Shown: piece after piece, positions 1 to 64,000 of the stretch | Position numbering within the stretch: the first letter of the stretch is position 1 | How the letters are laid out: the number at the start of each line of letters is the position of its first letter | DNA from: Pseudobdellovibrionaceae bacterium | GTDB taxonomy: Bacteria > Bdellovibrionota > Bdellovibrionia > Bdellovibrionales > UBA1609 | Length of the DNA stretch: 64,000 nucleotides | Reading direction: 5' to 3' | Assembly (NCBI GenBank): GCA_947444305.1 | Contig: CANEZP010000002.1 | Location: forward strand, 310,001-374,000 | Translations under genes and position numbers: made by a program | The notes under the pieces: model-generated | What the model was told of the DNA's origin: nothing | Database searches by the model: none | What the model saw: the letters and a program-made list of their open reading frames with translations, nothing else

Positions 1-1
1 C

Positions 2-148
2 GCGGAAGCAAAGAACCTTTGCGCGGAGTACTGCAAACGTTATTCTTTAGTGCTCGACGGCAAAGAAATGAACTGCCACCTCAACGTCATTAACGAAACC
101 GCTGAGGGTGGGCGCTCCATCGCTTCGACCATTGAACTACCGTTTTAA
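2..148 (+). CDS. C-terminal end of an unrecognised protein (partial)
   Basis: The frame is open from base 2 to a TAA at 146-148 and gives 48 residues that run in from outside the window. The fragment has three cysteines near its start (LCAEYCKRY, then MNCHLN), which could be metal or disulfide cysteines. No family is recognised. The strong hairpin downstream at 180-204 fits the end of a transcription unit, which supports this being a real gene tail. No function can be given from this piece alone. Confidence 0.6.
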   Translation, partial: AEAKNLCAEYCKRYSLVLDGKEMNCHLNVINETAEGGRSIASTIELPF

Positions 149-179
149 TCGTCTCTCGTAGTCCCTTTAGTTTAGTCCG

Positions 180-211
180 GTCACCGCCGCGCTTCGGCGG
201 TGACTTTATTT
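180..211 (+). terminator. Rho-independent terminator
   Basis: A perfect 10-bp stem, GTCACCGCCG (180-189) and CGGCGGTGAC (195-204), encloses a 5-nt loop and is followed by TTTATTT. It lies 31 bp after the stop of the partial upstream gene and before the S41 gene. Confidence 0.85.
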
Positions 212-267
212 AACATCACGCCGCGCTCCTTTCATGCTACGACTTTCCCCTCATAAGGGGAGAAATT

Positions 268-1959
268 ATGAACAAAATATTTGCCGCCGTGGCTACGCTG
301 CTGCTTTCCGTTTCGGTACACGCCGATCCCGTTAAAGATAGCGTCGCTTTAGAATTGAATTTCATCAAACGTGTTTTCGATACGGGCTACGCGCCCACGC
401 AGTGGAAAAAGGAACATTTCGGTTTCGACTTGCAGGCTGAATACACCAAGTCGATGTCCTTATTGGCGTCTAAGGGTGAGCTCAGCGCCAAAGATTACCG
501 TGAAATTATCGGCGGCTTTTTGAAATCCACGCGTGATTACCATGTGGGTGTGCAGTTCTACGCGACCGAAGGATCATCGCTTCCGTTCACGGTGAATAGC
601 ACCAACGGCCGCTACTTCGTCGTTTACATCGAGCGTGATAAAGTTTCGCAGGTCGTGTTCCCCGTGCAGGTGGGCGACGAACTCGTGAGCTTCGGCGGGC
701 GTCCCGTTAGCGACGTCGTTGCCGAGTTGAAAAACATCATCGGCGGCAACGTCGAATCTACCGACCAACGTTTGGCGGAACGTTACCTCACCAAGCGCGC
801 GGCGATGATGAACGTCGATTGTCCGCAGGGCCCGATCGATCTTGAATTCAAACGTGCCGACGGCACGGTGATCAAGCGTCAAATGGCGTGGGCGTACCGT
901 CCCGAGGGGATCGAATGGAATCCGCAACCCGACAATTTCAAATTGTTCGCCAGCCAAAACCAAATTCCGCGCCGTTCATTCCGCAAACCCGAGATGACTT
1001 GGGGTATGTGGAACGAATACCAAACGGCCGAGCTCGCCGACAAAACCGCGGCGAATCCGTTTCAAATCGGCGGTCGGCAATCGTACGTCCCTAAATTGGG
1101 CACCGTGCTTTGGGAATCTGCGCCTACCGACAAGCTCCACGCGTATATGTTCAAACACCCGAACGGGAAGATCGTCGGCTACGTGCGCATGCCTCACTAC
1201 GTCGGTGGGAAAGAAACCTTTGTCGAATGGAAAGCGATCATGCAGCGCTTCGCCGGTACGACCGATGGTTTGATTATCGATCAAATCAACAACCCGGGCG
1301 GCAGCGTCTTTTACGTCCTCGCTTTGATGTCGGTGCTCAGCACCGATCCGATCAAAGTGCCGGACCATGAAATCACCTTGTGGCCCGCCATGATTCAAGA
1401 GAACAACGATTTGAAGAGCAAGCTTGAAGCGGTCAAAGACGACGCCGGCGCGGTGGCCGTCTTCGGTACCGACTCGCTCGACGGCTTTCCGATCAACTAT
1501 CAGTTTGCGCAGTCGACTTTGGATTTTACCCGTGCCGTCGCGAAGACCTGGGCTTCGGGCAAGAAGAAGACCGAGCCTTTGCATCTTTACGGTGCCGATC
1601 GCGTAAACCCCGATCCACAAGTCAATTACACGAAGCCGATCTTAGTGTTGATCAATGAACTTGATTTTTCGGGCGGCGATTTCTTCCCCGCAATTCTACA
1701 AGACAACAAGCGAGCTAAAACTTTCGGTCAGCGCACTTCGGGCGCGGGCGGCTACGTGCTGAACGTTGAGTTCCCGAGCTCGCTCGGCTTAGCGTCGTTC
1801 CAATTCACCGGATCGATCGGCCGCCGCGTCGACAACAAACCGATCGAGAACTTAGGCGTCACGCCCGATATCCCTTACGAGTACACGGTCAATGATTTCA
1901 CCAAAAACTTCGTCGATTACAAAAACGCGATCAACACCGCTATCGCGGAGATGATGTAA
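268..1959 (+). CDS. Exported S41-family peptidase, CPAF-like
   Basis: This 563-residue protein has an N-terminal signal peptide ending near SVHAD, so it acts outside the cytoplasm. It matches the S41 (C-terminal processing peptidase / tricorn-like) fold in the arrangement seen in chlamydial protease-like activity factor CPAF. A DYHVGV segment (His92) corresponds to the CPAF catalytic His region. A PDZ-like stretch lies around residues 125-160 (VFPVQVGDELVSFGG). The S41 core has DGLIIDQINNPGG and then LDFSGGDFF with the putative catalytic Ser468, followed by a TSGAGGYV loop. AAGGGGAG upstream of the ATG is a good ribosome site. The gene appears to stand alone, with terminators on both sides. 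Substrates are unknown. The S41 assignment is firm; the CPAF subtype rests on remembered motifs. Confidence 0.8.
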   Translation: MNKIFAAVATLLLSVSVHADPVKDSVALELNFIKRVFDTGYAPTQWKKEHFGFDLQAEYTKSMSLLASKGELSAKDYREIIGGFLKSTRDYHVGVQFYATEGSSLPFTVNSTNGRYFVVYIERDKVSQVVFPVQVGDELVSFGGRPVSDVVAELKNIIGGNVESTDQRLAERYLTKRAAMMNVDCPQGPIDLEFKRADGTVIKRQMAWAYRPEGIEWNPQPDNFKLFASQNQIPRRSFRKPEMTWGMWNEYQTAELADKTAANPFQIGGRQSYVPKLGTVLWESAPTDKLHAYMFKHPNGKIVGYVRMPHYVGGKETFVEWKAIMQRFAGTTDGLIIDQINNPGGSVFYVLALMSVLSTDPIKVPDHEITLWPAMIQENNDLKSKLEAVKDDAGAVAVFGTDSLDGFPINYQFAQSTLDFTRAVAKTWASGKKKTEPLHLYGADRVNPDPQVNYTKPILVLINELDFSGGDFFPAILQDNKRAKTFGQRTSGAGGYVLNVEFPSSLGLASFQFTGSIGRRVDNKPIENLGVTPDIPYEYTVNDFTKNFVDYKNAINTAIAEMM

Positions 1960-1968
1960 GCTAAATTT

Positions 1969-2025
1969 GAATGGCGGCACGCTTGCCGCGCTTGATGTTG
2001 AATGGCGGCAAGCTTGCCGCCATTT
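1969..2025. terminator. Duplicated hairpin terminator between convergent genes
   Basis: AATGGCGGCA at 2001-2010 and TGCCGCCATT at 2015-2024 form a perfect 24-bp palindrome, followed by TTTTAG. A degenerate copy starts 31 bp earlier at 1970 (AATGGCGGCACGCTTGCCGC). The palindrome can terminate both the S41 gene and the convergent lipoprotein gene. The 31-bp tandem spacing is the same as in other hairpin arrays in this window. Confidence 0.75.
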
Positions 2026-2030
2026 TAGTC

Positions 2031-2795
2031 CTACTTCACGGCGAGGCCTGCGTAGATCAGGCTTCCGCCTTTAAGCATATCGATCAATTTGTCTTTATGG
2101 GCTTGGGCGACGGCGGGGCAGCCCCAACTTCGGCCCTGGATCACGTTTGATTCGCTCACGTACGAAGCTCCGTGGATGACGATCGCGCGTGCGCGGGCGT
2201 TTGAATTGGTCGTGCTTAAACCGTCTAGGCGTAATGAGCGACCGTGGCTACCGTTATAGGTCTCGGCCGTTTTGTAAGCGCCGAGTGAGCTCGCGTTCGA
2301 GCCGGAGACATTGCTGAATTTCTCCGCGAGGCCGTCGTGATTCGCGTCCGAACCTTTGCCGTGTGACGTGTGCACTCCCCAGACGGCGCCGGTTTTTAAG
2401 TCGATGATGAAGAATCGTTTCGATTTCGAATTCTTCGCAAAGTCGATTACCGACAGATATTTCTTGTTCGCAAATTTGCTTTGGTTCGCGTCGAAGTAGA
2501 GCACGGCCTTGCTCAATAAATCCGTGGGAACTTCGTGCTTAGGATCGAGATGGTCGTATTTCGCGAGCGTCGTGGCGGCTTGTGATTTCGGCACCTGAAC
2601 CGCCGCGGGCAAGGCGGCCGCGATTTGCGGAGACGCCGGCTCACGCGGGGGAGCGTCGGTTATGGCCGCTTCGCTTTCCGACAGCGTTTCTTCAAAGACC
2701 GGTGCGGTCGAATCGTAACCCGCGCACCCGGTGCTCAAAATCATTAAGGCGGAAAACAAGGCTGTAATTTTAACTGTATTTTTAGATGTGCTCAT
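2031..2795 (-). CDS. Lipoprotein with L,D-transpeptidase-like catalytic domain
   Basis: The protein has 254 residues. The signal peptide ends in a lipobox (ILSTGC), so the mature protein should be lipid-anchored. A linker rich in Ala/Pro/Glu follows to about residue 75. The C-terminal part matches the murein L,D-transpeptidase catalytic domain family of the YkuD_2 type: IVIHGASYV supplies the His-Gly pair and GRSWGCPAV the conserved Ser-x-Gly-Cys-Pro with the nucleophilic cysteine. Such enzymes make or edit peptide cross-links in peptidoglycan. It could instead be a related amidase or carboxypeptidase, because the family is poorly characterised. It is monocistronic and converges on the S41 gene. 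Confidence 0.8.
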   Translation of the reverse strand: MSTSKNTVKITALFSALMILSTGCAGYDSTAPVFEETLSESEAAITDAPPREPASPQIAAALPAAVQVPKSQAATTLAKYDHLDPKHEVPTDLLSKAVLYFDANQSKFANKKYLSVIDFAKNSKSKRFFIIDLKTGAVWGVHTSHGKGSDANHDGLAEKFSNVSGSNASSLGAYKTAETYNGSHGRSLRLDGLSTTNSNARARAIVIHGASYVSESNVIQGRSWGCPAVAQAHKDKLIDMLKGGSLIYAGLAVK

Positions 2796-2899
2796 CGGCG
2801 CTCTCCCTTTGTGAGAGAGCCTTTCGGAGCGATCGCGGCCGGCCTTTAAGGCTGTACCGAATGAGATATTTTAAACGGTGAGATTCACGAATTCTGTCG

Positions 2900-2935
2900 A
2901 GCTTTGATTCCCGCCAATGGACTGGGAATCAAGCT
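2900..2935 (-). terminator. Hairpin downstream of the beta-barrel gene
   Basis: AGCTTTGATTCCC (2900-2912) pairs with GGGAATCAAGCT (2924-2935) apart from one bulged T. It lies just after the stop of the minus-strand gene at 2946. No clear T-tract follows on that strand, so termination is possible but not certain. Confidence 0.45.
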
Positions 2936-2945
2936 GAGGCCAGGA

Positions 2946-3491
2946 TTAGAGATCGAAGGGGAGGCTTACGGAGAGGCCGTAGTATTTCGTTTCGAAGTCA
3001 GGAGAAGTCGCGCTACCTCTGAATTCATCGTAGGAAGATGCGACGTATTCGACATTAATTGAAAGCAGCGGCAAAGCGGTGAAGCCGACCCCAAGTTTGA
3101 TGCCGCTGTCACCTTCGTAGGTTCCTGAACGATAATCGCTTTTAAATTTTAATTTATCGCTGAAGTTGTAGGCTGCGTAAACGCGAAGCAGGATCGGGAA
3201 TTCGAAACCGACGAATGCACCTAGCTGTTGCGGGGTGAGATCGGCCTTCAGATCTCCTTTGTCTTCGAATTTTCCGGTCATGTAATCGAGACCGAACATT
3301 GGGCCCAAGACGTGCTTGTATCCGACGCGCGCGCCAAAGCCGGCACCCGAAAACTTTTCGTTGCCTCCGCCTTGTTCCCACTTGCCCGCGTAATAACCGA
3401 GGTAAGGTTCGAGCAAGAGCCCCGCGTTCGCGGTGCTGACAAAACCGGCGAGCATGAAGAGCGCGGTGAAGACTTTTAATTTTTTAAGCAT
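2946..3491 (-). CDS. Small outer-membrane beta-barrel protein
   Basis: This 181-residue protein has a signal peptide ending in STANA. The rest is alternating aromatic/hydrophobic and polar beta-strands rich in Gly, with repeated Tyr/Phe (LEPYLGYYAGKW, FGARVGYKHV, LGAFVGFEF, YAAYNFSDKL), and ends in LSVSLPFDL. This is typical of 8-stranded outer-membrane beta-barrels of the OmpA/OmpW-like OMP_b-brl kind. AGGAGG precedes the ATG. No enzyme motif is visible, so a structural or small pore role is the most that can be inferred. Confidence 0.75.
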   Translation of the reverse strand: MLKKLKVFTALFMLAGFVSTANAGLLLEPYLGYYAGKWEQGGGNEKFSGAGFGARVGYKHVLGPMFGLDYMTGKFEDKGDLKADLTPQQLGAFVGFEFPILLRVYAAYNFSDKLKFKSDYRSGTYEGDSGIKLGVGFTALPLLSINVEYVASSYDEFRGSATSPDFETKYYGLSVSLPFDL

Positions 3492-3570
3492 GAGTTCCTC
3501 CTGTGGCCGCGCACGAGTGGTACGCGGGTAAATATCTACCCCGTAACGCTCCTCTTATGCACGGTGGAGG

Positions 3571-4110
3571 TCAATACTCGAGCGGAAATAAAAATTCAGT
3601 TGTGACTTTTTCGCCGCGGATGAAATAGGTCTCGATGACGGGACCGGCCTGTTTGAGCCGCTGCGTCTGAATGTACTCGCGAACTTTTGGATACACCTTG
3701 AACGGGCCCACCGACGGCCCACCGTCGAAAGTGCCGATGGCGTAATTCTTTTTCGCGCGGTCTTCCGTGTGAAAGCCTTCGGGCAAGGCCGTTTGCAATT
3801 TGGGTTTTTCGCTGAAGGCACAGCCCCCGCGGCTGCGTAGGCGGTCTTGATCCACGGCGGCCGGGTCGTCCAGGTATTCTCCGAAAGTAAGTTCGCAGCG
3901 GAGCTTATTCTCGCTCGCCCATTTCTCGACCTCTTGGATGACCGGGCCGATTTGGTGATACGCGCCCGTGTGATTCATGTACACCAACGTGAACGGACCG
4001 CGCTCGCCGGTAACGACTTGTACCGGTAAAAAAACACCGAGGTAAAAGTAAAGGTAAGCGACCAGCGACAAAACCGAAACGCCGAGGGCCGCGAGCAATT
4101 TTCCGATCAT
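3571..4110 (-). CDS. Membrane-anchored GyrI-like (effector-binding) domain protein
   Basis: The protein has 179 residues with an N-terminal transmembrane anchor (LLAALGVSVLSLVAYLYFYLG). The rest resembles the GyrI-like / AraC-effector-binding SOUL-type fold: a ligand-pocket strand (GPFTLVYMNHTGAYHQIGPVIQEVEKW), a central acidic strand, and a C-terminal IETYFIRGEKVTTEFLFPL strand. Stand-alone GyrI-like domains bind small hydrophobic molecules. No enzymatic residue can be assigned. The start lies 2 bp after the stop of the upstream secreted-protein gene, so the two form an operon. Confidence 0.65.
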   Translation of the reverse strand: MIGKLLAALGVSVLSLVAYLYFYLGVFLPVQVVTGERGPFTLVYMNHTGAYHQIGPVIQEVEKWASENKLRCELTFGEYLDDPAAVDQDRLRSRGGCAFSEKPKLQTALPEGFHTEDRAKKNYAIGTFDGGPSVGPFKVYPKVREYIQTQRLKQAGPVIETYFIRGEKVTTEFLFPLEY

Positions 4111-4112
4111 AT

Positions 4113-4586
4113 TTATTCCCCGGCGCTACGAATGAAAAGTGTGCCGCCCTGGAGAGAGCGAAGAGCCGCGCCAGGCGTCGCCGAGTTGACGTAAACGCTG
4201 GCGTCGTTAAATTCACTGGCAAAGGTCCATTGCACGCGGGGGCCGCCGTTGGTGTCGCTCACGAGCGCGCGAACCTGCAGCTCGTTCGGCGGCATGCGGG
4301 TCGCGAGATTGATGAGGACTTGAACGCTTGAGTTGCGATCGGCGCCGAAGCCCGCGAAGGCCGAGTTAAAGCTAACCGCGACTTTGCGGTAAATTTCCGT
4401 CGTTCCGGATTCGCAGTACAAAGATCCGTCGCCGTTCCAGGCGTCGTGACCGTAGTATAGAAAGTGCTGGCCCCAGCCGACCAACTTAGCCGAGATTTTG
4501 CAATCCCAGGCGCGCGGCTGGACCGCGAAGGCGGCGGTACCGGTGAATAAAAAAACAAGCAGCGAAAACATTTGAAGCAAGCGCAT
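4113..4586 (-). CDS. Unknown exported protein
   Basis: This 157-residue protein has a clear signal peptide (MFSLLVFLFTGTAAFAVQ). The mature part has two cysteines (WDCKIS and SLYCESG) that could form a disulfide, and alternating beta-strand patterns. No family is recognised. It is the first gene of a two-gene minus-strand unit with the GyrI-like gene, which begins 2 bp after its stop. An extracytoplasmic location is the only supported inference. Confidence 0.65.
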   Translation of the reverse strand: MRLLQMFSLLVFLFTGTAAFAVQPRAWDCKISAKLVGWGQHFLYYGHDAWNGDGSLYCESGTTEIYRKVAVSFNSAFAGFGADRNSSVQVLINLATRMPPNELQVRALVSDTNGGPRVQWTFASEFNDASVYVNSATPGAALRSLQGGTLFIRSAGE

Positions 4587-4602
4587 GAGACCGTCTACCA
4601 GA

Positions 4603-5160
4603 CTATTTTTGATTTTTCCATTTGATCGAGCAGCCCATCGAAGGGTTTTGACTTAACTCGGCCGGTTTTCCCGCCAGAACGGCCTCAATCGCCTCGTTCA
4701 GGTCGCGACGTTTAACCAAATCTTGGTTTTTCCACGAGTCATCGAGGCGCCCGCGGTAGGCGAGTTTGCGAGATTTGTCGTAAAGGAAAATATCCGGCGT
4801 ACAAACGGCGCCGAATTGCCGCGCGACCTTTTGGCTTTCGTCGATGAGATAAGGAAATTCATATTTCTTCTCGCGCCATGTTTTAAGAAGCTCGGCCGGC
4901 GCATCTTCGGGATATTCGGCGGGATCATTCGAACAGATCGCAATCGTGCTTAACCCGCGGCCGCGGTGCGCCCGCGCAAGATCGACGAGCCTTTGTTCGA
5001 TCGCTTTTACGTACGGGCAATGGTTGCATATAAATAAAACAAGTAGAGCGGGCGAAAATTTAAAATCTTTGGTTCCGACGACTTTGCCTTCGACTGACGG
5101 TAACGAAAAGTCGGGTAGGGTCGAAGTCAAAATTCCTGCGGGCGTGTAGGTCAACGACAT
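4603..5160 (-). CDS. Thioredoxin/redoxin-family protein
   Basis: From the chosen ATG at 5160 the protein has 185 residues (MSLTYTPAG...). It has a peroxiredoxin-like thioredoxin fold: TLPDFSLPSVEGK at the start, LLVLFICNHCPYVKAIEQR with one active-site-like Cys in an NHCPYV motif rather than CxxC, a second Cys in IAICSND, and FGAVCTPDIFLYD. This matches the AhpC/TSA-type 'thioredoxin family protein' common in bacteria; its precise substrate is unknown. There is no signal peptide, so it is cytoplasmic. A 12-codon longer start at 5196 exists, but it would overlap birA more and lacks the family's usual N-terminus. It sits downstream of birA and nadC and is probably cotranscribed. Confidence 0.8.
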   Translation of the reverse strand: MSLTYTPAGILTSTLPDFSLPSVEGKVVGTKDFKFSPALLVLFICNHCPYVKAIEQRLVDLARAHRGRGLSTIAICSNDPAEYPEDAPAELLKTWREKKYEFPYLIDESQKVARQFGAVCTPDIFLYDKSRKLAYRGRLDDSWKNQDLVKRRDLNEAIEAVLAGKPAELSQNPSMGCSIKWKNQK

Positions 5161-5167
5161 GCGGTGG

Positions 5168-5896
5168 TTATAGATCGGTCCAACGCACGCGTCCACCTTC
5201 GTGTAGTAAATCTCCGGCGGGCGAGATTTCTTTTACCGCAAAGGGCCGGTTCGGGTTCGCGTTCAGCGCGCGCGTAAGCTCAAAGCGAACCGTCTCGGTC
5301 AGTTCGGGTCGACCTGCATCTTGGACCGCTTCGGTGAATTGCGCTCGCAACTCGTCGAGGAAGCGAAACCAATCCCCTTCGGCGGGTCGGTGGCCGAGCG
5401 CATGGCTTAAATGCGTTGCGTTCGCGAAGCTGCGCGGATGATTAACGATATTGAATCCAAGCCCGATCAACATGCGGTGATCTTGGCCGTTGGTGACGCT
5501 TTCGATCAGCAGGCCCGCGGTTTTGACGCCGTCCAAATACAAGTCGTTGGGCGCTTTCAAAGACCAATTCAGCGACGGCCAAATTTTCACGCAAGCTTGG
5601 TGAAGGGCCAGGCCCACGCGCGGTCCGGTGATCGCCTGCGGCGCGCGTTTCGCCGTGAAGGACCAAGTGCTGAGCAAACTTTCGCCGGCGCCGGTGTCGA
5701 GCCAAGTGTTTGCGCTGCGACCGCGGCCCGCGGTTTGGTGCGATGCTAGATACAAAACTAAGCCCCCGCTTTCGTTCAGCGCGTTGGCCTTGGCGTCGTC
5801 ATTCGTCGAGCCGGTTTGCACTTCGGAATTGAGGGCGAGCTGTCGTTGCATCGCCCAATTTACCGTCGAATCCATCGCGGAGCTTAATTCAGCCAT
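5168..5896 (-). CDS. birA: Biotin--[acetyl-CoA-carboxylase] ligase
   Basis: The protein has 242 residues. Biotin protein ligase transfers biotinyl-AMP to the lysine of biotin carboxyl carrier protein, feeding fatty-acid synthesis. Landmarks are the substrate motif GSTNDDAK, the biotin/ATP loop TAGRGRSANTW, the strand LKAPNDLYLDGVKTAGLLIE with the catalytic-type Lys, and GLGFNIVN. There is no N-terminal helix-turn-helix, so it is a monofunctional enzyme and not a repressor. Its start overlaps the 3' end of nadC by 8 bp, indicating translational coupling. Confidence 0.9.
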   Translation of the reverse strand: MAELSSAMDSTVNWAMQRQLALNSEVQTGSTNDDAKANALNESGGLVLYLASHQTAGRGRSANTWLDTGAGESLLSTWSFTAKRAPQAITGPRVGLALHQACVKIWPSLNWSLKAPNDLYLDGVKTAGLLIESVTNGQDHRMLIGLGFNIVNHPRSFANATHLSHALGHRPAEGDWFRFLDELRAQFTEAVQDAGRPELTETVRFELTRALNANPNRPFAVKEISPAGDLLHEGGRVRWTDL

Positions 5897-6731
5897 TTGT
5901 CGTACCTCCGGTTGTCCAGTCGAAGAGCAAGCTAACGTCGGCCGTGGGAGCCGAGTGGGTCAACGCGCCGACGCTGATGAAATCCACGCCCGTCTCGGCC
6001 ACTTCGCGCACGCGGCTTAGAGTCATGTTTCCGCTCGCCTCGAGTTGCACGACCGACGGCACCAAAGCGCGCGCCTCGGTGATCTGCGCCGTCGTCATGT
6101 TGTCGAGCAAAATGCGATGCACGCGTTCTTTAAGCGCGAGCTCGACTTCCGCAAGCGTTGAACATTCGATTTCAATCGGTTCGGAAGTCTTTTGGCGGAT
6201 GTTTTGGATTGCGGCTTCGATGCCGCCCGCGGCGCGAATGTGATTTTCTTTGATCAAGATGGCGCCCGAAAGATTCATGCGGTGATTGGTTCCGCCGCCG
6301 GCCCTTACGGCTTCTTTCTCGAGCGCACGCCAGAGCGGGGCGGTTTTGCGCGTGTCGAGAATTTTAGTTTTCGTGTGCGCGACCTCTTGCGTGAAGCAGC
6401 GGGTAAGCGTCGCGATCCCGCTCAAGCGGCCCAAAAAATTAAGCGCTACGCGCTCGGCTTTGAGTAGCTTAATGAGATCGCCCCGCAACCAACAGATGGT
6501 TTGATTCTGTAAGATAAAATCGCCGTCTTTGAATTGCCAATTCATCGCCGTGCCCGGCGCTTGCGCCTGTACGCAAGCATCGAAGATGTGGCGGCCGCAC
6601 ATGACAAGATCTTCTTTAGCCACGAGCTTAGCGTCACCGGGACGCTCCGCTACGCCGAGATTGTCCGTGGTGGTATCACCGCTCGGCATATCTTCGGCGT
6701 ACGCCTCTTTGATCATTTGCTCGAGGGTCAT
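5889..6731 (-). CDS. nadC: Nicotinate-nucleotide pyrophosphorylase (carboxylating)
   Basis: This 280-residue protein is the usual length for quinolinate phosphoribosyltransferase, which converts quinolinate and PRPP to nicotinate mononucleotide in de novo NAD synthesis. Clear family motifs are EDMPSGDTTTDNL near the N-terminus, RVALNFLGRLSGIAT, ILDTRKTAPLWRALEKEAVRAGGGTNHR, ENHI, VELALKERVHRILLDN, EASGNM, and a C-terminal GVDFISVGALTHSAP. Its ATG overlaps the stop of the receiver-domain gene (ATGA, 4 bp), so it is translated as part of that operon together with birA. Confidence 0.95.
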   Translation of the reverse strand: MTLEQMIKEAYAEDMPSGDTTTDNLGVAERPGDAKLVAKEDLVMCGRHIFDACVQAQAPGTAMNWQFKDGDFILQNQTICWLRGDLIKLLKAERVALNFLGRLSGIATLTRCFTQEVAHTKTKILDTRKTAPLWRALEKEAVRAGGGTNHRMNLSGAILIKENHIRAAGGIEAAIQNIRQKTSEPIEIECSTLAEVELALKERVHRILLDNMTTAQITEARALVPSVVQLEASGNMTLSRVREVAETGVDFISVGALTHSAPTADVSLLFDWTTGGTTNG

Positions 6732-7768
6732 GGGTGGCGGGAATCGCGTTCGGAAAGTAATTTATTAAGCTCACGCTCGATAATTTGCTTCGCCAACTCA
6801 GGGACGACTTTCCAGACGACCGACTCGATCACGTCGGCGCTCTGGTCGCGGATAATTTTCTCGAGCTGTTGCGCGTTCAGGCCACTGGTCGCGATCAACG
6901 CCGGAGTTTCGGCCGAAACGGTGCGTTCATCATCAAGCGGCACTTCAACCAAATCTTCCATTTCGAGATCGGCCAGCGGAATTTCGGTAGGTCGTGCGTT
7001 GTACGCGGGTTGCGCGGGGGCGGCAGGTGCGGGTGCGGGGGCTGCCGCGCGGGGCGCGGGCGCGGGATTCATCGCCGGGGCCGGAGTCGGCGCGGGAGCG
7101 GGCGCGGGTGGCGGCGCGGCTTCTCTCTGAATCGCGGGACGGGACATCGAGAAGTCATCGCTCTCTTCACGCTCGCCGGGCACGCTGTAATCTACGGGAA
7201 CCGAGTCGGGATCGAGTTCTTCCGGCTTCATATTCAAGCGGAATTTTTCGTCGCCGGCTTTTTTCATTTTCGGAATCGAGACTTGTTTGAAATCTTCGTC
7301 GGCTTCCGCGGGCTCGGGCGCGGGCGGCGCTTGCGGCGTCGGTTCTTCCAGTTCGGGCATTTTAGGGAAGGTGAGGAACTGCGATAAGCGTTGCGAACTT
7401 GTCTTGGGCACGAGATCGGCGACCAATTTACGGAGCGCACCGACGTCGAAGGGTTTTTCGAGTTGCCCGTTCGCCATCGAGGCTTCGAATTTGTCCTCGT
7501 CGAGTTCCATGAAGCCGCTCCACATGAGCACCACCGGAATATGCCTTAGCCCGTCGTTCGACTTCAGCTCGCTCGAGACTTCGTAACCGTTTTTCTTTTG
7601 CAGAAGAACGTCGATGAAGATGATGTCGGGATTGAAAGACTGCGCGACGGTCACGACGTCCACGCCGATATTCACCGGCCGCACTTCCACCGCGAAGTCT
7701 TGCAGCGCAAGCTGGAAGACCTTTTTAATCGTAGAACTTTCATCACCAAGTAAGACGCGTAAAGCCAT
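6728..7768 (-). CDS. Receiver-domain protein with Pro/Ala linker and helical C-terminal domain (RomR-like layout)
   Basis: The protein has 346 residues. Residues 1 to about 115 form a response-regulator receiver domain with the phosphoacceptor Asp53 (IIFIDVLLQKKNGYE) and a conserved Lys in LEKPFD. Residues about 130-260 form a linker, first acidic and then a long Pro/Ala tract. The last ~50 residues form a predicted amphipathic helix pair (VIESVVWKVVPELAKQII). There is no DNA-binding or enzymatic output. Receiver plus Pro-rich linker plus short C-terminal helical domain is the layout of the polarity regulator RomR of Myxococcus and Bdellovibrio; calling it RomR-like is inference. It is the first gene of an operon with nadC and birA. 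Confidence 0.75.
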   Translation of the reverse strand: MALRVLLGDESSTIKKVFQLALQDFAVEVRPVNIGVDVVTVAQSFNPDIIFIDVLLQKKNGYEVSSELKSNDGLRHIPVVLMWSGFMELDEDKFEASMANGQLEKPFDVGALRKLVADLVPKTSSQRLSQFLTFPKMPELEEPTPQAPPAPEPAEADEDFKQVSIPKMKKAGDEKFRLNMKPEELDPDSVPVDYSVPGEREESDDFSMSRPAIQREAAPPPAPAPAPTPAPAMNPAPAPRAAAPAPAPAAPAQPAYNARPTEIPLADLEMEDLVEVPLDDERTVSAETPALIATSGLNAQQLEKIIRDQSADVIESVVWKVVPELAKQIIERELNKLLSERDSRHP

Positions 7769-7836
7769 AAATTTAGTAAAATCGCTTTGTCATTGTTCGT
7801 CAAGCGAGGAGATACTCAGCCCGGACCTAATATCCT

Positions 7837-7867
7837 ATATGCAACTCAATAATTAATATGCAACTCA
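7837..7867 (+). promoter_or_regulatory. 12-bp direct repeat creating a 5-codon mini-ORF before the LptF/G start
   Basis: ATATGCAACTCA occurs at 7837-7848 and again at 7856-7867, where the second copy contains the gene's start codon. The first copy opens a mini-ORF (ATG CAA CTC AAT AAT TAA, 7839-7856) whose stop ends 1 nt before the real ATG at 7858. No Shine-Dalgarno is visible just upstream of either ATG. This could be a translational leader or a chance duplication. Confidence 0.4.
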
Positions 7868-8937
7868 TTGATCGCTACATCCTTAAACTTTTTCTCCTTT
7901 ACCTCGTCGCCGGGATTTTGGTTTTCGTGACGTTGTTTTTGACCGTTGATGTTTTGTCGTTCGCGGCCCGCAATGCCGAGGCGGGATCTACGGCGTTGAT
8001 CAAATATTATTCGTATCACACGCCCACGATCATCTATCAGCTCATACCCGTGGCCTGTTTGATGGCCGTGCTTTTCACGCTTTCGCAATTGAACAAAACG
8101 AACGAGCTGACGGCTTTATTCAGCGCCGGTATGTCCCTCCGCCGAATCGTCATGCCGATTCTGATCTCGGTCGGCGTGGTTTCGGTATTGTCGTTCGTGC
8201 TGGGCGATCAGGTGCTGCCGCGCTTGATCCAAAAGCGCAATTACGTCGAATACGTTGAGATCAAAAAACGGCCGGGTTTGTATTCGACGGTCAAGACCAA
8301 CAAGATTTGGTTTCGCACCGAAAACATTCTGTTCAATATCAAAACGTTAAATCCCGAGACCGCGAGCGCGCAGGGTATCACGCTCTACTACTTCGATCCC
8401 AACTGGAACTTGACTCAGCTGATCGCCGCCAACCGGGTCGAAATGAAGGACAATCTCTGGAATTTAAAAGAGGGGCTCGTCACCCTCTTCGCGAGCGAGA
8501 GTAGTTTTCCGCTCACCAAAACTTTCAAAGATAAGCAAATCACCATGAACGAGGATTTGCGCGACATCCAGTCGACCTCAAACAATTCCGACATGATGAG
8601 CGTTCAGGAGCTCGGCCGCTTCATCGAACGCAACAAAGAAGCCGGCTTGGATACCCTTCGCTACGAGGTCGACTACCACAAGAAGTTCGGTTTCGCGTTT
8701 GCGGCTTTCGTTATGTCGTTGGTCGGGATTCCGTTTAGCGTTAGCGGCGGGCGCTCGGGCGGGACGTTTAAAAACGTGGGCGTTTGTCTATTGCTTGCCT
8801 TCTTGTATTGGGTGGCTTTTAGCTCGAGCTTGACCTTAGGCACTCACGGGGTACTTCCCCCGGTCGTCGCGGCCTGGGGACCGAACGTATTGGTGAGCGC
8901 CATGGCCGTATTCTTTATGAGGCGGCTCAAACGTTAG
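7858..8937 (+). CDS. LptF/LptG-family LPS export permease
   Basis: This 359-residue protein has the YjgP/YjgQ permease layout: an N-terminal amphipathic start (MQLIDRYILKLFLLYL), three transmembrane helices in the first ~115 residues, a large periplasmic beta-jellyroll domain (about 130-265), and three more helices at the C-terminus (FAFAAFVMSLVGIPFSVSGG). These permeases form the inner-membrane LptB2FG complex that extracts lipopolysaccharide. The GIPFS segment is typical. Only one such permease is in the window, so its LptF or LptG identity and its partner are unresolved. It is transcribed divergently from the receiver-domain operon. Confidence 0.85.
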   Translation: MQLIDRYILKLFLLYLVAGILVFVTLFLTVDVLSFAARNAEAGSTALIKYYSYHTPTIIYQLIPVACLMAVLFTLSQLNKTNELTALFSAGMSLRRIVMPILISVGVVSVLSFVLGDQVLPRLIQKRNYVEYVEIKKRPGLYSTVKTNKIWFRTENILFNIKTLNPETASAQGITLYYFDPNWNLTQLIAANRVEMKDNLWNLKEGLVTLFASESSFPLTKTFKDKQITMNEDLRDIQSTSNNSDMMSVQELGRFIERNKEAGLDTLRYEVDYHKKFGFAFAAFVMSLVGIPFSVSGGRSGGTFKNVGVCLLLAFLYWVAFSSSLTLGTHGVLPPVVAAWGPNVLVSAMAVFFMRRLKR

Positions 8938-9005
8938 CGGGGCGCGGATTCCCGGTCAGTTGGGGGCTGGCTTAAACGGCGAAGTTGCGCTATACTTTAT
9001 GAATT

Positions 9006-9608
9006 ATGGCGTTATTAGAAATCCTTAAATTTCCCGACCCGCGTTTACGCAAAAAAGGCGTAAAGGTAAAAGAGATCACTCCCGAGCTTAAACAGTTCGC
9101 GAAAGATCTGCTCGAAACCATGTACGCTTCGAAGGGCATCGGCCTCGCGGCCGCCCAGGTCAATCGCCAGGTTCGGGTGGTCGCACTCGACACCCGCCCC
9201 CGTGAAGAGGGCCGCTACAAAGTCGAAGACATGACCGAGATGGAACAAAAAGTTGAACAGCCGATGGTGTTGTTCAATCCCGAAATCGTAGCTAAAAACG
9301 GCAAAACGACTTACGACGAAGGCTGCTTGAGCGTTCCGACGTACTTCGAAACCGTAACCCGCTATGACGTCATCACGGTCGAAGCTTTGGACGTGGACGG
9401 CAACAAAGTGACCTTCACCACCGACGGGCTGCTCGCGATCTGCATTCAGCACGAAATCGATCATCTGGACGGCAAGCTTTTCATCGATCGTCTGAGTCCG
9501 ATCAAATCGGCGCGCATCAAATCAAAAATCAAAAAATTCGGTTACCCGGATCCACGCGACGCGGAGAGCGTTGAGGACCTCGAAGCGATCGAGGCGGCGG
9601 AGACCTAG
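9006..9608 (+). CDS. def: Peptide deformylase
   Basis: The protein has 200 residues. It removes the formyl group from nascent N-terminal methionine. All three signature motifs are present: GIGLAAAQV, EGCLSVP (metal Cys) and QHEIDHLDG (HExxH metal site). Its length is slightly over the common 165-180 residues because of a lysine-rich, acidic C-terminal tail. A TATACT -10-like box at 8991-8996 ends only about 9 bp before the ATG at 9006, so the transcript could be nearly leaderless; no Shine-Dalgarno is visible. fmt follows after the hairpin array, the usual functional pairing of formylation and deformylation. Confidence 0.95.
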   Translation: MALLEILKFPDPRLRKKGVKVKEITPELKQFAKDLLETMYASKGIGLAAAQVNRQVRVVALDTRPREEGRYKVEDMTEMEQKVEQPMVLFNPEIVAKNGKTTYDEGCLSVPTYFETVTRYDVITVEALDVDGNKVTFTTDGLLAICIQHEIDHLDGKLFIDRLSPIKSARIKSKIKKFGYPDPRDAESVEDLEAIEAAET

Positions 9609-9642
9609 TACCACGTCCGTCCGGCGGACGGATGATGCTGGG

Positions 9643-9885
9643 TCTGTCTGTACAGAGTTAACGAGCTCTGTTTGTACAGAGATCTCATTTCTGTTTGTAC
9701 AGAGTTGTTCTTCCTACCTACAATTTCAGTTTCAACTCTGTACGCACAGAAAATGGTTCGGGATAGGTAGGTCCACTGACTCTGTACAAACAGAATTTAG
9801 ACTCTGTAGGTACGGAACGAACGACTCTGTACAAGCAGAGCTCCTGACTCTGTACAAGCTGAACTATCAACTCTGTACATACAGA
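9643..9885. repeat. Array of nine TCTGT-ACAGA palindromes with central orientation switch
   Basis: Nine short hairpins fill the def-fmt gap. Three read TCTGTNTGTACAGAG, starting at 9643, 9667 and 9690. Six read in the reverse sense, CTCTGTACAANCAGA, starting near 9734, 9778, 9800, 9823, 9846 and 9869. Spacing is 22-24 bp, with one double gap of 44 bp. CCTACCTA (9713-9720) and TAGGTAGG (9764-9771) bracket the centre, so 9695-9720 and 9764-9789 are extended inverted arms. Each unit is itself a CTCTGT/ACAGAG stem with a 4-nt loop. Isolated copies of the motif lie at 15521-15534 and 37614-37633. It could be a regulator-binding array, an RNA hairpin array or a REP-like element. The short open frames over it are artefacts. 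Confidence 0.85.
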
Positions 9886-9946
9886 CTTCCCCGCCCCCCC
9901 CATATTCCCTTGAATCCCATCCGCATACCGGATTAATCTGCCCCCC

Positions 9947-10915
9947 ATGAGTCGCATTCGAACCGTCTTCCTCGGCACCCCGGACATCGCCAAAACTTGC
10001 CTCGAAGCCATGCTGAAAGATCCGCATTTCGAAATCGTGGGCGTCGTCACGCAGCCCGACCGGCCGGCCGGCCGGAAGATGCAGCTGCAACCTTCGCCCG
10101 TGAAACAAGTCGCGCTCGCGGCCGGACTTCCGGTGCTCAGTCCCGAGAATATCAACACGCCCGAGATTACCGCCCAGATCGCCGCGTTCAAGGCCGAGAC
10201 CGCGGTCGTCGTGGCTTTCGGACAAATCCTCAAAAAAGCTTTCCTCGCTTTATACCCGGACAAAGTCGTCAACGTGCACGCGAGCGTTTTGCCGCGCTGG
10301 CGCGGGGCCGCGCCGATTCAGCGCGCGATCATGGCCGGTGATCCCGAGACCGGCGTTTGCCTGCAAGTGATGGTGAAAAAGCTCGACGCCGGAGCCGTGC
10401 TCGGCACCCGGCGCTTCGCGCTCACGCCCGAAATGTCGGCGATCGATTCTTACAAACTTTGCGAAGAACTCGGCGCAAAATTACTCGAAGTGGATCTGAT
10501 GGATTACCTGCGCGGCAATCTCACGCCGGTCCCGCAGGATGAGTCGCAAGTGACCTACGCGCACAAGATCGACAAAAAAGAATCCGAAATCGATTGGTCG
10601 AAGTCCGCCGCCGATATTCATAATCAAGTGCGGGGACTCACGATGGGGCCGGTCGCGCAGACACGCTCGGGCGGGAAGATTTTGAAGATCCACAAAACGC
10701 GAATCGCTGCGTTATCGGGCTCCACCATCGAACCGGGGAAAGCCTTGAAAAGCGCCGACAAAACTTTGATTGTCCAATGCGGGGCGGGCAGTTTAGAACT
10801 CCTTGAAGTACAGCCGGAATCACGCGCCAAAATGTCCATCGTGGATTACCTGCGCGGCTATCCGGTGAAGCTGGGAGATAAATTCGGTGATCAATTCGGT
10901 GGACACAGCAACTAA
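9947..10915 (+). CDS. fmt: Methionyl-tRNA formyltransferase
   Basis: The protein has 322 residues. It formylates initiator Met-tRNA using 10-formyltetrahydrofolate. The sequence begins RTVFLGTPDIAKTCLEAM. The folate-site loop is VTQPDRPAGRKMQLQPSPVK and the catalytic strand is VNVHASVLPRWRGAAPIQRAIMAGD, containing the conserved Asn-x-His and SLLPxxRG-type motif. GVCLQVMVKKLDAGAVL follows, and the C-terminal OB-like domain binds tRNA. It is separated from def by the hairpin array. Its 3' end overlaps the rpe start by 29 bp. Confidence 0.95.
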   Translation: MSRIRTVFLGTPDIAKTCLEAMLKDPHFEIVGVVTQPDRPAGRKMQLQPSPVKQVALAAGLPVLSPENINTPEITAQIAAFKAETAVVVAFGQILKKAFLALYPDKVVNVHASVLPRWRGAAPIQRAIMAGDPETGVCLQVMVKKLDAGAVLGTRRFALTPEMSAIDSYKLCEELGAKLLEVDLMDYLRGNLTPVPQDESQVTYAHKIDKKESEIDWSKSAADIHNQVRGLTMGPVAQTRSGGKILKIHKTRIAALSGSTIEPGKALKSADKTLIVQCGAGSLELLEVQPESRAKMSIVDYLRGYPVKLGDKFGDQFGGHSN

Positions 10916-11585
10916 CGACTCAAAAACAAAATTTATGATCGCGCCTTCCATCTTGTCGGCCGATTTTGCCAAACTTGGCGAGGAGATCGCGGCGGTTGAA
11001 AAAGCCGGCGCCGATTGGATTCACGTCGACGTCATGGACGGGCACTTCGTTCCCAACCTGACCATCGGCGCGCCGGTCGTGAAATCGCTCCGGCCGGTGA
11101 CGAAGCTGCCGCTGGACGTGCACCTCATGATCGACGAACCCGAACGTTACGTCGAAGCTTTCGCCAAAGCCGGTGCGACGTACCTCACGATTCACGTCGA
11201 AGCGACCACCAAAGTTGAAGCCACGCTCAAACAGATTCGCGAACTCGGCATGAAACCCGGAATCACGCTAAGGCCGGGCACGCCGGTCGAGCGTATTTTT
11301 CCGTTCCTGAAGTGGGTCGATCTGATTTTGATCATGACGGTCGAGCCGGGTTTCGGCGGGCAATCGTTCATGCAAGATCAGGTCGCGAAATTAGGCGCGC
11401 TGAGGTCCGAGCTGAAAAGAATCGGGCACACCGCTCTGCTTGAAGTCGACGGGGGCGTGACCGACGAGACCGCGAAGTATCTGAAGGAAGCCGACGTCCT
11501 GGTCGCGGGCAGTTACGTTTTCAGCCATAAAACATTCAAATCGGATTACGCCAGTGCGATCCGCGCTCTCAAGGATGCAAAATGA
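10887..11585 (+). CDS. rpe: Ribulose-phosphate 3-epimerase
   Basis: The protein has 232 residues from a GTG start preceded by GGGAGAT, or 216 from the ATG at 10935, which gives the canonical MIAPSILSADF N-terminus. It interconverts ribulose-5-phosphate and xylulose-5-phosphate in the pentose phosphate pathway. Motifs are SILSADFAKLGEE, DWIHVDVMDGHFVPNLTIG with metal-binding His and Asp, LDVHLMI, ILIMTVEPGFGGQSFM, and LEVDGGV. The GTG start overlaps fmt by 29 bp and its stop overlaps hutH by 4 bp, so the genes are likely co-translated. Confidence 0.93.
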   Translation: MINSVDTATNDSKTKFMIAPSILSADFAKLGEEIAAVEKAGADWIHVDVMDGHFVPNLTIGAPVVKSLRPVTKLPLDVHLMIDEPERYVEAFAKAGATYLTIHVEATTKVEATLKQIRELGMKPGITLRPGTPVERIFPFLKWVDLILIMTVEPGFGGQSFMQDQVAKLGALRSELKRIGHTALLEVDGGVTDETAKYLKEADVLVAGSYVFSHKTFKSDYASAIRALKDAK

Positions 11586-13108
11586 AACTGACCGGTGAAA
11601 ATCTCAACATCGACAATGTTTGGCTCGCGTCCCTCGGCAAAGAGAAAGTTGAACTCGCCAATGAGGCCCGCGTGCGCATCAAAGCCTCGCGCGCGTACAT
11701 CGACGGGCAAATCGATAAAGGCGAAGTCATCTACGGCGTGAACACCGGTTTCGGTGCCTTCAGCAATGTTCGTATTTCACCGGCTGATATCGTCCAGTTG
11801 CAAAAGAATCTGATCCGCTCGCACTCGACGGGCGTGGGCGAATTCTTTACCGCCGCGCAAACACGCGCGATCATGGTGTTGCGCGCGAACGCGCTGGCCC
11901 GCGGGCATAGCGGCATCCGCGAAACCGTGATCGAAAAAATCTTGGAATTTCTGAATCATAATATTTTGCCGGTCATCCCGCAGCAGGGTTCGGTTGGCGC
12001 GAGCGGGGATTTGGCGCCGCTCTCGCACTTGGCGCTAGCGTTGATCGGCGAGGGCGAAGTTTGGGAAGACGGCAAACCCGTCGACACCGCCAAAATTTTG
12101 CAAGCGAAGGGCGTGAAGCCGCTCGAGTTGCAGGCGAAGGAAGGTTTGTCGCTCATCAACGGTTGCCAAGTGATGACGGCGGTCGGTTTGTTAGCGCTTT
12201 ACGAAGCCCGCCGTTTACTTTTCATGATGGACCTGGCGGGTTCAATGTCGCTCGAGGCGCTAAGGGGTTCGCGCAAAGCTTTTGATCCGTTGATCGCGGC
12301 CACGCGGCCCCATCCCGGCGAGGCGATGACCGCGCGCAATCTGCTTAAAATCCTCGGGCCCACTTCCGAAATCGCCGAGTCGCACGAAAACTGCAACAAA
12401 GTGCAAGACGCGTATTCGCTCCGCTGTATTCCGGCGGTGCACGGAGCGGCGAAAGATGCGCTCCGCTACGGACTTAACGTTTTGCAAGTCGAAGCGAATT
12501 CCTCGACGGACAATCCGCTCGTGTTTGAAAAAGAGGGTAAGATTCTTTCGTGCGGAAATTTCCACGGCGAACCCGTCGCCTTCGCGTTAGATTTCATGGC
12601 CATCGCGCTCAGCGCGAACGCGAGCATTAGTGAGTGCCGCATCGAAAAGTTGATCAACCCCGCGATGTCGGATTTGCCCGCCTTCCTCGCACCGAACGGT
12701 GGATTGAACTCCGGTTTGATGATCGTGCAAGTCGCGGCGGCGTCGTTGGTCAGCGAAAACAAAATTCTTTCTCATCCCGCGAGCGTCGACAGCATTCCGA
12801 CTTCCGCCGACAAGGAAGATCACGTGAGCATGGGCACGATCGCCGCGCGAAAGTTCCGCCAGATTACGGGCAACGCCGAAAATATCGTCGCGATGGAATT
12901 CCTCGCGGCTTGCCAAGCGCTCGACTTGCTGAAGCCGTTAAAGCCGAGCCCCGTTGTGCAAGCGGCCTACGCGCTCATCCGTGAAGAAGTTCCGTTCGCC
13001 GCGCAAGACCGTGTATTCTCGAAAGACATCGCGAAAATTCGCGGAATGATCCAATCGGACAAATTAATGAAAGTCATTTTAGACAACGTTGGGGAGCTGG
13101 AATCATGA
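11582..13108 (+). CDS. hutH: Histidine ammonia-lyase
   Basis: The protein has 508 residues, the normal length. It is the first step of histidine catabolism, histidine to urocanate plus ammonia. The self-forming MIO cofactor triad Ala-Ser-Gly lies in [28 protein letters not shown] and the substrate-site QDAYSLRC are also present. The ATG overlaps the rpe TGA (ATGA), and its own TGA overlaps the hutU ATG in the same way. Placing hutH behind def-fmt-rpe is unusual and suggests expression at housekeeping level; no hut repressor or operator is seen. Confidence 0.96.
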
Positions 13109-14757
13109 GCCGAATCGTTAAATCACCGACCGGATCGAAACTGAACTGCAAAGGTTGGCTGCAAGAGGCGGCTTACCGCATGATCCAAAACAATCTCGAT
13201 CCTAACGTCGCCGAAAATCCCGCCGAGCTCGTCGTCTACGGCGGTCGCGGAAAAGCCGCGCGCGATTGGCCGTCCTACGACCGTATTTTAAAAGCGCTCA
13301 CCGAATTGGAGAACGACGAAACGTTGTTGGTGCAATCGGGCAAACCCGTCGGCATCGTCAAAACGCACGCCGATGCTCCGCGCGTGTTGATCGCGAATTC
13401 AAACCTCGTCGGTAAATGGGCCACCTGGGATGTTTTCGACGAGCTCGAAAAAAAGGGTCTCATGATGTACGGCCAAATGACGGCCGGGTCGTGGATTTAC
13501 ATCGGCACCCAAGGCATCGTTCAGGGTACGTACGAAACATTCGTCGAAGCGGGCCGCCGGCATTTCGGCGGCAGTCTCAAAGGCAAAGTCATTCTCACCG
13601 CGGGCCTCGGCGGTATGGGTGGCGCACAACCCTTGGCGGGAGTATTCGCGGGTGCTTCGGTCTTGGCGGTGGAGGTCGACCCGACACGTATCCAGCGCCG
13701 CTTAGAAACCAAATACATCGACGAAGTAGCGACCGACTTGGACGACGCCCTTCGCCGGATTGCCGAATACAAAAAAACGGGCCAGGCGAAAGCGGTGGCC
13801 TTACTTGGCAACATGGCGACGGTCATTCACCAGATGATCGAAAAAGGTTTTCAACCTGATTTGCTCACCGATCAAACGAGCGCGCACGATCCGCTCCTCG
13901 GTTATATTCCCGAAGAGTTTTCGCTCGAAGCGGCCGCCGTATTGCGCGAAAAAAATCCCGCGGAGCACGTACGCCGGGCCAAGCTCAGCATGGCGAAGCA
14001 CGTCGACGGGATGCTGAAAATGCAGAAGAAAGGCGCCATCACTTTCGATTACGGCAACAACATTCGCGCGATGGCGAAAGAAGCGGGCTGCGAGCGTGCC
14101 TTCGACATCAAAGGTTTCGTGCCGGAATACATCCGGCCGCTTTTTTGTCTCGGGAGCGGGCCGTTTCGTTGGGTGGCGCTCAGCGGCGATCCCGAAGATA
14201 TTCGCGTGACCGACCAGGCGCTGCGCGAACTTTTCCCGCATAAGAAAAATCTTTTGCGCTGGCTCGACATGGCCCAAGAACGGATTTCGTTTCAGGGATT
14301 ACCCGCGCGTATTTGTTGGCTTGAGTACGGTGAGCGCGCAAAAGCCGGTTTACGATTCAATGAATTGGTGGCCGAAGGAAAGTTGAAGGCACCGCTCGCG
14401 ATCGGCCGCGATCATCTCGACTGCGGTTCGGTTGCCTCGCCCAATCGTGAAACCGAAGCGATGAAGGACGGCACCGACATGGTCGCCGATTGGCCGATCC
14501 TCAACGCTTTGGTGAACACGGCGTGCGGAGCGACGTGGGTCAGCTTCCATCACGGGGGCGGCGTGGGAATGGGTTACTCTCTGCACGCCGGCCAAGTGAT
14601 CGTCGCGGATGGAACGGCCGATGCCGCGCGCCGACTAGAGCGTGTACTTACCGCCGATCCCGCGATGGGTATTTTTCGGCACGTGGACGCCGGATATGAT
14701 TCGGCGATCGCGGTCGCCCATGAGCGGGGAGTCAACCGTCACGGAATTCCCCTTTGA
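13105..14757 (+). CDS. hutU: Urocanate hydratase
   Basis: The protein has 550 residues, in line with urocanase. It hydrates urocanate to imidazolonepropionate using tightly bound NAD as an electrophile. Clear features are [26 protein letters not shown], the NAD-binding [13 protein letters not shown], the active-site region [23 protein letters not shown], and [16 protein letters not shown] near the C-terminus. It is translationally coupled to hutH by a 4-bp ATGA overlap and ends the operon. The next pathway gene, hutI, lies about 2.9 kb downstream under its own signals. Confidence 0.96.
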
Positions 14758-14834
14758 CATCAATGGTCTAGTACGGTCTTATTTTGAAGTTGGGAAACAT
14801 TAATTGATTTGGGTTAAAACCCGGAGGCATCTTC

Positions 14835-15512
14835 ATGAAACTTCAGCACATCATCGCTATCGGTTCGGCGACTTTGTTCGCGGCCGTTGGTTGCGACCGC
14901 AAACCTTCGTTGAAAGACGACAAAGCTAAAGTGAGCTACGCGATCGGACAAAACATCGCGAAGAATATCAAAGCACAAAATATCGAGCTCGATCCCAAAG
15001 TGGTCGGCTACGCGGTACAAACCGGATTGAAAGGCGACAAGCCTGAACTCAGCGAAGAAGAACAACAAAAAGCCATCCAAAACTTGCAGCAAGCCGCTCA
15101 AGGTAAAGCGATGGAAGACGCGCAAAAGAACAAAGGCGTAAGCGATCAGTTCTTAACCGCAAACAAAGCGAAGCCGAACATCAAAACGACCGCTTCGGGT
15201 TTGCAATATGAAGTGTTGAAAGACGGCAAAGGCAAAAAGCCCGCGTTGAAAGACAAAGTTACGGTTCACTACACCGGCACTTTGGTGAACGGTTCGAAAT
15301 TCGATTCGTCGCACGATCGCGGTCAACCCGCCGAGTTCCCCGTAAACGGCATCATCAAAGGCTGGCAAGAAGCTTTGCAAATGATGCCCGAAGGTTCTGT
15401 TTACCGTTTGTACATCCCGCCTGATTTGGCGTACGGCGCGCAAGCGCAACCCGGCATCCCGCCGTTCTCTGTTCTCGTCTTCGACGTTGAGCTGTTGAAA
15501 GTAAACAAGTAA
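14835..15512 (+). CDS. FKBP-type peptidyl-prolyl isomerase lipoprotein (FkpA/Mip-like)
   Basis: The protein has 225 residues. The signal peptide ends in a lipobox (FAAVGC), giving a membrane-anchored periplasmic or outer-membrane protein. Residues ~30-115 form an FKBP_N dimerisation domain with the typical VSYAIGQNIAKNIK start, and ~125-223 form an FKBP_C catalytic domain (VTVHYTGTLVNGSKFDSS, GWQEALQMMPEGSVYRLYIPPDLAYG). It catalyses proline cis-trans isomerisation during folding of exported proteins. A ribosome site, CCGGAGG, precedes the ATG. A terminator array follows it. Confidence 0.92.
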   Translation: MKLQHIIAIGSATLFAAVGCDRKPSLKDDKAKVSYAIGQNIAKNIKAQNIELDPKVVGYAVQTGLKGDKPELSEEEQQKAIQNLQQAAQGKAMEDAQKNKGVSDQFLTANKAKPNIKTTASGLQYEVLKDGKGKKPALKDKVTVHYTGTLVNGSKFDSSHDRGQPAEFPVNGIIKGWQEALQMMPEGSVYRLYIPPDLAYGAQAQPGIPPFSVLVFDVELLKVNK

Positions 15513-15520
15513 AAATTCAG

Positions 15521-15692
15521 TCTGTTAAAACAGAGTTCAAAAAAGCCGGAGCAATCCGGCACTGGATATCGAAAAGCCGGAGCGATCCGGCACTGGATAT
15601 CGAAAAGCCGGAGCGATCCGGCTTTTTAATGTGAGCAAGCCGGAAGCATCCGGCTTTTTGATGTGAGCAAGCCGGAGGGATCCGGCTTTTTT
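15521..15692 (+). repeat. Five tandem terminator hairpins after the FKBP gene, plus one TCTGTT/AACAGA hairpin
   Basis: Five copies of GCCGGAGCnATCCGGC-type stems occur at about 15541-15560, 15572-15591, 15603-15627, 15637-15659 and 15669-15692, with a period of 31-34 bp. The first two are separated by ACTGGATATCG and lack T-tracts. The last three end in T5-T6, and two of them are joined by ATGTGAGC. The stems are also flanked by A-tracts, so they could terminate both strands. Just before them, TCTGTTAAAACAGA (15521-15534) is a variant of the hairpin multiplied between def and fmt. Confidence 0.85.
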
Positions 15693-15787
15693 ATTTCTCG
15701 CGTACGATTCGATTTTTTTCCACATAGATAAAATGAAAAAACAGAAGAAGAACTAGCGTCCCAGCCTTGAGGAGGGTCAATTCTCTA

Positions 15788-15903
15788 AGGCGTCGAAATG
15801 AACAAATCGGTGCGAGGTCGCTCTCGTTGGATTTCTAATCTATTTAAAATTGCCCATTGCTACTGATTCGACGACACCCCGGCATTTGTTCATTTCGACG
15901 CCT
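15788..15903. mobile_element. REPIN-like element, copy 1 (20-bp inverted arms)
   Basis: AGGCGTCGAAATGAACAAAT at 15788-15807 is repeated as a perfect inverse at 15884-15903, enclosing 76 bp. The same arms enclose a different 57-bp centre at 46644-46748. Paired inverted short repeats around a variable middle are the form of REPINs or very small non-autonomous elements. No transposase is encoded inside. The remaining parts of the 15513-15969 gap (15693-15787 and 15904-15969) show no gene. Confidence 0.75.
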
Positions 15904-15969
15904 CTCGCGGGGACGCTCCCGCCGGCCGCGCAGAGTTCGGGGCCCGCGCGGTCCGCCGGGCGAACTCGA

Positions 15970-17538
15970 TTAGTGGCCCTCGCTGCGGAATTCGATGGCG
16001 CGGATTAGGGCGTCGACTTTGTTCAGCGAATACGAAGTTTCGAAGTCCGGTTGGACGGCGAGCGGACGGGCGGCTTCGGTTTGCACGTTCGCGGCCCGCA
16101 ATTCGGACTCGAGCTGGTTTTCGGTCGCAACAACTTCCGACAGCGCCGGATTCATGCACGCGGACCGGATCGCGGGTGAGTAGCGACCGGAATGTCGAAA
16201 GAAACTGCAGAAGCTTTGCGCGACCGCGGCCGAGGTTTGGGCCGTGCGCAAGCGCACCATCGACTGCGCGCGGAAGTAATCGAGCGAGAAACGCACGTCT
16301 TCGCCCGCCGCGGTTCGGGGCAAAACCTCAACGTTCACCGCGGAAACCACCAGCGCACGGAACATTTCGAGCGGATCGTTCGCCGTCCAACCGGAAAACT
16401 TCACCTTGCGGGTCAGGGCCGCCGGATTCAAATTCTCGAGCTGATTATACAAGTCGCGGCCGGTCCCGCTCTGAAAGTTTTGAAAGTTGTAATAGTCTTT
16501 GCGGCTTTGTCCGACCTGATAATTCAGAAAGCGCGGCGCCTCTTTGGCCAACAAAAATTGCTCGATGTCTTCCTTCGCGCGGTAGAGCAGGGTACGGCCC
16601 GTCACGTCGCTCCAGTACGTTTGCGCTTCGCGCTCGACGCGCGCGATTTCGCGGATCGTCCACTGACGTAGCCCCAAGTTTTGCAGAGTGTAGGAGCCGA
16701 CCGGTTTAGGGAAGTGGCGGTCGGCGGTCTCGGCTTCGGAGTTGAGCGTGAACATTTCGGTTTCAGCGGGCGGCCCGGGCACCCGCGCATTGAACGTGCG
16801 TTCGATCGTTTCACATTCGCGGCAGGTCGAAGTGAACATAGAAATTTGCAGTTCTAGTTTGAATTTCAATTCTTTGAGCTTAGCGATCCGCGCCTGCGGA
16901 TCCAATAAGTGATCGATCTGGTCGCGAAACGAATGGTAGGTGCAAAGATTCTGTACGTAGCCGGCCCAGTGATCGGGCTTCGAAAAATCATAACCCGCGC
17001 GCGATTTCAAAATTTGATCCATGCCGGTTAAGAAACCCGCGATGACATTACCGGCCAGGGCGATCGGCGCACCCCACGGGCCGCTAAGCGAACCGACTAA
17101 ACCCGAAGCTTCCGAGACGAACCCCGCCAGCGTCGAGATTTGTTTGCCGGCGTTGTCTTCCTCGAAACACTGGTTCGTGCGCATGAAAAGATCGTTCAGC
17201 GCCGCCACTTTTCTAGTTACGTTCTCGGCGTAGGCACGCACTTTTTTCGATTGTTCCTCCGTAAGGGATTCGCTCTGAGTTTTGGTGACGATGTCCATGA
17301 CCTCTTGCCGGTCTTTGACGACGAGGTCTTCGAGGCTTTTCACCTGGAGTTCGACATTTTTGCAGTTGGCATTATTGCGAATGGCGGACTTCACGCTCTC
17401 GAGTTTAGAGATCATCTTCTCGAACTCTTCGCCCACCTTCGGGCATTGAAGCACCGGAAATTGACGGTAAATACCTTGTGAAGATTGACCCCAAGAATTG
17501 AAAGACACCAGAACAAGAATGACGTAAATGAAACGCAT
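15970..17538 (-). CDS. Unknown exported protein
   Basis: The protein has 522 residues with a signal peptide (FIYVILVLVSFNSWGQS). It is rich in charged helices. It has scattered cysteines (LQCPKVGEEF, NANCKNVEL, NQCFEED, TCRECETIERTF, SFCSFF). A hydrophobic stretch rich in Gly/Ala lies at about residues 135-170 (LAGFVSEASGLVGSLSGPWGAPIALAGNVIAGFLTGM). No known family is recognised. The size, the signal peptide and the hydrophobic central segment suggest a periplasmic protein that may associate with a membrane. It is a single minus-strand gene, transcribed divergently from hutI. Confidence 0.7.
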   Translation of the reverse strand: MRFIYVILVLVSFNSWGQSSQGIYRQFPVLQCPKVGEEFEKMISKLESVKSAIRNNANCKNVELQVKSLEDLVVKDRQEVMDIVTKTQSESLTEEQSKKVRAYAENVTRKVAALNDLFMRTNQCFEEDNAGKQISTLAGFVSEASGLVGSLSGPWGAPIALAGNVIAGFLTGMDQILKSRAGYDFSKPDHWAGYVQNLCTYHSFRDQIDHLLDPQARIAKLKELKFKLELQISMFTSTCRECETIERTFNARVPGPPAETEMFTLNSEAETADRHFPKPVGSYTLQNLGLRQWTIREIARVEREAQTYWSDVTGRTLLYRAKEDIEQFLLAKEAPRFLNYQVGQSRKDYYNFQNFQSGTGRDLYNQLENLNPAALTRKVKFSGWTANDPLEMFRALVVSAVNVEVLPRTAAGEDVRFSLDYFRAQSMVRLRTAQTSAAVAQSFCSFFRHSGRYSPAIRSACMNPALSEVVATENQLESELRAANVQTEAARPLAVQPDFETSYSLNKVDALIRAIEFRSEGH

Positions 17539-17616
17539 GCGTAGATCCCCCCTTAACGCATGGTGTATACCTTGGCCCCCGGTGAATTGGAATGATCGCA
17601 GTTGAAGTTGGAAAAT

Positions 17617-18864
17617 ATGCCTAAGTCATTCAAGGTTTTCGAAGACATCTCTGAACTTCTCTCACTACGGGCCGCCGCCGCGAAGGGCGGGCGCCGCGTG
17701 ACGGAGGATGATCTCTCGATCGTAAAAAAAGCCGCGATCGTGGCGGTCGACGGGCAAATCGTCTGGACGGGCCCGCGCGCCGAACTGCATTCCGATACGC
17801 TAAAAAGTTTCGGCACCGACCCTGAATTTATCTCGCTCAAAAATAAAACGGTATTGCCCGCATTCGTCGAGCCGCATACGCACCTCGTGTTCGCGGGCAA
17901 TCGCGCGCACGAATTTGAGTGGCGTATGCAGGGCCAAACTTATCAACAGATCGCCGCGCAGGGCGGGGGCATTCTTTCGACCGTTAAGGCCACCCGTGAA
18001 GCCGACGAAGTCACTCTACGCAAACTCGCGCAGAAGCGGGCCGACAAATACGTCGCGCAAGGTGTAACGCTTTTGGAAGTGAAGAGCGGTTACGGCCAAG
18101 ACCTCGAGACCGAAATCAAAAGCCTGAAGGCCGCGCGCGCCCTCACCGGACCCGACATCGTGACGACCTATCTCGGCCCGCACTCGCGTTCACCCGATCA
18201 CGCCGATCTGGAATCTTACATGCAAAAAATTTGCGGAGAGATTCTACCGCGGCTCGTGAACGAGAAGCTCGCCGATCGAGCCGACATCTATATCGAAAAA
18301 GGCTTCTATTCGACGGGTTTGGCGCGCACCTATTTCGAAACGTCAAAAGCGCTGAACCTACCGATCACCGCGCACGTTGAACAGCTGTCCGACTTCGGGG
18401 GCACGGCGCTCGCGCTCGAGTTTAATCCGCAATCGGTGGATCACGTCGTATACATCGGGCCCGAAGTTATCGCGACGCTCGCGAAGATGGAGACGACGGC
18501 GGTGTTGTTGCCGGCTTCCGATTTCTATTTGAAAATGCGCTACCCACCGGCACGCGAGTTGATCGACGCCGGGGCCCGCGTGGCCTTGAGCAGCGACTTC
18601 AACCCCGGCACCAGTCCCACGCAAGATCTCAGCTTCGTGGGAGTGCTCGCGCGCATCGAGATGAAGATGACGTTGCCCGAGGTCATCGCCGCGTTCACCT
18701 TCGGTGGGGCTGCCGCTTTGGGCAAGCATAAGCAATTAGGATCGCTTGAACCCGGCAAGCGCTGCGATTTCCTGACTTTGGAGGACGGCTGGCGCGATCT
18801 GTTCTATTCCGTCGGGCACCATCCGGTCGATTCCGTCTGGAAAGCCAGCCTTTCCATTAAATAA
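17617..18864 (+). CDS. hutI: Imidazolonepropionase
   Basis: It has about 415 residues from the ATG at 17617; a TTG at 17602 would add five codons. This amidohydrolase-superfamily enzyme opens imidazolonepropionate to formiminoglutamate, the third step of histidine breakdown. Metal ligands are in VEPHTHLVFAGNR (HxH) and ITAHVEQLSDFGG, and the catalytic Asp is in LSSDFNPGTSPTQ. LLEVKSGYGQDLETE is another family signature. It is separated from hutHU by the FKBP gene, two repeat elements and an unknown gene, so hutI is regulated separately. No formiminoglutamate-handling gene (hutG/hutF) lies in the window. Confidence 0.95.
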   Translation: MPKSFKVFEDISELLSLRAAAAKGGRRVTEDDLSIVKKAAIVAVDGQIVWTGPRAELHSDTLKSFGTDPEFISLKNKTVLPAFVEPHTHLVFAGNRAHEFEWRMQGQTYQQIAAQGGGILSTVKATREADEVTLRKLAQKRADKYVAQGVTLLEVKSGYGQDLETEIKSLKAARALTGPDIVTTYLGPHSRSPDHADLESYMQKICGEILPRLVNEKLADRADIYIEKGFYSTGLARTYFETSKALNLPITAHVEQLSDFGGTALALEFNPQSVDHVVYIGPEVIATLAKMETTAVLLPASDFYLKMRYPPARELIDAGARVALSSDFNPGTSPTQDLSFVGVLARIEMKMTLPEVIAAFTFGGAAALGKHKQLGSLEPGKRCDFLTLEDGWRDLFYSVGHHPVDSVWKASLSIK

Positions 18865-18983
18865 GTTAAAAAAACAGAAAAAGGTTTTGATTTTCTGAAC
18901 TGATCTTTCCTAGAGTTGGAATTGTGAGGTCGTCCAAGGACGTGACGACATTTGCGATCCGCAACAAGAGGGGACAGGAAGCC

Positions 18984-19406
18984 ATGACTCAATCGACTGG
19001 TCAGTTAACGGAATCGAGATTTTATTCGCCGGTGTTCAACGCGGCGGTGTTCGATGGACCGGTTCGGATCTACTTCGCGCAACATCAAGAAGCGCTCGCC
19101 CTTAAGGTTTACTACAAGCTTCAACAGTACTTCCAAGACACGTATACGGCGTTCCGCAAAAATTTTAAGTTGAACGGGCAAACCGTTTTCTTGATGCTCT
19201 ACCCGACGCAAGAGTCGTTCAAAGATTCCTTCCTCAACGAGGGCGGCGGTGAAATCGCGGTCGCGTTCGAACGCCTCGGTGACGACCACGTCTTAGGCGT
19301 TCGCGGCCCGCTCGGCGAAGAAGAGTACGAAGAAGTTTTCGAGCGAGTTAAAGTTATTCTACAGGATCTTGAGTTATCTCGGGAGTTTGCCGCTCAATCA
19401 GTCTGA
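18984..19406 (+). CDS. Unknown cytoplasmic protein
   Basis: It has 140 residues from the ATG at 18984, which has a good ribosome site (GGGGACAGGA); an upstream in-frame GTG lacks one. The sequence begins MTQSTGQLTESRFYSPVFNA and has alternating strands and helices (VRIYFAQHQEALALKVYY, GQTVFLMLYPTQESFKDSF) with an acidic end. There is no signal peptide and no recognised domain. Its last 53 bp overlap the convergent TlpA-like gene. Its compact alpha/beta character suggests a small folded soluble protein. Confidence 0.65.
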   Translation: MTQSTGQLTESRFYSPVFNAAVFDGPVRIYFAQHQEALALKVYYKLQQYFQDTYTAFRKNFKLNGQTVFLMLYPTQESFKDSFLNEGGGEIAVAFERLGDDHVLGVRGPLGEEEYEEVFERVKVILQDLELSREFAAQSV

Positions 19407-19989
19407 GTAGCTGATCACGCGACTTCTGCGAATCCCATTTGTAGGAGCCTTGCCCTTCCCACACGATCTCACCTTCCGGATTCACTAAGAAATGGCGCGG
19501 GAAAACGTCGACCGCGAAAGCTTTGGTCAACACTCGTTGTTTATCAAACAAAGTCGGCAGCACGATCTCCTGATCTTGCAAGAATGCCTTAGCCAGTTCG
19601 AAGTTTTCGGATTTTTCTTCGTCGACGTTGACGGTGACTACTTCCATCTCGGGGCCGGACCAGCTTAGCGAAAGTTGGTTTAACGAGGGCATTTCTTCGA
19701 GGCAGGGCGGGCAAGAGTACGACCAGAAGGAAAGCAGCGTCCACTTCTGTTTGAAGTTCTGCGGGGTTAGGACTTTATTGCCGTCGGTGTATTCAAATTG
19801 AGGCAGTTTCTTCCGAAGAGTGTCTTGAATCTTGAGTTCACGAAGTGGGCTGGCCCAAGGTTTAGTCTCGAGTTTGGAGAGGCTGTAGATCGCCAGCGAC
19901 AGCAACAGGATGATGGCGATCGCAACGAGAGCCATCGTGCGATAAGTTTTTCCGATTGAGGGTTCGTTTGGCGAAGCTGAAGAAGACAT
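19354..19989 (-). CDS. TlpA-like membrane-anchored thioredoxin
   Basis: The protein has 211 residues with one N-terminal transmembrane helix (MALVAIAIILLLSLAIYSLS) and a periplasmic thioredoxin fold. The active site CPPC is in WTLLSFWSYSCPPCLEEMPSL. VVTVNVDE, FPRHFLVNPEGEIVWEGQG and the cis-Pro region follow, as in TlpA/ResA proteins that reduce disulfides in the periplasm, for example for cytochrome c maturation. No cytochrome biogenesis genes are nearby, so the partner is unknown. It overlaps the convergent upstream-coordinate gene by 53 bp and starts head-to-head with the small Flp-like gene. Confidence 0.85.
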   Translation of the reverse strand: MSSSASPNEPSIGKTYRTMALVAIAIILLLSLAIYSLSKLETKPWASPLRELKIQDTLRKKLPQFEYTDGNKVLTPQNFKQKWTLLSFWSYSCPPCLEEMPSLNQLSLSWSGPEMEVVTVNVDEEKSENFELAKAFLQDQEIVLPTLFDKQRVLTKAFAVDVFPRHFLVNPEGEIVWEGQGSYKWDSQKSRDQLLRLIERQTPEITQDPVE

Positions 19990-20003
19990 CCCGAGAAGGT
20001 ATC

Positions 20004-20204
20004 TTGACCCGTCAGGGCGGTCAAATCGTCATCGAGTACGTTCTTCTTTTGGTGATCGGCGTGAGTCTTGCCATGCTTATTACGTCGAAGATGGCGTCAC
20101 GCAATCCCGACAATCCCGGATTCTTGGTTCAAAAGTGGTTCGACATCATCAAAGTGATCGGCGAAGACCTCGCCGACGATCTCGCGCCGGAAGCCGGCAC
20201 CTAA
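20004..20204 (+). CDS. Small Flp-like prepilin candidate
   Basis: It has 66 residues from a TTG at 20004, preceded by GAGAAGG; an ATG at 19956 would add 16 codons but would overlap the divergent TlpA-like gene. The short basic leader MTRQGG is followed by QIVIEYVLLLVIGVSLAML. A Gly just before the cleavage point, Glu at position +5 and a following hydrophobic helix match the class III (Flp/archaeal-type) prepilin signal. The remaining ~30 residues are hydrophilic with an acidic end. No tad or pil genes lie nearby, so it is an orphan; the pilin role is inference. Confidence 0.55.
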   Translation: MTRQGGQIVIEYVLLLVIGVSLAMLITSKMASRNPDNPGFLVQKWFDIIKVIGEDLADDLAPEAGT

Positions 20205-20207
20205 GTC

Positions 20208-20981
20208 TTACAGAAAAACCGAATTTCGTTTCTTGAGCTCTTTGTTCAGGCGCTCCTGCATCTTCTCTTGGATTTCTTCGGCAAGTTCCCGCACGAGTTC
20301 ACGGTCGTTGGCCGACTCCTTCTTATAGGGCAGCTTGATGGGATCCATGAAGATGATCCGCCACTTACTCGGTAACGGGATGATATTCAACGGAAGCGGC
20401 AGGACAACCCCGCGCAAAAATCTCGTCAACTTTAGACGGCTCAAATTAACGTGAGTTTCCTCGGCGCCGATGACTAGCGTGGGGACGATGGGCGAACCGG
20501 TGAGGAGAGCCATGCGCACGAAACCGCGTTTGAATTCTTGTAGATGGTAGGCTTTAGAAGAAGGCTTGAAATTTCCGTATTCGCCCTCGGGGAACAAAAC
20601 GACGATCTGCTTTTTACGCAAAGCTTTGATGCCGTTCTCGGTCGTGGCTTCGATAAAGCCGAGTCGCTTTGCCGGAATGGCGGTCGTCTTATTCAAAAAC
20701 CAAAGATGGTGCGTGAGCACGCGCGGGTAGCGTTTCGAAGCGCGCGTGATCTCGTGATGCAAAACCATCGCGTCAAAACCCGAAACGCCGGAGTGATTGG
20801 CGATCACCACGGCGCCGCCGCGTTTAGGAACGACTTGGCCGTTCTCGACCACGACGCGGAAGTAGGTCTTCATCAACTCAAGGAAGAAGTGCGGCAATAA
20901 CTTGTAGACCAACGTTTCACGGTCGGAATCCAGCAGGTTGCGCAATATTTCGTCGGGCTTAATACGAAAGAGATTCCTCAT
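20208..20981 (-). CDS. PlsC-like lysophospholipid acyltransferase
   Basis: The protein has 257 residues. Glycerolipid acyltransferase motifs are visible: VVIANHSGVSGFDAMV (the catalytic His-containing motif, in its longer HSG...D form), an RLGFIEATTENG segment, LFPEGEYGNF (motif III, acyl-acceptor phosphate binding), and GSPIVPTLVIGAEETH (motif IV). It should acylate a lysophospholipid or similar acceptor at the inner membrane; the exact acceptor is not predictable. A basic N-terminus, 'FRIKPDEILRNLL', precedes the domain. It is a single gene, divergent from glpK. Confidence 0.8.
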   Translation of the reverse strand: MRNLFRIKPDEILRNLLDSDRETLVYKLLPHFFLELMKTYFRVVVENGQVVPKRGGAVVIANHSGVSGFDAMVLHHEITRASKRYPRVLTHHLWFLNKTTAIPAKRLGFIEATTENGIKALRKKQIVVLFPEGEYGNFKPSSKAYHLQEFKRGFVRMALLTGSPIVPTLVIGAEETHVNLSRLKLTRFLRGVVLPLPLNIIPLPSKWRIIFMDPIKLPYKKESANDRELVRELAEEIQEKMQERLNKELKKRNSVFL

Positions 20982-21043
20982 GATGGCGGAACAATACCTT
21001 GTTTTTTTGTTTTCAAGAACGGCCGACTTGTTTATTTTGGGCT

Positions 21044-22531
21044 ATGGAAAAATTTATTCTCGCGCTCGATCAAGGAACCACCGGCAGCCGCGCTTGTTTG
21101 GTGAATCACCGGGCCGAAATTGTGGCGAGCGCCGCGCTGGAACATCCCCAGATCTATCCCAAGCCGGGCTGGGTTGAACACGATCCGGAGGCGATTTGGT
21201 CTTCGGTCACAGCGACGATCCAAGCGGTGTTGAAGCAATCTAAGATCACGCCCGCGCAAATCGCCGCGATCGGCATCACGAATCAACGCGAAACGATTTT
21301 GCTCTGGGATAAAGTGACCGGCAAGCCGGTTTACAATGCGCTCGTTTGGCAATGCAGGCGCACAACCGACTATTGCAATAATCTCAAGAAAAAGCGTGAA
21401 GCGAAAATCATCAAGAAGAAAACCGGCTTGATCATCGATCCGTACTTCACCGCCAGCAAGTTGCGTTGGTTGCTCGATAACGTGGAAGGCGCGCGGGCGC
21501 GTGCCGCGAAAGATCAATTACGCGCCGGCACCGTCGATACTTTTTTGCTGTGGCGTTTGACCGGCGGCAAAAGTTTTAAGACGGATGTTTCAAACGCTTC
21601 GCGCACGCAGTTAATGAACATTGCTAAGGGCGCTTGGGATCCCGAGCTTCTCAAAATCTTTCAAGTGCCCGCCGGCGTTTTACCCGAGATCGTCGCATCG
21701 AACGACGACTTCGGCGTCACGAGCGGCGTGCCCGGTTTACCGGACGGAATCCCCGTCACCGGCATTGCGGGCGATCAACAGTCGGCCTTATTCGGGCAAA
21801 CGTGTTTCGAAGTCGGTTCGAGCAAATGCACGTTCGGCACGGGCTCATTCATCCTGATGAACACGGGCACGAAGATGGTCGTGAGCAAGGCGGGCCTTCT
21901 CACCACGATCGCGTGGCGCTTAAAGAACGAAAAGAAAACGACCTTTGCGCTCGAGGGCGGCGCGTTCATTTGCGGCGCGGCCGTGCAGTGGTTACGCGAC
22001 GAAATGAAATTCATTAAAGAGAGTCGCGAGGTCGAAAGCCTCGCGCGCGAAGTGACCACGACCGACGGCGTTTATCTCGTGCCCGCGTTCGTGGGATTGG
22101 GCGCGCCGTACTGGGACCCCGGCGCGAGGGCCGCCATCGTGGGCATGACCCGCGGTACGAACCGTAATCACCTCGCGCGGGCGGCGCTCGAAGCGATGGC
22201 TTTGCAAAACGTCGATATTCTCGCGGCGATGGGCAAAGACTTAGGCAAGAGAATGGGCAAAGTACGTGTCGACGGCGGCGCGGTTCGCAATGACTTACTC
22301 ATGCAGTTGCAAGCCGACTTCCTCGGGGCGACCGTTGAGCGGCCCAAGCAAACCGAAAGCACCGTGCTCGGGGCGGCGTTCCTCGCGGGCTTAGGCGTGG
22401 GTTTCTGGGCGAACGTCGCCGAGATAAAGAAAGTGTGGGCGCTTGACCGGGACTTTGAACCCGAGCTCAGCGGCAAAGACCGCAAAGCAAAAATGAACGA
22501 CTGGCACGCGGCGGTCGCGCGGGTTCGCTAG
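21044..22531 (+). CDS. glpK: Glycerol kinase
   Basis: It has 495 residues from ATG 21044. It phosphorylates glycerol to sn-glycerol-3-phosphate for lipid synthesis or catabolism. FGGY-family signatures are LDQGTTGSRACLV at the N-terminus (ATP loop), GITNQRETILLWDKVTGKPVYNALVWQCRRT (glycerol site), CTFGTGSFILMNTG, and GLGAPYWDPGARAAIVGMTRGT. A longer frame runs upstream to 20999, but the family N-terminus fits 21044. No glpF or glpD is adjacent. Its stop lies 4 bp from the convergent unknown gene. Confidence 0.95.
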   Translation: MEKFILALDQGTTGSRACLVNHRAEIVASAALEHPQIYPKPGWVEHDPEAIWSSVTATIQAVLKQSKITPAQIAAIGITNQRETILLWDKVTGKPVYNALVWQCRRTTDYCNNLKKKREAKIIKKKTGLIIDPYFTASKLRWLLDNVEGARARAAKDQLRAGTVDTFLLWRLTGGKSFKTDVSNASRTQLMNIAKGAWDPELLKIFQVPAGVLPEIVASNDDFGVTSGVPGLPDGIPVTGIAGDQQSALFGQTCFEVGSSKCTFGTGSFILMNTGTKMVVSKAGLLTTIAWRLKNEKKTTFALEGGAFICGAAVQWLRDEMKFIKESREVESLAREVTTTDGVYLVPAFVGLGAPYWDPGARAAIVGMTRGTNRNHLARAALEAMALQNVDILAAMGKDLGKRMGKVRVDGGAVRNDLLMQLQADFLGATVERPKQTESTVLGAAFLAGLGVGFWANVAEIKKVWALDRDFEPELSGKDRKAKMNDWHAAVARVR

Positions 22532-22535
22532 TGAG

Positions 22536-24152
22536 CTAGCGCGTTTTGCCGAAGATCGCAAAAATTTCGGTCGGGTCGTACTCGATGTTCAAACCTTGCG
22601 CTTGGACCTGGCTTTCGATGAGCTTCACCGCGACCACGAAGGACCGGCGAATGATCTTTTTCTCGGCGTCGGTAAGTTTCTTTTTTCCGCTCATGATTAG
22701 ATTCACTTTTCGCAGCACGCCGGTGTCTGGAATAAATGTGTTGAATGAAATCTCGGCTAAGCGTTGGCCACCAAGGTCGCGCAGTAAAATCTGGCGAAGT
22801 GCTTTCTCCACGCTTTCGCCGTGCGTGATCAGCTGCGACGAATTTTCGGTATTAGCACCTTCGGCATTGATGACGGCCATGCGGAAATAGGGGCGCGGTA
22901 GAAGTTGCGACAAGGCTTGCATCAACAACAGTTGGTCGCGAAGCGTGATCTCGCGTTCTGGAATAATGATCCCGTCGTCCCCGCTGAAACGCATGCTTAC
23001 CTGGCCGCCGAAGAATTTTTCGATCGCCGATTTTACGATCGCTTTGCGCTTTTCGAACACTTTGGTCACTTCGCGCTCGGAAACGCGGGTTAGCCTGACG
23101 GCTTCGTCCAAAGTTTTAGCTCTCACCAGTGCTTTCACGGTTCCGCGCAAGTTCTCGGCGCCGAGGCCGATAAAATCCATCGATATCGCGCCGAAGGGAG
23201 CATCGTGCACGGTCAAATGTTCACGCTTCGCCACGAGGACGGACGGGGAGAACTCGTCGGCCGCTTGGCAGTAATCTAAAATCAACTTCGCGATACTTTG
23301 TTTGATTTTACGGCCGGGAAAAAGCTGCTCGAGCGTTTGCGTAAAATCTTTCGCCGTCGATTTGCGCGCGGCCGTGAAAACATCGATGTGTAAACTAACC
23401 CATCCACGCTCTTGCACTAAAAGTTTCGAGCCGGCACCGAGGCGTTCGATGACTTGTTCGTGCATCGTCTTCACGCGTTCGAACTGAGATTGGAAGCGTG
23501 CGTGAACCTGCTTATCCCAGTAGTAGCTGATGCCTTTTGGCCCACCGTGATCGCGGGCGTCGCGCGCGGCGAGTCCCGCTTGGGTTTCGTTTTGCCCGAT
23601 GCCCATCCTAAACCAGTTTTCACGAAGATCGGATTCTCGCATGATGGCGTTAAGGCGCGGGCTTGAATAAAATCTTTCATTCGCGGCCGTGAACGCGGCT
23701 TCTAGCTCAAGCAAAACGGCGTCGGCGACGGGGGCGGTGAGGGTCAAACGCGTGGTTTTAAAATCCTGGTAAGGTGAGTGCTTGAGCGCGATCATGCGTT
23801 TACCGAACTCTTCAAGGAATAAAACCTTTTGGTAATTCGTTAGCGCGGTGACGAAATCTTTGTTCTTCAAAATTTTGTCGTTCAACTTCTTCATCCACGA
23901 GTTTTCGATCAAAATGTGGATATCGTTGCGGCTTAAAGACGCGAGTGCATCGTCGATCCAAGTTTGATTTTGCCGTTCGTCCGCCAAAACCAATTCGGCA
24001 AATTCATCGATGAAGGCTTGCCGCAAATACTGATCTTCTTTACGAAGAACTTCGACCGACTCGAGGTCGCGCAGGCAAGTGTCGTTATCGAGCTTCGCGT
24101 AAGCCGGTAGATGCGCAAGTAAGATGGAGATGGTGAGCAAAATTTTGATCAC
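22536..24152 (-). CDS. Unknown exported protein (pair member A)
   Basis: The protein has 538 residues with a signal peptide (ILLTISILLAHLPAYAKL). It is largely helical and charged, with one early Cys (NDTCLRDLE) and another in LDYCQAAD. No known family is recognised. Its ATG overlaps the stop of the preceding small exported protein by 4 bp, so the two are made together. The C-terminal half has alternating beta segments (QVSMRFSGDDGIIIPEREITLRDQ, RKVNLIMSGKKKLT). No function can be assigned. Confidence 0.7.
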   Translation of the reverse strand: MIKILLTISILLAHLPAYAKLDNDTCLRDLESVEVLRKEDQYLRQAFIDEFAELVLADERQNQTWIDDALASLSRNDIHILIENSWMKKLNDKILKNKDFVTALTNYQKVLFLEEFGKRMIALKHSPYQDFKTTRLTLTAPVADAVLLELEAAFTAANERFYSSPRLNAIMRESDLRENWFRMGIGQNETQAGLAARDARDHGGPKGISYYWDKQVHARFQSQFERVKTMHEQVIERLGAGSKLLVQERGWVSLHIDVFTAARKSTAKDFTQTLEQLFPGRKIKQSIAKLILDYCQAADEFSPSVLVAKREHLTVHDAPFGAISMDFIGLGAENLRGTVKALVRAKTLDEAVRLTRVSEREVTKVFEKRKAIVKSAIEKFFGGQVSMRFSGDDGIIIPEREITLRDQLLLMQALSQLLPRPYFRMAVINAEGANTENSSQLITHGESVEKALRQILLRDLGGQRLAEISFNTFIPDTGVLRKVNLIMSGKKKLTDAEKKIIRRSFVVAVKLIESQVQAQGLNIEYDPTEIFAIFGKTR

Positions 24153-24622
24153 GGCAAGAGCTCTTCAATGTCTTCGGCCTTGCCTGTCCATCGGCCGCCG
24201 TCGTTGATGCTGTTCGGATCGGCATTTCCTTTGAAGAGTCCGCCGCCCGGTTTCAGCAGAATAAATTTGCCGTTCTCGCCCGCAAAGCCGGTTTCACCGG
24301 CGGGGCCGACGATCGGTTGGTAATCCCAAGTGTAAAATTCCGCCCGGCGAACGGCTTCCATCAGTGTACCGAGTACGGCTATTTTCGCTTTCAAAGGAGC
24401 CGTGCGAATGGAATGCATGTGCGCGATCGCGCGCGCCAATCGCGGACCGGCCACGCCGAGTTCAGCGGGCCCCGCGATAACATCCGCTTCGGCCGCGGTA
24501 AGTAGGGCGGGCGCGCCGGCACCGGCGACGCCTAAATCGTAGCGGCAAGAAGATTTGTCCTCTTTGGCCCAAGCGGGGATCGCGCAGGCGATTAGAATGA
24601 GAAAAGCGAAGAGGTGACGCAT
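24149..24622 (-). CDS. Unknown small exported protein (pair member B)
   Basis: It has 157 residues from the ATG at 24622, which is preceded by AGGAAATCT; a longer in-frame start exists but lacks such a site. It has a signal peptide (FAFLILIACAIPAWAKE), a single Cys (KSSCRYDLG), a helical middle (ALLTAAEADVIAGPAELG) and a Gly/Asp-rich C-terminal part ending GKAEDIEELLP. No family is recognised. It is translationally coupled (4-bp overlap) to the 538-residue exported protein. The gap to 24893 shows no gene. Confidence 0.65.
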   Translation of the reverse strand: MRHLFAFLILIACAIPAWAKEDKSSCRYDLGVAGAGAPALLTAAEADVIAGPAELGVAGPRLARAIAHMHSIRTAPLKAKIAVLGTLMEAVRRAEFYTWDYQPIVGPAGETGFAGENGKFILLKPGGGLFKGNADPNSINDGGRWTGKAEDIEELLP

Positions 24623-24893
24623 AGATTTCCTACGGAAAGTAAGTGCAAGGCCAAGACCGCGGGCGCCTTCCCGAGTCGCCAAATTCCTTAGCTATTTCGG
24701 ACCCCTGCGCGGGCGAGTTTCTGTGGTATTGAACGCCGGGAAACGGGCGTAAAAACCCTGACGATTTCACCGCAATTTGTGTCACTTTTTTAGGGTTGTT
24801 TCTTTTCGGACGCTCGCCGCCCCCGTGAGCCGCGCGGAGAGGCCGCCTCGGGGAGGCCCTTAAATTGCTAATTTCTGCCGGGTATTCGAAACT

Positions 24894-26345
24894 ATGACTA
24901 AAGCCATTAGCCTTTTCCTCAGTCTAATTCTCGCTCTTCCCGCGTTCGGGCAGGCCTTACCCCAACCGGCGCAAGCGCTCGCGGCGCCCGTGTGCGGTGA
25001 GATCGGCGGTGAATTCGAGCAGATCGTTCGCGAGTTTTCAAAAAACTGGAGCGGTGAGCCTGATTTTTGTGAATTCAAAAGATTCACCGCGCTGAACGAG
25101 ATGATCACCGAAGACATGCGCCACGCGCCCGAGCGTTACGTGCAGCGCATGAATTTTTTGAAAAGCCAAAAGGATGCAAAGCCCGAAGCGATCAACTATT
25201 TGCTCCTTTCGCTGCAGGAAACTTGGTTCAACACCTACATCGACGCGATCATCCTTCGCGAGGAAGGCCGTTCGGGCGCTTGGAGCCGCTGGTTGACCAT
25301 CGGCGCGGCGGGTACCGTTATCGGTTTGCTCGCGCTGCCGTTTACCAAAAAATATTCTTCGAAGCCGATTCGGTTATTTCAAACCGGACTTAAACATTTC
25401 TTGCAGAAACGCGCGCTGACTTTCGGTTCCACTTCGGTCACGACGCAGCTCGATCATTTCCGGCCCGAGGTGGGGCGGCAAGCGCCGCAAACTTTCGTGG
25501 CGCCACCGCTATTCTTTGCCGGAGATGAAGAGATTCTCGATAACCGAACTTACAAAATCTTTCTTACCGAGATTCAGAACGACGTAATTTCCGCAACCAC
25601 GGGCGTACTTGGCGGCTGGTTCATCGGCCACGGCGCAAGCGTGATCGTGCGGGACTACGTTGCGAAATCGTGGAGCGAAACGGCCTTCGGGCGTTTCAAG
25701 TGGGCCGTGTCCAAGCCCGCCTTGTTCGCAAGCCCCGGAATGATCGCCGGTTTCGCCGTGACCGTCGCGGCCACCAACGGCGTGTCGGATTTCTCTTCCG
25801 ATTACTTATTCCAAAAGCGCTTCAAAGAAATCCGTTCGAACCTCGGCGTGGAACTTCACGCACTCGCACAGGCTCTGGTTAAAGGCGACGACTTCATGAC
25901 TTACACCAAGGGCGAAAAGCTAAAGAATGATTTGGCGTTGCAAAACTTCGTGCTCACCCGGGAATTGACCGAGGAGATCGCGGCCGAGGCCGAGTCGACC
26001 TCCGAAACGATCTTGCACAGATTTAGCTACTGCATGGAACATCGCGAGAAAATTCTAGTTGAAATGAAAAAGCGATTCGCCAAAAACATCGCCCTCGCGG
26101 TTAAGCTTCACGGACGCAACGTAAAGGCCGCGCTCGTTCTTGCGCAAGATGCACAAGCCGTTTTCTTGCGCCAACCGCACGCGCTGACGAGAAATCTAAC
26201 CGGCGCCAATGATAAGCTCATGATGCGGACAACCTGGCTCCTTGACCCTGCGCAGACCGCCGGTGACCTGTGGATGGATATTGAAAAGGCGGTTAACAAT
26301 CAACCCGTCGAATGCGTCGATCTGCAGCCCGGCATTCCGTTGTGA
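24894..26345 (+). CDS. Unknown exported/membrane protein (pair with next gene)
   Basis: The protein has 483 residues. The signal peptide is FLSLILALPAFGQA. A hydrophobic segment (WLTIGAAGTVIGLLALPF, about residues 140-158) and two further Gly/Ala-rich segments (VISATTGVLGGWFIGHGASVIV, ALFASPGMIAGFAVTVAATNG) look like membrane-spanning hairpins. Cysteines are sparse. The C-terminal part is helical and charged. No family is recognised. It is likely an inner- or outer-membrane-associated protein made with the following small protein, whose GTG overlaps its stop by 4 bp. Confidence 0.65.
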   Translation: MTKAISLFLSLILALPAFGQALPQPAQALAAPVCGEIGGEFEQIVREFSKNWSGEPDFCEFKRFTALNEMITEDMRHAPERYVQRMNFLKSQKDAKPEAINYLLLSLQETWFNTYIDAIILREEGRSGAWSRWLTIGAAGTVIGLLALPFTKKYSSKPIRLFQTGLKHFLQKRALTFGSTSVTTQLDHFRPEVGRQAPQTFVAPPLFFAGDEEILDNRTYKIFLTEIQNDVISATTGVLGGWFIGHGASVIVRDYVAKSWSETAFGRFKWAVSKPALFASPGMIAGFAVTVAATNGVSDFSSDYLFQKRFKEIRSNLGVELHALAQALVKGDDFMTYTKGEKLKNDLALQNFVLTRELTEEIAAEAESTSETILHRFSYCMEHREKILVEMKKRFAKNIALAVKLHGRNVKAALVLAQDAQAVFLRQPHALTRNLTGANDKLMMRTTWLLDPAQTAGDLWMDIEKAVNNQPVECVDLQPGIPL

Positions 26346-26803
26346 TTCGAATAAAAGCGCTCGTCTTTATTCTTATTTTACAGCAAGCGGGCGCCACCAC
26401 CCCGGACCCTGAAGTCTGCCGGCATCTCTTGACCGGCAAAACGACCCGGGCCGCGCAAATCATGAAGTTTGCCCGGCGCGCGGCACTGCTCACGACGATC
26501 GCGCAAGTGGCCGTCGTCTTGCCGGAACTCACGCAGTTGCCCGGCTATTTCAGCTCCCGAGAAGCTATCCGGCAGACGAATGATGAACTCGAGCGGGCAC
26601 CCGGGCGCTCGGGGGAACTCAACGCGCTTTATCTTAGAAATCTTAAAGACCAATTAGTCCGGGAAGAAACCCGACTACAGAAAGCCATCGAAGCCGGTCG
26701 AGCCGCGACTTCGCCCGACGGTCGGACAATCAGCGAACTCGAAGAGGAGTTAACGGCGTTACGCGCGCAGTACCCGGCGCTGTTTGAAACCAAGCCGAAT
26801 TAA
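26342..26803 (+). CDS. Unknown small exported protein
   Basis: It has 153 residues from the GTG at 26342, within GTGA overlapping the previous gene's stop; a frame start 10 codons earlier lies deeper in that gene. A hydrophobic N-terminus (IKALVFILILQQAGA) looks like a signal peptide. A second hydrophobic segment (AALLTTIAQVAVVLPEL) follows, and the C-terminal ~75 residues form a charged coiled-coil-like helix (NLKDQLVREETRLQKAIEAG, ISELEEELTALRAQ). No family is recognised. Its stop overlaps convergent radA by 4 bp. Confidence 0.6.
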   Translation: MIRIKALVFILILQQAGATTPDPEVCRHLLTGKTTRAAQIMKFARRAALLTTIAQVAVVLPELTQLPGYFSSREAIRQTNDELERAPGRSGELNALYLRNLKDQLVREETRLQKAIEAGRAATSPDGRTISELEEELTALRAQYPALFETKPN

Positions 26804-28275
26804 AAGGGCGCGTCCTCGTTAGGCGGTGGCGCCGCCGCTTTCCGTTTGGCGGGCCGCGGGCCGCCGCCGAACTTCGCTTCCATTTGGCTGATCTCGTGGA
26901 TCCAATGAAAGGTGGCCTTCGGGTAATCGGAAGGATTGAGGTAACGCTGATTCGAAGCGGGCAGGTAAATCTGCGTGAAGCCGAGTTTCACGGCCTCTTT
27001 CACCCGTTCGGTCGCGAGCGATGCGCCACGCACTTCGCCGGTCAAGCCGACCTCGCCTAAAAAACATGAACGTTGCGGCAGCGGCACTTGCCGGTCACTT
27101 GAGATAAGCGCCGCCACCAACGCGAGATCGACCGCGGGTTCGGAAATTTTTAGCCCGCCGACGACGTTGGTGTAGATGTCGCGATTCGAAAGCGAAATGG
27201 ATGTGTGCTTTTCTAAAACGGCGGACAGCATGTTCACCCGTTGCACGTCGACGCCGATCGAGCTTCGGCGTGGGGAGGGCAGGGGTGAGGTCGTCGTTAA
27301 CGCCTGGATCTCGCACAACACGGGACGGGTCCCCTCCATCGCGGCGAACACGGCCGAGCCGTACCGGTCATCCGTGCGTTCTTGCAAAAAGAATTCGGAA
27401 GGATTCGGTACTTCGCGCAAACCGTCGCCGGCCATTTCGAAAACGCCGAGTTCATTGGTGGCCCCGAAACGGTTTTTCAGAGCCCGCAGTAAACGGAATT
27501 GTTGGTGGTGATCGCCTTCGAACGCAAGCACCGTATCGACCATGTGCTCGAGGACCCGCGGGCCGGCGAGCGAGCCGTCTTTGGTGACGTGCCCAATGAT
27601 GATGACGCTGGTTTGTTTCGTTTTCGCTAAGTTCAAAAGTCGGGCGGCGCACTCGCGCACTTGGCTGACCGAACCCGGCGCGCTTTCGACGTCGGAAGTG
27701 AATACGGTTTGGATAGAATCGATGATCAAAACATCCGGCTGCATTTCGAGCGCGGTATTCATGATCGTGTCTAAAGAACTCTCGGAAGCGAGTTCAACTT
27801 TTTCGTCCTTGAGGCCGAGCCGGCGCGCGCGCAACGCGGTTTGCTGCACACTTTCTTCGGCGGATACGTACAGGACTTTCGCCTTTTGCCCGGCCAGCCT
27901 GCCGGCGATTTGCATGACGAGAGTCGACTTACCGATCCCCGGATCGCCGCCGAGCAGAATGTAGCTGCCGCGAACCAGTCCTCCGCCCAGGACGCGATCC
28001 ACTTCGCCGATGCCGGTCGAGGTGCGCTGGCCCGAATCTAAGGAAGGCGTATCGATTAAATTATAGACGTCCATACCGACGCCGCCACCGGTTGCGCGTG
28101 CCCCAGCGGCACCCGCGCCTGAGGCATTACGCCCGTTGACCCAACCTTTGCGGTCCGGCGTCGTTTTTTCTTCGACGAATGTATTCCACTCGCCGCAATC
28201 ACTACAGCGGCCTTCCCATTTTGAGCGGTGCGTTCCGCAGCTTTGACAGACGTAAGTGGTTCGCTGTTTTGCCAT
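26800..28275 (-). CDS. radA: DNA repair protein RadA
   Basis: The protein has 491 residues, slightly longer than the common ~455 because of a linker after the zinc finger and a Pro/Ala-rich tail. It processes recombination intermediates as a RecA-like branch-migration helicase. Domains are an N-terminal C4 zinc finger (YVCQSCGTH...GRCSDCGEWNTF), a RecA-like ATPase with Walker A GDPGIGKST and the diagnostic LKNRFG motif, and a C-terminal Lon-protease-like domain (SVGVDVQRVNML region, then EVGLTGEVRGAS). It is a single gene on the minus strand. Confidence 0.95.
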   Translation of the reverse strand: MAKQRTTYVCQSCGTHRSKWEGRCSDCGEWNTFVEEKTTPDRKGWVNGRNASGAGAAGARATGGGVGMDVYNLIDTPSLDSGQRTSTGIGEVDRVLGGGLVRGSYILLGGDPGIGKSTLVMQIAGRLAGQKAKVLYVSAEESVQQTALRARRLGLKDEKVELASESSLDTIMNTALEMQPDVLIIDSIQTVFTSDVESAPGSVSQVRECAARLLNLAKTKQTSVIIIGHVTKDGSLAGPRVLEHMVDTVLAFEGDHHQQFRLLRALKNRFGATNELGVFEMAGDGLREVPNPSEFFLQERTDDRYGSAVFAAMEGTRPVLCEIQALTTTSPLPSPRRSSIGVDVQRVNMLSAVLEKHTSISLSNRDIYTNVVGGLKISEPAVDLALVAALISSDRQVPLPQRSCFLGEVGLTGEVRGASLATERVKEAVKLGFTQIYLPASNQRYLNPSDYPKATFHWIHEISQMEAKFGGGPRPAKRKAAAPPPNEDAPF

Positions 28276-28409
28276 GCTGAATCGCTAACACGGGGTAGGG
28301 CTGGATCAAAGATAATTATTTCCGCTCTGGTCTGTTCCGAGAACCGGATTTCTTTTATGATTATAAATACCCAAACAAACTGAAAGCACCAAGGACAGGA
28401 GGCGGTAGT

Positions 28410-30704
28410 TTGAAGTTCGGATCCTTCGTCTTTGCAGTGATGATTTTATTTCAAGCGCGCTCTTTCGCGCAAACCGTACCGTCAACCGATGATGCCGGAC
28501 GAACCGCTTTTAAAACCGGCGTCGAAGCTTTTCAGGCGAAACAATTCGAGCAGGCCGAAAAATATTTAAGCCAAGTGCCCGAGCTGGGCGGCTATCTTTC
28601 GCTCTACAAACACTGGTACCTAGGGCAGGCGTTGCTCGAGATCGGTAAACATAAAGAGGCCGAGCCCGAATTCCTGAAAGTCATGCAAGGTCCCGCATCG
28701 AGCGAATTGAAATACCAAGCGCAATTTTTCTGGGGCGACGCCGCCTTGAGACAACAAAAATACAGCGAAGCCAACGTACGCCTTTTCCCGCTCGAGAAAA
28801 AATGGCGCCGTTCGTACCGGTTGCCCGAAGTTGTTTACCGCCTCCTGCAAGCCGATTTGAAGATGGGGCGCACCGACAGCGGGTGCCGCCGCGCCCGCAA
28901 ACTCTATTCGGATCACCCCGCGCACGCTTTAGTGATCGGGTGGGGCCACGATCTTAAAAATACCGAAGTCGACGGCAAGAAACTGAATTGCGGTTTGGCG
29001 AAGGATGACTTTAAAGAGCGCGTACGCTCCCTCCAATGGGCCGGCGAAAGCGAAAAGGCCCACAAAGAAATCACCGAAGTTATGGGCAAGTTGCCCGAGA
29101 GCGAAAAGCTAAATATCGATATGGTATTGGCGAACTTTTTGGTGAACGAAGGTTTCGCCGACGACGGCTTGAATCTTCTTATTCGTTACTACCCGAAGCA
29201 GAAATCGGATTTAAATTATTTGTCCTTGCTAGGTAAGGCCGCCGCGCGCTCGGGCGAATACCAAACCGCGGTGGGTGCTTACGAACGCGCCAATTCGCTC
29301 AGCCCAAAAAGCAAGAAGGGCCGCGAGGCTTTGTACCAAGCGGCTTATCTGTCGTACCAATTTCAAGATTACGACGGCGCCGTTCGCAAGTTCCAATTGT
29401 TCGCCAAACTGAATCCCAAATCTGGTTTGGCCAAGGATGCCCAGTGGCACTTGGCCTGGTTGCAATATCTCCGCAATGATTTTAAGGGCGCCCTCGCGCG
29501 CTTCGAAGACGTAAGCAAAGGCTCGAAGAAGAAACGTAAGCAGAACGATTCTCTGCAAGAGCGGCTCAATTACTGGTCGGGCATGGCCAACATCCGCTTG
29601 AAAAAATGGCCCGAGGCAAAAGTCGCTTTCGAGTCTATTACCGCCCGCAATCCTTATTCATACTACGGCCTCGCGGCGCAGGCCCGGCTCGACGGTATCT
29701 TGGCCAAACTGGAAGAGAATAAGCCCCGCATTCCCGCAGCCTTAAAAGCAATGCCGATGGAAAGCGGCGGCTCAGTGCCCGCGGCCGTCGAAGAAAAAGA
29801 AAGCGAAGAAGATCTCGCCGACACCACCACGGAGCAAGACACGGTACCCGTACTCACGGAAGAATCGGTTGAGGACGAAAGCATTCAAGCCTCGGCCTTC
29901 AAAGATCCCGCGATGCGTGCGCGCATCGACGTCGCGAACAAATTAATTGAATTGGGCTTGCCCGATCTCGCGCGCTGGGAATTATGGGAAGTCGAGAAGC
30001 GCACGCGGAATCAACAGTACCTCCGCCAACTTATCTCCGCTTACGAAAATATCGGCTCGTTCAACCGGAGCGCCAGCATCGCGGAACTCAGTTTCGGTAA
30101 AGACCGCGAACGCGACGGTCTCGACGGTGGCCGGGCTTTGTGGCAATCGACCTTCCCCCAGGCGTTCGGCGCTTACGTGAGCAAAGCGTCCGGCAAATTT
30201 TCGGTCGCGAGCGAGTGGGTGTGGGCGATCATGCGGGCGGAAAGTTTGTATAAACCCGACGTCGTTTCACCCGTCGGCGCAAAAGGCCTCATGCAGCTGA
30301 TGCCTTTCACCGCGAATAACTTGCGCAAACTCGCGGGCGAATCGACCGTTGAGCCAAATGATTTATTGAACCCTGAAATCAATATTAATTTAGGCGCGCA
30401 ATACTTGGCGCGATTGGGTCAAAAATTCAAAGGCCAACTTCCGCTCGTCGCCGCGGCGTACAACGCGGGCCCTCACCGGGTCGAAGGTTGGCTGGTCAAT
30501 TTCGGTCACCTTGAAACGGACGAGTTCGTTGAACACATCCCCTTCCTGGAGACCCGCAACTACGTGAAGAAAGTCGTTCGCAACCACACGTTTTACCGTC
30601 GTTTGTACGCGAAAGATCTTTTGCCGCCGGCGTATCTCGCGAAGGCCTTAGGGGTTCCGATCCCCACGCGCGCTTCGACCCGGGAATCCTGGGATTCACT
30701 CTAG
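28410..30704 (+). CDS. Exported lytic transglycosylase with TPR-like repeats
   Basis: It has 764 residues from a TTG start with a strong AGGAGG seven bases upstream. The signal peptide is followed by ~500 residues of TPR-like helical repeats (EAFQAKQFEQAEKYLSQVPEL, GEYQTAVGAYERANSLSP, KNDFKGALARFED-like units). An acidic linker (~455-500) leads to a C-terminal SLT domain: WAIMRAESLYKPDVVSPVGAKGLMQLMPFTA with the catalytic Glu in RAES, then LNPEININLGAQYLARL and AAYNAGPHRV. This is the soluble-lytic-transglycosylase layout, cleaving glycan strands in the periplasm. Confidence 0.9.
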   Translation: MKFGSFVFAVMILFQARSFAQTVPSTDDAGRTAFKTGVEAFQAKQFEQAEKYLSQVPELGGYLSLYKHWYLGQALLEIGKHKEAEPEFLKVMQGPASSELKYQAQFFWGDAALRQQKYSEANVRLFPLEKKWRRSYRLPEVVYRLLQADLKMGRTDSGCRRARKLYSDHPAHALVIGWGHDLKNTEVDGKKLNCGLAKDDFKERVRSLQWAGESEKAHKEITEVMGKLPESEKLNIDMVLANFLVNEGFADDGLNLLIRYYPKQKSDLNYLSLLGKAAARSGEYQTAVGAYERANSLSPKSKKGREALYQAAYLSYQFQDYDGAVRKFQLFAKLNPKSGLAKDAQWHLAWLQYLRNDFKGALARFEDVSKGSKKKRKQNDSLQERLNYWSGMANIRLKKWPEAKVAFESITARNPYSYYGLAAQARLDGILAKLEENKPRIPAALKAMPMESGGSVPAAVEEKESEEDLADTTTEQDTVPVLTEESVEDESIQASAFKDPAMRARIDVANKLIELGLPDLARWELWEVEKRTRNQQYLRQLISAYENIGSFNRSASIAELSFGKDRERDGLDGGRALWQSTFPQAFGAYVSKASGKFSVASEWVWAIMRAESLYKPDVVSPVGAKGLMQLMPFTANNLRKLAGESTVEPNDLLNPEININLGAQYLARLGQKFKGQLPLVAAAYNAGPHRVEGWLVNFGHLETDEFVEHIPFLETRNYVKKVVRNHTFYRRLYAKDLLPPAYLAKALGVPIPTRASTRESWDSL

Positions 30705-30773
30705 GGTTCCAGATCTTGTTGACTTGAATAGGGCTCTTCTGGAGAACTTAATGACTCCAAAGGAGCTCGTCGT

Positions 30774-32366
30774 ATGGTTCTCTTTAAAAGCGTCTTTATT
30801 TCCTGCCTCATCTTTACGGTGGGCCTTACCGCCTGTACCAAAAAATCGAATCTCGAATACGGCTTAGACGTTAAAGACACGCTTCGGATCAACATCGAGC
30901 AAGAGCCACCGTCACTCGATTGGTCAAAGGCCGTCGACGTGACTTCCTCGCTCGTCACCAACAATCTGATGGATGGTTTGCTCGAATACAATCTCGCCGA
31001 CCCCGAGCTCGGCGTCGTCGCGGCGCTGGCGACCGATTGGAAGGCGTCCGACAACGCTAAGGTTTGGACGTTCACGATTCGAAAGGGCGTCAAGTGGACC
31101 GACGGTGTGGAGTTTACCGGCCAACACGTGATCGACGGCTGGGAGCGTTTGCTCGACCCAAAAGTGGCTTCCGAGTACGCGTACTTCTTGTTCGACGTTA
31201 AAAACGCGAAAGCCTTCAACGGCGGCAAGATCAAAGACTTCAAAGAGGTCGGGATCAAGTTCAATGACGAAGGGCAATTGGTCGTCGAACTCGAAAAACC
31301 GATGAGCTTCTTCCCCATGCTGCTCACGCACCACGCGACTTTCCCGGTCCGCAAAGATCTGATTGAGAAGCACGGCGACCACTGGACCGACCCGGATAAA
31401 ATGGTTTCGCTCGGCCCGTACAAATTGAAACTTTGGGATCACGACAAGAACTTGGTGATGGAGCGGTTCGACGACTACTACGGCGAGAAAGCAAAGATCA
31501 AAAATATCTTGTGTTACATGATAAACGAGTACTCCACGGCGATGAATCTGTTCGAGGCCGGCAAACTCGATTTCTTGTACAGCCTGCCGTTTAAAGAACT
31601 TCCAATTTTAAAAACGAAGCCGGGCTTTCGTAAAAATATTTTGCTCTCGTCTTACTACTACGGTTTCAATATCAAGAAAGCGCCGTTCGATAACGTGAAG
31701 GTCCGCAAAGCCTTCGTGCACGCGGTCGACCGTAAGCAGATCACCGATTTGCTCGCCGCCGACCATACGCCCATGCGCGGGTGGATTCCGCCGGGCATGT
31801 TCGGCTACGAAGAGAACCGCGGCTTGAAATTTGATCCCGAATTAGCGCGCAAGTTGATGGACGAAGCCGGGTTCAAAGACCGCGCAAAAGTTCCGCGCAT
31901 TAACTTGGCGTTCAACACCAACGAGAATCATCAGCGCATCGCCGAGAACGTGCAGGCGCAGCTCAAAAAGAATTTAGGCGTCGAAGTGCAAGTGCAAAAC
32001 GAAGAGTGGAAAGTCTACCTCTCGCGTTTGCGCACCGATACGCCCAGCATTTACCGACTCGGCTGGCTGGCCGATTTTCCCGACCCCTCGACGTTCATGT
32101 CGCTCATGACCTCCGTGTCGGAAAATAACCACACCAACTGGAGCAGCAAAAAGTACGACGAGTTAGTTTCCGAAGGCGGGGCCGCGCTCGATAAAGAAAA
32201 ACGTCGCGCGATCTATTCCGAAGCGCAGAAGCTCCTGACGGAAGACGAGGTGCCGGTGATGCCGGTCTACGCCGCCGCCCGGCAAGTCATGATCTCCGAG
32301 CGCACGCAGAATTTTCCGCTCAATTCGATCGAGCGCTATTTATTTAAGGGAGTTTCCTTTAAGTGA
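30774..32366 (+). CDS. Oligopeptide ABC transporter substrate-binding lipoprotein (OppA-like)
   Basis: The protein has 530 residues. The signal peptide ends in a lipobox (VGLTAC). The sequence follows the SBP_bac_5 family: LRINIEQEPPSLDWSKA, an N-terminal ligand lobe with NLMDGLLEY, WTFTIRKGVKWTDGVEFTGQHVIDGWERLLDPK, YYYGFNIKKAPFDNVKVRKAFVHAVDR, and a C-terminal LGWLADFPDPSTFM. It delivers peptides to the membrane permeases encoded by the next two genes. AAAGGAG precedes the ATG. The following permease gene starts with a GTG that overlaps the stop. Confidence 0.9.
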   Translation: MVLFKSVFISCLIFTVGLTACTKKSNLEYGLDVKDTLRINIEQEPPSLDWSKAVDVTSSLVTNNLMDGLLEYNLADPELGVVAALATDWKASDNAKVWTFTIRKGVKWTDGVEFTGQHVIDGWERLLDPKVASEYAYFLFDVKNAKAFNGGKIKDFKEVGIKFNDEGQLVVELEKPMSFFPMLLTHHATFPVRKDLIEKHGDHWTDPDKMVSLGPYKLKLWDHDKNLVMERFDDYYGEKAKIKNILCYMINEYSTAMNLFEAGKLDFLYSLPFKELPILKTKPGFRKNILLSSYYYGFNIKKAPFDNVKVRKAFVHAVDRKQITDLLAADHTPMRGWIPPGMFGYEENRGLKFDPELARKLMDEAGFKDRAKVPRINLAFNTNENHQRIAENVQAQLKKNLGVEVQVQNEEWKVYLSRLRTDTPSIYRLGWLADFPDPSTFMSLMTSVSENNHTNWSSKKYDELVSEGGAALDKEKRRAIYSEAQKLLTEDEVPVMPVYAAARQVMISERTQNFPLNSIERYLFKGVSFK

Positions 32367-33433
32367 TCGGCCGTTTGTGGGGAACGGGGACGGCCCTTCT
32401 GGTCGCCTCCATCATTCTTTTAAGTTTCTTTAATTACGAGATTCCAACGCCGCTCGTTTACCTGACGGCGTTAGCGTTCTTCGGGGGCGCCGGCGTTTTT
32501 ATTTTTACGCGCGGGCTGACCATTTACGTAATCAAAAGATGTTTGGGCGCCGTGTTCGTCATGTGGGTCATCGCCACGTTGACGTTCGTTTTGCTGCGTA
32601 CTTTACCCGGCGGGCCGTTTGATTCCGAAAAAGCCTTGCCGCCCGAAATTTTAGAAAATCTCGCTAAGAAATATAAATTGAACGAGCCGCTGATCAATCA
32701 GTACGGCGATTACATGTATAACCTTTTGCAGGGCGATCTTGGGCAAAGCTATAAGTACATAAACCGCGGCATCACTTCGATCATCGCCGAGAGCCTGCCT
32801 AATTCTATCCAACTCGGCGTTTACGCTCTCATCATTTCGTACATGATCGGCATCCCGATGGGGATCCTCGCGGGCTGGAAGCGGGGGAGCTGGGTGGATT
32901 TCTCGAGCATGATGGTCGCCATGAGCGGGCAATCGCTGCCGAGTTTCCTCATCGCGCCGATCTTCATCATGGTCTTCGCCAAGCAACTCGGATGGCTCGA
33001 ACCCGCGCTTTGGGAAGGGCCGACCTATTACATCATTCCGATGGTGGTCTTAGGCATTAGGCCGGCGGCCGTGATCGCGCGGTTGACCCGCGCGTCGGTC
33101 TTGGAAGTGATTCACTCGGATTATATCCGCACCGCCCGCGCGAAGGGGCTCGATCAAAAAACGGTTTTGTTTAAACACGTCCTGCGCAATTCGCTGATCC
33201 CTGTTTTAAGTTTATCCGGTCCTTTGGCGGCGGCGATCTTAACCGGTTCGTTCGTGATCGAGCAAATTTTTGCCATCCCGGGCATCGCTAAACATTTAGT
33301 ATTGAGCGTAACCAACCGGGATTATCCGCTGATCCTAGGCACGACGTTGTTGTTTTCGTTAATATTGGTGGTGGCGAACCTAGTCACCGATTTGTTGATC
33401 GCGATCGTTGATCCGCGCGTAAAGATGGGATGA
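32363..33433 (+). CDS. Oligopeptide ABC transporter permease (OppB-like)
   Basis: It has 356 residues from a GTG overlapping the binding-protein stop. An extra pair of N-terminal hydrophobic segments precedes the standard OppB/DppB permease: YVIKRCLGAVFVMWVIATLTFVLLRTLPGGPF, the LxxxYxLxxPLxxQY region (KKYKLNEPLINQYGDYM), GDLGQSYKYINRGI, and the cytoplasmic EAA loop ARLTRASVLEVIHSDYIRTARAKGLDQ that contacts the ATPase. The extra N-terminal segments are unusual compared with ~306-residue OppB. Confidence 0.88.
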   Translation: MIGRLWGTGTALLVASIILLSFFNYEIPTPLVYLTALAFFGGAGVFIFTRGLTIYVIKRCLGAVFVMWVIATLTFVLLRTLPGGPFDSEKALPPEILENLAKKYKLNEPLINQYGDYMYNLLQGDLGQSYKYINRGITSIIAESLPNSIQLGVYALIISYMIGIPMGILAGWKRGSWVDFSSMMVAMSGQSLPSFLIAPIFIMVFAKQLGWLEPALWEGPTYYIIPMVVLGIRPAAVIARLTRASVLEVIHSDYIRTARAKGLDQKTVLFKHVLRNSLIPVLSLSGPLAAAILTGSFVIEQIFAIPGIAKHLVLSVTNRDYPLILGTTLLFSLILVVANLVTDLLIAIVDPRVKMG

Positions 33434-33439
33434 CCGAGT

Positions 33440-34339
33440 TTGGGAGCAAGTAAAACGACGGGCCGGAGCCTGCAGCATGAAGCTTGGATCGCGCTACGCA
33501 AAAACAAAGTTGCGATGGTTTCCGGATTTTTAATTATTTTTGTCTGCGCCGTGGCCTTGCTCGCGCCTTGGATTTCGCCGTACCCCTTCGACGAGCAATA
33601 TTTGGATCAAGTCTTGGCCGGCCCGAGTGAACGGCACTGGTTCGGTACCGATTCGCTCGGCCGCGATATGCTTTCACGCTTGATCTACGGTGCGCGCATT
33701 TCGATGGCGGTCGGCGTGATTACGGCCTTCGTTTCTTTGATCATCGGCACGGCTTACGGCGCGCTCGCCGGTTGGTTCGGCGGTTGGACCGACTCGGCGT
33801 TGATGCGAATCATCGATATCCTCGACTCGATCCCTTCGATCATTTTATTAATCCTGGTGAAACTCGTTTTCGAAGCGGCCGACATCATCGGCAATCCGGA
33901 GCTGAAAGCTTTGACCAGCATGTTGCTCGCGCTCTCGTTAGTGAGTTGGGTTTCGCTCGCGCGTGTCGTGCGTGGACAGGTTTTGCAGGTGAAGCAAATG
34001 TCTTACGTCGAGGCCGCACGCTCGATGGGCGCTTCGCAGCTACGCATGGTCGCCCAGCATATTTTGCCGAACATTTTGGGCCCGGTGATCGTGTTGCTCA
34101 CGTTCCAAATTCCGTCGAACATCTTAGCCGAGAGTTTTCTCAGCTTCCTCGGCCTAGGTCTCCAGCCGCCGTACTCAAGCTGGGGCGTACTTGCTAACGA
34201 CGGCTGGCGTTCAATGTCTTCTTACCCACACTTGATGATCACCCCGGGCGTCGCCATCTTCGTGGCCATGCTTGCGTTCAATTTACTCGGTGACGGTCTG
34301 CGCGACGCTTTTGATCCGCAAATGCGCGGGCGCGCTTAG
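33440..34339 (+). CDS. Oligopeptide ABC transporter permease (OppC-like)
   Basis: It has 299 residues from a TTG start, 6 bp after the OppB-like stop. The cytoplasmic N-terminus is followed by six predicted transmembrane segments. FGTDSLGRDMLSRLIYGARISMAVG is the diagnostic DppC/OppC signature and VRGQVLQVKQMSYVEAARSMGAS is the EAA loop. It pairs with the preceding permease. The usual OppD and OppF ATPase genes do not follow, since the next gene is on the opposite strand; an ATPase must be supplied from elsewhere in the genome. Confidence 0.88.
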   Translation: MGASKTTGRSLQHEAWIALRKNKVAMVSGFLIIFVCAVALLAPWISPYPFDEQYLDQVLAGPSERHWFGTDSLGRDMLSRLIYGARISMAVGVITAFVSLIIGTAYGALAGWFGGWTDSALMRIIDILDSIPSIILLILVKLVFEAADIIGNPELKALTSMLLALSLVSWVSLARVVRGQVLQVKQMSYVEAARSMGASQLRMVAQHILPNILGPVIVLLTFQIPSNILAESFLSFLGLGLQPPYSSWGVLANDGWRSMSSYPHLMITPGVAIFVAMLAFNLLGDGLRDAFDPQMRGRA

Positions 34340-34375
34340 GCGCGCACCGCTCAGCCGGCGATTCGTTTTGCTGGT
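34338..34375. terminator. Hairpin between oppC-like gene and convergent subtilase
   Basis: GGCGCGCACC right after the oppC-like stop can pair with GGTGCGCC near 34368-34375, leaving a bulge in the left arm and a long loop. No clean T-tract follows. It lies in the 52-bp gap between convergent genes, so a shared terminator role is plausible. Confidence 0.4.
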
Positions 34376-34391
34376 GCGCCGATTACAAGCG

Positions 34392-35657
34392 CTAGGGATT
34401 CAGCAAAATCGCCGAGAGCTGCTCACGGAACAACACCTGCGCACCCCAAGCGTTCACGTCCCTCCGTGAATCTTTCGCGGCCGTGACCGCTTCCGGCACG
34501 CGCAACAGCCCGCCGACTTTCGCGGTCGTCGCAGTGTTCAAACGAGTTTCTATCAAAATCCGTTGCGCTTGCGCGGGCGTGAGGAACGGATTCACTTCGC
34601 GCATCAACGCGACCGTTGCCGCCACTTGCGGCGTGGCGCCGCTCGTGCCGCCGAAATCTTCGAACACACCGTTCGGCCCCGCGAGCGTGTGCAACTTTTC
34701 ACCGTAGGCCGCGACGGTGATGCGTTCGCCGAAGTTGCTCCAAACGGGAACGGAATCGTCTTTTCTTAATGCTCCGACGATGATCGAACCGGTGTCGTCT
34801 TTTTTCTCCTCCGAAAGTTCCGCGCTATAATTGCCCGCGGCGCTCACGATGATCACGCCGGCCTTCAACGCGAGACGAACCGCATCTCGGGTGCCGACGA
34901 ACGTTTCGCTCGAGCCGTTCGCGGTTTGATTTTCGAGCACGATGATTCCCACCTGCGGAATGGTCAGCGCTTTAAGAATGCAGGCCGCGGTGGCCTCTTC
35001 TTTGTCGAGGTCATCGGTGCTGTCGTAATTGTAATTCTGCAGCGGTACGATCTTCGAATTGTAGGCGATGCCGTTCGTACCCGTACCGTTCAGTACGCCG
35101 ACCATGATGGAGGCTACCGAGGTCCCGTGGGTCGCGAAACCGCCGTCGTTAACGACCCCGGGTTCATCGCGGTCTCCTAAGTCGGCTTTGTATTCTAACA
35201 ACATGTTTGCGAGTAAGTCGGGTTCGTCGTGGTAATAACCGGCATCGCAATCGGCGATGGTGACGCCCTTGCCGGTGGCGAGTGGCCAAGCTTGGCGTAC
35301 GCCCAGCTTTTCGATCCACCATTGTCCGGCGAATTCGGCGTCGCCTATTATCGGACCTTTCTCAACCGGCGGCGGTACGTCCGGCAAAAAGCGGCCGGAA
35401 AAGCCACCCGCTTCCCGGAAGTCGAATTTCGGATTGTGATCGAAATAGTAAACGTCATCAAACCGGACCGCATCGTCCGAAAGCCGGGCAATCCGGTCCA
35501 TTTGCCGTTCGGACAATCCGAAGCTCATCTTCTTAAGCGGCGTATTGGTATACATGACGACCGAAGGCCGACCTTTGAAGACCGACCGGACCTGCGCGTG
35601 GGCGAGCCCAGGCGGCACGGCAAACGCGAGCAAAAAGCTGAGCTTCAAGATGTGCAT
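34392..35657 (-). CDS. Exported subtilisin-like serine protease (S8)
   Basis: It has 421 residues from the ATG at 35657, chosen because a G-rich ribosome site precedes it and a signal peptide follows at once (LSFLLAFAVPPGLAHA). A ~90-residue propeptide-like region precedes the catalytic domain. The triad is visible: Asp138 in TIADCDAGY, His177 in THGTSVASI, Ser339 in FGGTSGATPQ. The oxyanion-type Asn is in SAAGNYSAE. It should act as an extracellular or periplasmic endopeptidase. A longer reading frame extends upstream without a signal. Confidence 0.88.
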   Translation of the reverse strand: MHILKLSFLLAFAVPPGLAHAQVRSVFKGRPSVVMYTNTPLKKMSFGLSERQMDRIARLSDDAVRFDDVYYFDHNPKFDFREAGGFSGRFLPDVPPPVEKGPIIGDAEFAGQWWIEKLGVRQAWPLATGKGVTIADCDAGYYHDEPDLLANMLLEYKADLGDRDEPGVVNDGGFATHGTSVASIMVGVLNGTGTNGIAYNSKIVPLQNYNYDSTDDLDKEEATAACILKALTIPQVGIIVLENQTANGSSETFVGTRDAVRLALKAGVIIVSAAGNYSAELSEEKKDDTGSIIVGALRKDDSVPVWSNFGERITVAAYGEKLHTLAGPNGVFEDFGGTSGATPQVAATVALMREVNPFLTPAQAQRILIETRLNTATTAKVGGLLRVPEAVTAAKDSRRDVNAWGAQVLFREQLSAILLNP

Positions 35658-35764
35658 AGTATTCCCCCCGGAATGATGAGGGAACAGCGTAGGAAACGAT
35701 GCGCGGCCGCGCCAGATATATAAACAACGCAACGCCGGGCGTCCGGTCGTCGTCTTACCCGTGG

Positions 35765-35796
35765 TTCATTTACCCGCGCCGGCGCGGGTAAATGAA
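35765..35796. terminator. 32-bp perfect palindrome after ychF
   Basis: TTCATTTACCCGCGCC (35765-35780) is followed directly by its exact reverse complement (35781-35796), with no loop bases. It lies 9 bp after the ychF stop on the minus strand and upstream of the subtilase gene, fitting a strong transcript end. A partial copy (TTACCCG) starts at 35754. A protein-binding palindrome is the alternative. Confidence 0.65.
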
Positions 35797-35805
35797 ATCT
35801 GAATA

Positions 35806-36900
35806 TTAAACGTTAAACCGGAACAACATGATGTCGCCGTCACTGACAACGTAGTCCTTGCCTTCGGAACGGTACTTGCCGGCTTCTTTCACGGCGGATT
35901 CCGACTTGAAGTTCAACAGGTCTTCGTAGTGATACGTTTCGGCCCGGATAAAACCACGCTCAAAATCGGTGTGAATCACGCCCGCGGCGCCCGGTGCTTT
36001 CGTGCCTTTGCGGATGGTCCACGCGCGAACTTCTTTTTCACCGGCGGTGAAATAGGTGATCAGGTTTAAAAGCGAGTAGGCCTCGCGAATGAGCCGGTTA
36101 AGACCGGGTTCTTTGATGCCCATCGAATTCAAAAATTCACCGCGCTCGGAAGGTTCAAGCTGCGAAATCTCGGCTTCCATTTGCGAACAGATCTGCAGGG
36201 AGAGATTACGTTCTGATTTGGCGCGCTCGCTCACGAGGTCGGCCATCGCGCTTTTCCCCGCGAGGAACTCATCTTCCGAAACGTTGCATACGTAAAGCGT
36301 AGGCTTCGCGGTAAGCAAGTGCATCTCGTACATGATCTGGACTTCTTCTTCGAGAACGTCGACCGTACGCGCCGGCTTGCCGTCCTTGAGTGCATCAAAA
36401 AGTTTCTTGGTGATGTTGAACTCGTTCTTTAGTTTGGGATCTTTTGCGGCGAGCTTTTCGATTTTTTTGAAGCGCTTTTCGACCGAGTCTAGATCGGCGA
36501 GCATGAGCTCGGTGTTGATGATGTCGATGTCGCGCATCGGATCAACCGTGCCGGCCACGTGGATCACGTTAGGGTCGACGAAGCACCGAACCACGTGCAC
36601 AATTGCGTCGGTCTCGCGGATGTTGGACAAAAACTTATTGCCCAAACCCTCACCCTGCGAAGCGCCTTTGACGATGCCCGCGATGTCGACGAACTCGATG
36701 ACCGTGGGCACCTGATTCTGAGGCTTTACGAATTTCGAGATTTCACCCAGGCGGTCATCCGGAACGGTTACGACGCCTACGTTCGGGTCGATCGTGCAAA
36801 ACGGATAGTTCGCCGCCTCGGCCTTCGATGCGGTAAGTGCATTAAACAAAGTTGATTTGCCGACGTTCGGCAGTCCTACGATTCCAGCTTTTAAACCCAC
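35806..36900 (-). CDS. ychF: Ribosome-associated Obg-family ATPase YchF
   Basis: The protein has 364 residues, full length. It is an OLA1/YchF P-loop protein that prefers ATP and associates with ribosomes. Motifs are [20 protein letters not shown] (P-loop), [12 protein letters not shown] (switch I), [22 protein letters not shown] (G3), and YVCNVSEDE in place of the GTPase NKxD motif, consistent with ATP specificity. A coiled coil at ~130-200 and a C-terminal TGS domain ([26 protein letters not shown]) complete the family. It lies 9 bp after pth, its usual neighbour. Confidence 0.95.
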
Positions 36901-36909
36901 ATCACACTC

Positions 36910-37506
36910 CTATTTATTAAATTCGGTACTTGCGGCCTGGAGGCCCTTGGCCGACCAAAGCTCCGCGCCCTTGATCGCTTGATTCAAATAATCGGGCATC
37001 TTGGACATTTCGTCTTTCGCAAAGTTATTCAAAACCCATTCGTGAACTTCCATCACGGCTTTACGTTTCTCGCCGTCGTCCCCAACGAAGACCGGCGGCC
37101 GGCCCACGCCCAACCGAAGCCGGCCGTAATCGTTGGTGCCCAGCAGTTGGTGAATATTGCGAATCCCGTTGTGGCCGCCGTGCCCCCGCGCCCGCTGAAA
37201 TTTCATCTGTCCGAACGGGACGTCCACCTCATCGTGCACCACCAGCAGATCGTCGACCGTCATGTTATAGAAGCTCAACGCCGGTTGCACGGATTCGCCG
37301 GACAAATTCATAAATGTCTGCGGTTTCATGATGAGAACCTGCTCAGCGCCGATCTTAATTTTCTGCGTTTCGGCTTTGAATTCGGACTTGAACGAACGGG
37401 AACCGCCGAAGGCCTCCGCGAGCGCATCGATAAAAAGAAAACCAATATTGTGACGGGTGAGTTGATATTTCGTACCCGGATTGCCGAGCCCGACGATGAG
37501 TTTCAT
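36910..37506 (-). CDS. pth: Peptidyl-tRNA hydrolase
   Basis: It has 198 residues. It frees tRNA from peptidyl-tRNA that has dropped off ribosomes. Motifs are LIVGLGNPGTKYQLTRHNIGF with the catalytic His, MKPQTFMNLSGESV, and VVHDEVDVPFGQMKFQRARGHGGHNGIRNI. The length and motifs are standard. It lies between rplY/ctc and ychF, a common bacterial order. The gap to rplY holds terminator hairpins, so pth and ychF may have their own promoter or depend on readthrough. Confidence 0.95.
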   Translation of the reverse strand: MKLIVGLGNPGTKYQLTRHNIGFLFIDALAEAFGGSRSFKSEFKAETQKIKIGAEQVLIMKPQTFMNLSGESVQPALSFYNMTVDDLLVVHDEVDVPFGQMKFQRARGHGGHNGIRNIHQLLGTNDYGRLRLGVGRPPVFVGDDGEKRKAVMEVHEWVLNNFAKDEMSKMPDYLNQAIKGAELWSAKGLQAASTEFNK

Positions 37507-37517
37507 GCCACTCCAAT

Positions 37518-37633
37518 AAAAAAACGCCGTCTCCGGCGTTTTTCAGTGTTGAATACGCCGTCTCCGGCGTTTTTTCAGTCTTAAGCCGCCGAAATCAGAT
37601 TCCGGCGGTCTACAACTCTGTACAAACAGAGTT
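37518..37633 (-). repeat. Tandem hairpins downstream of rplY
   Basis: Reading along the minus strand from the rplY stop there are four hairpins. First is AACTCTGT/ACAGAGTT with a 4-nt loop (37614-37633), the same hairpin that is multiplied between def and fmt. Second is a CCGCCG stem (37586-37608). Third and fourth are two ACGCCG/CGGCGT stems (37555-37570 and 37523-37540) spaced about 31 bp apart. The last is flanked by A and T runs, so it works as an intrinsic terminator in both directions, most obviously for rplY. Confidence 0.8.
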
Positions 37634-37639
37634 CCGAAA

Positions 37640-38317
37640 TTACTTCTTCGCCGGAGCCGCTGCCGCGCCCGGAGCCGCCGCGCCTGCCGCGGGTGTTGCA
37701 CCCGGTGCCGCCGCCGCTGCGGGATCAACAACCGCTGCCGCAAGAGCTTCTTCTTTCACTTCCGCGCAAGTAACGATGGTTTCATCGCTCGAAGTGATAA
37801 CCTTTACGCCGGCCGGGAACTTGATGTCCGAAACGTGTTTCGATTCGTTCAAGCCGAGGTCGGATACGTCGAGGGTGAAAGACTCGGGAATTTCGAGGGG
37901 CAGAGTTTCGATCTCAACGTCACGGCGAACAACCGTAACCAAACCGCCTTCGGCGGTACCGGCGGCTTTACCTTCGATGATGATTTTAACGTTAACGCGA
38001 ACTTTTTGCGTCATGTCGGGAGCGAAGAAATCCAAATGAATGGGCTGACGGGTTACGGGGTGAATGTCGTGGCTTTTGCGCAAGACTTTCAAGCCGTTGA
38101 TCGTCGAATCGGCAGATTCAAGCGTGATCACGCGGTTTTCAAAACCACGCGAGGAGAACTTAACCGCGTCATTGACCGGGATCGCGATGGTGAGGGGCTT
38201 GGTCTTCGGTCCGTAAACAACGGCGGGAACGGTGCGGTTGTTACGAAGACCGCGCGAGGTGCTCTTGCCGGGTTCGCGAGTCGTAGCAGCTACGGTAAGA
38301 GTTTGGTTCGTCGACAT
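37640..38317 (-). CDS. rplY: 50S ribosomal protein L25/Ctc
   Basis: The protein has 225 residues, the long L25 (TL5/Ctc) form. The N-terminal 5S rRNA-binding domain shows TREPGKSTSRGLRNNRTVPAVVYGP, and the C-terminal domain begins around IHLDFFAPDMTQKVRVNVKI. An Ala/Pro/Gly-rich low-complexity tail of ~35 residues follows. It binds 5S rRNA in the large subunit and is stress-linked in some bacteria. GAGGAGC precedes the ATG. prs lies upstream and pth downstream, a conserved order. Confidence 0.93.
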   Translation of the reverse strand: MSTNQTLTVAATTREPGKSTSRGLRNNRTVPAVVYGPKTKPLTIAIPVNDAVKFSSRGFENRVITLESADSTINGLKVLRKSHDIHPVTRQPIHLDFFAPDMTQKVRVNVKIIIEGKAAGTAEGGLVTVVRRDVEIETLPLEIPESFTLDVSDLGLNESKHVSDIKFPAGVKVITSSDETIVTCAEVKEEALAAAVVDPAAAAAPGATPAAGAAAPGAAAAPAKK

Positions 38318-38337
38318 GTATTAGCTCCTCAGCTCAA

Positions 38338-38453
38338 GTGATCGTAAAAAATCACGCAATGTTTAAAGTGATTTATGCGGAAATCACGTCATTTATAAGA
38401 GTGATTTCACTAGAAATCACGCAATATCTGAAAGTGATTTCGGCAGAAATCAC
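38338..38453 (-). repeat. Four tandem GTGATTT/AAATCAC hairpins between prs and rplY
   Basis: Palindromes of 18-20 bp start at 38338, 38368, 38401 and 38434 (GTGATTTnnnnnnAAATCAC, with the first shortened to GTGATC...ATCAC). The period is 30-33 bp. The linkers are also alike (CGCAATnTnTnAAA). They fill the whole prs-rplY gap and end about 20 bp before the rplY ATG. T-tracts are poor, so an RNA-processing, stability or protein-binding role is as likely as termination. Confidence 0.85.
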
Positions 38454-38464
38454 GCCAATTCAGA

Positions 38465-39412
38465 TCAGTTATCGAAAAGTGCGCTCACGGAATCAAACGT
38501 ATAAATCCTGCGAATCGCTTCGGCCACGACGGGCGCCACCGAGATCACGTGGAATTTTGGTGAGTTCCGTGCGGCTTCGCTTAACGGGATGGTGTCGGTG
38601 ACCCAAACCTTTTCGACGCCGCATTCCTGCAATCGTGTTAACGCCGGGCCCGAAAGCACCGGATGAGTCGCGACCGCAAACACCTTTTTTGCCCCATTGT
38701 TCAGCAGGCTGTCAACCGCTTGGCAGAGGGTTCCGGCGGTATCGATCATATCGTCTAAGATAATGGCGACCTTGCCCTTAACGTCCCCGATGAGGTGGAG
38801 AGCTTTGGCCTCGTTGGGACCCGAGCGGCGTTTGTCGATGATCGCGATGGAAGCTTCAATGCGTTTCGCGAAAGCCCGCGCCCGCTCAACGCCACCGGCG
38901 TCGGGACTGACCACGGCAAATTGTTCACCAAAACCCATTTGGTCGCGCCACGCGCGCGCGAGGGTCGGGATCGCGAACAAGTGATCGACCGGACCGTTGA
39001 AAAAACCTTGGATCTGGGAGGCATGAAGATCGACGACGACCATGCGATCTGCACCCGCGACTTTTAAAAGATCGGCCACGCATTTTGCCGAGATGGGAGC
39101 GCGCGGGGCCACTTTGCGGTCCTGGCGGGCGTAACCGTAATAAGGCATCACGAGGGTCACTTCATTCGCCGAGGCGCGCTTAAGCGCATCGAGCATCATG
39201 AAGGATTCCATGTAGTTTTCGTTCACGGGTGGATTCGTGCTTTGGATCAAGAAGACGTTGCAGCCACGAACACTTTCGTGGATCTCAACCTGAATTTCCC
39301 CGTCGGCGAAGCGGCCGATGTCGCAGTGACCGAGCTCGACGCCCGCGGCCTGCGCCACTTTCCGCGCGAAGTCGATGTTCGAGTTGCCCGAGAAAATCTT
39401 CATTCTTGTCAT
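38465..39412 (-). CDS. prs: Ribose-phosphate pyrophosphokinase
   Basis: The protein has 315 residues. It makes PRPP from ribose-5-phosphate and ATP for nucleotide, histidine, tryptophan and NAD synthesis. Motifs are MKIFSGNSNIDFA, CNVFLIQSTNPPVNENYMESFMMLDALKRASA, MPYYGYARQDRK, VVVDLHASQIQGFF (metal/ATP site), and IILDDMIDTAGTL (PRPP loop). The ATG at 39412 overlaps the rdgB stop by one base (TAATG). It supplies PRPP used by NadC, encoded elsewhere in the window. Confidence 0.96.
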   Translation of the reverse strand: MTRMKIFSGNSNIDFARKVAQAAGVELGHCDIGRFADGEIQVEIHESVRGCNVFLIQSTNPPVNENYMESFMMLDALKRASANEVTLVMPYYGYARQDRKVAPRAPISAKCVADLLKVAGADRMVVVDLHASQIQGFFNGPVDHLFAIPTLARAWRDQMGFGEQFAVVSPDAGGVERARAFAKRIEASIAIIDKRRSGPNEAKALHLIGDVKGKVAIILDDMIDTAGTLCQAVDSLLNNGAKKVFAVATHPVLSGPALTRLQECGVEKVWVTDTIPLSEAARNSPKFHVISVAPVVAEAIRRIYTFDSVSALFDN

Positions 39413-40011
39413 TAGGTGCTCTGTTCTATCAGCGACATGAACTGGCGAATAGCTTTGGCCCGGTGTGAGATTTGATTTTTCACCGCGATTCCCAGTTCGG
39501 AAAAAGTTTGTTCTTTGCCTTCGGGAATAAAAACCGGATCGTAGCCAAAGCCGCCTTTGCCTTTAGCGCTTGTCGCGATCGTGCCGGTGACCACGCCTTC
39601 GACGACGTGCTCAACTCCTGCGGGATCGTAGGCAACGAGCACGCAGCGAAATTGCGCTTTGCGGTTTGCCGCCGACCGGATCTGCACCATCTTCAGGAGC
39701 TTCGCGACGTTCTCGCCGTCGGAGGCTTTCGGGCCGGCGTAGCGTGCGGAGTGAACGCCGGGCAAGCCGCCGAGACCGTCCACTTCGAGACCGCTATCGT
39801 CGGCGATCACCCACGCGCCGGGCTTCAACGCTTTTAATGTCTTCGCTTTGATGCGCGCGTTATCGGTGAAGGTCTGTCCGTTTTCGGGAGGAGGATAGTA
39901 GTTCGCGAGCTCACCGACCGAATGGATGTCGACGCTACCGCCGATCAAATTGCGAAACTCGTTGAGTTTGCCCTGGTTGGTGGTGGAGATCCAAAGCTGA
40001 GGCGCGCTCAT
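39412..40011 (-). CDS. rdgB: XTP/dITP pyrophosphatase (RdgB/HAM1)
   Basis: It has 199 residues. It hydrolyses non-canonical purine triphosphates (XTP, dITP) so that they are not used for DNA. Motifs are LWISTTNQGKLNEFRNL, FTDNARIKAKTL, VIADDSGLEVDGLGGLPGVHSARYAG, GKGGFGYDPVFIPEG and SHRAKAIRQF. It starts 7 bp after rph and is coupled to prs; rph-rdgB adjacency is common in bacteria. Confidence 0.95.
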   Translation of the reverse strand: MSAPQLWISTTNQGKLNEFRNLIGGSVDIHSVGELANYYPPPENGQTFTDNARIKAKTLKALKPGAWVIADDSGLEVDGLGGLPGVHSARYAGPKASDGENVAKLLKMVQIRSAANRKAQFRCVLVAYDPAGVEHVVEGVVTGTIATSAKGKGGFGYDPVFIPEGKEQTFSELGIAVKNQISHRAKAIRQFMSLIEQST

Positions 40012-40018
40012 GATGTTC

Positions 40019-40744
40019 TCATACGAGGGGATAATATTTCCCGATGATTTCGGCTTGTTTAGCGAACAGCGTTTTGCAGCCTTCCATCGCCGAGATCGTC
40101 ATAAGATCCATTTGTGCTTTGGTGAACGTTTGACCTTCGGCGGTGCCTTGCACTTCGACGAACTCTTCCTTCGAGGTGAGGACAAAATTCATGTCGGTGC
40201 CGCAGGCCGAATCTTCTTCGTAATTCAGATCAAGCAACAGACTGTCGTTAAGTAATCCGACGCTGACTGCGGCGACGTAATTCTTAATCGGCAATTTCGA
40301 AAACGCGCCTTGGTTTTTCAAAAAATTAAGCGCCATCGCGAGCGCGACGAACCCGCCGGTAATCGCGGCGGTGCGCGTGCCGCCGTCGGCCTGCAGAACG
40401 TCGCAATCAATTTGTATTTGTCTTTCGCCCAGCGCTTTCAAATCAACGGCGGCGCGGAGCGAGCGCCCGATCAAACGCGAGATCTCCTGCGTGCGGCCGC
40501 TGTTCGCCGCTTTTTCGCGGTTCATGCGCGTGTGCGTGGAGCGGGGGAGCATTCCGTATTCGGCCGAAACCCAACCTTGACCCGTCCCTTGGAGCCACTT
40601 GGGCACGGTTGAGTCGACACTGGCCGTGCACAAAACGCGCGTGTGACCGAATTCGATGGTAACGCTGCCTTCGGCGTGACGGCTGACTTCCGGAACGATG
40701 GTGACCGGCCGCATCTCACTGAGCTTTCGATTGTCTAAACGCAT
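40019..40744 (-). CDS. rph: Ribonuclease PH
   Basis: The protein has 241 residues. It is a phosphorolytic 3'-to-5' exoribonuclease that trims tRNA 3' ends. Motifs are RLDNRKLSEMRPVTI, GHTRVLCTASVDSTVPKWLQGTGQGWVSAEYGMLPRSTHTRMNRE, RLIGRSLRAAVDLKALGERQIQIDCDVLQADGGTRTAAITGGFVAL and LDLNYEEDSACGTDMNFVL. It lies 9 bp after the amidase stop and 7 bp before rdgB, forming a compact operon. Its tRNA-processing role fits the neighbouring pth. Confidence 0.96.
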   Translation of the reverse strand: MRLDNRKLSEMRPVTIVPEVSRHAEGSVTIEFGHTRVLCTASVDSTVPKWLQGTGQGWVSAEYGMLPRSTHTRMNREKAANSGRTQEISRLIGRSLRAAVDLKALGERQIQIDCDVLQADGGTRTAAITGGFVALAMALNFLKNQGAFSKLPIKNYVAAVSVGLLNDSLLLDLNYEEDSACGTDMNFVLTSKEEFVEVQGTAEGQTFTKAQMDLMTISAMEGCKTLFAKQAEIIGKYYPLV

Positions 40745-40753
40745 GGGTCGGTT

Positions 40754-41572
40754 TTAGGGGAGCGCTTTGGATTTGTCCATGGAATCTTTGTATGATTTCA
40801 GGCCACGATAGATGTCCTCGGCCATGCGCCGCTGGTGCGTTTCCGAGGTGAGTTCCTGTAAATCAGCCGCGTTAGTGATGAAGCCGAGTTCGATCAGCGA
40901 AGAGGGCACGCTCATCTGGCTTAGGACGTAGAACGGCGCCTGGCGAATGCTATTGGTTTTGCTTTTTTTACTTCCGCGCCAATTCATCTTCAATGACTTG
41001 CTCAGTTGTGAACTGCGGAGCACGCGGTCACCGTCGAGAAGATCTCCCACGATCGCCGAGACATCGCTCGGAAAGGCGTTGCGTTCTAGGTAAGGATAGC
41101 GCACTTGCACATCGGTCCCGTCGCCCGAATTTTCCCGGTGGGCAAGCATCATCGATTCCTCATCGGGCGGGAGCTGATTTTGAAAGTAGAATTCGGCCCC
41201 GTGAGCCTTGAGGTCGGGGCTCGAGTTGACGTGAATGCTAATGAAGACATCGGCCTTCATCGCGCGCGCGACGTGAGAACGTTCGCTCAACGAAATAGCG
41301 CGGTCGCTATCCCGGGTCATTAATGGTTTGAACGCCCGGTCTTTCTTGAGCAGCGCAAAAACTTTGCGGCTCACTTCGAGCGTGATGTCGGCTTCCTTGT
41401 GCGCTTCGCGAACGGCGCCGTCATCGATCCCGCCGTGACCCGGATCGACGATGACCGTCATGGCCTCAACGTTCGTGGATGCTAAGGCCGGTTGGAACGC
41501 CAGCAATCCGAACGCACCGGTTAGCCAAGAGAGCGCGGTAAAGGACGCGATGAAAAAACCTGTTGAACGCAT
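40754..41572 (-). CDS. N-acetylmuramoyl-L-alanine amidase (Amidase_3)
   Basis: The protein has 272 residues. An N-terminal hydrophobic segment (FFIASFTALSWLTGAFGLLA) acts as signal peptide or anchor. The zinc amidase domain shows VIVDPGHGGIDDGAVREA (Zn His), LTRDSDRAISLSERSHVA, ADVFISIHVNSSPD (second Zn His), SSQLSKSLK and VPSSLIELGFITNAAD with the catalytic Glu. It cleaves the amide bond between MurNAc and stem peptide, as in AmiC-type cell separation, but has no AMIN domain. A candidate sRNA or attenuator with a strong terminator lies 35 bp upstream. Confidence 0.9.
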   Translation of the reverse strand: MRSTGFFIASFTALSWLTGAFGLLAFQPALASTNVEAMTVIVDPGHGGIDDGAVREAHKEADITLEVSRKVFALLKKDRAFKPLMTRDSDRAISLSERSHVARAMKADVFISIHVNSSPDLKAHGAEFYFQNQLPPDEESMMLAHRENSGDGTDVQVRYPYLERNAFPSDVSAIVGDLLDGDRVLRSSQLSKSLKMNWRGSKKSKTNSIRQAPFYVLSQMSVPSSLIELGFITNAADLQELTSETHQRRMAEDIYRGLKSYKDSMDKSKALP

Positions 41573-41606
41573 GTTTCTATTTTAAACGTGGATTTAGACG
41601 GGGAGT

Positions 41607-41716
41607 AAAAAAAAGCGACCTGGAGGGTAAGGAGGGGTACCAGGCCGCTTGGGGGGAGCCTGACCGTAGAGCAAGCGGGGTGCCAACTCTCCGCTCATTT
41701 TGTGGCAGATAGAAGC
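41607..41716 (-). ncRNA. Candidate small RNA or amidase-leader attenuator with C-rich loops
   Basis: On the minus strand a possible promoter (TTGAAA at 41753-41748, TTCTAT at 41729-41724, 18-bp spacing) leads into about 110 nt ending in a strong intrinsic terminator. The terminator stem is GCGGCCTGG (41648-41640) with CCAGGTCGC (41623-41615), a 16-nt loop and eight Ts (41614-41607). The loop contains CCCCTCCTTACC, complementary to Shine-Dalgarno sequences. An alternative stem, CCGCTTG (41678-41672) with CAAGCGG (41651-41645), shares GCGG with the terminator, so the two exclude each other. It may be a trans-acting sRNA or a conditional terminator for the amidase operon. No known RNA family is recognised. 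The rest of the gap up to 41937 shows no gene. Confidence 0.55.
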
Positions 41717-41937
41717 GAACCTTATAGAACGATTTACTGATGGAAAATTTCAAATTCTGCTTAAGGTTAACGGTGGATTGTTTTCAAGTAGTTGAAATTC
41801 ATCGGTTTGATTTTATGCGTCACGAGGCTTTTTTCCTCTCGGCGAGCGTGGTTCCATGCCGGACAGCTCCGGTAAAAAATTCTCCCTTAACCTAGACGTC
41901 CGACCAGCCGATGAGAAGACCTAACAGGAGTTCCATC

Positions 41938-43107
41938 ATGAGCTTACGGCACAAAATCTCGATGTTGGTCGCGGTCACCGGAATGGCTATTTTGCCGTTC
42001 GCGCACGCCGAGGACGATTTTGAAACCGAAGTGGAAGAATCCATGGCCGAGCGAGACGCCACCACGGCGCAGGCCCGTGCCTCGCGCGCCCGTGCCGAGA
42101 AGGAAGAACTCGAAGCGGAACGCCAGAAGAAAGATGCCCAAAAGGTAAAAGCCGCCGCCGACGCTCGCCACAAACAGGCCGAGCTCGAATTGATCCAACT
42201 CGAAAAAGACATTAAGACTTCGCGCGCGGAACAAGAACAAGCGAAGAAAGATAAAGCGGCGGCGGAGAAAGCCATCGCCAAAGATGAGGCAAAGCTTAAA
42301 GAAGGGCTTACTTTTCTCCAAAAACTACGCGGCGAGAACGATGCCCTCCGCAAGATTCGCGATGAACAGGTAGCGAAGTTGGCGGCGCTCGCCCAGAAAA
42401 CGACCGAGACGCAAAACGGTGCGAAGGCCGAGCAAGCGGCGCTCGAAGCCGGTAAGAAAGAGCTCGAAAAAGGCAAAGCCGATTTAAAAGGCGCGCAAGA
42501 ACGCTTGGCGAAAGCCGAAACCGAAAACGCGAAAAAGAAATCGGACCTCACCGCTCAGCTTGAACAACTGAAAACGCTACATAAGACAAACAAAGACAAA
42601 ACCGACGCCGCCGAAAAAGAGATCCTTGAAAAGCGCCGTGCGATTAGCCGCAAAGAAGAAGAAGTGCGCAGTGCCGAGAGCGAAATCAAAGCCGGCGAGG
42701 GGCGCATGAAAGATGCGGAAGACCGTCTTAGCGAACTCTCAGCGACGGCCAAGGGCCGTGAAGCCGAGCTTCAGCGCCGCGAAGCCGAAGCCGCGAAAAC
42801 CTTAGAATCGCGCGAAGCGAAAGAAGCTTTGATCGCCGTAAAGAGCGCCCAGGCCGGGCAAACGATCGCCAATACCCGGGCCGCTTCGCCGAACGATAAG
42901 AACCTAAAGGTAGAGCTGCGTTCGCCGACGAGCGCGAAAATGACGATGTCGAAAGAGTGCGGCGTCTATGAAAAGCCCGACGCGAAATCTAAAATGCTCG
43001 GCAAGAAAAAAGCCGGTACGGTTTTGAGCGGCCGCGCGAGCGGTGAGTGGGTCGGCTACGCGCTTAAAGATCAGCGCGTAGTCTACGTAAATAAAAGCTG
43101 TTTTTAA
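41938..43107 (+). CDS. Exported coiled-coil protein with C-terminal SH3-like domain
   Basis: It has 389 residues from the ATG at 41938, with AGGAG upstream; a frame start at 41911 would mask the signal peptide ISMLVAVTGMAILPFAHAE. Residues ~20-310 are almost entirely a charged Ala/Lys/Glu coiled coil. The last ~70 residues look like a bacterial SH3 (SH3b) fold: AKMTMSKECGVYEKPDAKSK, then GTVLSGRASGEWVGYAL and a final VNKSCF. Such a layout suits a periplasmic scaffold that contacts peptidoglycan or a hydrolase. It is not EnvC: no LytM domain is present. Confidence 0.75.
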   Translation: MSLRHKISMLVAVTGMAILPFAHAEDDFETEVEESMAERDATTAQARASRARAEKEELEAERQKKDAQKVKAAADARHKQAELELIQLEKDIKTSRAEQEQAKKDKAAAEKAIAKDEAKLKEGLTFLQKLRGENDALRKIRDEQVAKLAALAQKTTETQNGAKAEQAALEAGKKELEKGKADLKGAQERLAKAETENAKKKSDLTAQLEQLKTLHKTNKDKTDAAEKEILEKRRAISRKEEEVRSAESEIKAGEGRMKDAEDRLSELSATAKGREAELQRREAEAAKTLESREAKEALIAVKSAQAGQTIANTRAASPNDKNLKVELRSPTSAKMTMSKECGVYEKPDAKSKMLGKKKAGTVLSGRASGEWVGYALKDQRVVYVNKSCF

Positions 43108-43115
43108 GCGACGTT

Positions 43116-44066
43116 TTAGTTGAAGTTGTGGTGGGTCATCCAGATGTCATCCACGAACTTCGTCATGTAATTGCGAACGCCGTCCGAAAGGATGACCACG
43201 CAATTCTGGCCCGCTTTGAGCTTGGGCGCTTGTTGCATTACGCCGACCATCGTCGATCCGCTGGAACCGCCGCACAAAAATCCTTCTTCCCTGATTAAGC
43301 GCCGTGCGAGTTGAAAAGATTCAGGGTCACGCGTCTTTACCCATACGTCGATGAGTTTGCGATCTAAAACGTCGGGGATGAAATCGTAACCGATGCCCTC
43401 GACTTGGTAGCCGGCCACTTTGTCCTCACCCGCGAGAATCGAACCTACGGGATCGACGCCGACCACGATGCAATTCGGATTTTTTTCTTTGATTCGTTTC
43501 GCGGTGCCGGTGATCGTGCCGCCGGTGCCGGCCGATACGACGAGCATATCGACTTGGCCGTTCAGGTCTTCCAAAATTTCTTGGCCGGTGCCGTTGTAAT
43601 GCGCCATCGGGTTTGCGGGATTCGCGTATTGATCGAGGATGTGCGCGTTCGGCAATTCTTTTTGCAAGCGCGCCGCGACGCCGATGTGGCTTTCGGGACT
43701 GTGCGAGGCCGCCTCGGTCGGCGTGCGAATGATCTCGGCGCCGAGCGCATTGAGGATCACTTGTTTTTCGCGGCTCATTTTTTCGGGCAACGTGATGATC
43801 ACGCGGTAACCGAATACGGCGCCGGCCAACGCGATACCGATGCCGGTGTTGCCGCTGGTCGGTTCGATCAACGTGTCGCCGCGTTTAATGCGGCCCGATT
43901 TTTCCGCTTCGATGACCATGTTGTATCCGATGCGGTCCTTGACCGAGCCGCCCGGATTTAAAAATTCGCATTTTGCGTAGACGTTGCACGGCAGATCTTT
44001 AGTGATTTTATTAATCTTCACGAGGGGCGTACGGCCGATGGCCTCGAGAATGTTATTGAATTTCAT
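43116..44066 (-). CDS. PLP-dependent cystathionine beta-synthase / cysteine synthase
   Basis: It has 316 residues from ATG 44066, which has a CGGAG site; the frame extends 46 codons upstream without one. It is a fold-II PLP enzyme that makes cystathionine or cysteine from serine derivatives. Motifs are [25 protein letters not shown] with the PLP Lys, [37 protein letters not shown] and CGGSSGSTM. The C-terminal [17 protein letters not shown] resembles cystathionine beta-synthase more than CysK. No regulatory CBS domain pair is attached. Confidence 0.88.
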
Positions 44067-44225
44067 GTTGGCTCCGGTGAAGACAATTTGCTCTAGCAGC
44101 TTTAAGTTTTGCCACAGTCCTGAGCTTGCGACAATAGGCACGGGGGTTGTCAATTGGGTTTCAGATGGCAAGCTGGACCAAAAAAGTCTTTTCGTTTCAC
44201 GCAATTAAGAATACTTTTCATTAAC

Positions 44226-44447
44226 ATGAAATCACTCACAGGCGCCCCGTTTTTCGAAACCCTCATCATTTCGCATGTTGAAGGCGAGCCCGGATTAACC
44301 CGGCGTTTGCGCGAAATGGGTTTCCATACGGGATGCGAAGTCCGCGTACTTGGGCAGGCGCCGTTCAACGGCCCGCTCGTGGTGCAACTGCACGACAGCG
44401 TCTTGGCTTTGCGGCAGGCAGAAGCCGAATGTCTGTTGATCAAATAG
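44226..44447 (+). CDS. feoA: Ferrous iron transport protein A
   Basis: It has 73 residues from ATG 44226. It is a small SH3-like FeoA protein that supports FeoB in Fe(II) uptake. Recognisable parts are the ISHVEGEPGLTRRLREMGFHTGCEVRVLG core and the C-terminal LHDSVLALRQAEAECLLI. Longer in-frame starts upstream lack the family N-terminus. Its 3' end overlaps feoB by 19 bp in another frame, so the two are co-translated. Confidence 0.9.
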   Translation: MKSLTGAPFFETLIISHVEGEPGLTRRLREMGFHTGCEVRVLGQAPFNGPLVVQLHDSVLALRQAEAECLLIK

Positions 44448-46306
44448 CGAATCACATTGCCCTGGTCGGTTCGCCCAACTCGGGCAAAACAACCCTCTTC
44501 AACTGGCTGACCGGCTCGAAATTCAAAACCGTGAATTACGCGGGCTCGACCGTCGACGCGCACCGGGGTTCTACTTTGCCGGTGTACGGCCCGGCCCTTA
44601 CCGTTTTGGATACGCCCGGTATTTATTCTTTGCAGCCGCACGGGCGCGACGAAGAAGTAACCTTAGAGACTTTGACCGCGACCGATGATGTGCGGGCGGT
44701 GATCTTAGTGATCGACGGCACGCAACTGAACCGCCAGCTCTATCTCGTGCGGCAAATGCAGGAGCTTGGGTTACCGATGGTCCTGGCCGTCACGATGATG
44801 GACATCGTGAAAGAGTCAGGCCGCCGCTTAGATTTAGAAAAGTTGAGCGAACTTTGCGATGCGCCCGTCGTGCGCGTCGACGGCCGTTTAGGCGGAGGCG
44901 TGATCGACGTCGTCGAGGCCGCGCGCAGTTTATCTACGGTTCATCCCGGCCGTCGCGCGCGTGGGCTACAGTGGGACGACGCGCGGATTGAACGCGAGAT
45001 ATCGGTGGCCGAAGCGTGGACTAAACTTGTTGTATTTAAAGCGCCTGATCGGCTTACCCTAGATCACCTACGCCGGTGGGACCGCATTTTGCTGCACCCA
45101 TGGTGGGGGATCCTTACTTTCTTTCTCATCATGGGCACATTGTTTTCGTCGATCTTTTGGGTCGCCGCACCCGCGATGGATTTGGTGGACGCGGCTTTCT
45201 CGGCGCTCGCTTCCGGTTTAAATTCCGTACTCGGTGAGAACGCCTTTTCGGATTTTGTTTCGAACGGTGTCGTGGCCGGCGTCGGCGCGGTGTTAGTGTT
45301 CGTGCCGCAGATTTTTATTTTGTTTTTTGGTTTCACTTTGCTCGAGGATTCGGGCTACCTCGCCCGCGCGGCCACGATCGTCGACCGGCCCCTGCACAAA
45401 TTGGGTTTGAGCGGCCGCGCCTTCGTGCCGATCCTCTCCGGTTTTGCCTGCGCGGTGCCCGCGGTGATGGCTTCGCGAAACATCCGCTCCGCGCGCGAGC
45501 GTTGGATCACCGTCTTTATTATTCCGTTCATGACTTGCTCGGCCCGGTTGCCGGTCTACGCTTTATTGCTCACGTTTCTTTTCCATGACCAGCCGGCTTG
45601 GAAGGGCGGGGTCGCTTTGACCGGTTTGTACATCGGTGGCCTGTTTATCGGTTCGGTCGCGGCGATGATTCTAAATCGCATATTAAAGAAAAGCGCCGAC
45701 TCGCATTTTTTGATGGAGCTTCCCATTTACCGCTGGCCCAAGCCCGGCTTTACTTTGCACATCGCTCTACGGCGCACGATCTCGTACGTGAAGCGCGCGG
45801 GTCCCACGATTTTTGTTTTCGTTTTGATTCTGTGGATCGGCACGCATTTTCCCTACCAAAGCGGCGTCACGCCCGAGGTTCAGTTGCGCGAGAGCGTGAT
45901 CGGCCGGGTCGGCGTTGCGGTTGAGCCCGTGTTTCATCCCATGGGTCTCGATTGGCGCGCGGGCCTGGGCATGATGTCGGCCTTCGTCGCGCGCGAAGTT
46001 TTCGTTTCCTCGTTGGCGGTTATCTTCAGCATCGCCGATACCGATGCTTCTTTGCAGGACACGTTGCTCACGCGTATGCGCGAGGCGACCTTTACCGACG
46101 GGCGTGCGATCTTCACCGGTGCGAGCGTCACGGGCTTGATTTTATTTTTCATGATCGCGCTGCAATGCCTGAGCACGACCGGCATCACTTGGCGCGAAAT
46201 GGGCTCCTGGAAATACGCCGTCGGCCAACTCATCGTCATGAACGCCTTGGCCTACATCGTCGCGGTCGCGGCCGTCCAATCCCTCCGCGCTCTGGGCATC
46301 GGCTGA
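44429..46306 (+). CDS. feoB: Ferrous iron transport protein B
   Basis: It has 625 residues from ATG 44429, shorter than the ~770-residue enterobacterial protein. The N-terminal G domain has GSPNSGKTTLFNWLTG (G1), GSTVDAHRG, and VLDTPGIYSLQPHGRDE (G3). The membrane part has the FeoB Gate and C domains: GYLARAATIVDRPLHKLGLSGRAFVPILSGFACAVPAVMASRNI, and IIPFMTCSARLPVYALL with the Cys implicated in transport. It imports Fe(II) across the inner membrane. No Fur box was recognised upstream of feoA. The last 165 bp overlap an antisense HTH gene. Confidence 0.95.
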   Translation: MSVDQIANHIALVGSPNSGKTTLFNWLTGSKFKTVNYAGSTVDAHRGSTLPVYGPALTVLDTPGIYSLQPHGRDEEVTLETLTATDDVRAVILVIDGTQLNRQLYLVRQMQELGLPMVLAVTMMDIVKESGRRLDLEKLSELCDAPVVRVDGRLGGGVIDVVEAARSLSTVHPGRRARGLQWDDARIEREISVAEAWTKLVVFKAPDRLTLDHLRRWDRILLHPWWGILTFFLIMGTLFSSIFWVAAPAMDLVDAAFSALASGLNSVLGENAFSDFVSNGVVAGVGAVLVFVPQIFILFFGFTLLEDSGYLARAATIVDRPLHKLGLSGRAFVPILSGFACAVPAVMASRNIRSARERWITVFIIPFMTCSARLPVYALLLTFLFHDQPAWKGGVALTGLYIGGLFIGSVAAMILNRILKKSADSHFLMELPIYRWPKPGFTLHIALRRTISYVKRAGPTIFVFVLILWIGTHFPYQSGVTPEVQLRESVIGRVGVAVEPVFHPMGLDWRAGLGMMSAFVAREVFVSSLAVIFSIADTDASLQDTLLTRMREATFTDGRAIFTGASVTGLILFFMIALQCLSTTGITWREMGSWKYAVGQLIVMNALAYIVAVAAVQSLRALGIG

Positions 46307-46630
46307 TCCTTCTGCGAAGCGGGCTTCGTCCGTTGGGCGTGGCCTGAGTTCGGAGCGTCCGGCCGAAAGCGAGGTGTCTACCGAAAGCATGAAGCGGAAT
46401 TCCGGACAAAGCCTGGCGAGGTAATGAAACAACTGATTGATGGTCAGCCTTTCCAATGTCTTGTTCTGAACGCGACTCACGTTCGCGCGGGACGTTCCCA
46501 TGAGTATCGCGGCTTGCCGCTGGTTCAATTGTTTACGTTGGATCGTCCGATCGATCGCGACGCAAAGTTCAAGCTTCATCGGATCAAGAAGTCCATTCTC
46601 GGTCGCAAGGTATTCGGGCGGACGTGACAT
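46142..46630 (-). CDS. HTH (XRE-type) protein with tail overlapping feoB
   Basis: The frame has 162 residues. Residues ~10-95 match the short XRE/HTH_37 family found in many HigA-like antitoxins: MKLELCVAIDRTIQRKQLNQRQAAILMGTSRANVSRVQNKTLERLTINQLFHYLARLCPEF as an idea, with the helix-turn-helix in NQRQAAILMGTSRANVSRV. The last ~65 residues are Arg/Asp/Ala-rich, are read antisense to the feoB 3' end, and do not look like a folded domain. The ORF may have lost its natural stop. No toxin gene is beside it. It may be a vestigial or orphan regulator. Confidence 0.6.
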   Translation of the reverse strand: MSRPPEYLATENGLLDPMKLELCVAIDRTIQRKQLNQRQAAILMGTSRANVSRVQNKTLERLTINQLFHYLARLCPEFRFMLSVDTSLSAGRSELRPRPTDEARFAEGSADAQSAEGLDGRDRDDVGQGVHDDELADGVFPGAHFAPSDAGRAQALQRDHEK

Positions 46631-46643
46631 TAAGGCTCCTCAA

Positions 46644-46748
46644 GCAAAGGCGTCGAAATGAACAAATCAAGGGCCTGCGCGATCGTGAGAGATTTCAGGT
46701 TCTCCACGTAAGCGTACGCACCCTATTTGTTCATTTCGACGCCTTTGC
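46644..46748. mobile_element. REPIN-like element, copy 2
   Basis: Perfect inverted arms of 24 bp (46644-46667 and 46725-46748) contain the same 20-bp core as copy 1, AGGCGTCGAAATGAACAAAT at 46648-46667. The 57-bp centre is unrelated in sequence to the centre of copy 1. It lies 14 bp upstream of the HTH gene start, on the side where that gene's promoter would be expected. Confidence 0.75.
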
Positions 46749-46834
46749 AATATACGCTGTCGGGGCTCCGACCCACCAAAGCGGGACTGTCTGATTTCCG
46801 AATGGAAAATCGGACGGGCCGGTGGTCCGCCGGC

Positions 46835-47758
46835 TCAGCGGCAATCACCGGTGGCTTCGATGCTTTTGATTTCTTTTTTTCCGGCGTCGACGCGGATGCA
46901 TTTTTGCCCGAAGATTTCGGTGCGGTTGAATCCGTCGACGAATTTTCCCTCGCGCGTGACGAGCGGCGTGAAGAACACGACCGCGGTGTCGCCGATCATA
47001 TCGAGTTGCGCCGAGGTTACGCCGACGACCAAACCTTTTTCGTCGAGCACCGGTCCGCCGGAGGCGCCGGTGATGTCCACGTCGGGAGTCTTGCAAAAGA
47101 GCACGCCGCGGAACCCGCCTTCGAGCATGGTGAAACCACGGAATTCGCAGGGCATCGTGACGGGTTCGCCCCGCGACGTGAAGGGGTAACCGTTCACGCT
47201 TAGATTTTCGTTCAACCGCAAGGGAGATAGCGAGAGATCGCGCAGGCCGAGCGAGGCGACCTCGTCGAAATTGGCCACGCCGTCGACGATGCTCACGTCG
47301 GAGCCCGCGCCCGAGCGGAGTCCTTGATTAGGAACGTACCCGAGCGAAATTTGCTTTTGATTCTGAAAAAGAATCTCCTGCGGGTTTGCGCTCAGAAAAA
47401 ATTGCGGTTTGATTTCGGCGAAGTTTGAGCGGCCAACGCCGTTCACGTATTCCACCCGGGACGCGGCAAAGCGACCTCCGGATCGTAAAGCGGCGGGCGC
47501 GATGAAGATCTGTTTCGAAGTCCTCACTTGATGAATGACGTGGGCGGCGGTGATCCACCGGGATTGGCCCTGACTCGTCAGCCGGAAGGCCGTGCCGTGG
47601 TATTGAATCACTTTTTGCGAGGGATCGAAGAGCAGCGGTTTTTCCGAGTAGACTATGCCCAGGGCCGGAACGGGTTGGGCAAACGCGGGCCCAAGCGCAA
47701 AAATACAGGCTTGGCTAATAAATAGATAGGCGAGTAACCGGTAAGGCACGTAGCTCAT
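46835..47758 (-). CDS. Exported trypsin-like serine protease (S1)
   Basis: It has 307 residues from ATG 47758, preceded by GGAGG; an earlier in-frame ATG lies inside the ribosome site region. It has a signal peptide (YLFISQACIFALGPAFAQP). The chymotrypsin-fold triad is His73 in WITAAHVIH, Asp154 in AGSDVSIVD, and Ser233 in ITGASGGPVLDEKGLVVGV. Two cysteines (MPCEF, LFCKT) may form a disulfide. It lies 3' of a second S1 protease gene on the same strand, separated by about 60 bp. Confidence 0.88.
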   Translation of the reverse strand: MSYVPYRLLAYLFISQACIFALGPAFAQPVPALGIVYSEKPLLFDPSQKVIQYHGTAFRLTSQGQSRWITAAHVIHQVRTSKQIFIAPAALRSGGRFAASRVEYVNGVGRSNFAEIKPQFFLSANPQEILFQNQKQISLGYVPNQGLRSGAGSDVSIVDGVANFDEVASLGLRDLSLSPLRLNENLSVNGYPFTSRGEPVTMPCEFRGFTMLEGGFRGVLFCKTPDVDITGASGGPVLDEKGLVVGVTSAQLDMIGDTAVVFFTPLVTREGKFVDGFNRTEIFGQKCIRVDAGKKEIKSIEATGDCR

Positions 47759-47817
47759 CCTGGAGCCTCCGCCTCTTAACAATAGCAATAAGAACGCCAG
47801 GACCCGCGGGCCGCGGT

Positions 47818-49284
47818 CTATTTACCGTCGCAAACTTTGAGCTGAGTTTTATGGAAGCGAATATTCTTACCCAAGCCGATCGTAAGCTCCGCCGTGCCTT
47901 TGCTTTTTAAAGCTTCCACATCGTAGGTTAACGTAAACTTCTCGGACCGTAGGCCCGCGGCTTCCGACGTTAACTCCCAATGGGGCGAAAGCTTAGCGCC
48001 TGAGAAAGACACGTCTAAGTCCAGCGGAGATTTCGCGTTGCCGAGCGCCGAGGGATAAATGCAATCCGGCACGCGCAGAAAGACCGCCTGCGAAACAAGC
48101 TTTACGATCTGATCCATCTCGTTAGCGCGCTCGACTGCGTAGTGAAACGTTTCGTCAGTGAGGGGAAGATTTTTGAGCTCAGTCTCGGCTTGGTTCCGAA
48201 CCTTTTCGGGAAATAGGGCCGGTTTAGGAAGCTGAACAAAATCGCGATTACAATCGGCATGAATTGATTTACCGAGGTCATTGATATCGGGCATGCACGC
48301 GAGGTTCGTTCCCCAACCGATGTGCCCGAGCACCGTCGTTTCATCTGTGATTTTGAAAAACGTAGATGCTAAACTGTTCAGTACGTCGACCGTCGGTGGG
48401 GCAAGCTGACCGCCGATAATTCCGACTAATTCGTCTTTATCATTGTAGATCGGCGAACCGGAATTGGATGGGCCGATCAAACAGTGTGCGAACATCAACA
48501 TTGGATCTCTAGGCGCATCGAGGAAAGGCGCGAAGGTCGTATTGTAAACGGCTTTGCATTCACGGCGTTCAACCGCGGATTTGTCTTTCGCGTCCCGGTA
48601 CGGAGAAACGCCGAAGATATGGTAAGTCTCACCGGCGACGATGCCGTTGAAATTCAACTTTGCGCCCTTAAAGCCTTCCATCTCTTCCAGCAGGGACAAG
48701 AACGCGTAGTCCGGTTTCAAGCCACCGATTGAAAATTCGACGGGACTGATGGCCATCAAGGCGGTTACGAAACTAAATTTGCCGTCGAACTTGCCCGGTG
48801 CACTGCCGGGCACGGTGATGACGATGCTCGAACGTAGTGGGGCGTAGGGTTCGTTAACGACATTTTCGACGCAATGGCGATTGGTGAGCACAACTTTCGG
48901 GGCGACGAGAACTCCGGTGCACGTTCCGAAATTACCGATGTGAACCATGACGACGTAGGGTTGGCAGTTTGTTCCTTCGGCGCACCAAAAGTTTGAAAAA
49001 GAACTTCCGCCGCTGGGAAATGCGGGACGATACCCGCGGCCGTTCAACATCCACTGTTTTTGTTGATTGAGCATAAACTGAGAGTAAGTAGCCGTGAAAA
49101 CAGGCTTGGCGCTATCCGTGGTCGCCGGTGCCGACTCGGGCGAAGGCGACGGCGATGCGGGCGGCGAACCGACCGGCGGTGGATTGCTGAAGCCCCGCGG
49201 AATGGGAGGATCTTTTTTCTTGCTCTCGCAATTGACTAGAGTGAAACCGACAATCACCGTAAGGGCTAAGCTTAATTTTTTCAT
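47818..49284 (-). CDS. Trypsin-like serine protease lipoprotein (S1)
   Basis: The protein has 488 residues. The lipobox is FTLVNC with Cys19, followed by a Pro/Ser-rich linker to about residue 60. The protease domain has CTGVLVAPKVVLTNRHCVENV (catalytic His), a central KPDYAFLSLLEE likely to hold the Asp, and IGPSNSGSPIYNDKDELVGIIGG with the catalytic Ser. A C-terminal ~130-residue extension of beta type (DLDVSFSGAKLSPHWELTSEA, KFTLTYDVEALKSKGTAEL) may bind a substrate. The protein should sit on the membrane surface facing the periplasm or outside. Confidence 0.87.
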   Translation of the reverse strand: MKKLSLALTVIVGFTLVNCESKKKDPPIPRGFSNPPPVGSPPASPSPSPESAPATTDSAKPVFTATYSQFMLNQQKQWMLNGRGYRPAFPSGGSSFSNFWCAEGTNCQPYVVMVHIGNFGTCTGVLVAPKVVLTNRHCVENVVNEPYAPLRSSIVITVPGSAPGKFDGKFSFVTALMAISPVEFSIGGLKPDYAFLSLLEEMEGFKGAKLNFNGIVAGETYHIFGVSPYRDAKDKSAVERRECKAVYNTTFAPFLDAPRDPMLMFAHCLIGPSNSGSPIYNDKDELVGIIGGQLAPPTVDVLNSLASTFFKITDETTVLGHIGWGTNLACMPDINDLGKSIHADCNRDFVQLPKPALFPEKVRNQAETELKNLPLTDETFHYAVERANEMDQIVKLVSQAVFLRVPDCIYPSALGNAKSPLDLDVSFSGAKLSPHWELTSEAAGLRSEKFTLTYDVEALKSKGTAELTIGLGKNIRFHKTQLKVCDGK

Positions 49285-49375
49285 TAAGCTTTAGAATTGC
49301 AAACCTGGGACCCGCGTAGAGTCGGCCTATTGGACTAGGCAACCCCGGTGACGAATTGGGCTTTACGATTAGAGA

Positions 49376-49774
49376 CTAGCGCTGGCGCAGGCTGCGGCCG
49401 GCGTAGAAGAGGACGAGAGGATTTTGCGTGTCGATCGTGATTTGCGCGGGCTGGAGCACTTGCGCGGGCAGAATGGGTTCGCAATCCAAACGTTCGATCG
49501 TGTAAACGCCGCGACTGTGACGAATTACCGATTTAGCTTTGCCGTCGGCGCATTCGCCGTCTTCAAGGTAAGTGAGAAATAGCCCTACGGCGATGGATTC
49601 TTCGTTCAAAGAAATACCGCCCGCCCGGGCGCCTTCGAGACCTGCGCCGGAATTTGAAACGCTCGAGAGTGCGGTCGCGTTCAGCACACCTTTGCCGGAA
49701 CAGTTTTGGAAACCGAGCACAAGGATCGAGAAGAGCGCGAATAAGGAAATCGATTGTTTCGAATATTTCTTCAA
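49376..49774 (-). CDS. Small lipoprotein, unknown
   Basis: It has 132 residues from a TTG at 49774, chosen because a signal peptide with lipobox follows at once (LFALFSILVLGFQNC). The frame runs upstream to 50083, but that part is antisense to or inside the next gene's region and lacks a signal. The mature protein has two Cys (GECADGKAK, RLDCEPIL) and ends FYAGRSLRQR. No family is recognised. It lies downstream of the deamidase-like gene on the same strand. Confidence 0.65.
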   Translation of the reverse strand: MKKYSKQSISLFALFSILVLGFQNCSGKGVLNATALSSVSNSGAGLEGARAGGISLNEESIAVGLFLTYLEDGECADGKAKSVIRHSRGVYTIERLDCEPILPAQVLQPAQITIDTQNPLVLFYAGRSLRQR

Positions 49775-49842
49775 ACGTTCACCCCGTCTATTTCCATAAT
49801 AAGACGTATCGGAACAATGCCGCAGAACTTTCCTAGCCGTTC

Positions 49843-50871
49843 TCAATTTGAGACGGTGGGAAGATAGATCGGCTGGTTTGCGCAGCGGGGGAGTCTTCCG
49901 CCTTGCCACTTTCCATGCCGGCTGACGTGGTGGGCCTCGCGAAGTTTCTTTCGGAGGAGCTTCGTCAGCGCTTGCGGGATGATGACTCGATCCAAACCCG
50001 GATCCTCGGGGCTGATCGCCGTTTCGGACGTAAAATACAAGCGCCCCGGCTGACCGCCCAGATCCGCGATGAGTTGGCTCCATTGTTCAACGGGCAGCGG
50101 CTCGTTCGCCACGGAAGGATCCAGCGCCCACAACGAAATCTTACCGTCCTCACTCACTTCAAGCACGGGCGCGGTGTGATATTTCCACGCGACTTTCTTC
50201 TCGGGCGCCTTATCGACGAATTCGAGCTTCGGATAAAAATGAGTTTCGCCCGCGGGCACGACGAAGGCTTTTCCGCACTGGACACCTTTGTTTTTAAGCA
50301 AATTGCACATCTCCCAAGCCCGGGCGTAACAAATGTCACTGTGACCGAACGGAATGTGCGGCTGAGTCGCGAGATAAGCAAAAAGTTCGCGCGCGTACGG
50401 GGCAGAGACTTGGCTGATCGGCGCCTGACCGATATTGATCGTCTCGAGATTTGCTTCACGTACGAATCGGTCGATCTTCGGCGCGGGAGTTAGACTGCTT
50501 TGAATTTCCCACGGCCGGTCGTGATAAACTTCCGCGAAATTTTCGAGCGCATCCGTCAGTCGCTCGTCATCGTAGTTTGAAAGTGTAATCAGCTTGTCAA
50601 AATCCGCGATCGAATTAGCGTCAACGATCGCCTTTTCGGTGAGCTGCTCAGAAGCTTGGATCAATTCATCTTTGCGCGTATTCGAATTGTTGAGCAGGCA
50701 GGCACGTTGCTCAAGTATCAAATCGGCGGGCGATTCCGCATTTATTTCGGCGGCGGTTTGAAATCCGAACGTGCAAAAAAACGCGGCAATGGCCAAAAAG
50801 GGGAACCGTCCCGTACATAACTTGGACACCCCTTTCTTATAAAACCCTGAAATTTTGCCGTCAGATTTCAT
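49843..50871 (-). CDS. Exported protein-glutamine glutaminase-like (deamidase) protein
   Basis: The protein has 342 residues. A long basic N-terminus is followed by a hydrophobic signal (FPFLAIAAFFCTFGFQTAAE). The C-terminal half resembles the protein-glutamine glutaminase family (Gln_deamidase_2 type), which converts protein Gln to Glu with a Cys-His-Asp triad. The candidate triad is Cys181 in HSDICYARAWEMCNLL, His232 in AWKYHTAPVLEV, and Asp251 in SLWALDPSV, in the right order and local context. A further Cys in VQCGKAF could pair with Cys189. The assignment rests on motif memory. An unrelated papain-fold amidase is the main alternative. Confidence 0.6.
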   Translation of the reverse strand: MKSDGKISGFYKKGVSKLCTGRFPFLAIAAFFCTFGFQTAAEINAESPADLILEQRACLLNNSNTRKDELIQASEQLTEKAIVDANSIADFDKLITLSNYDDERLTDALENFAEVYHDRPWEIQSSLTPAPKIDRFVREANLETINIGQAPISQVSAPYARELFAYLATQPHIPFGHSDICYARAWEMCNLLKNKGVQCGKAFVVPAGETHFYPKLEFVDKAPEKKVAWKYHTAPVLEVSEDGKISLWALDPSVANEPLPVEQWSQLIADLGGQPGRLYFTSETAISPEDPGLDRVIIPQALTKLLRKKLREAHHVSRHGKWQGGRLPRCANQPIYLPTVSN

Positions 50872-51006
50872 TCAAATTTAAAGTTGCAAGACCAAAGCCG
50901 ATTCATGGCCGGCCTGCCGCTCACCGAACGATAAATTCGCAACTAATCTTTTCATAATCGAACAAATCCGATTTGTAGGGCTCTCACCGCGTGATAGGGG
51001 CCAGGG

Positions 51007-52941
51007 ATGAAATTGATCATCACCGCTTTTATTTTTTTCGGCGCCGTCGCGCACGCGGCATCTCGCTCTGCGTTCATCATTGAATGGACCGAAATTGCCG
51101 CAAAATATTTGAGCCCGGCCGAGATGAAAACGGCCGAGTACATTCTGAACGATATTCTATGGCAAGATAATCAGCGAACCATGGACGCCCGGCTTTATGA
51201 TCGGATCGTGGACTCGAAGAAGACCGGGCTCGAGCAACTCAAAACAGTTGCCGCGAAGGCCGCTCGGGGCGATCGATCCGCGCGTCATATTTTGCTTACG
51301 TTACTCGAGACCTCAAGCCGGCCCCGTTCGCTGAAGGATTTGCTCCGTTCTGGATTGCCTTCCGGTAAAGCGGTCGCGGGCCCCGAGCCGCTTCTGACCG
51401 TTCTTGACGACGGCGCAAGGGAATATGTTTCGCGGGCGATGGTGTCTTCAATGGCCGATACGCGCGAGCTCGTTCGCTATTTTGCGGAACAAGTTCTAAG
51501 CGATCCGCAAAACGTTGCGCTGGCCGAAGGCGTGACGAGCCTGATTGCGCAGCCGCGCTTCGCAAAAGATCCGCGGCTCACCAATTTCTTTTTGCTCATG
51601 AGCGTGCACCCGTATCCCCGTGTACGCATCGGCGGATTGTTCGGACTAGCGCAAGCGGCACCGAAGGATTCTTTTGTGCGCGGTCATTTACTAAGCGTCG
51701 GTCAAAAACCTGTTTCGTCCCTCTATGAAAAAGCGGACTTCGAAAGCGTAAAAAAGATTGTGGAGCGGGTCGGCGATGAACGCTGGGAAAAAGTCTACCT
51801 TCCTTTATTCCAACGTTGGTTCGCTGATCCAATTCAGAATCGGCATCTCGATTTAGGCGACTACAACATGGATCGCATCGCCCAGGCGGCGGCTTCCCAA
51901 GCCCTGCTCTTTAGCGTCGCCGGTATTGAGCGCGAGATCGAAATCGAATATGCGGATGAAGAAGTGGCCCGAATGATCGAGCGGGTCGATGCGAGCACGG
52001 AACTGCCGCGTCTTCCGGCAAGTCTCGACGAGGGTGGTGCGGCCTTAGCGGTTTACACTCATCTTTGGTTTCCCGAAGAAGAGGAGGATCGGCCGCCGCT
52101 TGATGAACCCGACCAAATCGATGGGGATGATTTGCGGTTCATCTCAAGAATGGGAATGAGCGTTGAACCTCAACCCGAGAACGCGTGGATTTTGAAGGGC
52201 TTGGATTCATCATCGCGGCACGAAGCTTTTAAAGGGATGCTCAGCACGGGCGTCCAGGTCAATTACGGCGGTCTTAACTCCGTCTTAAGTTTTTATAAAT
52301 ATAAAGTCCTCGATCTTCCCGCGCCACGAGAATACTTCGAAGCACTCGCGGGCTTTAAGCGACAGCTTCGCGCGAAGTACGACGAATGGGTCGCCGAGAA
52401 CAAACGATTGGGCATAAAACTGGTCAACGTCGCGGAGCTCAACGGCGTTTTGCGGTCGGAGACGCAAGAAGTGAAGCAAGATCCCGGCAACGTCGTCAGC
52501 TTCGGCAAGCGTACGAAGAAATCAAAGGCCGAGTCTGAGGCGCCGCACGATTCGATTTTTACCGTTGGCTTTGATTCTATGTTCGCAACCCGCGCCCTGG
52601 CCGCGCTCGGGGACGAAGAAACCGCCACGGAAGTGTTACTCGGATTGCTGCCCGAGCGCTGGGCCACCACGCCGGCGGAAGGGGAGCGACTAGCGGAGCA
52701 ACTCAACTCCTACGGACGTTTTGAACACCGCCGAATCAAACGCGCAACGCTAACCGAAACCGGCAAACGCCAAGCTCTACAATATCTATTTAATAGCTTA
52801 GAACTGTCGATGACCAAGCCAAAAGCCCGAACCTTACTCATCCGCTGGCTAGCCAATTTAAAGGATCCAACCCTAGCCAAAAACGCCCGCGAAGCCTTCG
52901 GCCACACCTGCATCACCGACCTAAGCTTACCTAAACGGTAA
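51007..52941 (+). CDS. Unknown large exported protein with helical repeats
   Basis: The protein has 644 residues. The signal peptide is IITAFIFFGAVAHA. The body is helix-rich with HEAT-like character (ARHILLTLLETSSRPRSLKDLL, RVRIGGLFGLAQAA) and an acidic segment (WFPEEEEDRPPLDEPDQIDGDD). No cysteine pairs, catalytic motif or known family are recognised. GGGGCCAGGG precedes the ATG. The last ~200 bp are visibly less GC-rich in codon choice than the rest. A scaffold or adaptor role in the periplasm is possible but unsupported. Confidence 0.65.
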   Translation: MKLIITAFIFFGAVAHAASRSAFIIEWTEIAAKYLSPAEMKTAEYILNDILWQDNQRTMDARLYDRIVDSKKTGLEQLKTVAAKAARGDRSARHILLTLLETSSRPRSLKDLLRSGLPSGKAVAGPEPLLTVLDDGAREYVSRAMVSSMADTRELVRYFAEQVLSDPQNVALAEGVTSLIAQPRFAKDPRLTNFFLLMSVHPYPRVRIGGLFGLAQAAPKDSFVRGHLLSVGQKPVSSLYEKADFESVKKIVERVGDERWEKVYLPLFQRWFADPIQNRHLDLGDYNMDRIAQAAASQALLFSVAGIEREIEIEYADEEVARMIERVDASTELPRLPASLDEGGAALAVYTHLWFPEEEEDRPPLDEPDQIDGDDLRFISRMGMSVEPQPENAWILKGLDSSSRHEAFKGMLSTGVQVNYGGLNSVLSFYKYKVLDLPAPREYFEALAGFKRQLRAKYDEWVAENKRLGIKLVNVAELNGVLRSETQEVKQDPGNVVSFGKRTKKSKAESEAPHDSIFTVGFDSMFATRALAALGDEETATEVLLGLLPERWATTPAEGERLAEQLNSYGRFEHRRIKRATLTETGKRQALQYLFNSLELSMTKPKARTLLIRWLANLKDPTLAKNAREAFGHTCITDLSLPKR

Positions 52942-53042
52942 AGCTTCGCCGTCCACAAAATAAAGAAGTCGGCCAACATGCATCGGACGAAGATTGCATA
53001 TTGCAAATCGCGCTGAACGTCCCCAGCGATTTTCGACGGTTC

Positions 53043-53447
53043 TCAACCACAGCAGTTTTTGTGAACGATAACCTCTTTCGTTTTTCTTGCTCTATTTATC
53101 AAAAAAACTATCTGCCAAGACTCTTCACTTTTTTCTTCCGCTATTTGAATAAGGTACGTTGGGTAGCTTTCGGACAAGAAGTACCCGCCAAAGTCCCCAA
53201 GGCGCTCACGAATTTCAATGCTATCTAAGCCTCGTAGTCTTGAAGATGTCATGAGTGAATAAGCCATTCTTGCCCGTTGCTGTGGATCGGCCGTTTTAAA
53301 TTTAACTTCGTCGAAAGCCGAGCTTCCCCAGCGCTGTTTAACTTGATGGGCAGTCATAGTTTTCCCGAGCCAAGGACGTTCAGCGTAAAGCCAAACCGCG
53401 ATCGAAAAGATCACTGCAAAAATAAAGAAGAGCATTTTATTTTTCAA
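53043..53447 (-). CDS. Unknown small membrane-anchored protein
   Basis: It has 134 residues with a hydrophobic N-terminus (KMLFFIFAVIFSIAVWLYAE) that is a signal anchor or signal peptide. The rest is mixed alpha/beta (HQVKQRWGSSAFDEVKFKTA, YPTYLIQIAEEKSEESWQIVFLI) with a Cys-Cys near the end (NCCG). No family is recognised. The region is more AT-rich than its neighbours, which could mark acquired DNA. Confidence 0.5.
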   Translation of the reverse strand: MKNKMLFFIFAVIFSIAVWLYAERPWLGKTMTAHQVKQRWGSSAFDEVKFKTADPQQRARMAYSLMTSSRLRGLDSIEIRERLGDFGGYFLSESYPTYLIQIAEEKSEESWQIVFLINRARKTKEVIVHKNCCG

Positions 53448-53490
53448 CTAGACCCTTCTGCACTCAAAAATAGAATGAACGAACCCGGAG

Positions 53491-53727
53491 AAGCAGCAAA
53501 GCCGAACACCCTCCGGGCTTTGAAAAAGTGAGCCTTCGGGCGAACAGTCTGCCGAATAGGCAGACCAACACGACAGAATGAAGAAAGCTGGGGAGTCAGC
53601 AAGGCGACCAAGAGTCGCCTTTTCTAAAGTGAGCCTTCGGGCGAACAGTCTGCCGAACGGCAGACCAACACAACAGCAATTTCAAACAGGTGAGGCAGCA
53701 AAGCCGAACAGGGTTCGGGCTTTGAAA
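53491..53727 (-). repeat. Tandem ~101-bp repeat units 3' of tRNA-Thr
   Basis: A segment containing AAAGTGAGCCTTCGGGCGAA and a GTCTGCC/GGCAGAC hairpin occurs at 53525-53571 and again at 53626-53671, 101 bp apart. Between and outside these are three versions of a second hairpin behind CAGCAA: AAAGCC...GGCTTT (about 53497-53521), AAGGCGAC...GTCGCCTT (about 53601-53622), and AAAGCC...GGCTTT (about 53699-53723). The flanks are conserved while stem sequences change. The array abuts the 3' end of the tRNA and would be read out of it on the minus strand. Confidence 0.75.
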
Positions 53728-53728
53728 T

Positions 53729-53804
<76 letters not shown>

Positions 53805-53810
53805 TAAACG

Positions 53811-54509
53811 TTAAGGTTTTTCTAAGCTAGCGTGCGCGGCCTGATCGATCAAGTGGTGTGATTCATCCGAGCCCAGAAATCGGTCGATCAGACTGTGACC
53901 GGCGTAGATGAGCGGCGTCATTCCGACCGCGATGAGCAATTTGTAGCCATAATTCCCGGCCGAGGTCGTTAAAAACTCGTTAAAGGTCAGTTTGCCGGGC
54001 AGGTAAAAGGCGATCCCGATGATGACGAAGGTATCGATCAGCTGCGAAACCGCGGTCGAACCGGTTGATCTGAGCCACAAGTGACGGCCTCCGGACTTCG
54101 CGCGCAAGAGCCAGAAAACAAACACATCGATGTACTGGCTGGCCGAAAAGGCGATGACGCTGGCGACGATGATCCAAAGCGATTGGCCAAAGACGTTACT
54201 GAAACTTGCGTCGGTCACCGGCGAAAACGAAACGGCGGGAATGGCCATGCCCACGAACAGAACCACGAACGCGTAGATGACGAGCGCGACGGTCATCAAA
54301 GTGAGCCGGCGAACGCCTTCTTTGCCGAAATATTCGTTAATTAAATCGGTGGTAATGAAAACGACCGGCCAGGGCAAAACCCCCAACGAAAAGGTGGCGG
54401 GGCCCATCTGAAAAAGTTTACCGCCGATGATCTCGGCCAGTAGGGCATTCGTTATGAAAATACCGCTTAAGCCTAAGAAAATGAGATCACGGCGTTGTTT
54501 GGCTGACAT
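53811..54509 (-). CDS. Queuosine precursor transporter (YhhQ family)
   Basis: The protein has 232 residues with six predicted transmembrane helices. YhhQ/DUF165 signatures are IGGKLFQMGPATFSLGVLPWPVVFITTDLINEYFGKEGVRRL, SQYIDVFVFW, and RSTGSTAVSQLIDTFVIIGIAF with the conserved Asp-Thr region. It imports queuosine precursors (preQ0/preQ1) across the inner membrane for wobble-base modification of tRNAs with GUN anticodons. Its stop lies 6 bp from the tRNA-Thr, so they may share a transcript, although Thr-CGU is not a queuosine tRNA. It is divergent from the TolC-like gene. Confidence 0.9.
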   Translation of the reverse strand: MSAKQRRDLIFLGLSGIFITNALLAEIIGGKLFQMGPATFSLGVLPWPVVFITTDLINEYFGKEGVRRLTLMTVALVIYAFVVLFVGMAIPAVSFSPVTDASFSNVFGQSLWIIVASVIAFSASQYIDVFVFWLLRAKSGGRHLWLRSTGSTAVSQLIDTFVIIGIAFYLPGKLTFNEFLTTSAGNYGYKLLIAVGMTPLIYAGHSLIDRFLGSDESHHLIDQAAHASLEKP

Positions 54510-54534
54510 TCCAAAAAGGCTAGCATAGGGTTTC

Positions 54535-55875
54535 TTGGTGAGCCAAAAAATTCTATTTACAGCGGCAATATTCGTTGCCCTCGGTACTCTCGCGGCCGCC
54601 CTTCAGACCGCCTACGCCGCCGAGACATCCAGACACCTTACTCTACTGGTCGAAATCGCCGAGAAAAACTCGCCCGTGATCGCCCGCGCCGAGAACGACG
54701 CCGCCATCGCCGAGATGGAACTGAAAAACGCCAAGTGGGCGATGTTTCCTCAGCTCAACTTAGAAAGCAAAACCGGCCTGATCGGCAACGATCCCGAGAC
54801 CCGCGCGACCCCTTGGTTCTCGGAGTTGAATCTGTCGCTCCGCCAAGTTTTTTGGGATGAAGACAACTTTTCGAACGTGGCCCGCTACAAAAAAGAGAAG
54901 CAGAAATGGGAGCGCATCAAACTCGAGAGCGAGTACAAACGTGACGAGCAATTACTGAAAGTAGCGCAGACGTATCTGGACTGGTCCGCCTCGCTAGAAT
55001 TGCGCGAGATCGACGAGAACAAACGTGATTTGCTCCGCCGCCAGTTCAACGTGCTCGAAGCGCAGTACAAGCAGGGTTTGAAAACTAAACGCGACGTGCT
55101 CCGTATCGAAACCGAAATTAAGCGTCTCGAGATCGATATCCTCCGCCGTGACAACGAGGTCGATCTTAATTTCCAGAAGATCGCGTCGGCCGTGGGTTTG
55201 AGCAAAAAAGATTTAGACTCGCAAGACATCGAAGGTGAAGAGGCTAAACCTTTCGGCATTTTAAAAAGCGACGGTGCCGAAATTAAATCGGCCGACCACC
55301 GAAGGGCGAAAATTTTCTATTTCCGCGAAGAAGAAGCGCGTTACGACACGCAACTTTCCGAGCGTAAATACTGGCCGCGTTTGACGCTCGAAAACGAAAT
55401 CAAATATTTCAATCACGATTTCGTCGACTCGCGCGATGCACGCCCTAATTTTGACCAGACCGGCACGCTCACTTGGCAGTCGATGCTGATCCTGCGCTAT
55501 AATCTTTGGGATTTCGGGATCCGTCGTCGCGATTGGGAAATCGCACGCGTAAAAGAGCGCTCGATTCGCGCCGAAGATCAGCAGTCGCTGCTCGATCTTT
55601 CGGTCGAGCTCCGGGACGTTTTCCTGAAACTACGCGAGAACCGCGAAAACGTACGCACGACTCGCGAACTTCTCGTGCTCGAACAACAATCTTACTCGAT
55701 CCTCGAAGCCGAGTACCGCAACGGCCGCGCCGCGTACCTGGATTTGATCACCAACTTGAACAGCTTGATCGATGCACGGTCGAAGTTTATGACCTCCTAT
55801 TTTGGATTCAAAAAACAACAGATGCTGTACGCATTCCACAAAGGCGAGCTGTATGGGGATCTTAAGCAGAAATAA
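54535..55875 (+). CDS. TolC-family outer-membrane efflux protein
   Basis: It has 446 residues from a GTG start. The signal peptide is IFVALGTLAAALQTAYAAE. The body has long alternating helices with the TolC/OEP periodic pattern: ARAENDAAIAEMELKNAKWAMFPQLNLESKTGLIG in the first repeat and LDLSVELRDVFLKLRENREN, EAEYRNGRAAYLDLITNLNSLIDARSKF in the second. It forms the outer-membrane exit duct for the exporter encoded by the next two genes. The adaptor gene's ATG lies 23 bp inside its 3' end. Confidence 0.88.
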   Translation: MVSQKILFTAAIFVALGTLAAALQTAYAAETSRHLTLLVEIAEKNSPVIARAENDAAIAEMELKNAKWAMFPQLNLESKTGLIGNDPETRATPWFSELNLSLRQVFWDEDNFSNVARYKKEKQKWERIKLESEYKRDEQLLKVAQTYLDWSASLELREIDENKRDLLRRQFNVLEAQYKQGLKTKRDVLRIETEIKRLEIDILRRDNEVDLNFQKIASAVGLSKKDLDSQDIEGEEAKPFGILKSDGAEIKSADHRRAKIFYFREEEARYDTQLSERKYWPRLTLENEIKYFNHDFVDSRDARPNFDQTGTLTWQSMLILRYNLWDFGIRRRDWEIARVKERSIRAEDQQSLLDLSVELRDVFLKLRENRENVRTTRELLVLEQQSYSILEAEYRNGRAAYLDLITNLNSLIDARSKFMTSYFGFKKQQMLYAFHKGELYGDLKQK

Positions 55876-56758
55876 AATCCTAGCGACGATCGTGATTCTC
55901 GTAGTCGCGGGCGCCGCTTATTATTTCTATCCGGTGTTCACCGGGACGGCACCCGGGGTGGGCAAGGCGGCGCCGGCAAAAAAAGGCAAACGCTACGGCA
56001 CCGTCAAGCGCGGCGACCTCATTCAGCGCGTGACCGTGTCGGGTATGGTTCATCCTCTCCGCCGCACGGTCTTCGTCACGCCCTACGACGGATACATCCA
56101 TAAGATGTTCGTGAAAGTCGGGCAGAAGGTGGCCAAGGGCGACCCGGTCGTGGCGATCACGACGTCGCTCTCAAGCCCCGAAACCGTGTGGCCGATCCGC
56201 GCACCGTTCGGCGGCACCGTCGTCGACATCGAAAAGATGGAAGGCGAATACGTCGGCAAAGAAGAACAAAAGAAAACGATCGTGCGCATCGACGACCAAA
56301 GCAAATTCTTCGTCGTGGCTAAGGCCGCCGAGCTCGACGCTTCACGAATCAAAATCGGGATGGAAGTCGAAATTCGCGTCAACGCGTTTAAGCACGGCGC
56401 GCTTAAGGGAATCGTCCGCGACATCGACTTGGCCGCGCAAGAAGCCGACGGGTGGAAGGAACAACAAGCGACCTTCGGCGTGAAAGTGGAAGTGATGGAC
56501 CCGCCCAAAGAACTCCGTTCGGGACAAAGCGCCATCGTCGATATCGTGACGGCCAAATTCGAAAACGTTCTCTACCTCGAACACGAATTTGTGAACCAGG
56601 AGAACGGCAAAAACTTTATCGTAAACCGTAAAGGCCATCGTAAAGAAATCGAGGTCGGCCGTCAGAGCGATCTCGCGCTCGAAGTGACCTCCGGCCTCAA
56701 TGAGGGCGAAGAAGCCGAACAGATCGATTTCCTCCAGTTGCTTGAAAGCGGGACATGA
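55853..56758 (+). CDS. Periplasmic adaptor (HlyD/MacA-type) of an efflux system
   Basis: It has 301 residues from the ATG at 55853, preceded by AAGGCGAG; the earlier frame start lies inside the TolC gene. One N-terminal transmembrane helix (NKILATIVILVVAGAAYYFYPV) is followed by the membrane-fusion pattern: GTVKRGDLIQRVTVSGMVHPLRRTVFVTPYDGYI, a lipoyl-like half GQKVAKGDPVVAIT, and a beta-barrel domain (FFVVAKAAELDASRIKIGMEVEIRV). It has no long alpha-hairpin, so it is a compact adaptor. It links the TolC-like duct to the MacB-like ABC protein. Confidence 0.85.
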   Translation: MGILSRNKILATIVILVVAGAAYYFYPVFTGTAPGVGKAAPAKKGKRYGTVKRGDLIQRVTVSGMVHPLRRTVFVTPYDGYIHKMFVKVGQKVAKGDPVVAITTSLSSPETVWPIRAPFGGTVVDIEKMEGEYVGKEEQKKTIVRIDDQSKFFVVAKAAELDASRIKIGMEVEIRVNAFKHGALKGIVRDIDLAAQEADGWKEQQATFGVKVEVMDPPKELRSGQSAIVDIVTAKFENVLYLEHEFVNQENGKNFIVNRKGHRKEIEVGRQSDLALEVTSGLNEGEEAEQIDFLQLLESGT

Positions 56759-58776
56759 AGCCCGGCGCGCTGACGCTCGAAAATGTTTCCTTCGCGTACA
56801 CTCTCGGCGAGCAAAAGGTGCGCGCGCTCGACGGCATCTCACTCGACATTTCCGAAGGGGAGATGGTCGCGATCCAAGGGCCGTCGGGTTCGGGTAAGTC
56901 GACGTTGCTCTACCTTCTGGGCTGCATGCTCCGGCCCGACAGTGGCGTCATCCGCGTGCTTGGCCACGACATCAGTCACTTAAGCGAAGTGCAGCTCGCG
57001 TATTTCCGCAATCGCAAACTTGGTTTCGTGTTTCAGCAGTTTCATCTTTTACCCGGAACCGACGTCCTAAATAATATTTTACTACCGAGCCTTTACCCAC
57101 TCGAAGACGGCGGTGGTGACGGCGAAGCGTTGCGGGCCCGTGCGCTTGAGCTCGCGACGCAGCTCGGGCTGGCCTCGCGCATCGATCACAAACCGCAAGA
57201 GCTTTCGGGTGGGCAGCAGCAAAGGGTCGCGATCGCCAGGGCTTTGATCCGCGATGCGCCGGTGATCCTCGCCGATGAACCAACGGGGAATCTGGATTCA
57301 AAAACTTCGAAAGAGATTTTGCGGCTGCTTCGCGATTTGAACAAACAAGGCAAGACCGTGGTGATCATCACCCACGACTCCGAAGTTGCCGAAGCATGCG
57401 ACCGCACGATCTGGATTCGCGACGGTAAGGTCGTGGGTCAAGACTCGCAAAAACCCGCGCCAGCCGGCCCGGCCGGCCCGATCGACGTGCCGCAATTCTC
57501 GCCGCTGGGACTGACGACCCTGTTGCGCGAGAGCATGCCCCGCGCGTGGGAAAATCTTTTGCGCAATCGCTTACGCAGCCTCCTGACCATGTTGGGCGTG
57601 GTCGTCGGGGTCGCGTCCATTTTGTCTATGCTCACGCTCGGCACATTCACGAAAGAAAAGATCCTCGCGTCCTACGCCACGCTCGGGGTGAACACGTTGA
57701 TGTTCTTCGCCGATCCGAATTACCAACTCAAAGCCGTCGACCGGCCGCCCAACACCTTTAGCTCGCTCGATCTCGAACGGGATGTCGCGCCGCTAAGGAA
57801 GATCTTCCCGGAATTCAGATCCATTTCACCCTGGTATTCCAGTTACCGGCATTCGGCGATCTACGGCGGGCGCAGCGTTAGCGAAGAAGTCAGCGTGCTC
57901 GGCATCAGCGAACACGGCATGCCGATCACCCGGCGTGAACTCGCGATGGGCACGGGCATCCTGCCTTACCACATCGAAAATAAAAGTTCGGTGTGCGTGA
58001 TCGGTTACGGTTTGGCCGAAAAGCTATTCCAACGCCAGAATCCGCTCGGCGAAGCGCTGCAGGTTTCGGTCGACGAAATGACATTTAGTTGCGTGATCGT
58101 CGGGGTGAGCCGGCCGGTATTTACGCGGCAAAGCTGGGGTAAACCTGATCTACAGGTTATCGTACCTTACACTTACTTCCTAACTTTGCCGCTCTATAGC
58201 TACTACCGCAAACTGACGGACATCGTGCTCGAAGTCGATCCCGCGGCCGACGTCGAGAACGCGGGCAAGAAACTCAAAGCGTTCTTCACGAAGCGCTACG
58301 GCAACTCAGGAAATTTCAGGGCGTCGAGCGATAGCGTGCTCGTCGCGCAGATGCGCCGTTTTCTAGATTTGTTCACGATGCTGCTCGTTTCGATCGCGGC
58401 ACTCTCGTTGATCGTCGGCGGGATGGGAATCACCAACATGATGCTCGTCTCGGTCAACGAGCGCCTGCGCGAGATCGGTTTGCGCAAGGCCTTAGGCGCG
58501 AGTCATTCGGCGATCCGGCAATTGTTTTTCGCCGAGGCTTTGTTCCTGTGCGCGCTCGCGGGGCTGTTCGGCATCGTAGTCGGTTTTATCGGTTACCAAT
58601 CGCTCATCTTTCTCGGTTCGAAATTAATTCCCGATCTAGAATTTCAGTGGGTGGTGAACCCGGTCGCGCTCGCGGTCTCGTTCGTGGCGATCGTCGTTAC
58701 GGGGGTACTCAGCGGTCTTGGACCAGCCGTGCGCGCCGAAAGGCTGCAAGTCATTGAAGCTTTGCGGAGTGAGTGA
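56755..58776 (+). CDS. MacB-like ABC transporter, ATPase fused to FtsX-type permease
   Basis: The protein has 673 residues. Residues 1 to about 225 form an ABC ATPase: Walker A GPSGSGKSTLLYLLG, signature LSGGQQQRVAIARAL, Walker B VILADEPTGNLDSKTS. A Pro-rich linker leads to a first transmembrane helix (~285), a MacB-type periplasmic domain (~300-545) and three C-terminal helices with the FtsX signature MGITNMMLVSVNERLREIGLRKALGAS. Such proteins drive export of peptides, lipids or drugs from the periplasm. The ATG overlaps the adaptor stop by 4 bp, so TolC-, adaptor- and MacB-like proteins are co-expressed. Confidence 0.92.
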   Translation: MKPGALTLENVSFAYTLGEQKVRALDGISLDISEGEMVAIQGPSGSGKSTLLYLLGCMLRPDSGVIRVLGHDISHLSEVQLAYFRNRKLGFVFQQFHLLPGTDVLNNILLPSLYPLEDGGGDGEALRARALELATQLGLASRIDHKPQELSGGQQQRVAIARALIRDAPVILADEPTGNLDSKTSKEILRLLRDLNKQGKTVVIITHDSEVAEACDRTIWIRDGKVVGQDSQKPAPAGPAGPIDVPQFSPLGLTTLLRESMPRAWENLLRNRLRSLLTMLGVVVGVASILSMLTLGTFTKEKILASYATLGVNTLMFFADPNYQLKAVDRPPNTFSSLDLERDVAPLRKIFPEFRSISPWYSSYRHSAIYGGRSVSEEVSVLGISEHGMPITRRELAMGTGILPYHIENKSSVCVIGYGLAEKLFQRQNPLGEALQVSVDEMTFSCVIVGVSRPVFTRQSWGKPDLQVIVPYTYFLTLPLYSYYRKLTDIVLEVDPAADVENAGKKLKAFFTKRYGNSGNFRASSDSVLVAQMRRFLDLFTMLLVSIAALSLIVGGMGITNMMLVSVNERLREIGLRKALGASHSAIRQLFFAEALFLCALAGLFGIVVGFIGYQSLIFLGSKLIPDLEFQWVVNPVALAVSFVAIVVTGVLSGLGPAVRAERLQVIEALRSE

Positions 58777-58807
58777 TACTTCTTAACCAACCCTTACGGA
58801 GGATTTT

Positions 58808-59107
58808 ATGCGCTTGATTTTAGTATCGCTTTTATTGGCCGGCTTCGGTGCTTTCGCGGAAGAAAAAACCTGCGTCGTTAAAGGCATGCACTGCCAAGGT
58901 TGCCAAGAAATGGTCGAAGGCAAAGTTTGTGACGAAAGCAAATATTCCACCTGCACGGTCAAAGTGACCGACATGAAAAAACAAACCGGCGAAATTCACC
59001 TCGTCACCAAAGACGAAAAAGCTAAGGTCGACGAAAAAGCTTTAAGCGCCATGGTGAAAGACACCGGCTACGAAATGAAAAGCTGTAAAACGAAAAAGGG
59101 CGCGTAA
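58808..59107 (+). CDS. Exported heavy-metal-associated (HMA) domain protein
   Basis: It has 99 residues with a signal peptide (LILVSLLLAGFGAFAEE). The mature part is a single HMA fold with the metal motif GMHCQGC (Cys29 and Cys32), two further cysteines (KVCDESKYSTCTV), and a final Cys (MKSCKTKKGA). A periplasmic copper- or mercury-type metallochaperone is the likely role. GGAGG precedes the ATG. It lies 32 bp after the MacB-like gene. Confidence 0.82.
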   Translation: MRLILVSLLLAGFGAFAEEKTCVVKGMHCQGCQEMVEGKVCDESKYSTCTVKVTDMKKQTGEIHLVTKDEKAKVDEKALSAMVKDTGYEMKSCKTKKGA

Positions 59108-59220
59108 GCGACCTCTTTTTGATTAATCATGCCCGCGCTGAGCATGGCGCTGTAAAGCAGCGCCAACAACCCCAACGCGAACAATAGGGTTTCGAAACGG
59201 TCACGCCAAGACTGGGTCAC
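59068..59220 (-). CDS. Possible small membrane protein
   Basis: The frame gives 50 residues from a GTG at 59220 that overlaps the end of the HPF-like gene (20 bp). It encodes a hydrophobic helix (TLLFALGLLALLYSAMLSAG) and ends antisense to the HMA gene (40 bp). A Trp/Arg-rich N-terminus (MTQSWRDRFE) precedes the helix. It could be a genuine small protein coupled to the HPF-like gene, or a chance frame. Confidence 0.35.
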   Translation of the reverse strand: MTQSWRDRFETLLFALGLLALLYSAMLSAGMINQKEVAYAPFFVLQLFIS

Positions 59221-59518
59221 GGGCCGCTCCGCTCAAGCGCCGCTGATGCCAGCGTTCCAATTGCCGCCGGACTTGCACCATCAAACGGCGGTTCACGTCT
59301 TTCAGAAAACGGCCTTTACTGATCGCAAAAAATTCGCCGGCCGAAGTCATAATTCGGAGCGTGGCGGTGATCGCGCCGTTCTCGACCGTGAACACGGCCT
59401 TTAAACTCGAACCGCTGGGTAGGCGCCGTATAACTCTTTGAAGTTTAACGTCGAGGTACTCCTTAGTAAAAGCGGACGGGTGGAAGTTTTGGTACTGGAT
59501 CTGAAGATCGTTCATCAT
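59201..59518 (-). CDS. HPF/RaiA-like ribosome-associated protein candidate
   Basis: It has 105 residues with no signal peptide. The pattern resembles the beta-alpha-beta-beta-beta-alpha fold of ribosome hibernation factors: LQIQYQNFHPSAFTKEYLDVKLQRVIRRL, then LKAVFTVENGAITATLRI, FFAISKGRFLKDVNRRLMVQVRRQLERWHQRR. The basic C-terminal helix fits rRNA contact. Sequence identity to known HPF looks low. The alternative is an unrelated small RNA-binding protein. AGGAGG precedes the ATG. Confidence 0.55.
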   Translation of the reverse strand: MMNDLQIQYQNFHPSAFTKEYLDVKLQRVIRRLPSGSSLKAVFTVENGAITATLRIMTSAGEFFAISKGRFLKDVNRRLMVQVRRQLERWHQRRLSGAARDPVLA

Positions 59519-59632
59519 GTGCCTCCTGGTACAAGGCTACGGTACGGCGATTAAAACGTTATGAAAAACCCGTGAATTGATTTTGGCCGCGAAGGGTTGC
59601 GTCGCCCGCACCGTCAGGTTTAAGCTCGGCGC

Positions 59633-60166
59633 ATGATTAGTCGTCTCATTCTCACCACTATGTTGTTTACCGCTCCCGCAACCGCTTTTGCCGCAAGTCC
59701 CGGTGAGTGGTTTTTTGATCCGAGCGCTAGCGTCGGCTTCAACACCATTCAGGGGACGCATTTCAGGCTTGGATTGGATGGGGGCTTTTATTTAGACGAG
59801 AATATTCGCGTCGGGGTCGGGGCCTATTACGCCGCCGGCGAAAAGCTCCAGCACGACCGCGAAATGGGCGCGGGCCCTTTTGTCGGTTACGTTTTACCGT
59901 TAACGAATTTTCTGGTTTTCAGCGCGCGGGAAGACATCGACTACGTCGACGCCCGCTACCCAATCCGCGTCATGACGCCGAACGGGGAGGAAGATTCTTA
60001 CAGCAAAGAGACCGGCGTGATCTCGGCGACCTCGGCAGGCCTGCACATCTTCTTCACGCCGAACTTCCTCGTGTCGGGTGGATACCGCTACGTACTTTCC
60101 TTAAGCAATAACGCCCTCGACGACGGCCGCTCGGCGACCTTCCTCGGGTTCGCTTTTGGTATTTAG
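59633..60166 (+). CDS. Small outer-membrane beta-barrel protein
   Basis: It has 177 residues with a signal peptide (LILTTMLFTAPATAFAAS). The rest is Gly/aromatic-rich amphipathic beta strands: GFNTIQGTHFRLGLDGGFYLDENIRVGVGAYYA, GAGPFVGYVLPL, LVSGGYRYVLSL, and a terminal FLGFAFGI ending in a hydrophobic residue. This matches an OmpA/OmpW-like 8-strand barrel. It is a single gene. Confidence 0.72.
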   Translation: MISRLILTTMLFTAPATAFAASPGEWFFDPSASVGFNTIQGTHFRLGLDGGFYLDENIRVGVGAYYAAGEKLQHDREMGAGPFVGYVLPLTNFLVFSAREDIDYVDARYPIRVMTPNGEEDSYSKETGVISATSAGLHIFFTPNFLVSGGYRYVLSLSNNALDDGRSATFLGFAFGI

Positions 60167-60290
60167 AGCAAGACGCTCCGGGGGCAAAACGCCCGATTGT
60201 TTACCTTTAAACCGATTATATTTGGTATCGGTTCCGGCATAGGAATTGCGACGAAAGCTTATACTACGCCATCTCGGATCAGGAGGATTT

Positions 60291-60482
60291 ATGCGAAAGT
60301 TCGATACCGACCAAACCAATTGGGCCAACGAAGCTTATCATTTCGTCAGCGGAATTTTAAACGACACGCGCGACGCCCATGATCTCGACGCTCTCTCTTT
60401 GGAAGAACGTCAGCCCGAGACGAACGAGGGCGATCTCCTCAATACCTTCGAGCAATTGGCCGAACGGTTCACGATTTCTTAA
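60291..60482 (+). CDS. Unknown small cytoplasmic protein
   Basis: It has 63 residues from ATG 60291 with a strong AGGAGG site; a frame start 15 codons earlier lacks one. The sequence is acidic (DTRDAHDLDALSLEERQPET) with an aromatic N-terminal part (FDTDQTNWANEAYHFV). There is no signal peptide and no family is recognised. Its stop lies immediately beside the convergent ABC-F gene end. Confidence 0.6.
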   Translation: MRKFDTDQTNWANEAYHFVSGILNDTRDAHDLDALSLEERQPETNEGDLLNTFEQLAERFTIS

Positions 60483-62300
60483 TCAGTTCTTTAAAGACGT
60501 CAGTTCCGCTTCTTTTTGTTGCTGAGTTTCCATGTGGCGAAGAATTTCTTCTTCGATCCTGGTGATCTCGTTGCCGCAATGATTAAGATCTTTCGCGAGC
60601 GAGGCCGCGGCGGCGCCTTGCGCGGTCAGAAGTTCGGAGGTTAGTGCGTCCCTCTTCTTTTCTTGTTTGTGCAGGGACTCTTCGAGCTTGGTGATTTTGC
60701 GTTGCTGCTCTTTGATCACGGCTTGAATCTGTTTACTGGAATCTTTGAAGTTGAACTTGCCGGTCGGCGCTTCGTGCACCGTCGTGTTCGACGATTCACG
60801 GTCGAGATTTCTTTGGCTCAATACACCCTTTTGTAAACTCCAGACGTATTCGTCGTAAGTTCCGGGGAACATTTCAACCTGGCCGTCATGGATCTCTAAA
60901 ATCTTATTCGAAACGCGGCCGATGAAGCTGCGATCGTGGCTTACGACGATGACGCTGCCTTCGTAACTGCGTAAAGCTTCGGTCATCGCTTCGACCGTAT
61001 CGAAGTCGAGGTGATTGGTCGGTTCATCTAACAACAGCAGGGGACTACGCTTAAGTAAAATTTGGCCGAGCGCCACGCGTGACTTTTCACCGCCCGAGAG
61101 AACCCGCACCGGTTTATGAACGTCGTCGCCCGAGAAGAGCAGACTGCCCGCCATGTTCAAAATGTCTTGCCGGTCTAGATCGCGGTGCGCGGTCTTTTGC
61201 AGCGAGCCGAGCACGGTGTCGGTCATCTCGAGTTGATCGGCCGAGTGCTGTGAGAAATAGGAGAGGCTAACTTGGTAACCGAGCGCGCGTTCTCCCGTGA
61301 GAAGCGGGATTTCGCCGGCCAAACTTTTTAGTAGGGTGGATTTGCCGGCGCCGTTGAAGCCGACGACCCCGAGGTGCGCGCCACGATCGAGTTTTAGATT
61401 TACGCCGCGAAGAATTTTTCTGGTCCCGTAGCCGAGATCCGCTTGCTCTAACGAAATGGCGTCGCGGCCGGTGTGCGTCGGCTTCGGGATACGAATACGC
61501 GCGCGAATAGGCAGATCTTTAAGTTCGATCACGTCCATTTTCTCGAGCTGCTTCATCCGGCTCTGCGCTTGTTTCGCCTTGGTGGCCTTCGCGCGAAAGC
61601 GGTCGACGAAATCTTGCATGTGCTTGCGTTTGGCGTCTAAGTTCGCGGCCTGTGCTTGCAGGATTTCCTGCATCTGAGCTTTCTGTTCGAAGTAGTCATC
61701 GATGTTTCCGGGAAACTTCGCGATGTCGCCGCCCTCAACCTCGAGCGTGTATTCGGTCGTACGACGTAAGAATTCGCGGTCGTGCGAAATCAGGAGGAAC
61801 GCGCCCGAGTACCCCTGTAAAAATCTTTCGAGTGCGAGAATGCTTTCAAGGTCCAAGAAGTTGGTCGGTTCATCGAGCAACATTAGGTTCGGTTCGCGCC
61901 CGATGAGGTAAAGCAGCTTCATCCGCATGCGGAAGCCACCGCTGAGTTCATGCAGCGGCCGGCCGAAATGACCTTCGTCTAAACCAAGATCGCGGCCGAT
62001 TTGCTTCAGTTCCCAAATGGGTTTGGTGCAATTTTCTTCGAGGTATTGCTCGGCGGTTAGGTCTAAGCGCCACTCGCTGTCTTGCTCAAGGTAGCCGACC
62101 TGTAAATTTTTAGCTTTGGTTAGCGTGCCGGTGTCGAGTTGTTCTTGGCCGACCAAAATTTTGAACAGCGTCGTTTTGCCGGCGCCGTTCGGACCGATCA
62201 CGCCGACGTGCTCGCCCTCGTTTACGGCGAAGGCGGCGTTATCGAACAAAGTTTTGGTGCCGAAATGTTTCGATCCGTTGTGGAGCTGGAGCAGATTCAT
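60483..62300 (-). CDS. ABC-F family ATPase
   Basis: The protein has 605 residues with no membrane segment. Two ABC cassettes are present: cassette 1 with GPNGAGKTT, ELSGGFRMRM and LLDEPTNFLDL; cassette 2 with GFNGAGKST, VLSGGEKSRVALGQ and LLDEPTNHLDF. They are joined by a charged linker of about 80 residues (YFEQKAQMQEILQAQAANLD onward). A C-terminal coiled coil of ~60 residues follows. This is the Uup/EttA/YheS type that binds ribosomes or branched DNA. Its ATG overlaps the terC stop by 4 bp. Confidence 0.93.
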   Translation of the reverse strand: MNLLQLHNGSKHFGTKTLFDNAAFAVNEGEHVGVIGPNGAGKTTLFKILVGQEQLDTGTLTKAKNLQVGYLEQDSEWRLDLTAEQYLEENCTKPIWELKQIGRDLGLDEGHFGRPLHELSGGFRMRMKLLYLIGREPNLMLLDEPTNFLDLESILALERFLQGYSGAFLLISHDREFLRRTTEYTLEVEGGDIAKFPGNIDDYFEQKAQMQEILQAQAANLDAKRKHMQDFVDRFRAKATKAKQAQSRMKQLEKMDVIELKDLPIRARIRIPKPTHTGRDAISLEQADLGYGTRKILRGVNLKLDRGAHLGVVGFNGAGKSTLLKSLAGEIPLLTGERALGYQVSLSYFSQHSADQLEMTDTVLGSLQKTAHRDLDRQDILNMAGSLLFSGDDVHKPVRVLSGGEKSRVALGQILLKRSPLLLLDEPTNHLDFDTVEAMTEALRSYEGSVIVVSHDRSFIGRVSNKILEIHDGQVEMFPGTYDEYVWSLQKGVLSQRNLDRESSNTTVHEAPTGKFNFKDSSKQIQAVIKEQQRKITKLEESLHKQEKKRDALTSELLTAQGAAAASLAKDLNHCGNEITRIEEEILRHMETQQQKEAELTSLKN

Positions 62301-63013
62301 TTCTTGGGCGGCACTTCTGTTTTTTGGTGGCTTTGATTGTAGGTGAAGCGCATCTGGAGCAATTCAACCAGCAACGCAAACCCCATCGGCATGTAGATAT
62401 AACCTTTGGGCACGTGGCCGCCGACGCCCTCGATAACCAGCGTCACGCCGATCGTGACCAAGAACGAGAGCGCGAGAATTTTCAAAGTCGCGTGCTTCTG
62501 CACGAACGCGGCGATCTTGCCCGAGAAGGCCAAAACTAGAACGAACGAAACGACGACCGAAGCGTAAATCACGAGCAGATTTTCGGTCAAACCGACCGCG
62601 GTGATGACCGAATCGATCGAGAACACGAGATCCAAAATGACGATTTGTGAAATCACGGCCGAGAATTTTGCGAAAACTTTTTCGACCCCGTGGCCCGCTT
62701 GGGTGGACTCGACGGTGTGGTGAATTTCTTTGACGGCCTTGAACAATAAGAAGCCGCCGCCCGCGATCAACACGAGGCTTTTCCAGCTTAAGCTAAACAA
62801 AACCGGTTCATTCATGCGGACCAGTAGTGACGCGCCCATCAGCAAAACGAGCCGTGCGACCAGCGCTAGACCAAGGCCTATGAAGCGCGCTTTGTTGCGG
62901 CTGCTCTCGGGCAGACGGTCCGTAAGTATGGAAATGAGCAGGATGTTGTCGATTCCCAAGACAACTTCCAGACCAACGAGCAGGGCAAACGTAGCGAGTA
63001 GATTAATATCCAT
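62297..63013 (-). CDS. TerC-family membrane protein
   Basis: The protein has 238 residues with about seven transmembrane helices. TerC signatures are LEVVLGIDNILLISILTDRLPES (acidic residues in a membrane helix) and the second repeat VILDLVFSIDSVITAVGLTENL. These place acidic residues for metal binding in the membrane. Family members export manganese or protect against tellurite and envelope stress. It is the first gene of a unit with the ABC-F ATPase. Confidence 0.9.
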   Translation of the reverse strand: MDINLLATFALLVGLEVVLGIDNILLISILTDRLPESSRNKARFIGLGLALVARLVLLMGASLLVRMNEPVLFSLSWKSLVLIAGGGFLLFKAVKEIHHTVESTQAGHGVEKVFAKFSAVISQIVILDLVFSIDSVITAVGLTENLLVIYASVVVSFVLVLAFSGKIAAFVQKHATLKILALSFLVTIGVTLVIEGVGGHVPKGYIYMPMGFALLVELLQMRFTYNQSHQKTEVPPKK

Positions 63014-63124
63014 GGGAACGGATATTAGGCTGTCTCGTTTTAAGACGTCAACGAGCGAAATTCTTGAGAAGTCAGGCGAATCTCCCGAAAAGAAGACATA
63101 ATACTCCTTCGAGGGATCACGGCG

Positions 63125-64000
63125 ATGATGAAAAGCGTAACGAAAATACTGACGATCGCGAGCATGCTCACGAACTCACTCCCGGTTTTTGCCGAGGGCA
63201 CGGGATCGGGTATCCCCAAGTCGAAATGTGATAAAGAGCTGGTCAAAGAAATTTATACCGAGGGCAAAAGCGATCTGATGGATGCCCATCGCAAATATTT
63301 CGTCGAAAAGGAAACTCGCGATTGGACCCCCGGCCAATTCTGCGCCTGGCTCAAACTTCGCCACCAAGGCAAAACGGAAGCCGAATTCGGCTGCACTCAG
63401 TGCGGACCGGCTGATCCGCAAACCGGCGTCGAGAAGTCTTTTGATGGTCCGTTCCGCAGACAAATTCGTGATACCGCCAATCGCCGTCCTCCTCGTGAAG
63501 TTGTTGAAGAGGGCGAAGAGCGCGTAGAACGTGGTGGTGGCGGCGGCTTCATGGGCAGCCCCTTCATGGGTGGTTTGCTCGGCGGAGCGCTCGGTGGTTT
63601 TCTCGGAACGTTCCTCGCGAGTCGCATGGGTCAGCAACAACAGCAGCCTTATTTCCCGCAACCTTTTGGTCAGTACGGTCCGCAAGGTCCTCCCGGTATG
63701 ATGCCGATCCCGCGTGCACCCGGCATGTTGCCGATGCCCGGTCAGTTCGGTGGTCAGATGGGTGGCGGCGCCGTGGCTCCCTGGGCGGCTCCTTATTTAG
63801 GTGGTCAGCAGCAATTCGCCGGGATCGGCGGTTACGGCGCGGGCGCTTACGGTCAGTACGGTGGCGGCGGTTACGGCGGGGGCTACGCGGCTCCCGGAAT
63901 AGCACCCGGTCTCGCACCGGGCGTGTTGCCCTTAGCGCCGCAGAGCAATTACGGCGTCGGCGGATCCATTCCGCAGAATCACTGGAACTTAATTAACGTC
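63125..64000 (+). CDS. Glycine-rich exported protein (3' end outside window)
   Basis: The frame is open from ATG 63125 (or 63128) to the window end, 292 codons with no stop. The signal peptide is ILTIASMLTNSLPVFAEG. Residues ~30-105 are charged and contain cysteines in KSKCDKEL, QFCAWL and GCTQCGPADP. From ~135 the protein is low-complexity, with Gly-rich blocks (GGGGGFMGSPFMGGLLGG) resembling a glycine-zipper membrane segment, then Gln/Pro/Gly/Tyr-rich sequence. No family is recognised. An exported or surface matrix-type protein is plausible. Confidence 0.7.
   Translation, partial: MMKSVTKILTIASMLTNSLPVFAEGTGSGIPKSKCDKELVKEIYTEGKSDLMDAHRKYFVEKETRDWTPGQFCAWLKLRHQGKTEAEFGCTQCGPADPQTGVEKSFDGPFRRQIRDTANRRPPREVVEEGEERVERGGGGGFMGSPFMGGLLGGALGGFLGTFLASRMGQQQQQPYFPQPFGQYGPQGPPGMMPIPRAPGMLPMPGQFGGQMGGGAVAPWAAPYLGGQQQFAGIGGYGAGAYGQYGGGGYGGGYAAPGIAPGLAPGVLPLAPQSNYGVGGSIPQNHWNLINV

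Follow-up and report, generated by a model that had tools for sequence, protein, structure and literature searches.

A family of 27 species-specific, dyad-symmetric, intergenic elements of about 135 bp was found in the genome to which the window (the whole stretch of DNA analysed, 64,000 nucleotides) belongs; the family is described as a REPIN-like repeat, for which no cognate transposase was found in the genome and the copies of which are probably kept at present as binding sites of a putative protein. The whole explanation, namely a mobile-derived family with arms that would be retained as a two-part duplex-DNA site of this protein, was drawn from sequence and is given a probability of roughly one half.

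The window is part of contig C2 (genome of 4.17 Mb, 29 contigs, 97.5% complete). The sequence AGGCGTCGAAATGAACAAAT was found exactly at four positions of the window, listed below, in full agreement with the two pairs of inverse and identical 20-bp arms of the initial annotation; chance expectation in the window, 0.02 matches (≤3 mismatches). The spacers of the two copies (76 bp vs 57 bp) gave no match to each other; the earlier statement that the centres differ completely stands for these two, which do not align, but not for the family as a whole, where weak symmetric positions are common to flanks and centres.

15769–15922, no strand: long-form copy 1 of the element, 114 bp when measured by the 19-bp arm cores; outer flanks weakly kept
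15788–15807, + strand: left 20-bp arm of copy 1, exact consensus
15808–15883, no strand: centre of copy 1, 76 bp, about 18 bp over the usual 57/58 bp, the extra lying around the dyad
15884–15903, − strand: right 20-bp arm of copy 1, exact consensus
46629–46763, no strand: common-form copy 2 of the element, 95 bp when measured by the 19-bp arm cores
46648–46667, + strand: left 20-bp arm of copy 2, exact consensus
46668–46724, no strand: centre of copy 2, 57 bp, T-C-A at the dyad
46725–46744, − strand: right 20-bp arm of copy 2, exact consensus

An HTH_37 (XRE-like) ORF (46142–46630), which overlaps the end of feoB on the opposite strand, has its start 18 bp from the left arm of copy 2, with the arm upstream of it; the product of this ORF is a candidate binder of the arms. 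Two further features of the window were recorded: five tandem terminator-like hairpins of 31–32 bp (AAGCCGGAGCGATCCGGCTTTTT) at 15543–15700, between an FKBP gene and copy 1, and clustered TCTGTTTGTACAGAG-type palindromes at 9640–9830, resembling repeated operator sites.

Genome-wide census: 54 arms were found at ≤2 mismatches (45 exact 19-mers); the reversed pattern gave none in the same genome at the same threshold. All 54 fall in 27 inverted pairs, at 24 places, and no single arm was found in the 4.17 Mb at ≤2 mismatches, so that the count of paired and single copies suggested at the outset came to 27 and 0. A sequence-only profile built from the 27 copies recovered those 27 on both strands, and no degraded or weaker copy was returned by the profile search of the genome up to E = 10. 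Pair lengths, counted arm to arm on the 19-bp core: 95 bp (n = 14), 96 bp (n = 11), 113 bp (n = 1) and 114 bp (n = 1, the window copy at 15788); the last two depart from the usual spacing by 18 bp, a non-integer number of helical turns, which weighs against the explanation given above. The initial annotation had named an outcome of only two copies and no Y1 transposase as adverse to it; the genome holds 27 copies and 24 Y1_Tnp hits.

Both halves of every element were folded onto each other to give one profile. In this profile there is almost no variation from −1 to +18; GGCGCA at −14 to −9, beyond the arms, is weakly conserved, and weakly symmetric positions were found between the arms (CG at +25/26, AA at +33/34, T at +46). 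All 14 copies of 95 bp have T-[GC]-A at the dyad, which is also where the 96-bp copies carry their additional base. Conservation stops about 18–20 bp beyond the arms. Mean identity between halves was 98.1% (arm), 42.8% (outer 19 bp), 37.7% (inner) and 26.7% (far flank), with a background of 25.4%.

For the count of substitutions 50 arms were used, the second member of each tandem pair on C8 and C10 being left out; 10 substitutions were found, none compensated in the partner arm, and 7 of them are A to G at two positions (A8G and A13G; clustering P ~0.0015). In the tandem duplicate on C8 the arms match at 39/40 positions and the centre at 47/57, with no gap bases in the element, and the flanks match at about 71/99 with 24 gap bases over about 100 aligned bases. 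A neutral burst that left arms 98% alike would leave centres about 98% alike, so that the simplest reading, taken from one genome of one strain, appears to be that the arms and their spacing are under purifying selection site by site. Some of this contrast is usual in REPINs, since the true RAYT REPs of the genus also have arms more conserved than spacers (arm/inner identity 0.97/0.55 in a same-genus relative, 0.88/0.50 for the REP of this genome).

The near-constant spacing, the conserved T-S-A at the dyad and the uncompensated arm changes taken together argue for a two-part duplex site rather than a hairpin or a recent transposition burst. The 20-bp arm alone gave no hairpin on folding and lacks internal symmetry. 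Outer GGCGC and arm together may form a 5-bp stem in 31–52 of the 54 halves, the reversed or reverse-complemented outer part folding equally well; left and right halves outside the arms match no better than halves from different elements, so that selection for pairing is not apparent in that region. An RNA element, in which transcribed arms would pair to a 20-bp hairpin near gene ends and serve as a transcript-end, stability or processing signal, is considered quite improbable: strong RNA hairpins are predicted (−44 to −69 kcal/mol), the elements are often downstream of genes and several right arms are followed by T-rich runs, but these runs are not conserved, pairing alone needs neither an invariant sequence nor a constant 57/58-nt loop, neither RNA covariation nor compensatory change was seen in the family, and no Rfam match was obtained in the window or the scanned element loci.

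The places are scattered through the genome (chi-square p = 0.11) and lie mostly 3' of genes: about 10 are convergent, about 10 co-directional and at most one divergent, gene orientation having been assigned by ORF length, not annotation. The elements avoid divergent promoters. No common function was found among the neighbours (Pfam; 20 neighbouring genes and the window neighbours), and no constant orientation of the elements relative to the contigs was seen. An operator of a regulon was rejected on the mostly downstream position and the unrelated functions of the neighbours. Inverted recombination sites, at which a DNA invertase would flip the short centre, are scarcely credible here; identical inverted arms do enclose unrelated centres at many loci, but nearly all centres are of about 57 bp and lie mostly downstream of genes rather than in promoters, and the arms lack internal symmetry. 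At two loci (L038, 2132–2755; L048, 2122–3048) the stop of the neighbouring gene (AAA TGA) is inside the arm, the element providing the gene end.

Relatedness among the centres falls from 97% through 82%, 79% and 68% down to background. The element on C1 (L039) and that on C4 (L043) have centres 79% identical and flanks unrelated past 18 bp; the element was therefore copied whole to another site. Tandem duplication (276 and 248 bp) accounts for two more of the related pairs, and no recent dispersed copies were seen among the 27. Simple duplication, already doubted in the initial annotation, was rejected: flanks and centres differ. As to a MITE of a DDE transposon, no target-site duplication was found at any offset, the flanks being too diverged to retain one, and no arm pair in the assembly encloses a gene, as an autonomous partner with the same ends would.

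No arm pair was found in the 140 further genomes of the order that were searched (exact 16-mer, profile, and pattern with 2 mismatches); these gave isolated half-arms only, at chance level, and those inspected were in or beside coding sequence, without a partner arm. In 84,980 GTDB genomes two lone matches were obtained, in apparent coding sequence and without a partner arm; in viral contigs, 8 lone matches, which is chance level for a 16-mer. Same-genus orthologues of one element-flanking protein are 39–55% identical; the lineage is thus long, and the age of the family cannot be read from its absence in relatives.

RAYT test: the flanks of the 24 Y1_Tnp hits were inspected as far as the contigs reach, and the arm was beside none of them. 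The single clear RAYT of the genome (L090, C12:104–778), of a clade functioning in the genus, is flanked by its own REP, GGCGCTCCCCACT[GC]CTGG (35 genomic copies); it is 51% and 43% identical to two RAYTs of the same-genus relative G003 and adjoins the same outer-membrane-like gene as the second of these. The expectation of a RAYT or other Y1 gene between copies of the studied arm was thus not borne out. In G003 one RAYT has a AAAGGTACCAGCTTCCTT arm on either side and the other is enclosed by arms of the AAAGGTAGGGGCTAACATTTCCG type, both repeats having tens of genomic copies each; as a positive control this indicates that the flank test works in this lineage, and, the RAYT–REP arrangement being present, that the studied arm takes no part in it. 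The two distinct RAYT–REPIN systems of G003 (L181 and L182, contig C22) are about 13 kb apart. Among the Y1 genes of the window's genome (L083–L106), at least 11 from different groups are preceded, by about 100–250 bp, by an 11-bp hairpin; 6 of its pairs covary on both sides, its tail GGCC...AGGACG is conserved, and Rfam returned nothing for the loci that were scanned.

AAAGG stands at the outer edge of all four repeat types, and AAAGGCG is common to the studied arm and the REP of the same genome; this match is a hint, not proof, of a common, RAYT-related origin. Mobility in trans by a RAYT, as first proposed for the window, has only partial support. A REPIN family so moved, with arms that persist since only intact-armed copies are recopied, is a possible reading about which doubt prevails; the enzyme would come from the C12 gene and serve two REP types, or be another Y1 protein or the product of a gene absent from the assembly. 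All arms are paired at fixed spacing and intergenic, related copies are dispersed, a bona fide RAYT is present among the Y1 hits, the same-genus relative has two RAYT–REPIN families in inverted pairs (one with pairs of about 97–108 bp), and the spacers of published REPINs are themselves highly diverse (PMC8049555). Against it, no Y1 gene is arm-flanked, the arm alone is not a hairpin, singlets and decaying copies are absent, unlike in SBW25 and the relative, and the centres are over-diverged for a recent burst. Recognition of the arms by a protein, the alternative already offered by the initial annotation, agrees better with the data than a RAYT does, the binder itself being putative.

In the preferred reading each element would offer two 20-bp recognition sites in inverted orientation, spaced at a set distance on either side of the conserved T-S-A centre; a putative sequence-specific protein encoded elsewhere, acting as a dimer or in a larger assembly, would bind the two arms on duplex DNA. 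The family, probably of a non-autonomous REPIN/MITE-like kind, would formerly have spread by whole-element copying, as seen for the one dispersed pair, and the present copies would each be maintained by host-level selection for recognition of the arms. It is conceivable, if unlikely, that the host adopted a former mobile repeat as lineage-specific, chromosome-wide paired sites, the putative protein bridging two inverted 20-bp sites, e.g., to organise the chromosome or to control replication or recombination. With its invariant arms and saturated centres, the family opens a direct way to ask whether a host has appropriated a selfish repeat, and it supplies bait DNA of known sequence for hunting the binder.

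Comparison with known systems: a REP is a short, imperfect palindrome carrying a GTAG-like tag that stays unpaired, and REP/REPIN families usually show decay (singlets, broken copies). ERIC-type repeats are 127-bp intergenic palindromes conserved over the whole element; the studied element is likewise an intergenic palindrome of similar length, with essentially the arms alone conserved. CGTC-tagged REPs have 8–9 bp stems and 4–5 nt loops, are mostly paired and are reported without a dedicated transposase (PMC3733652); the studied arm has CGTC near its outer end and its copies are paired, but the 8–9 bp stem is absent from it, and membership was rejected. The REPINs of Pseudomonas fluorescens SBW25 (GI/GII) consist of inverted conserved 16-mers at a fixed spacing of 71 or 110 bp (PMC3116915); the studied family shares with them inverted conserved ends, fixed spacing, a less conserved spacer, intergenic position, non-autonomy and dispersal, and differs in having no arm-flanked RAYT, singlets, decay or recent dispersed copies, an arm that alone is unfolded, and spacers near saturation. 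The RAYT–REP families of the genus (the GTAG and KpnI-site types of G003 and the own GGCGCTCCCCACT type) have in common with it the inverted pairs and the AAAGG edge, and one of them a similar total length; unlike it, they flank a Y1 gene, the G003 families have singles and several length classes, and the own GGCGCTCCCCACT arms are less conserved (0.88). The elements were not filed as REPINs because neither a RAYT flanked by the arm nor singlets were found; for the REP hairpin a possible stem was obtained, together with controls that fold equally well. In behaviour the elements resemble paired sites for recognition by a protein, in construction REPINs.
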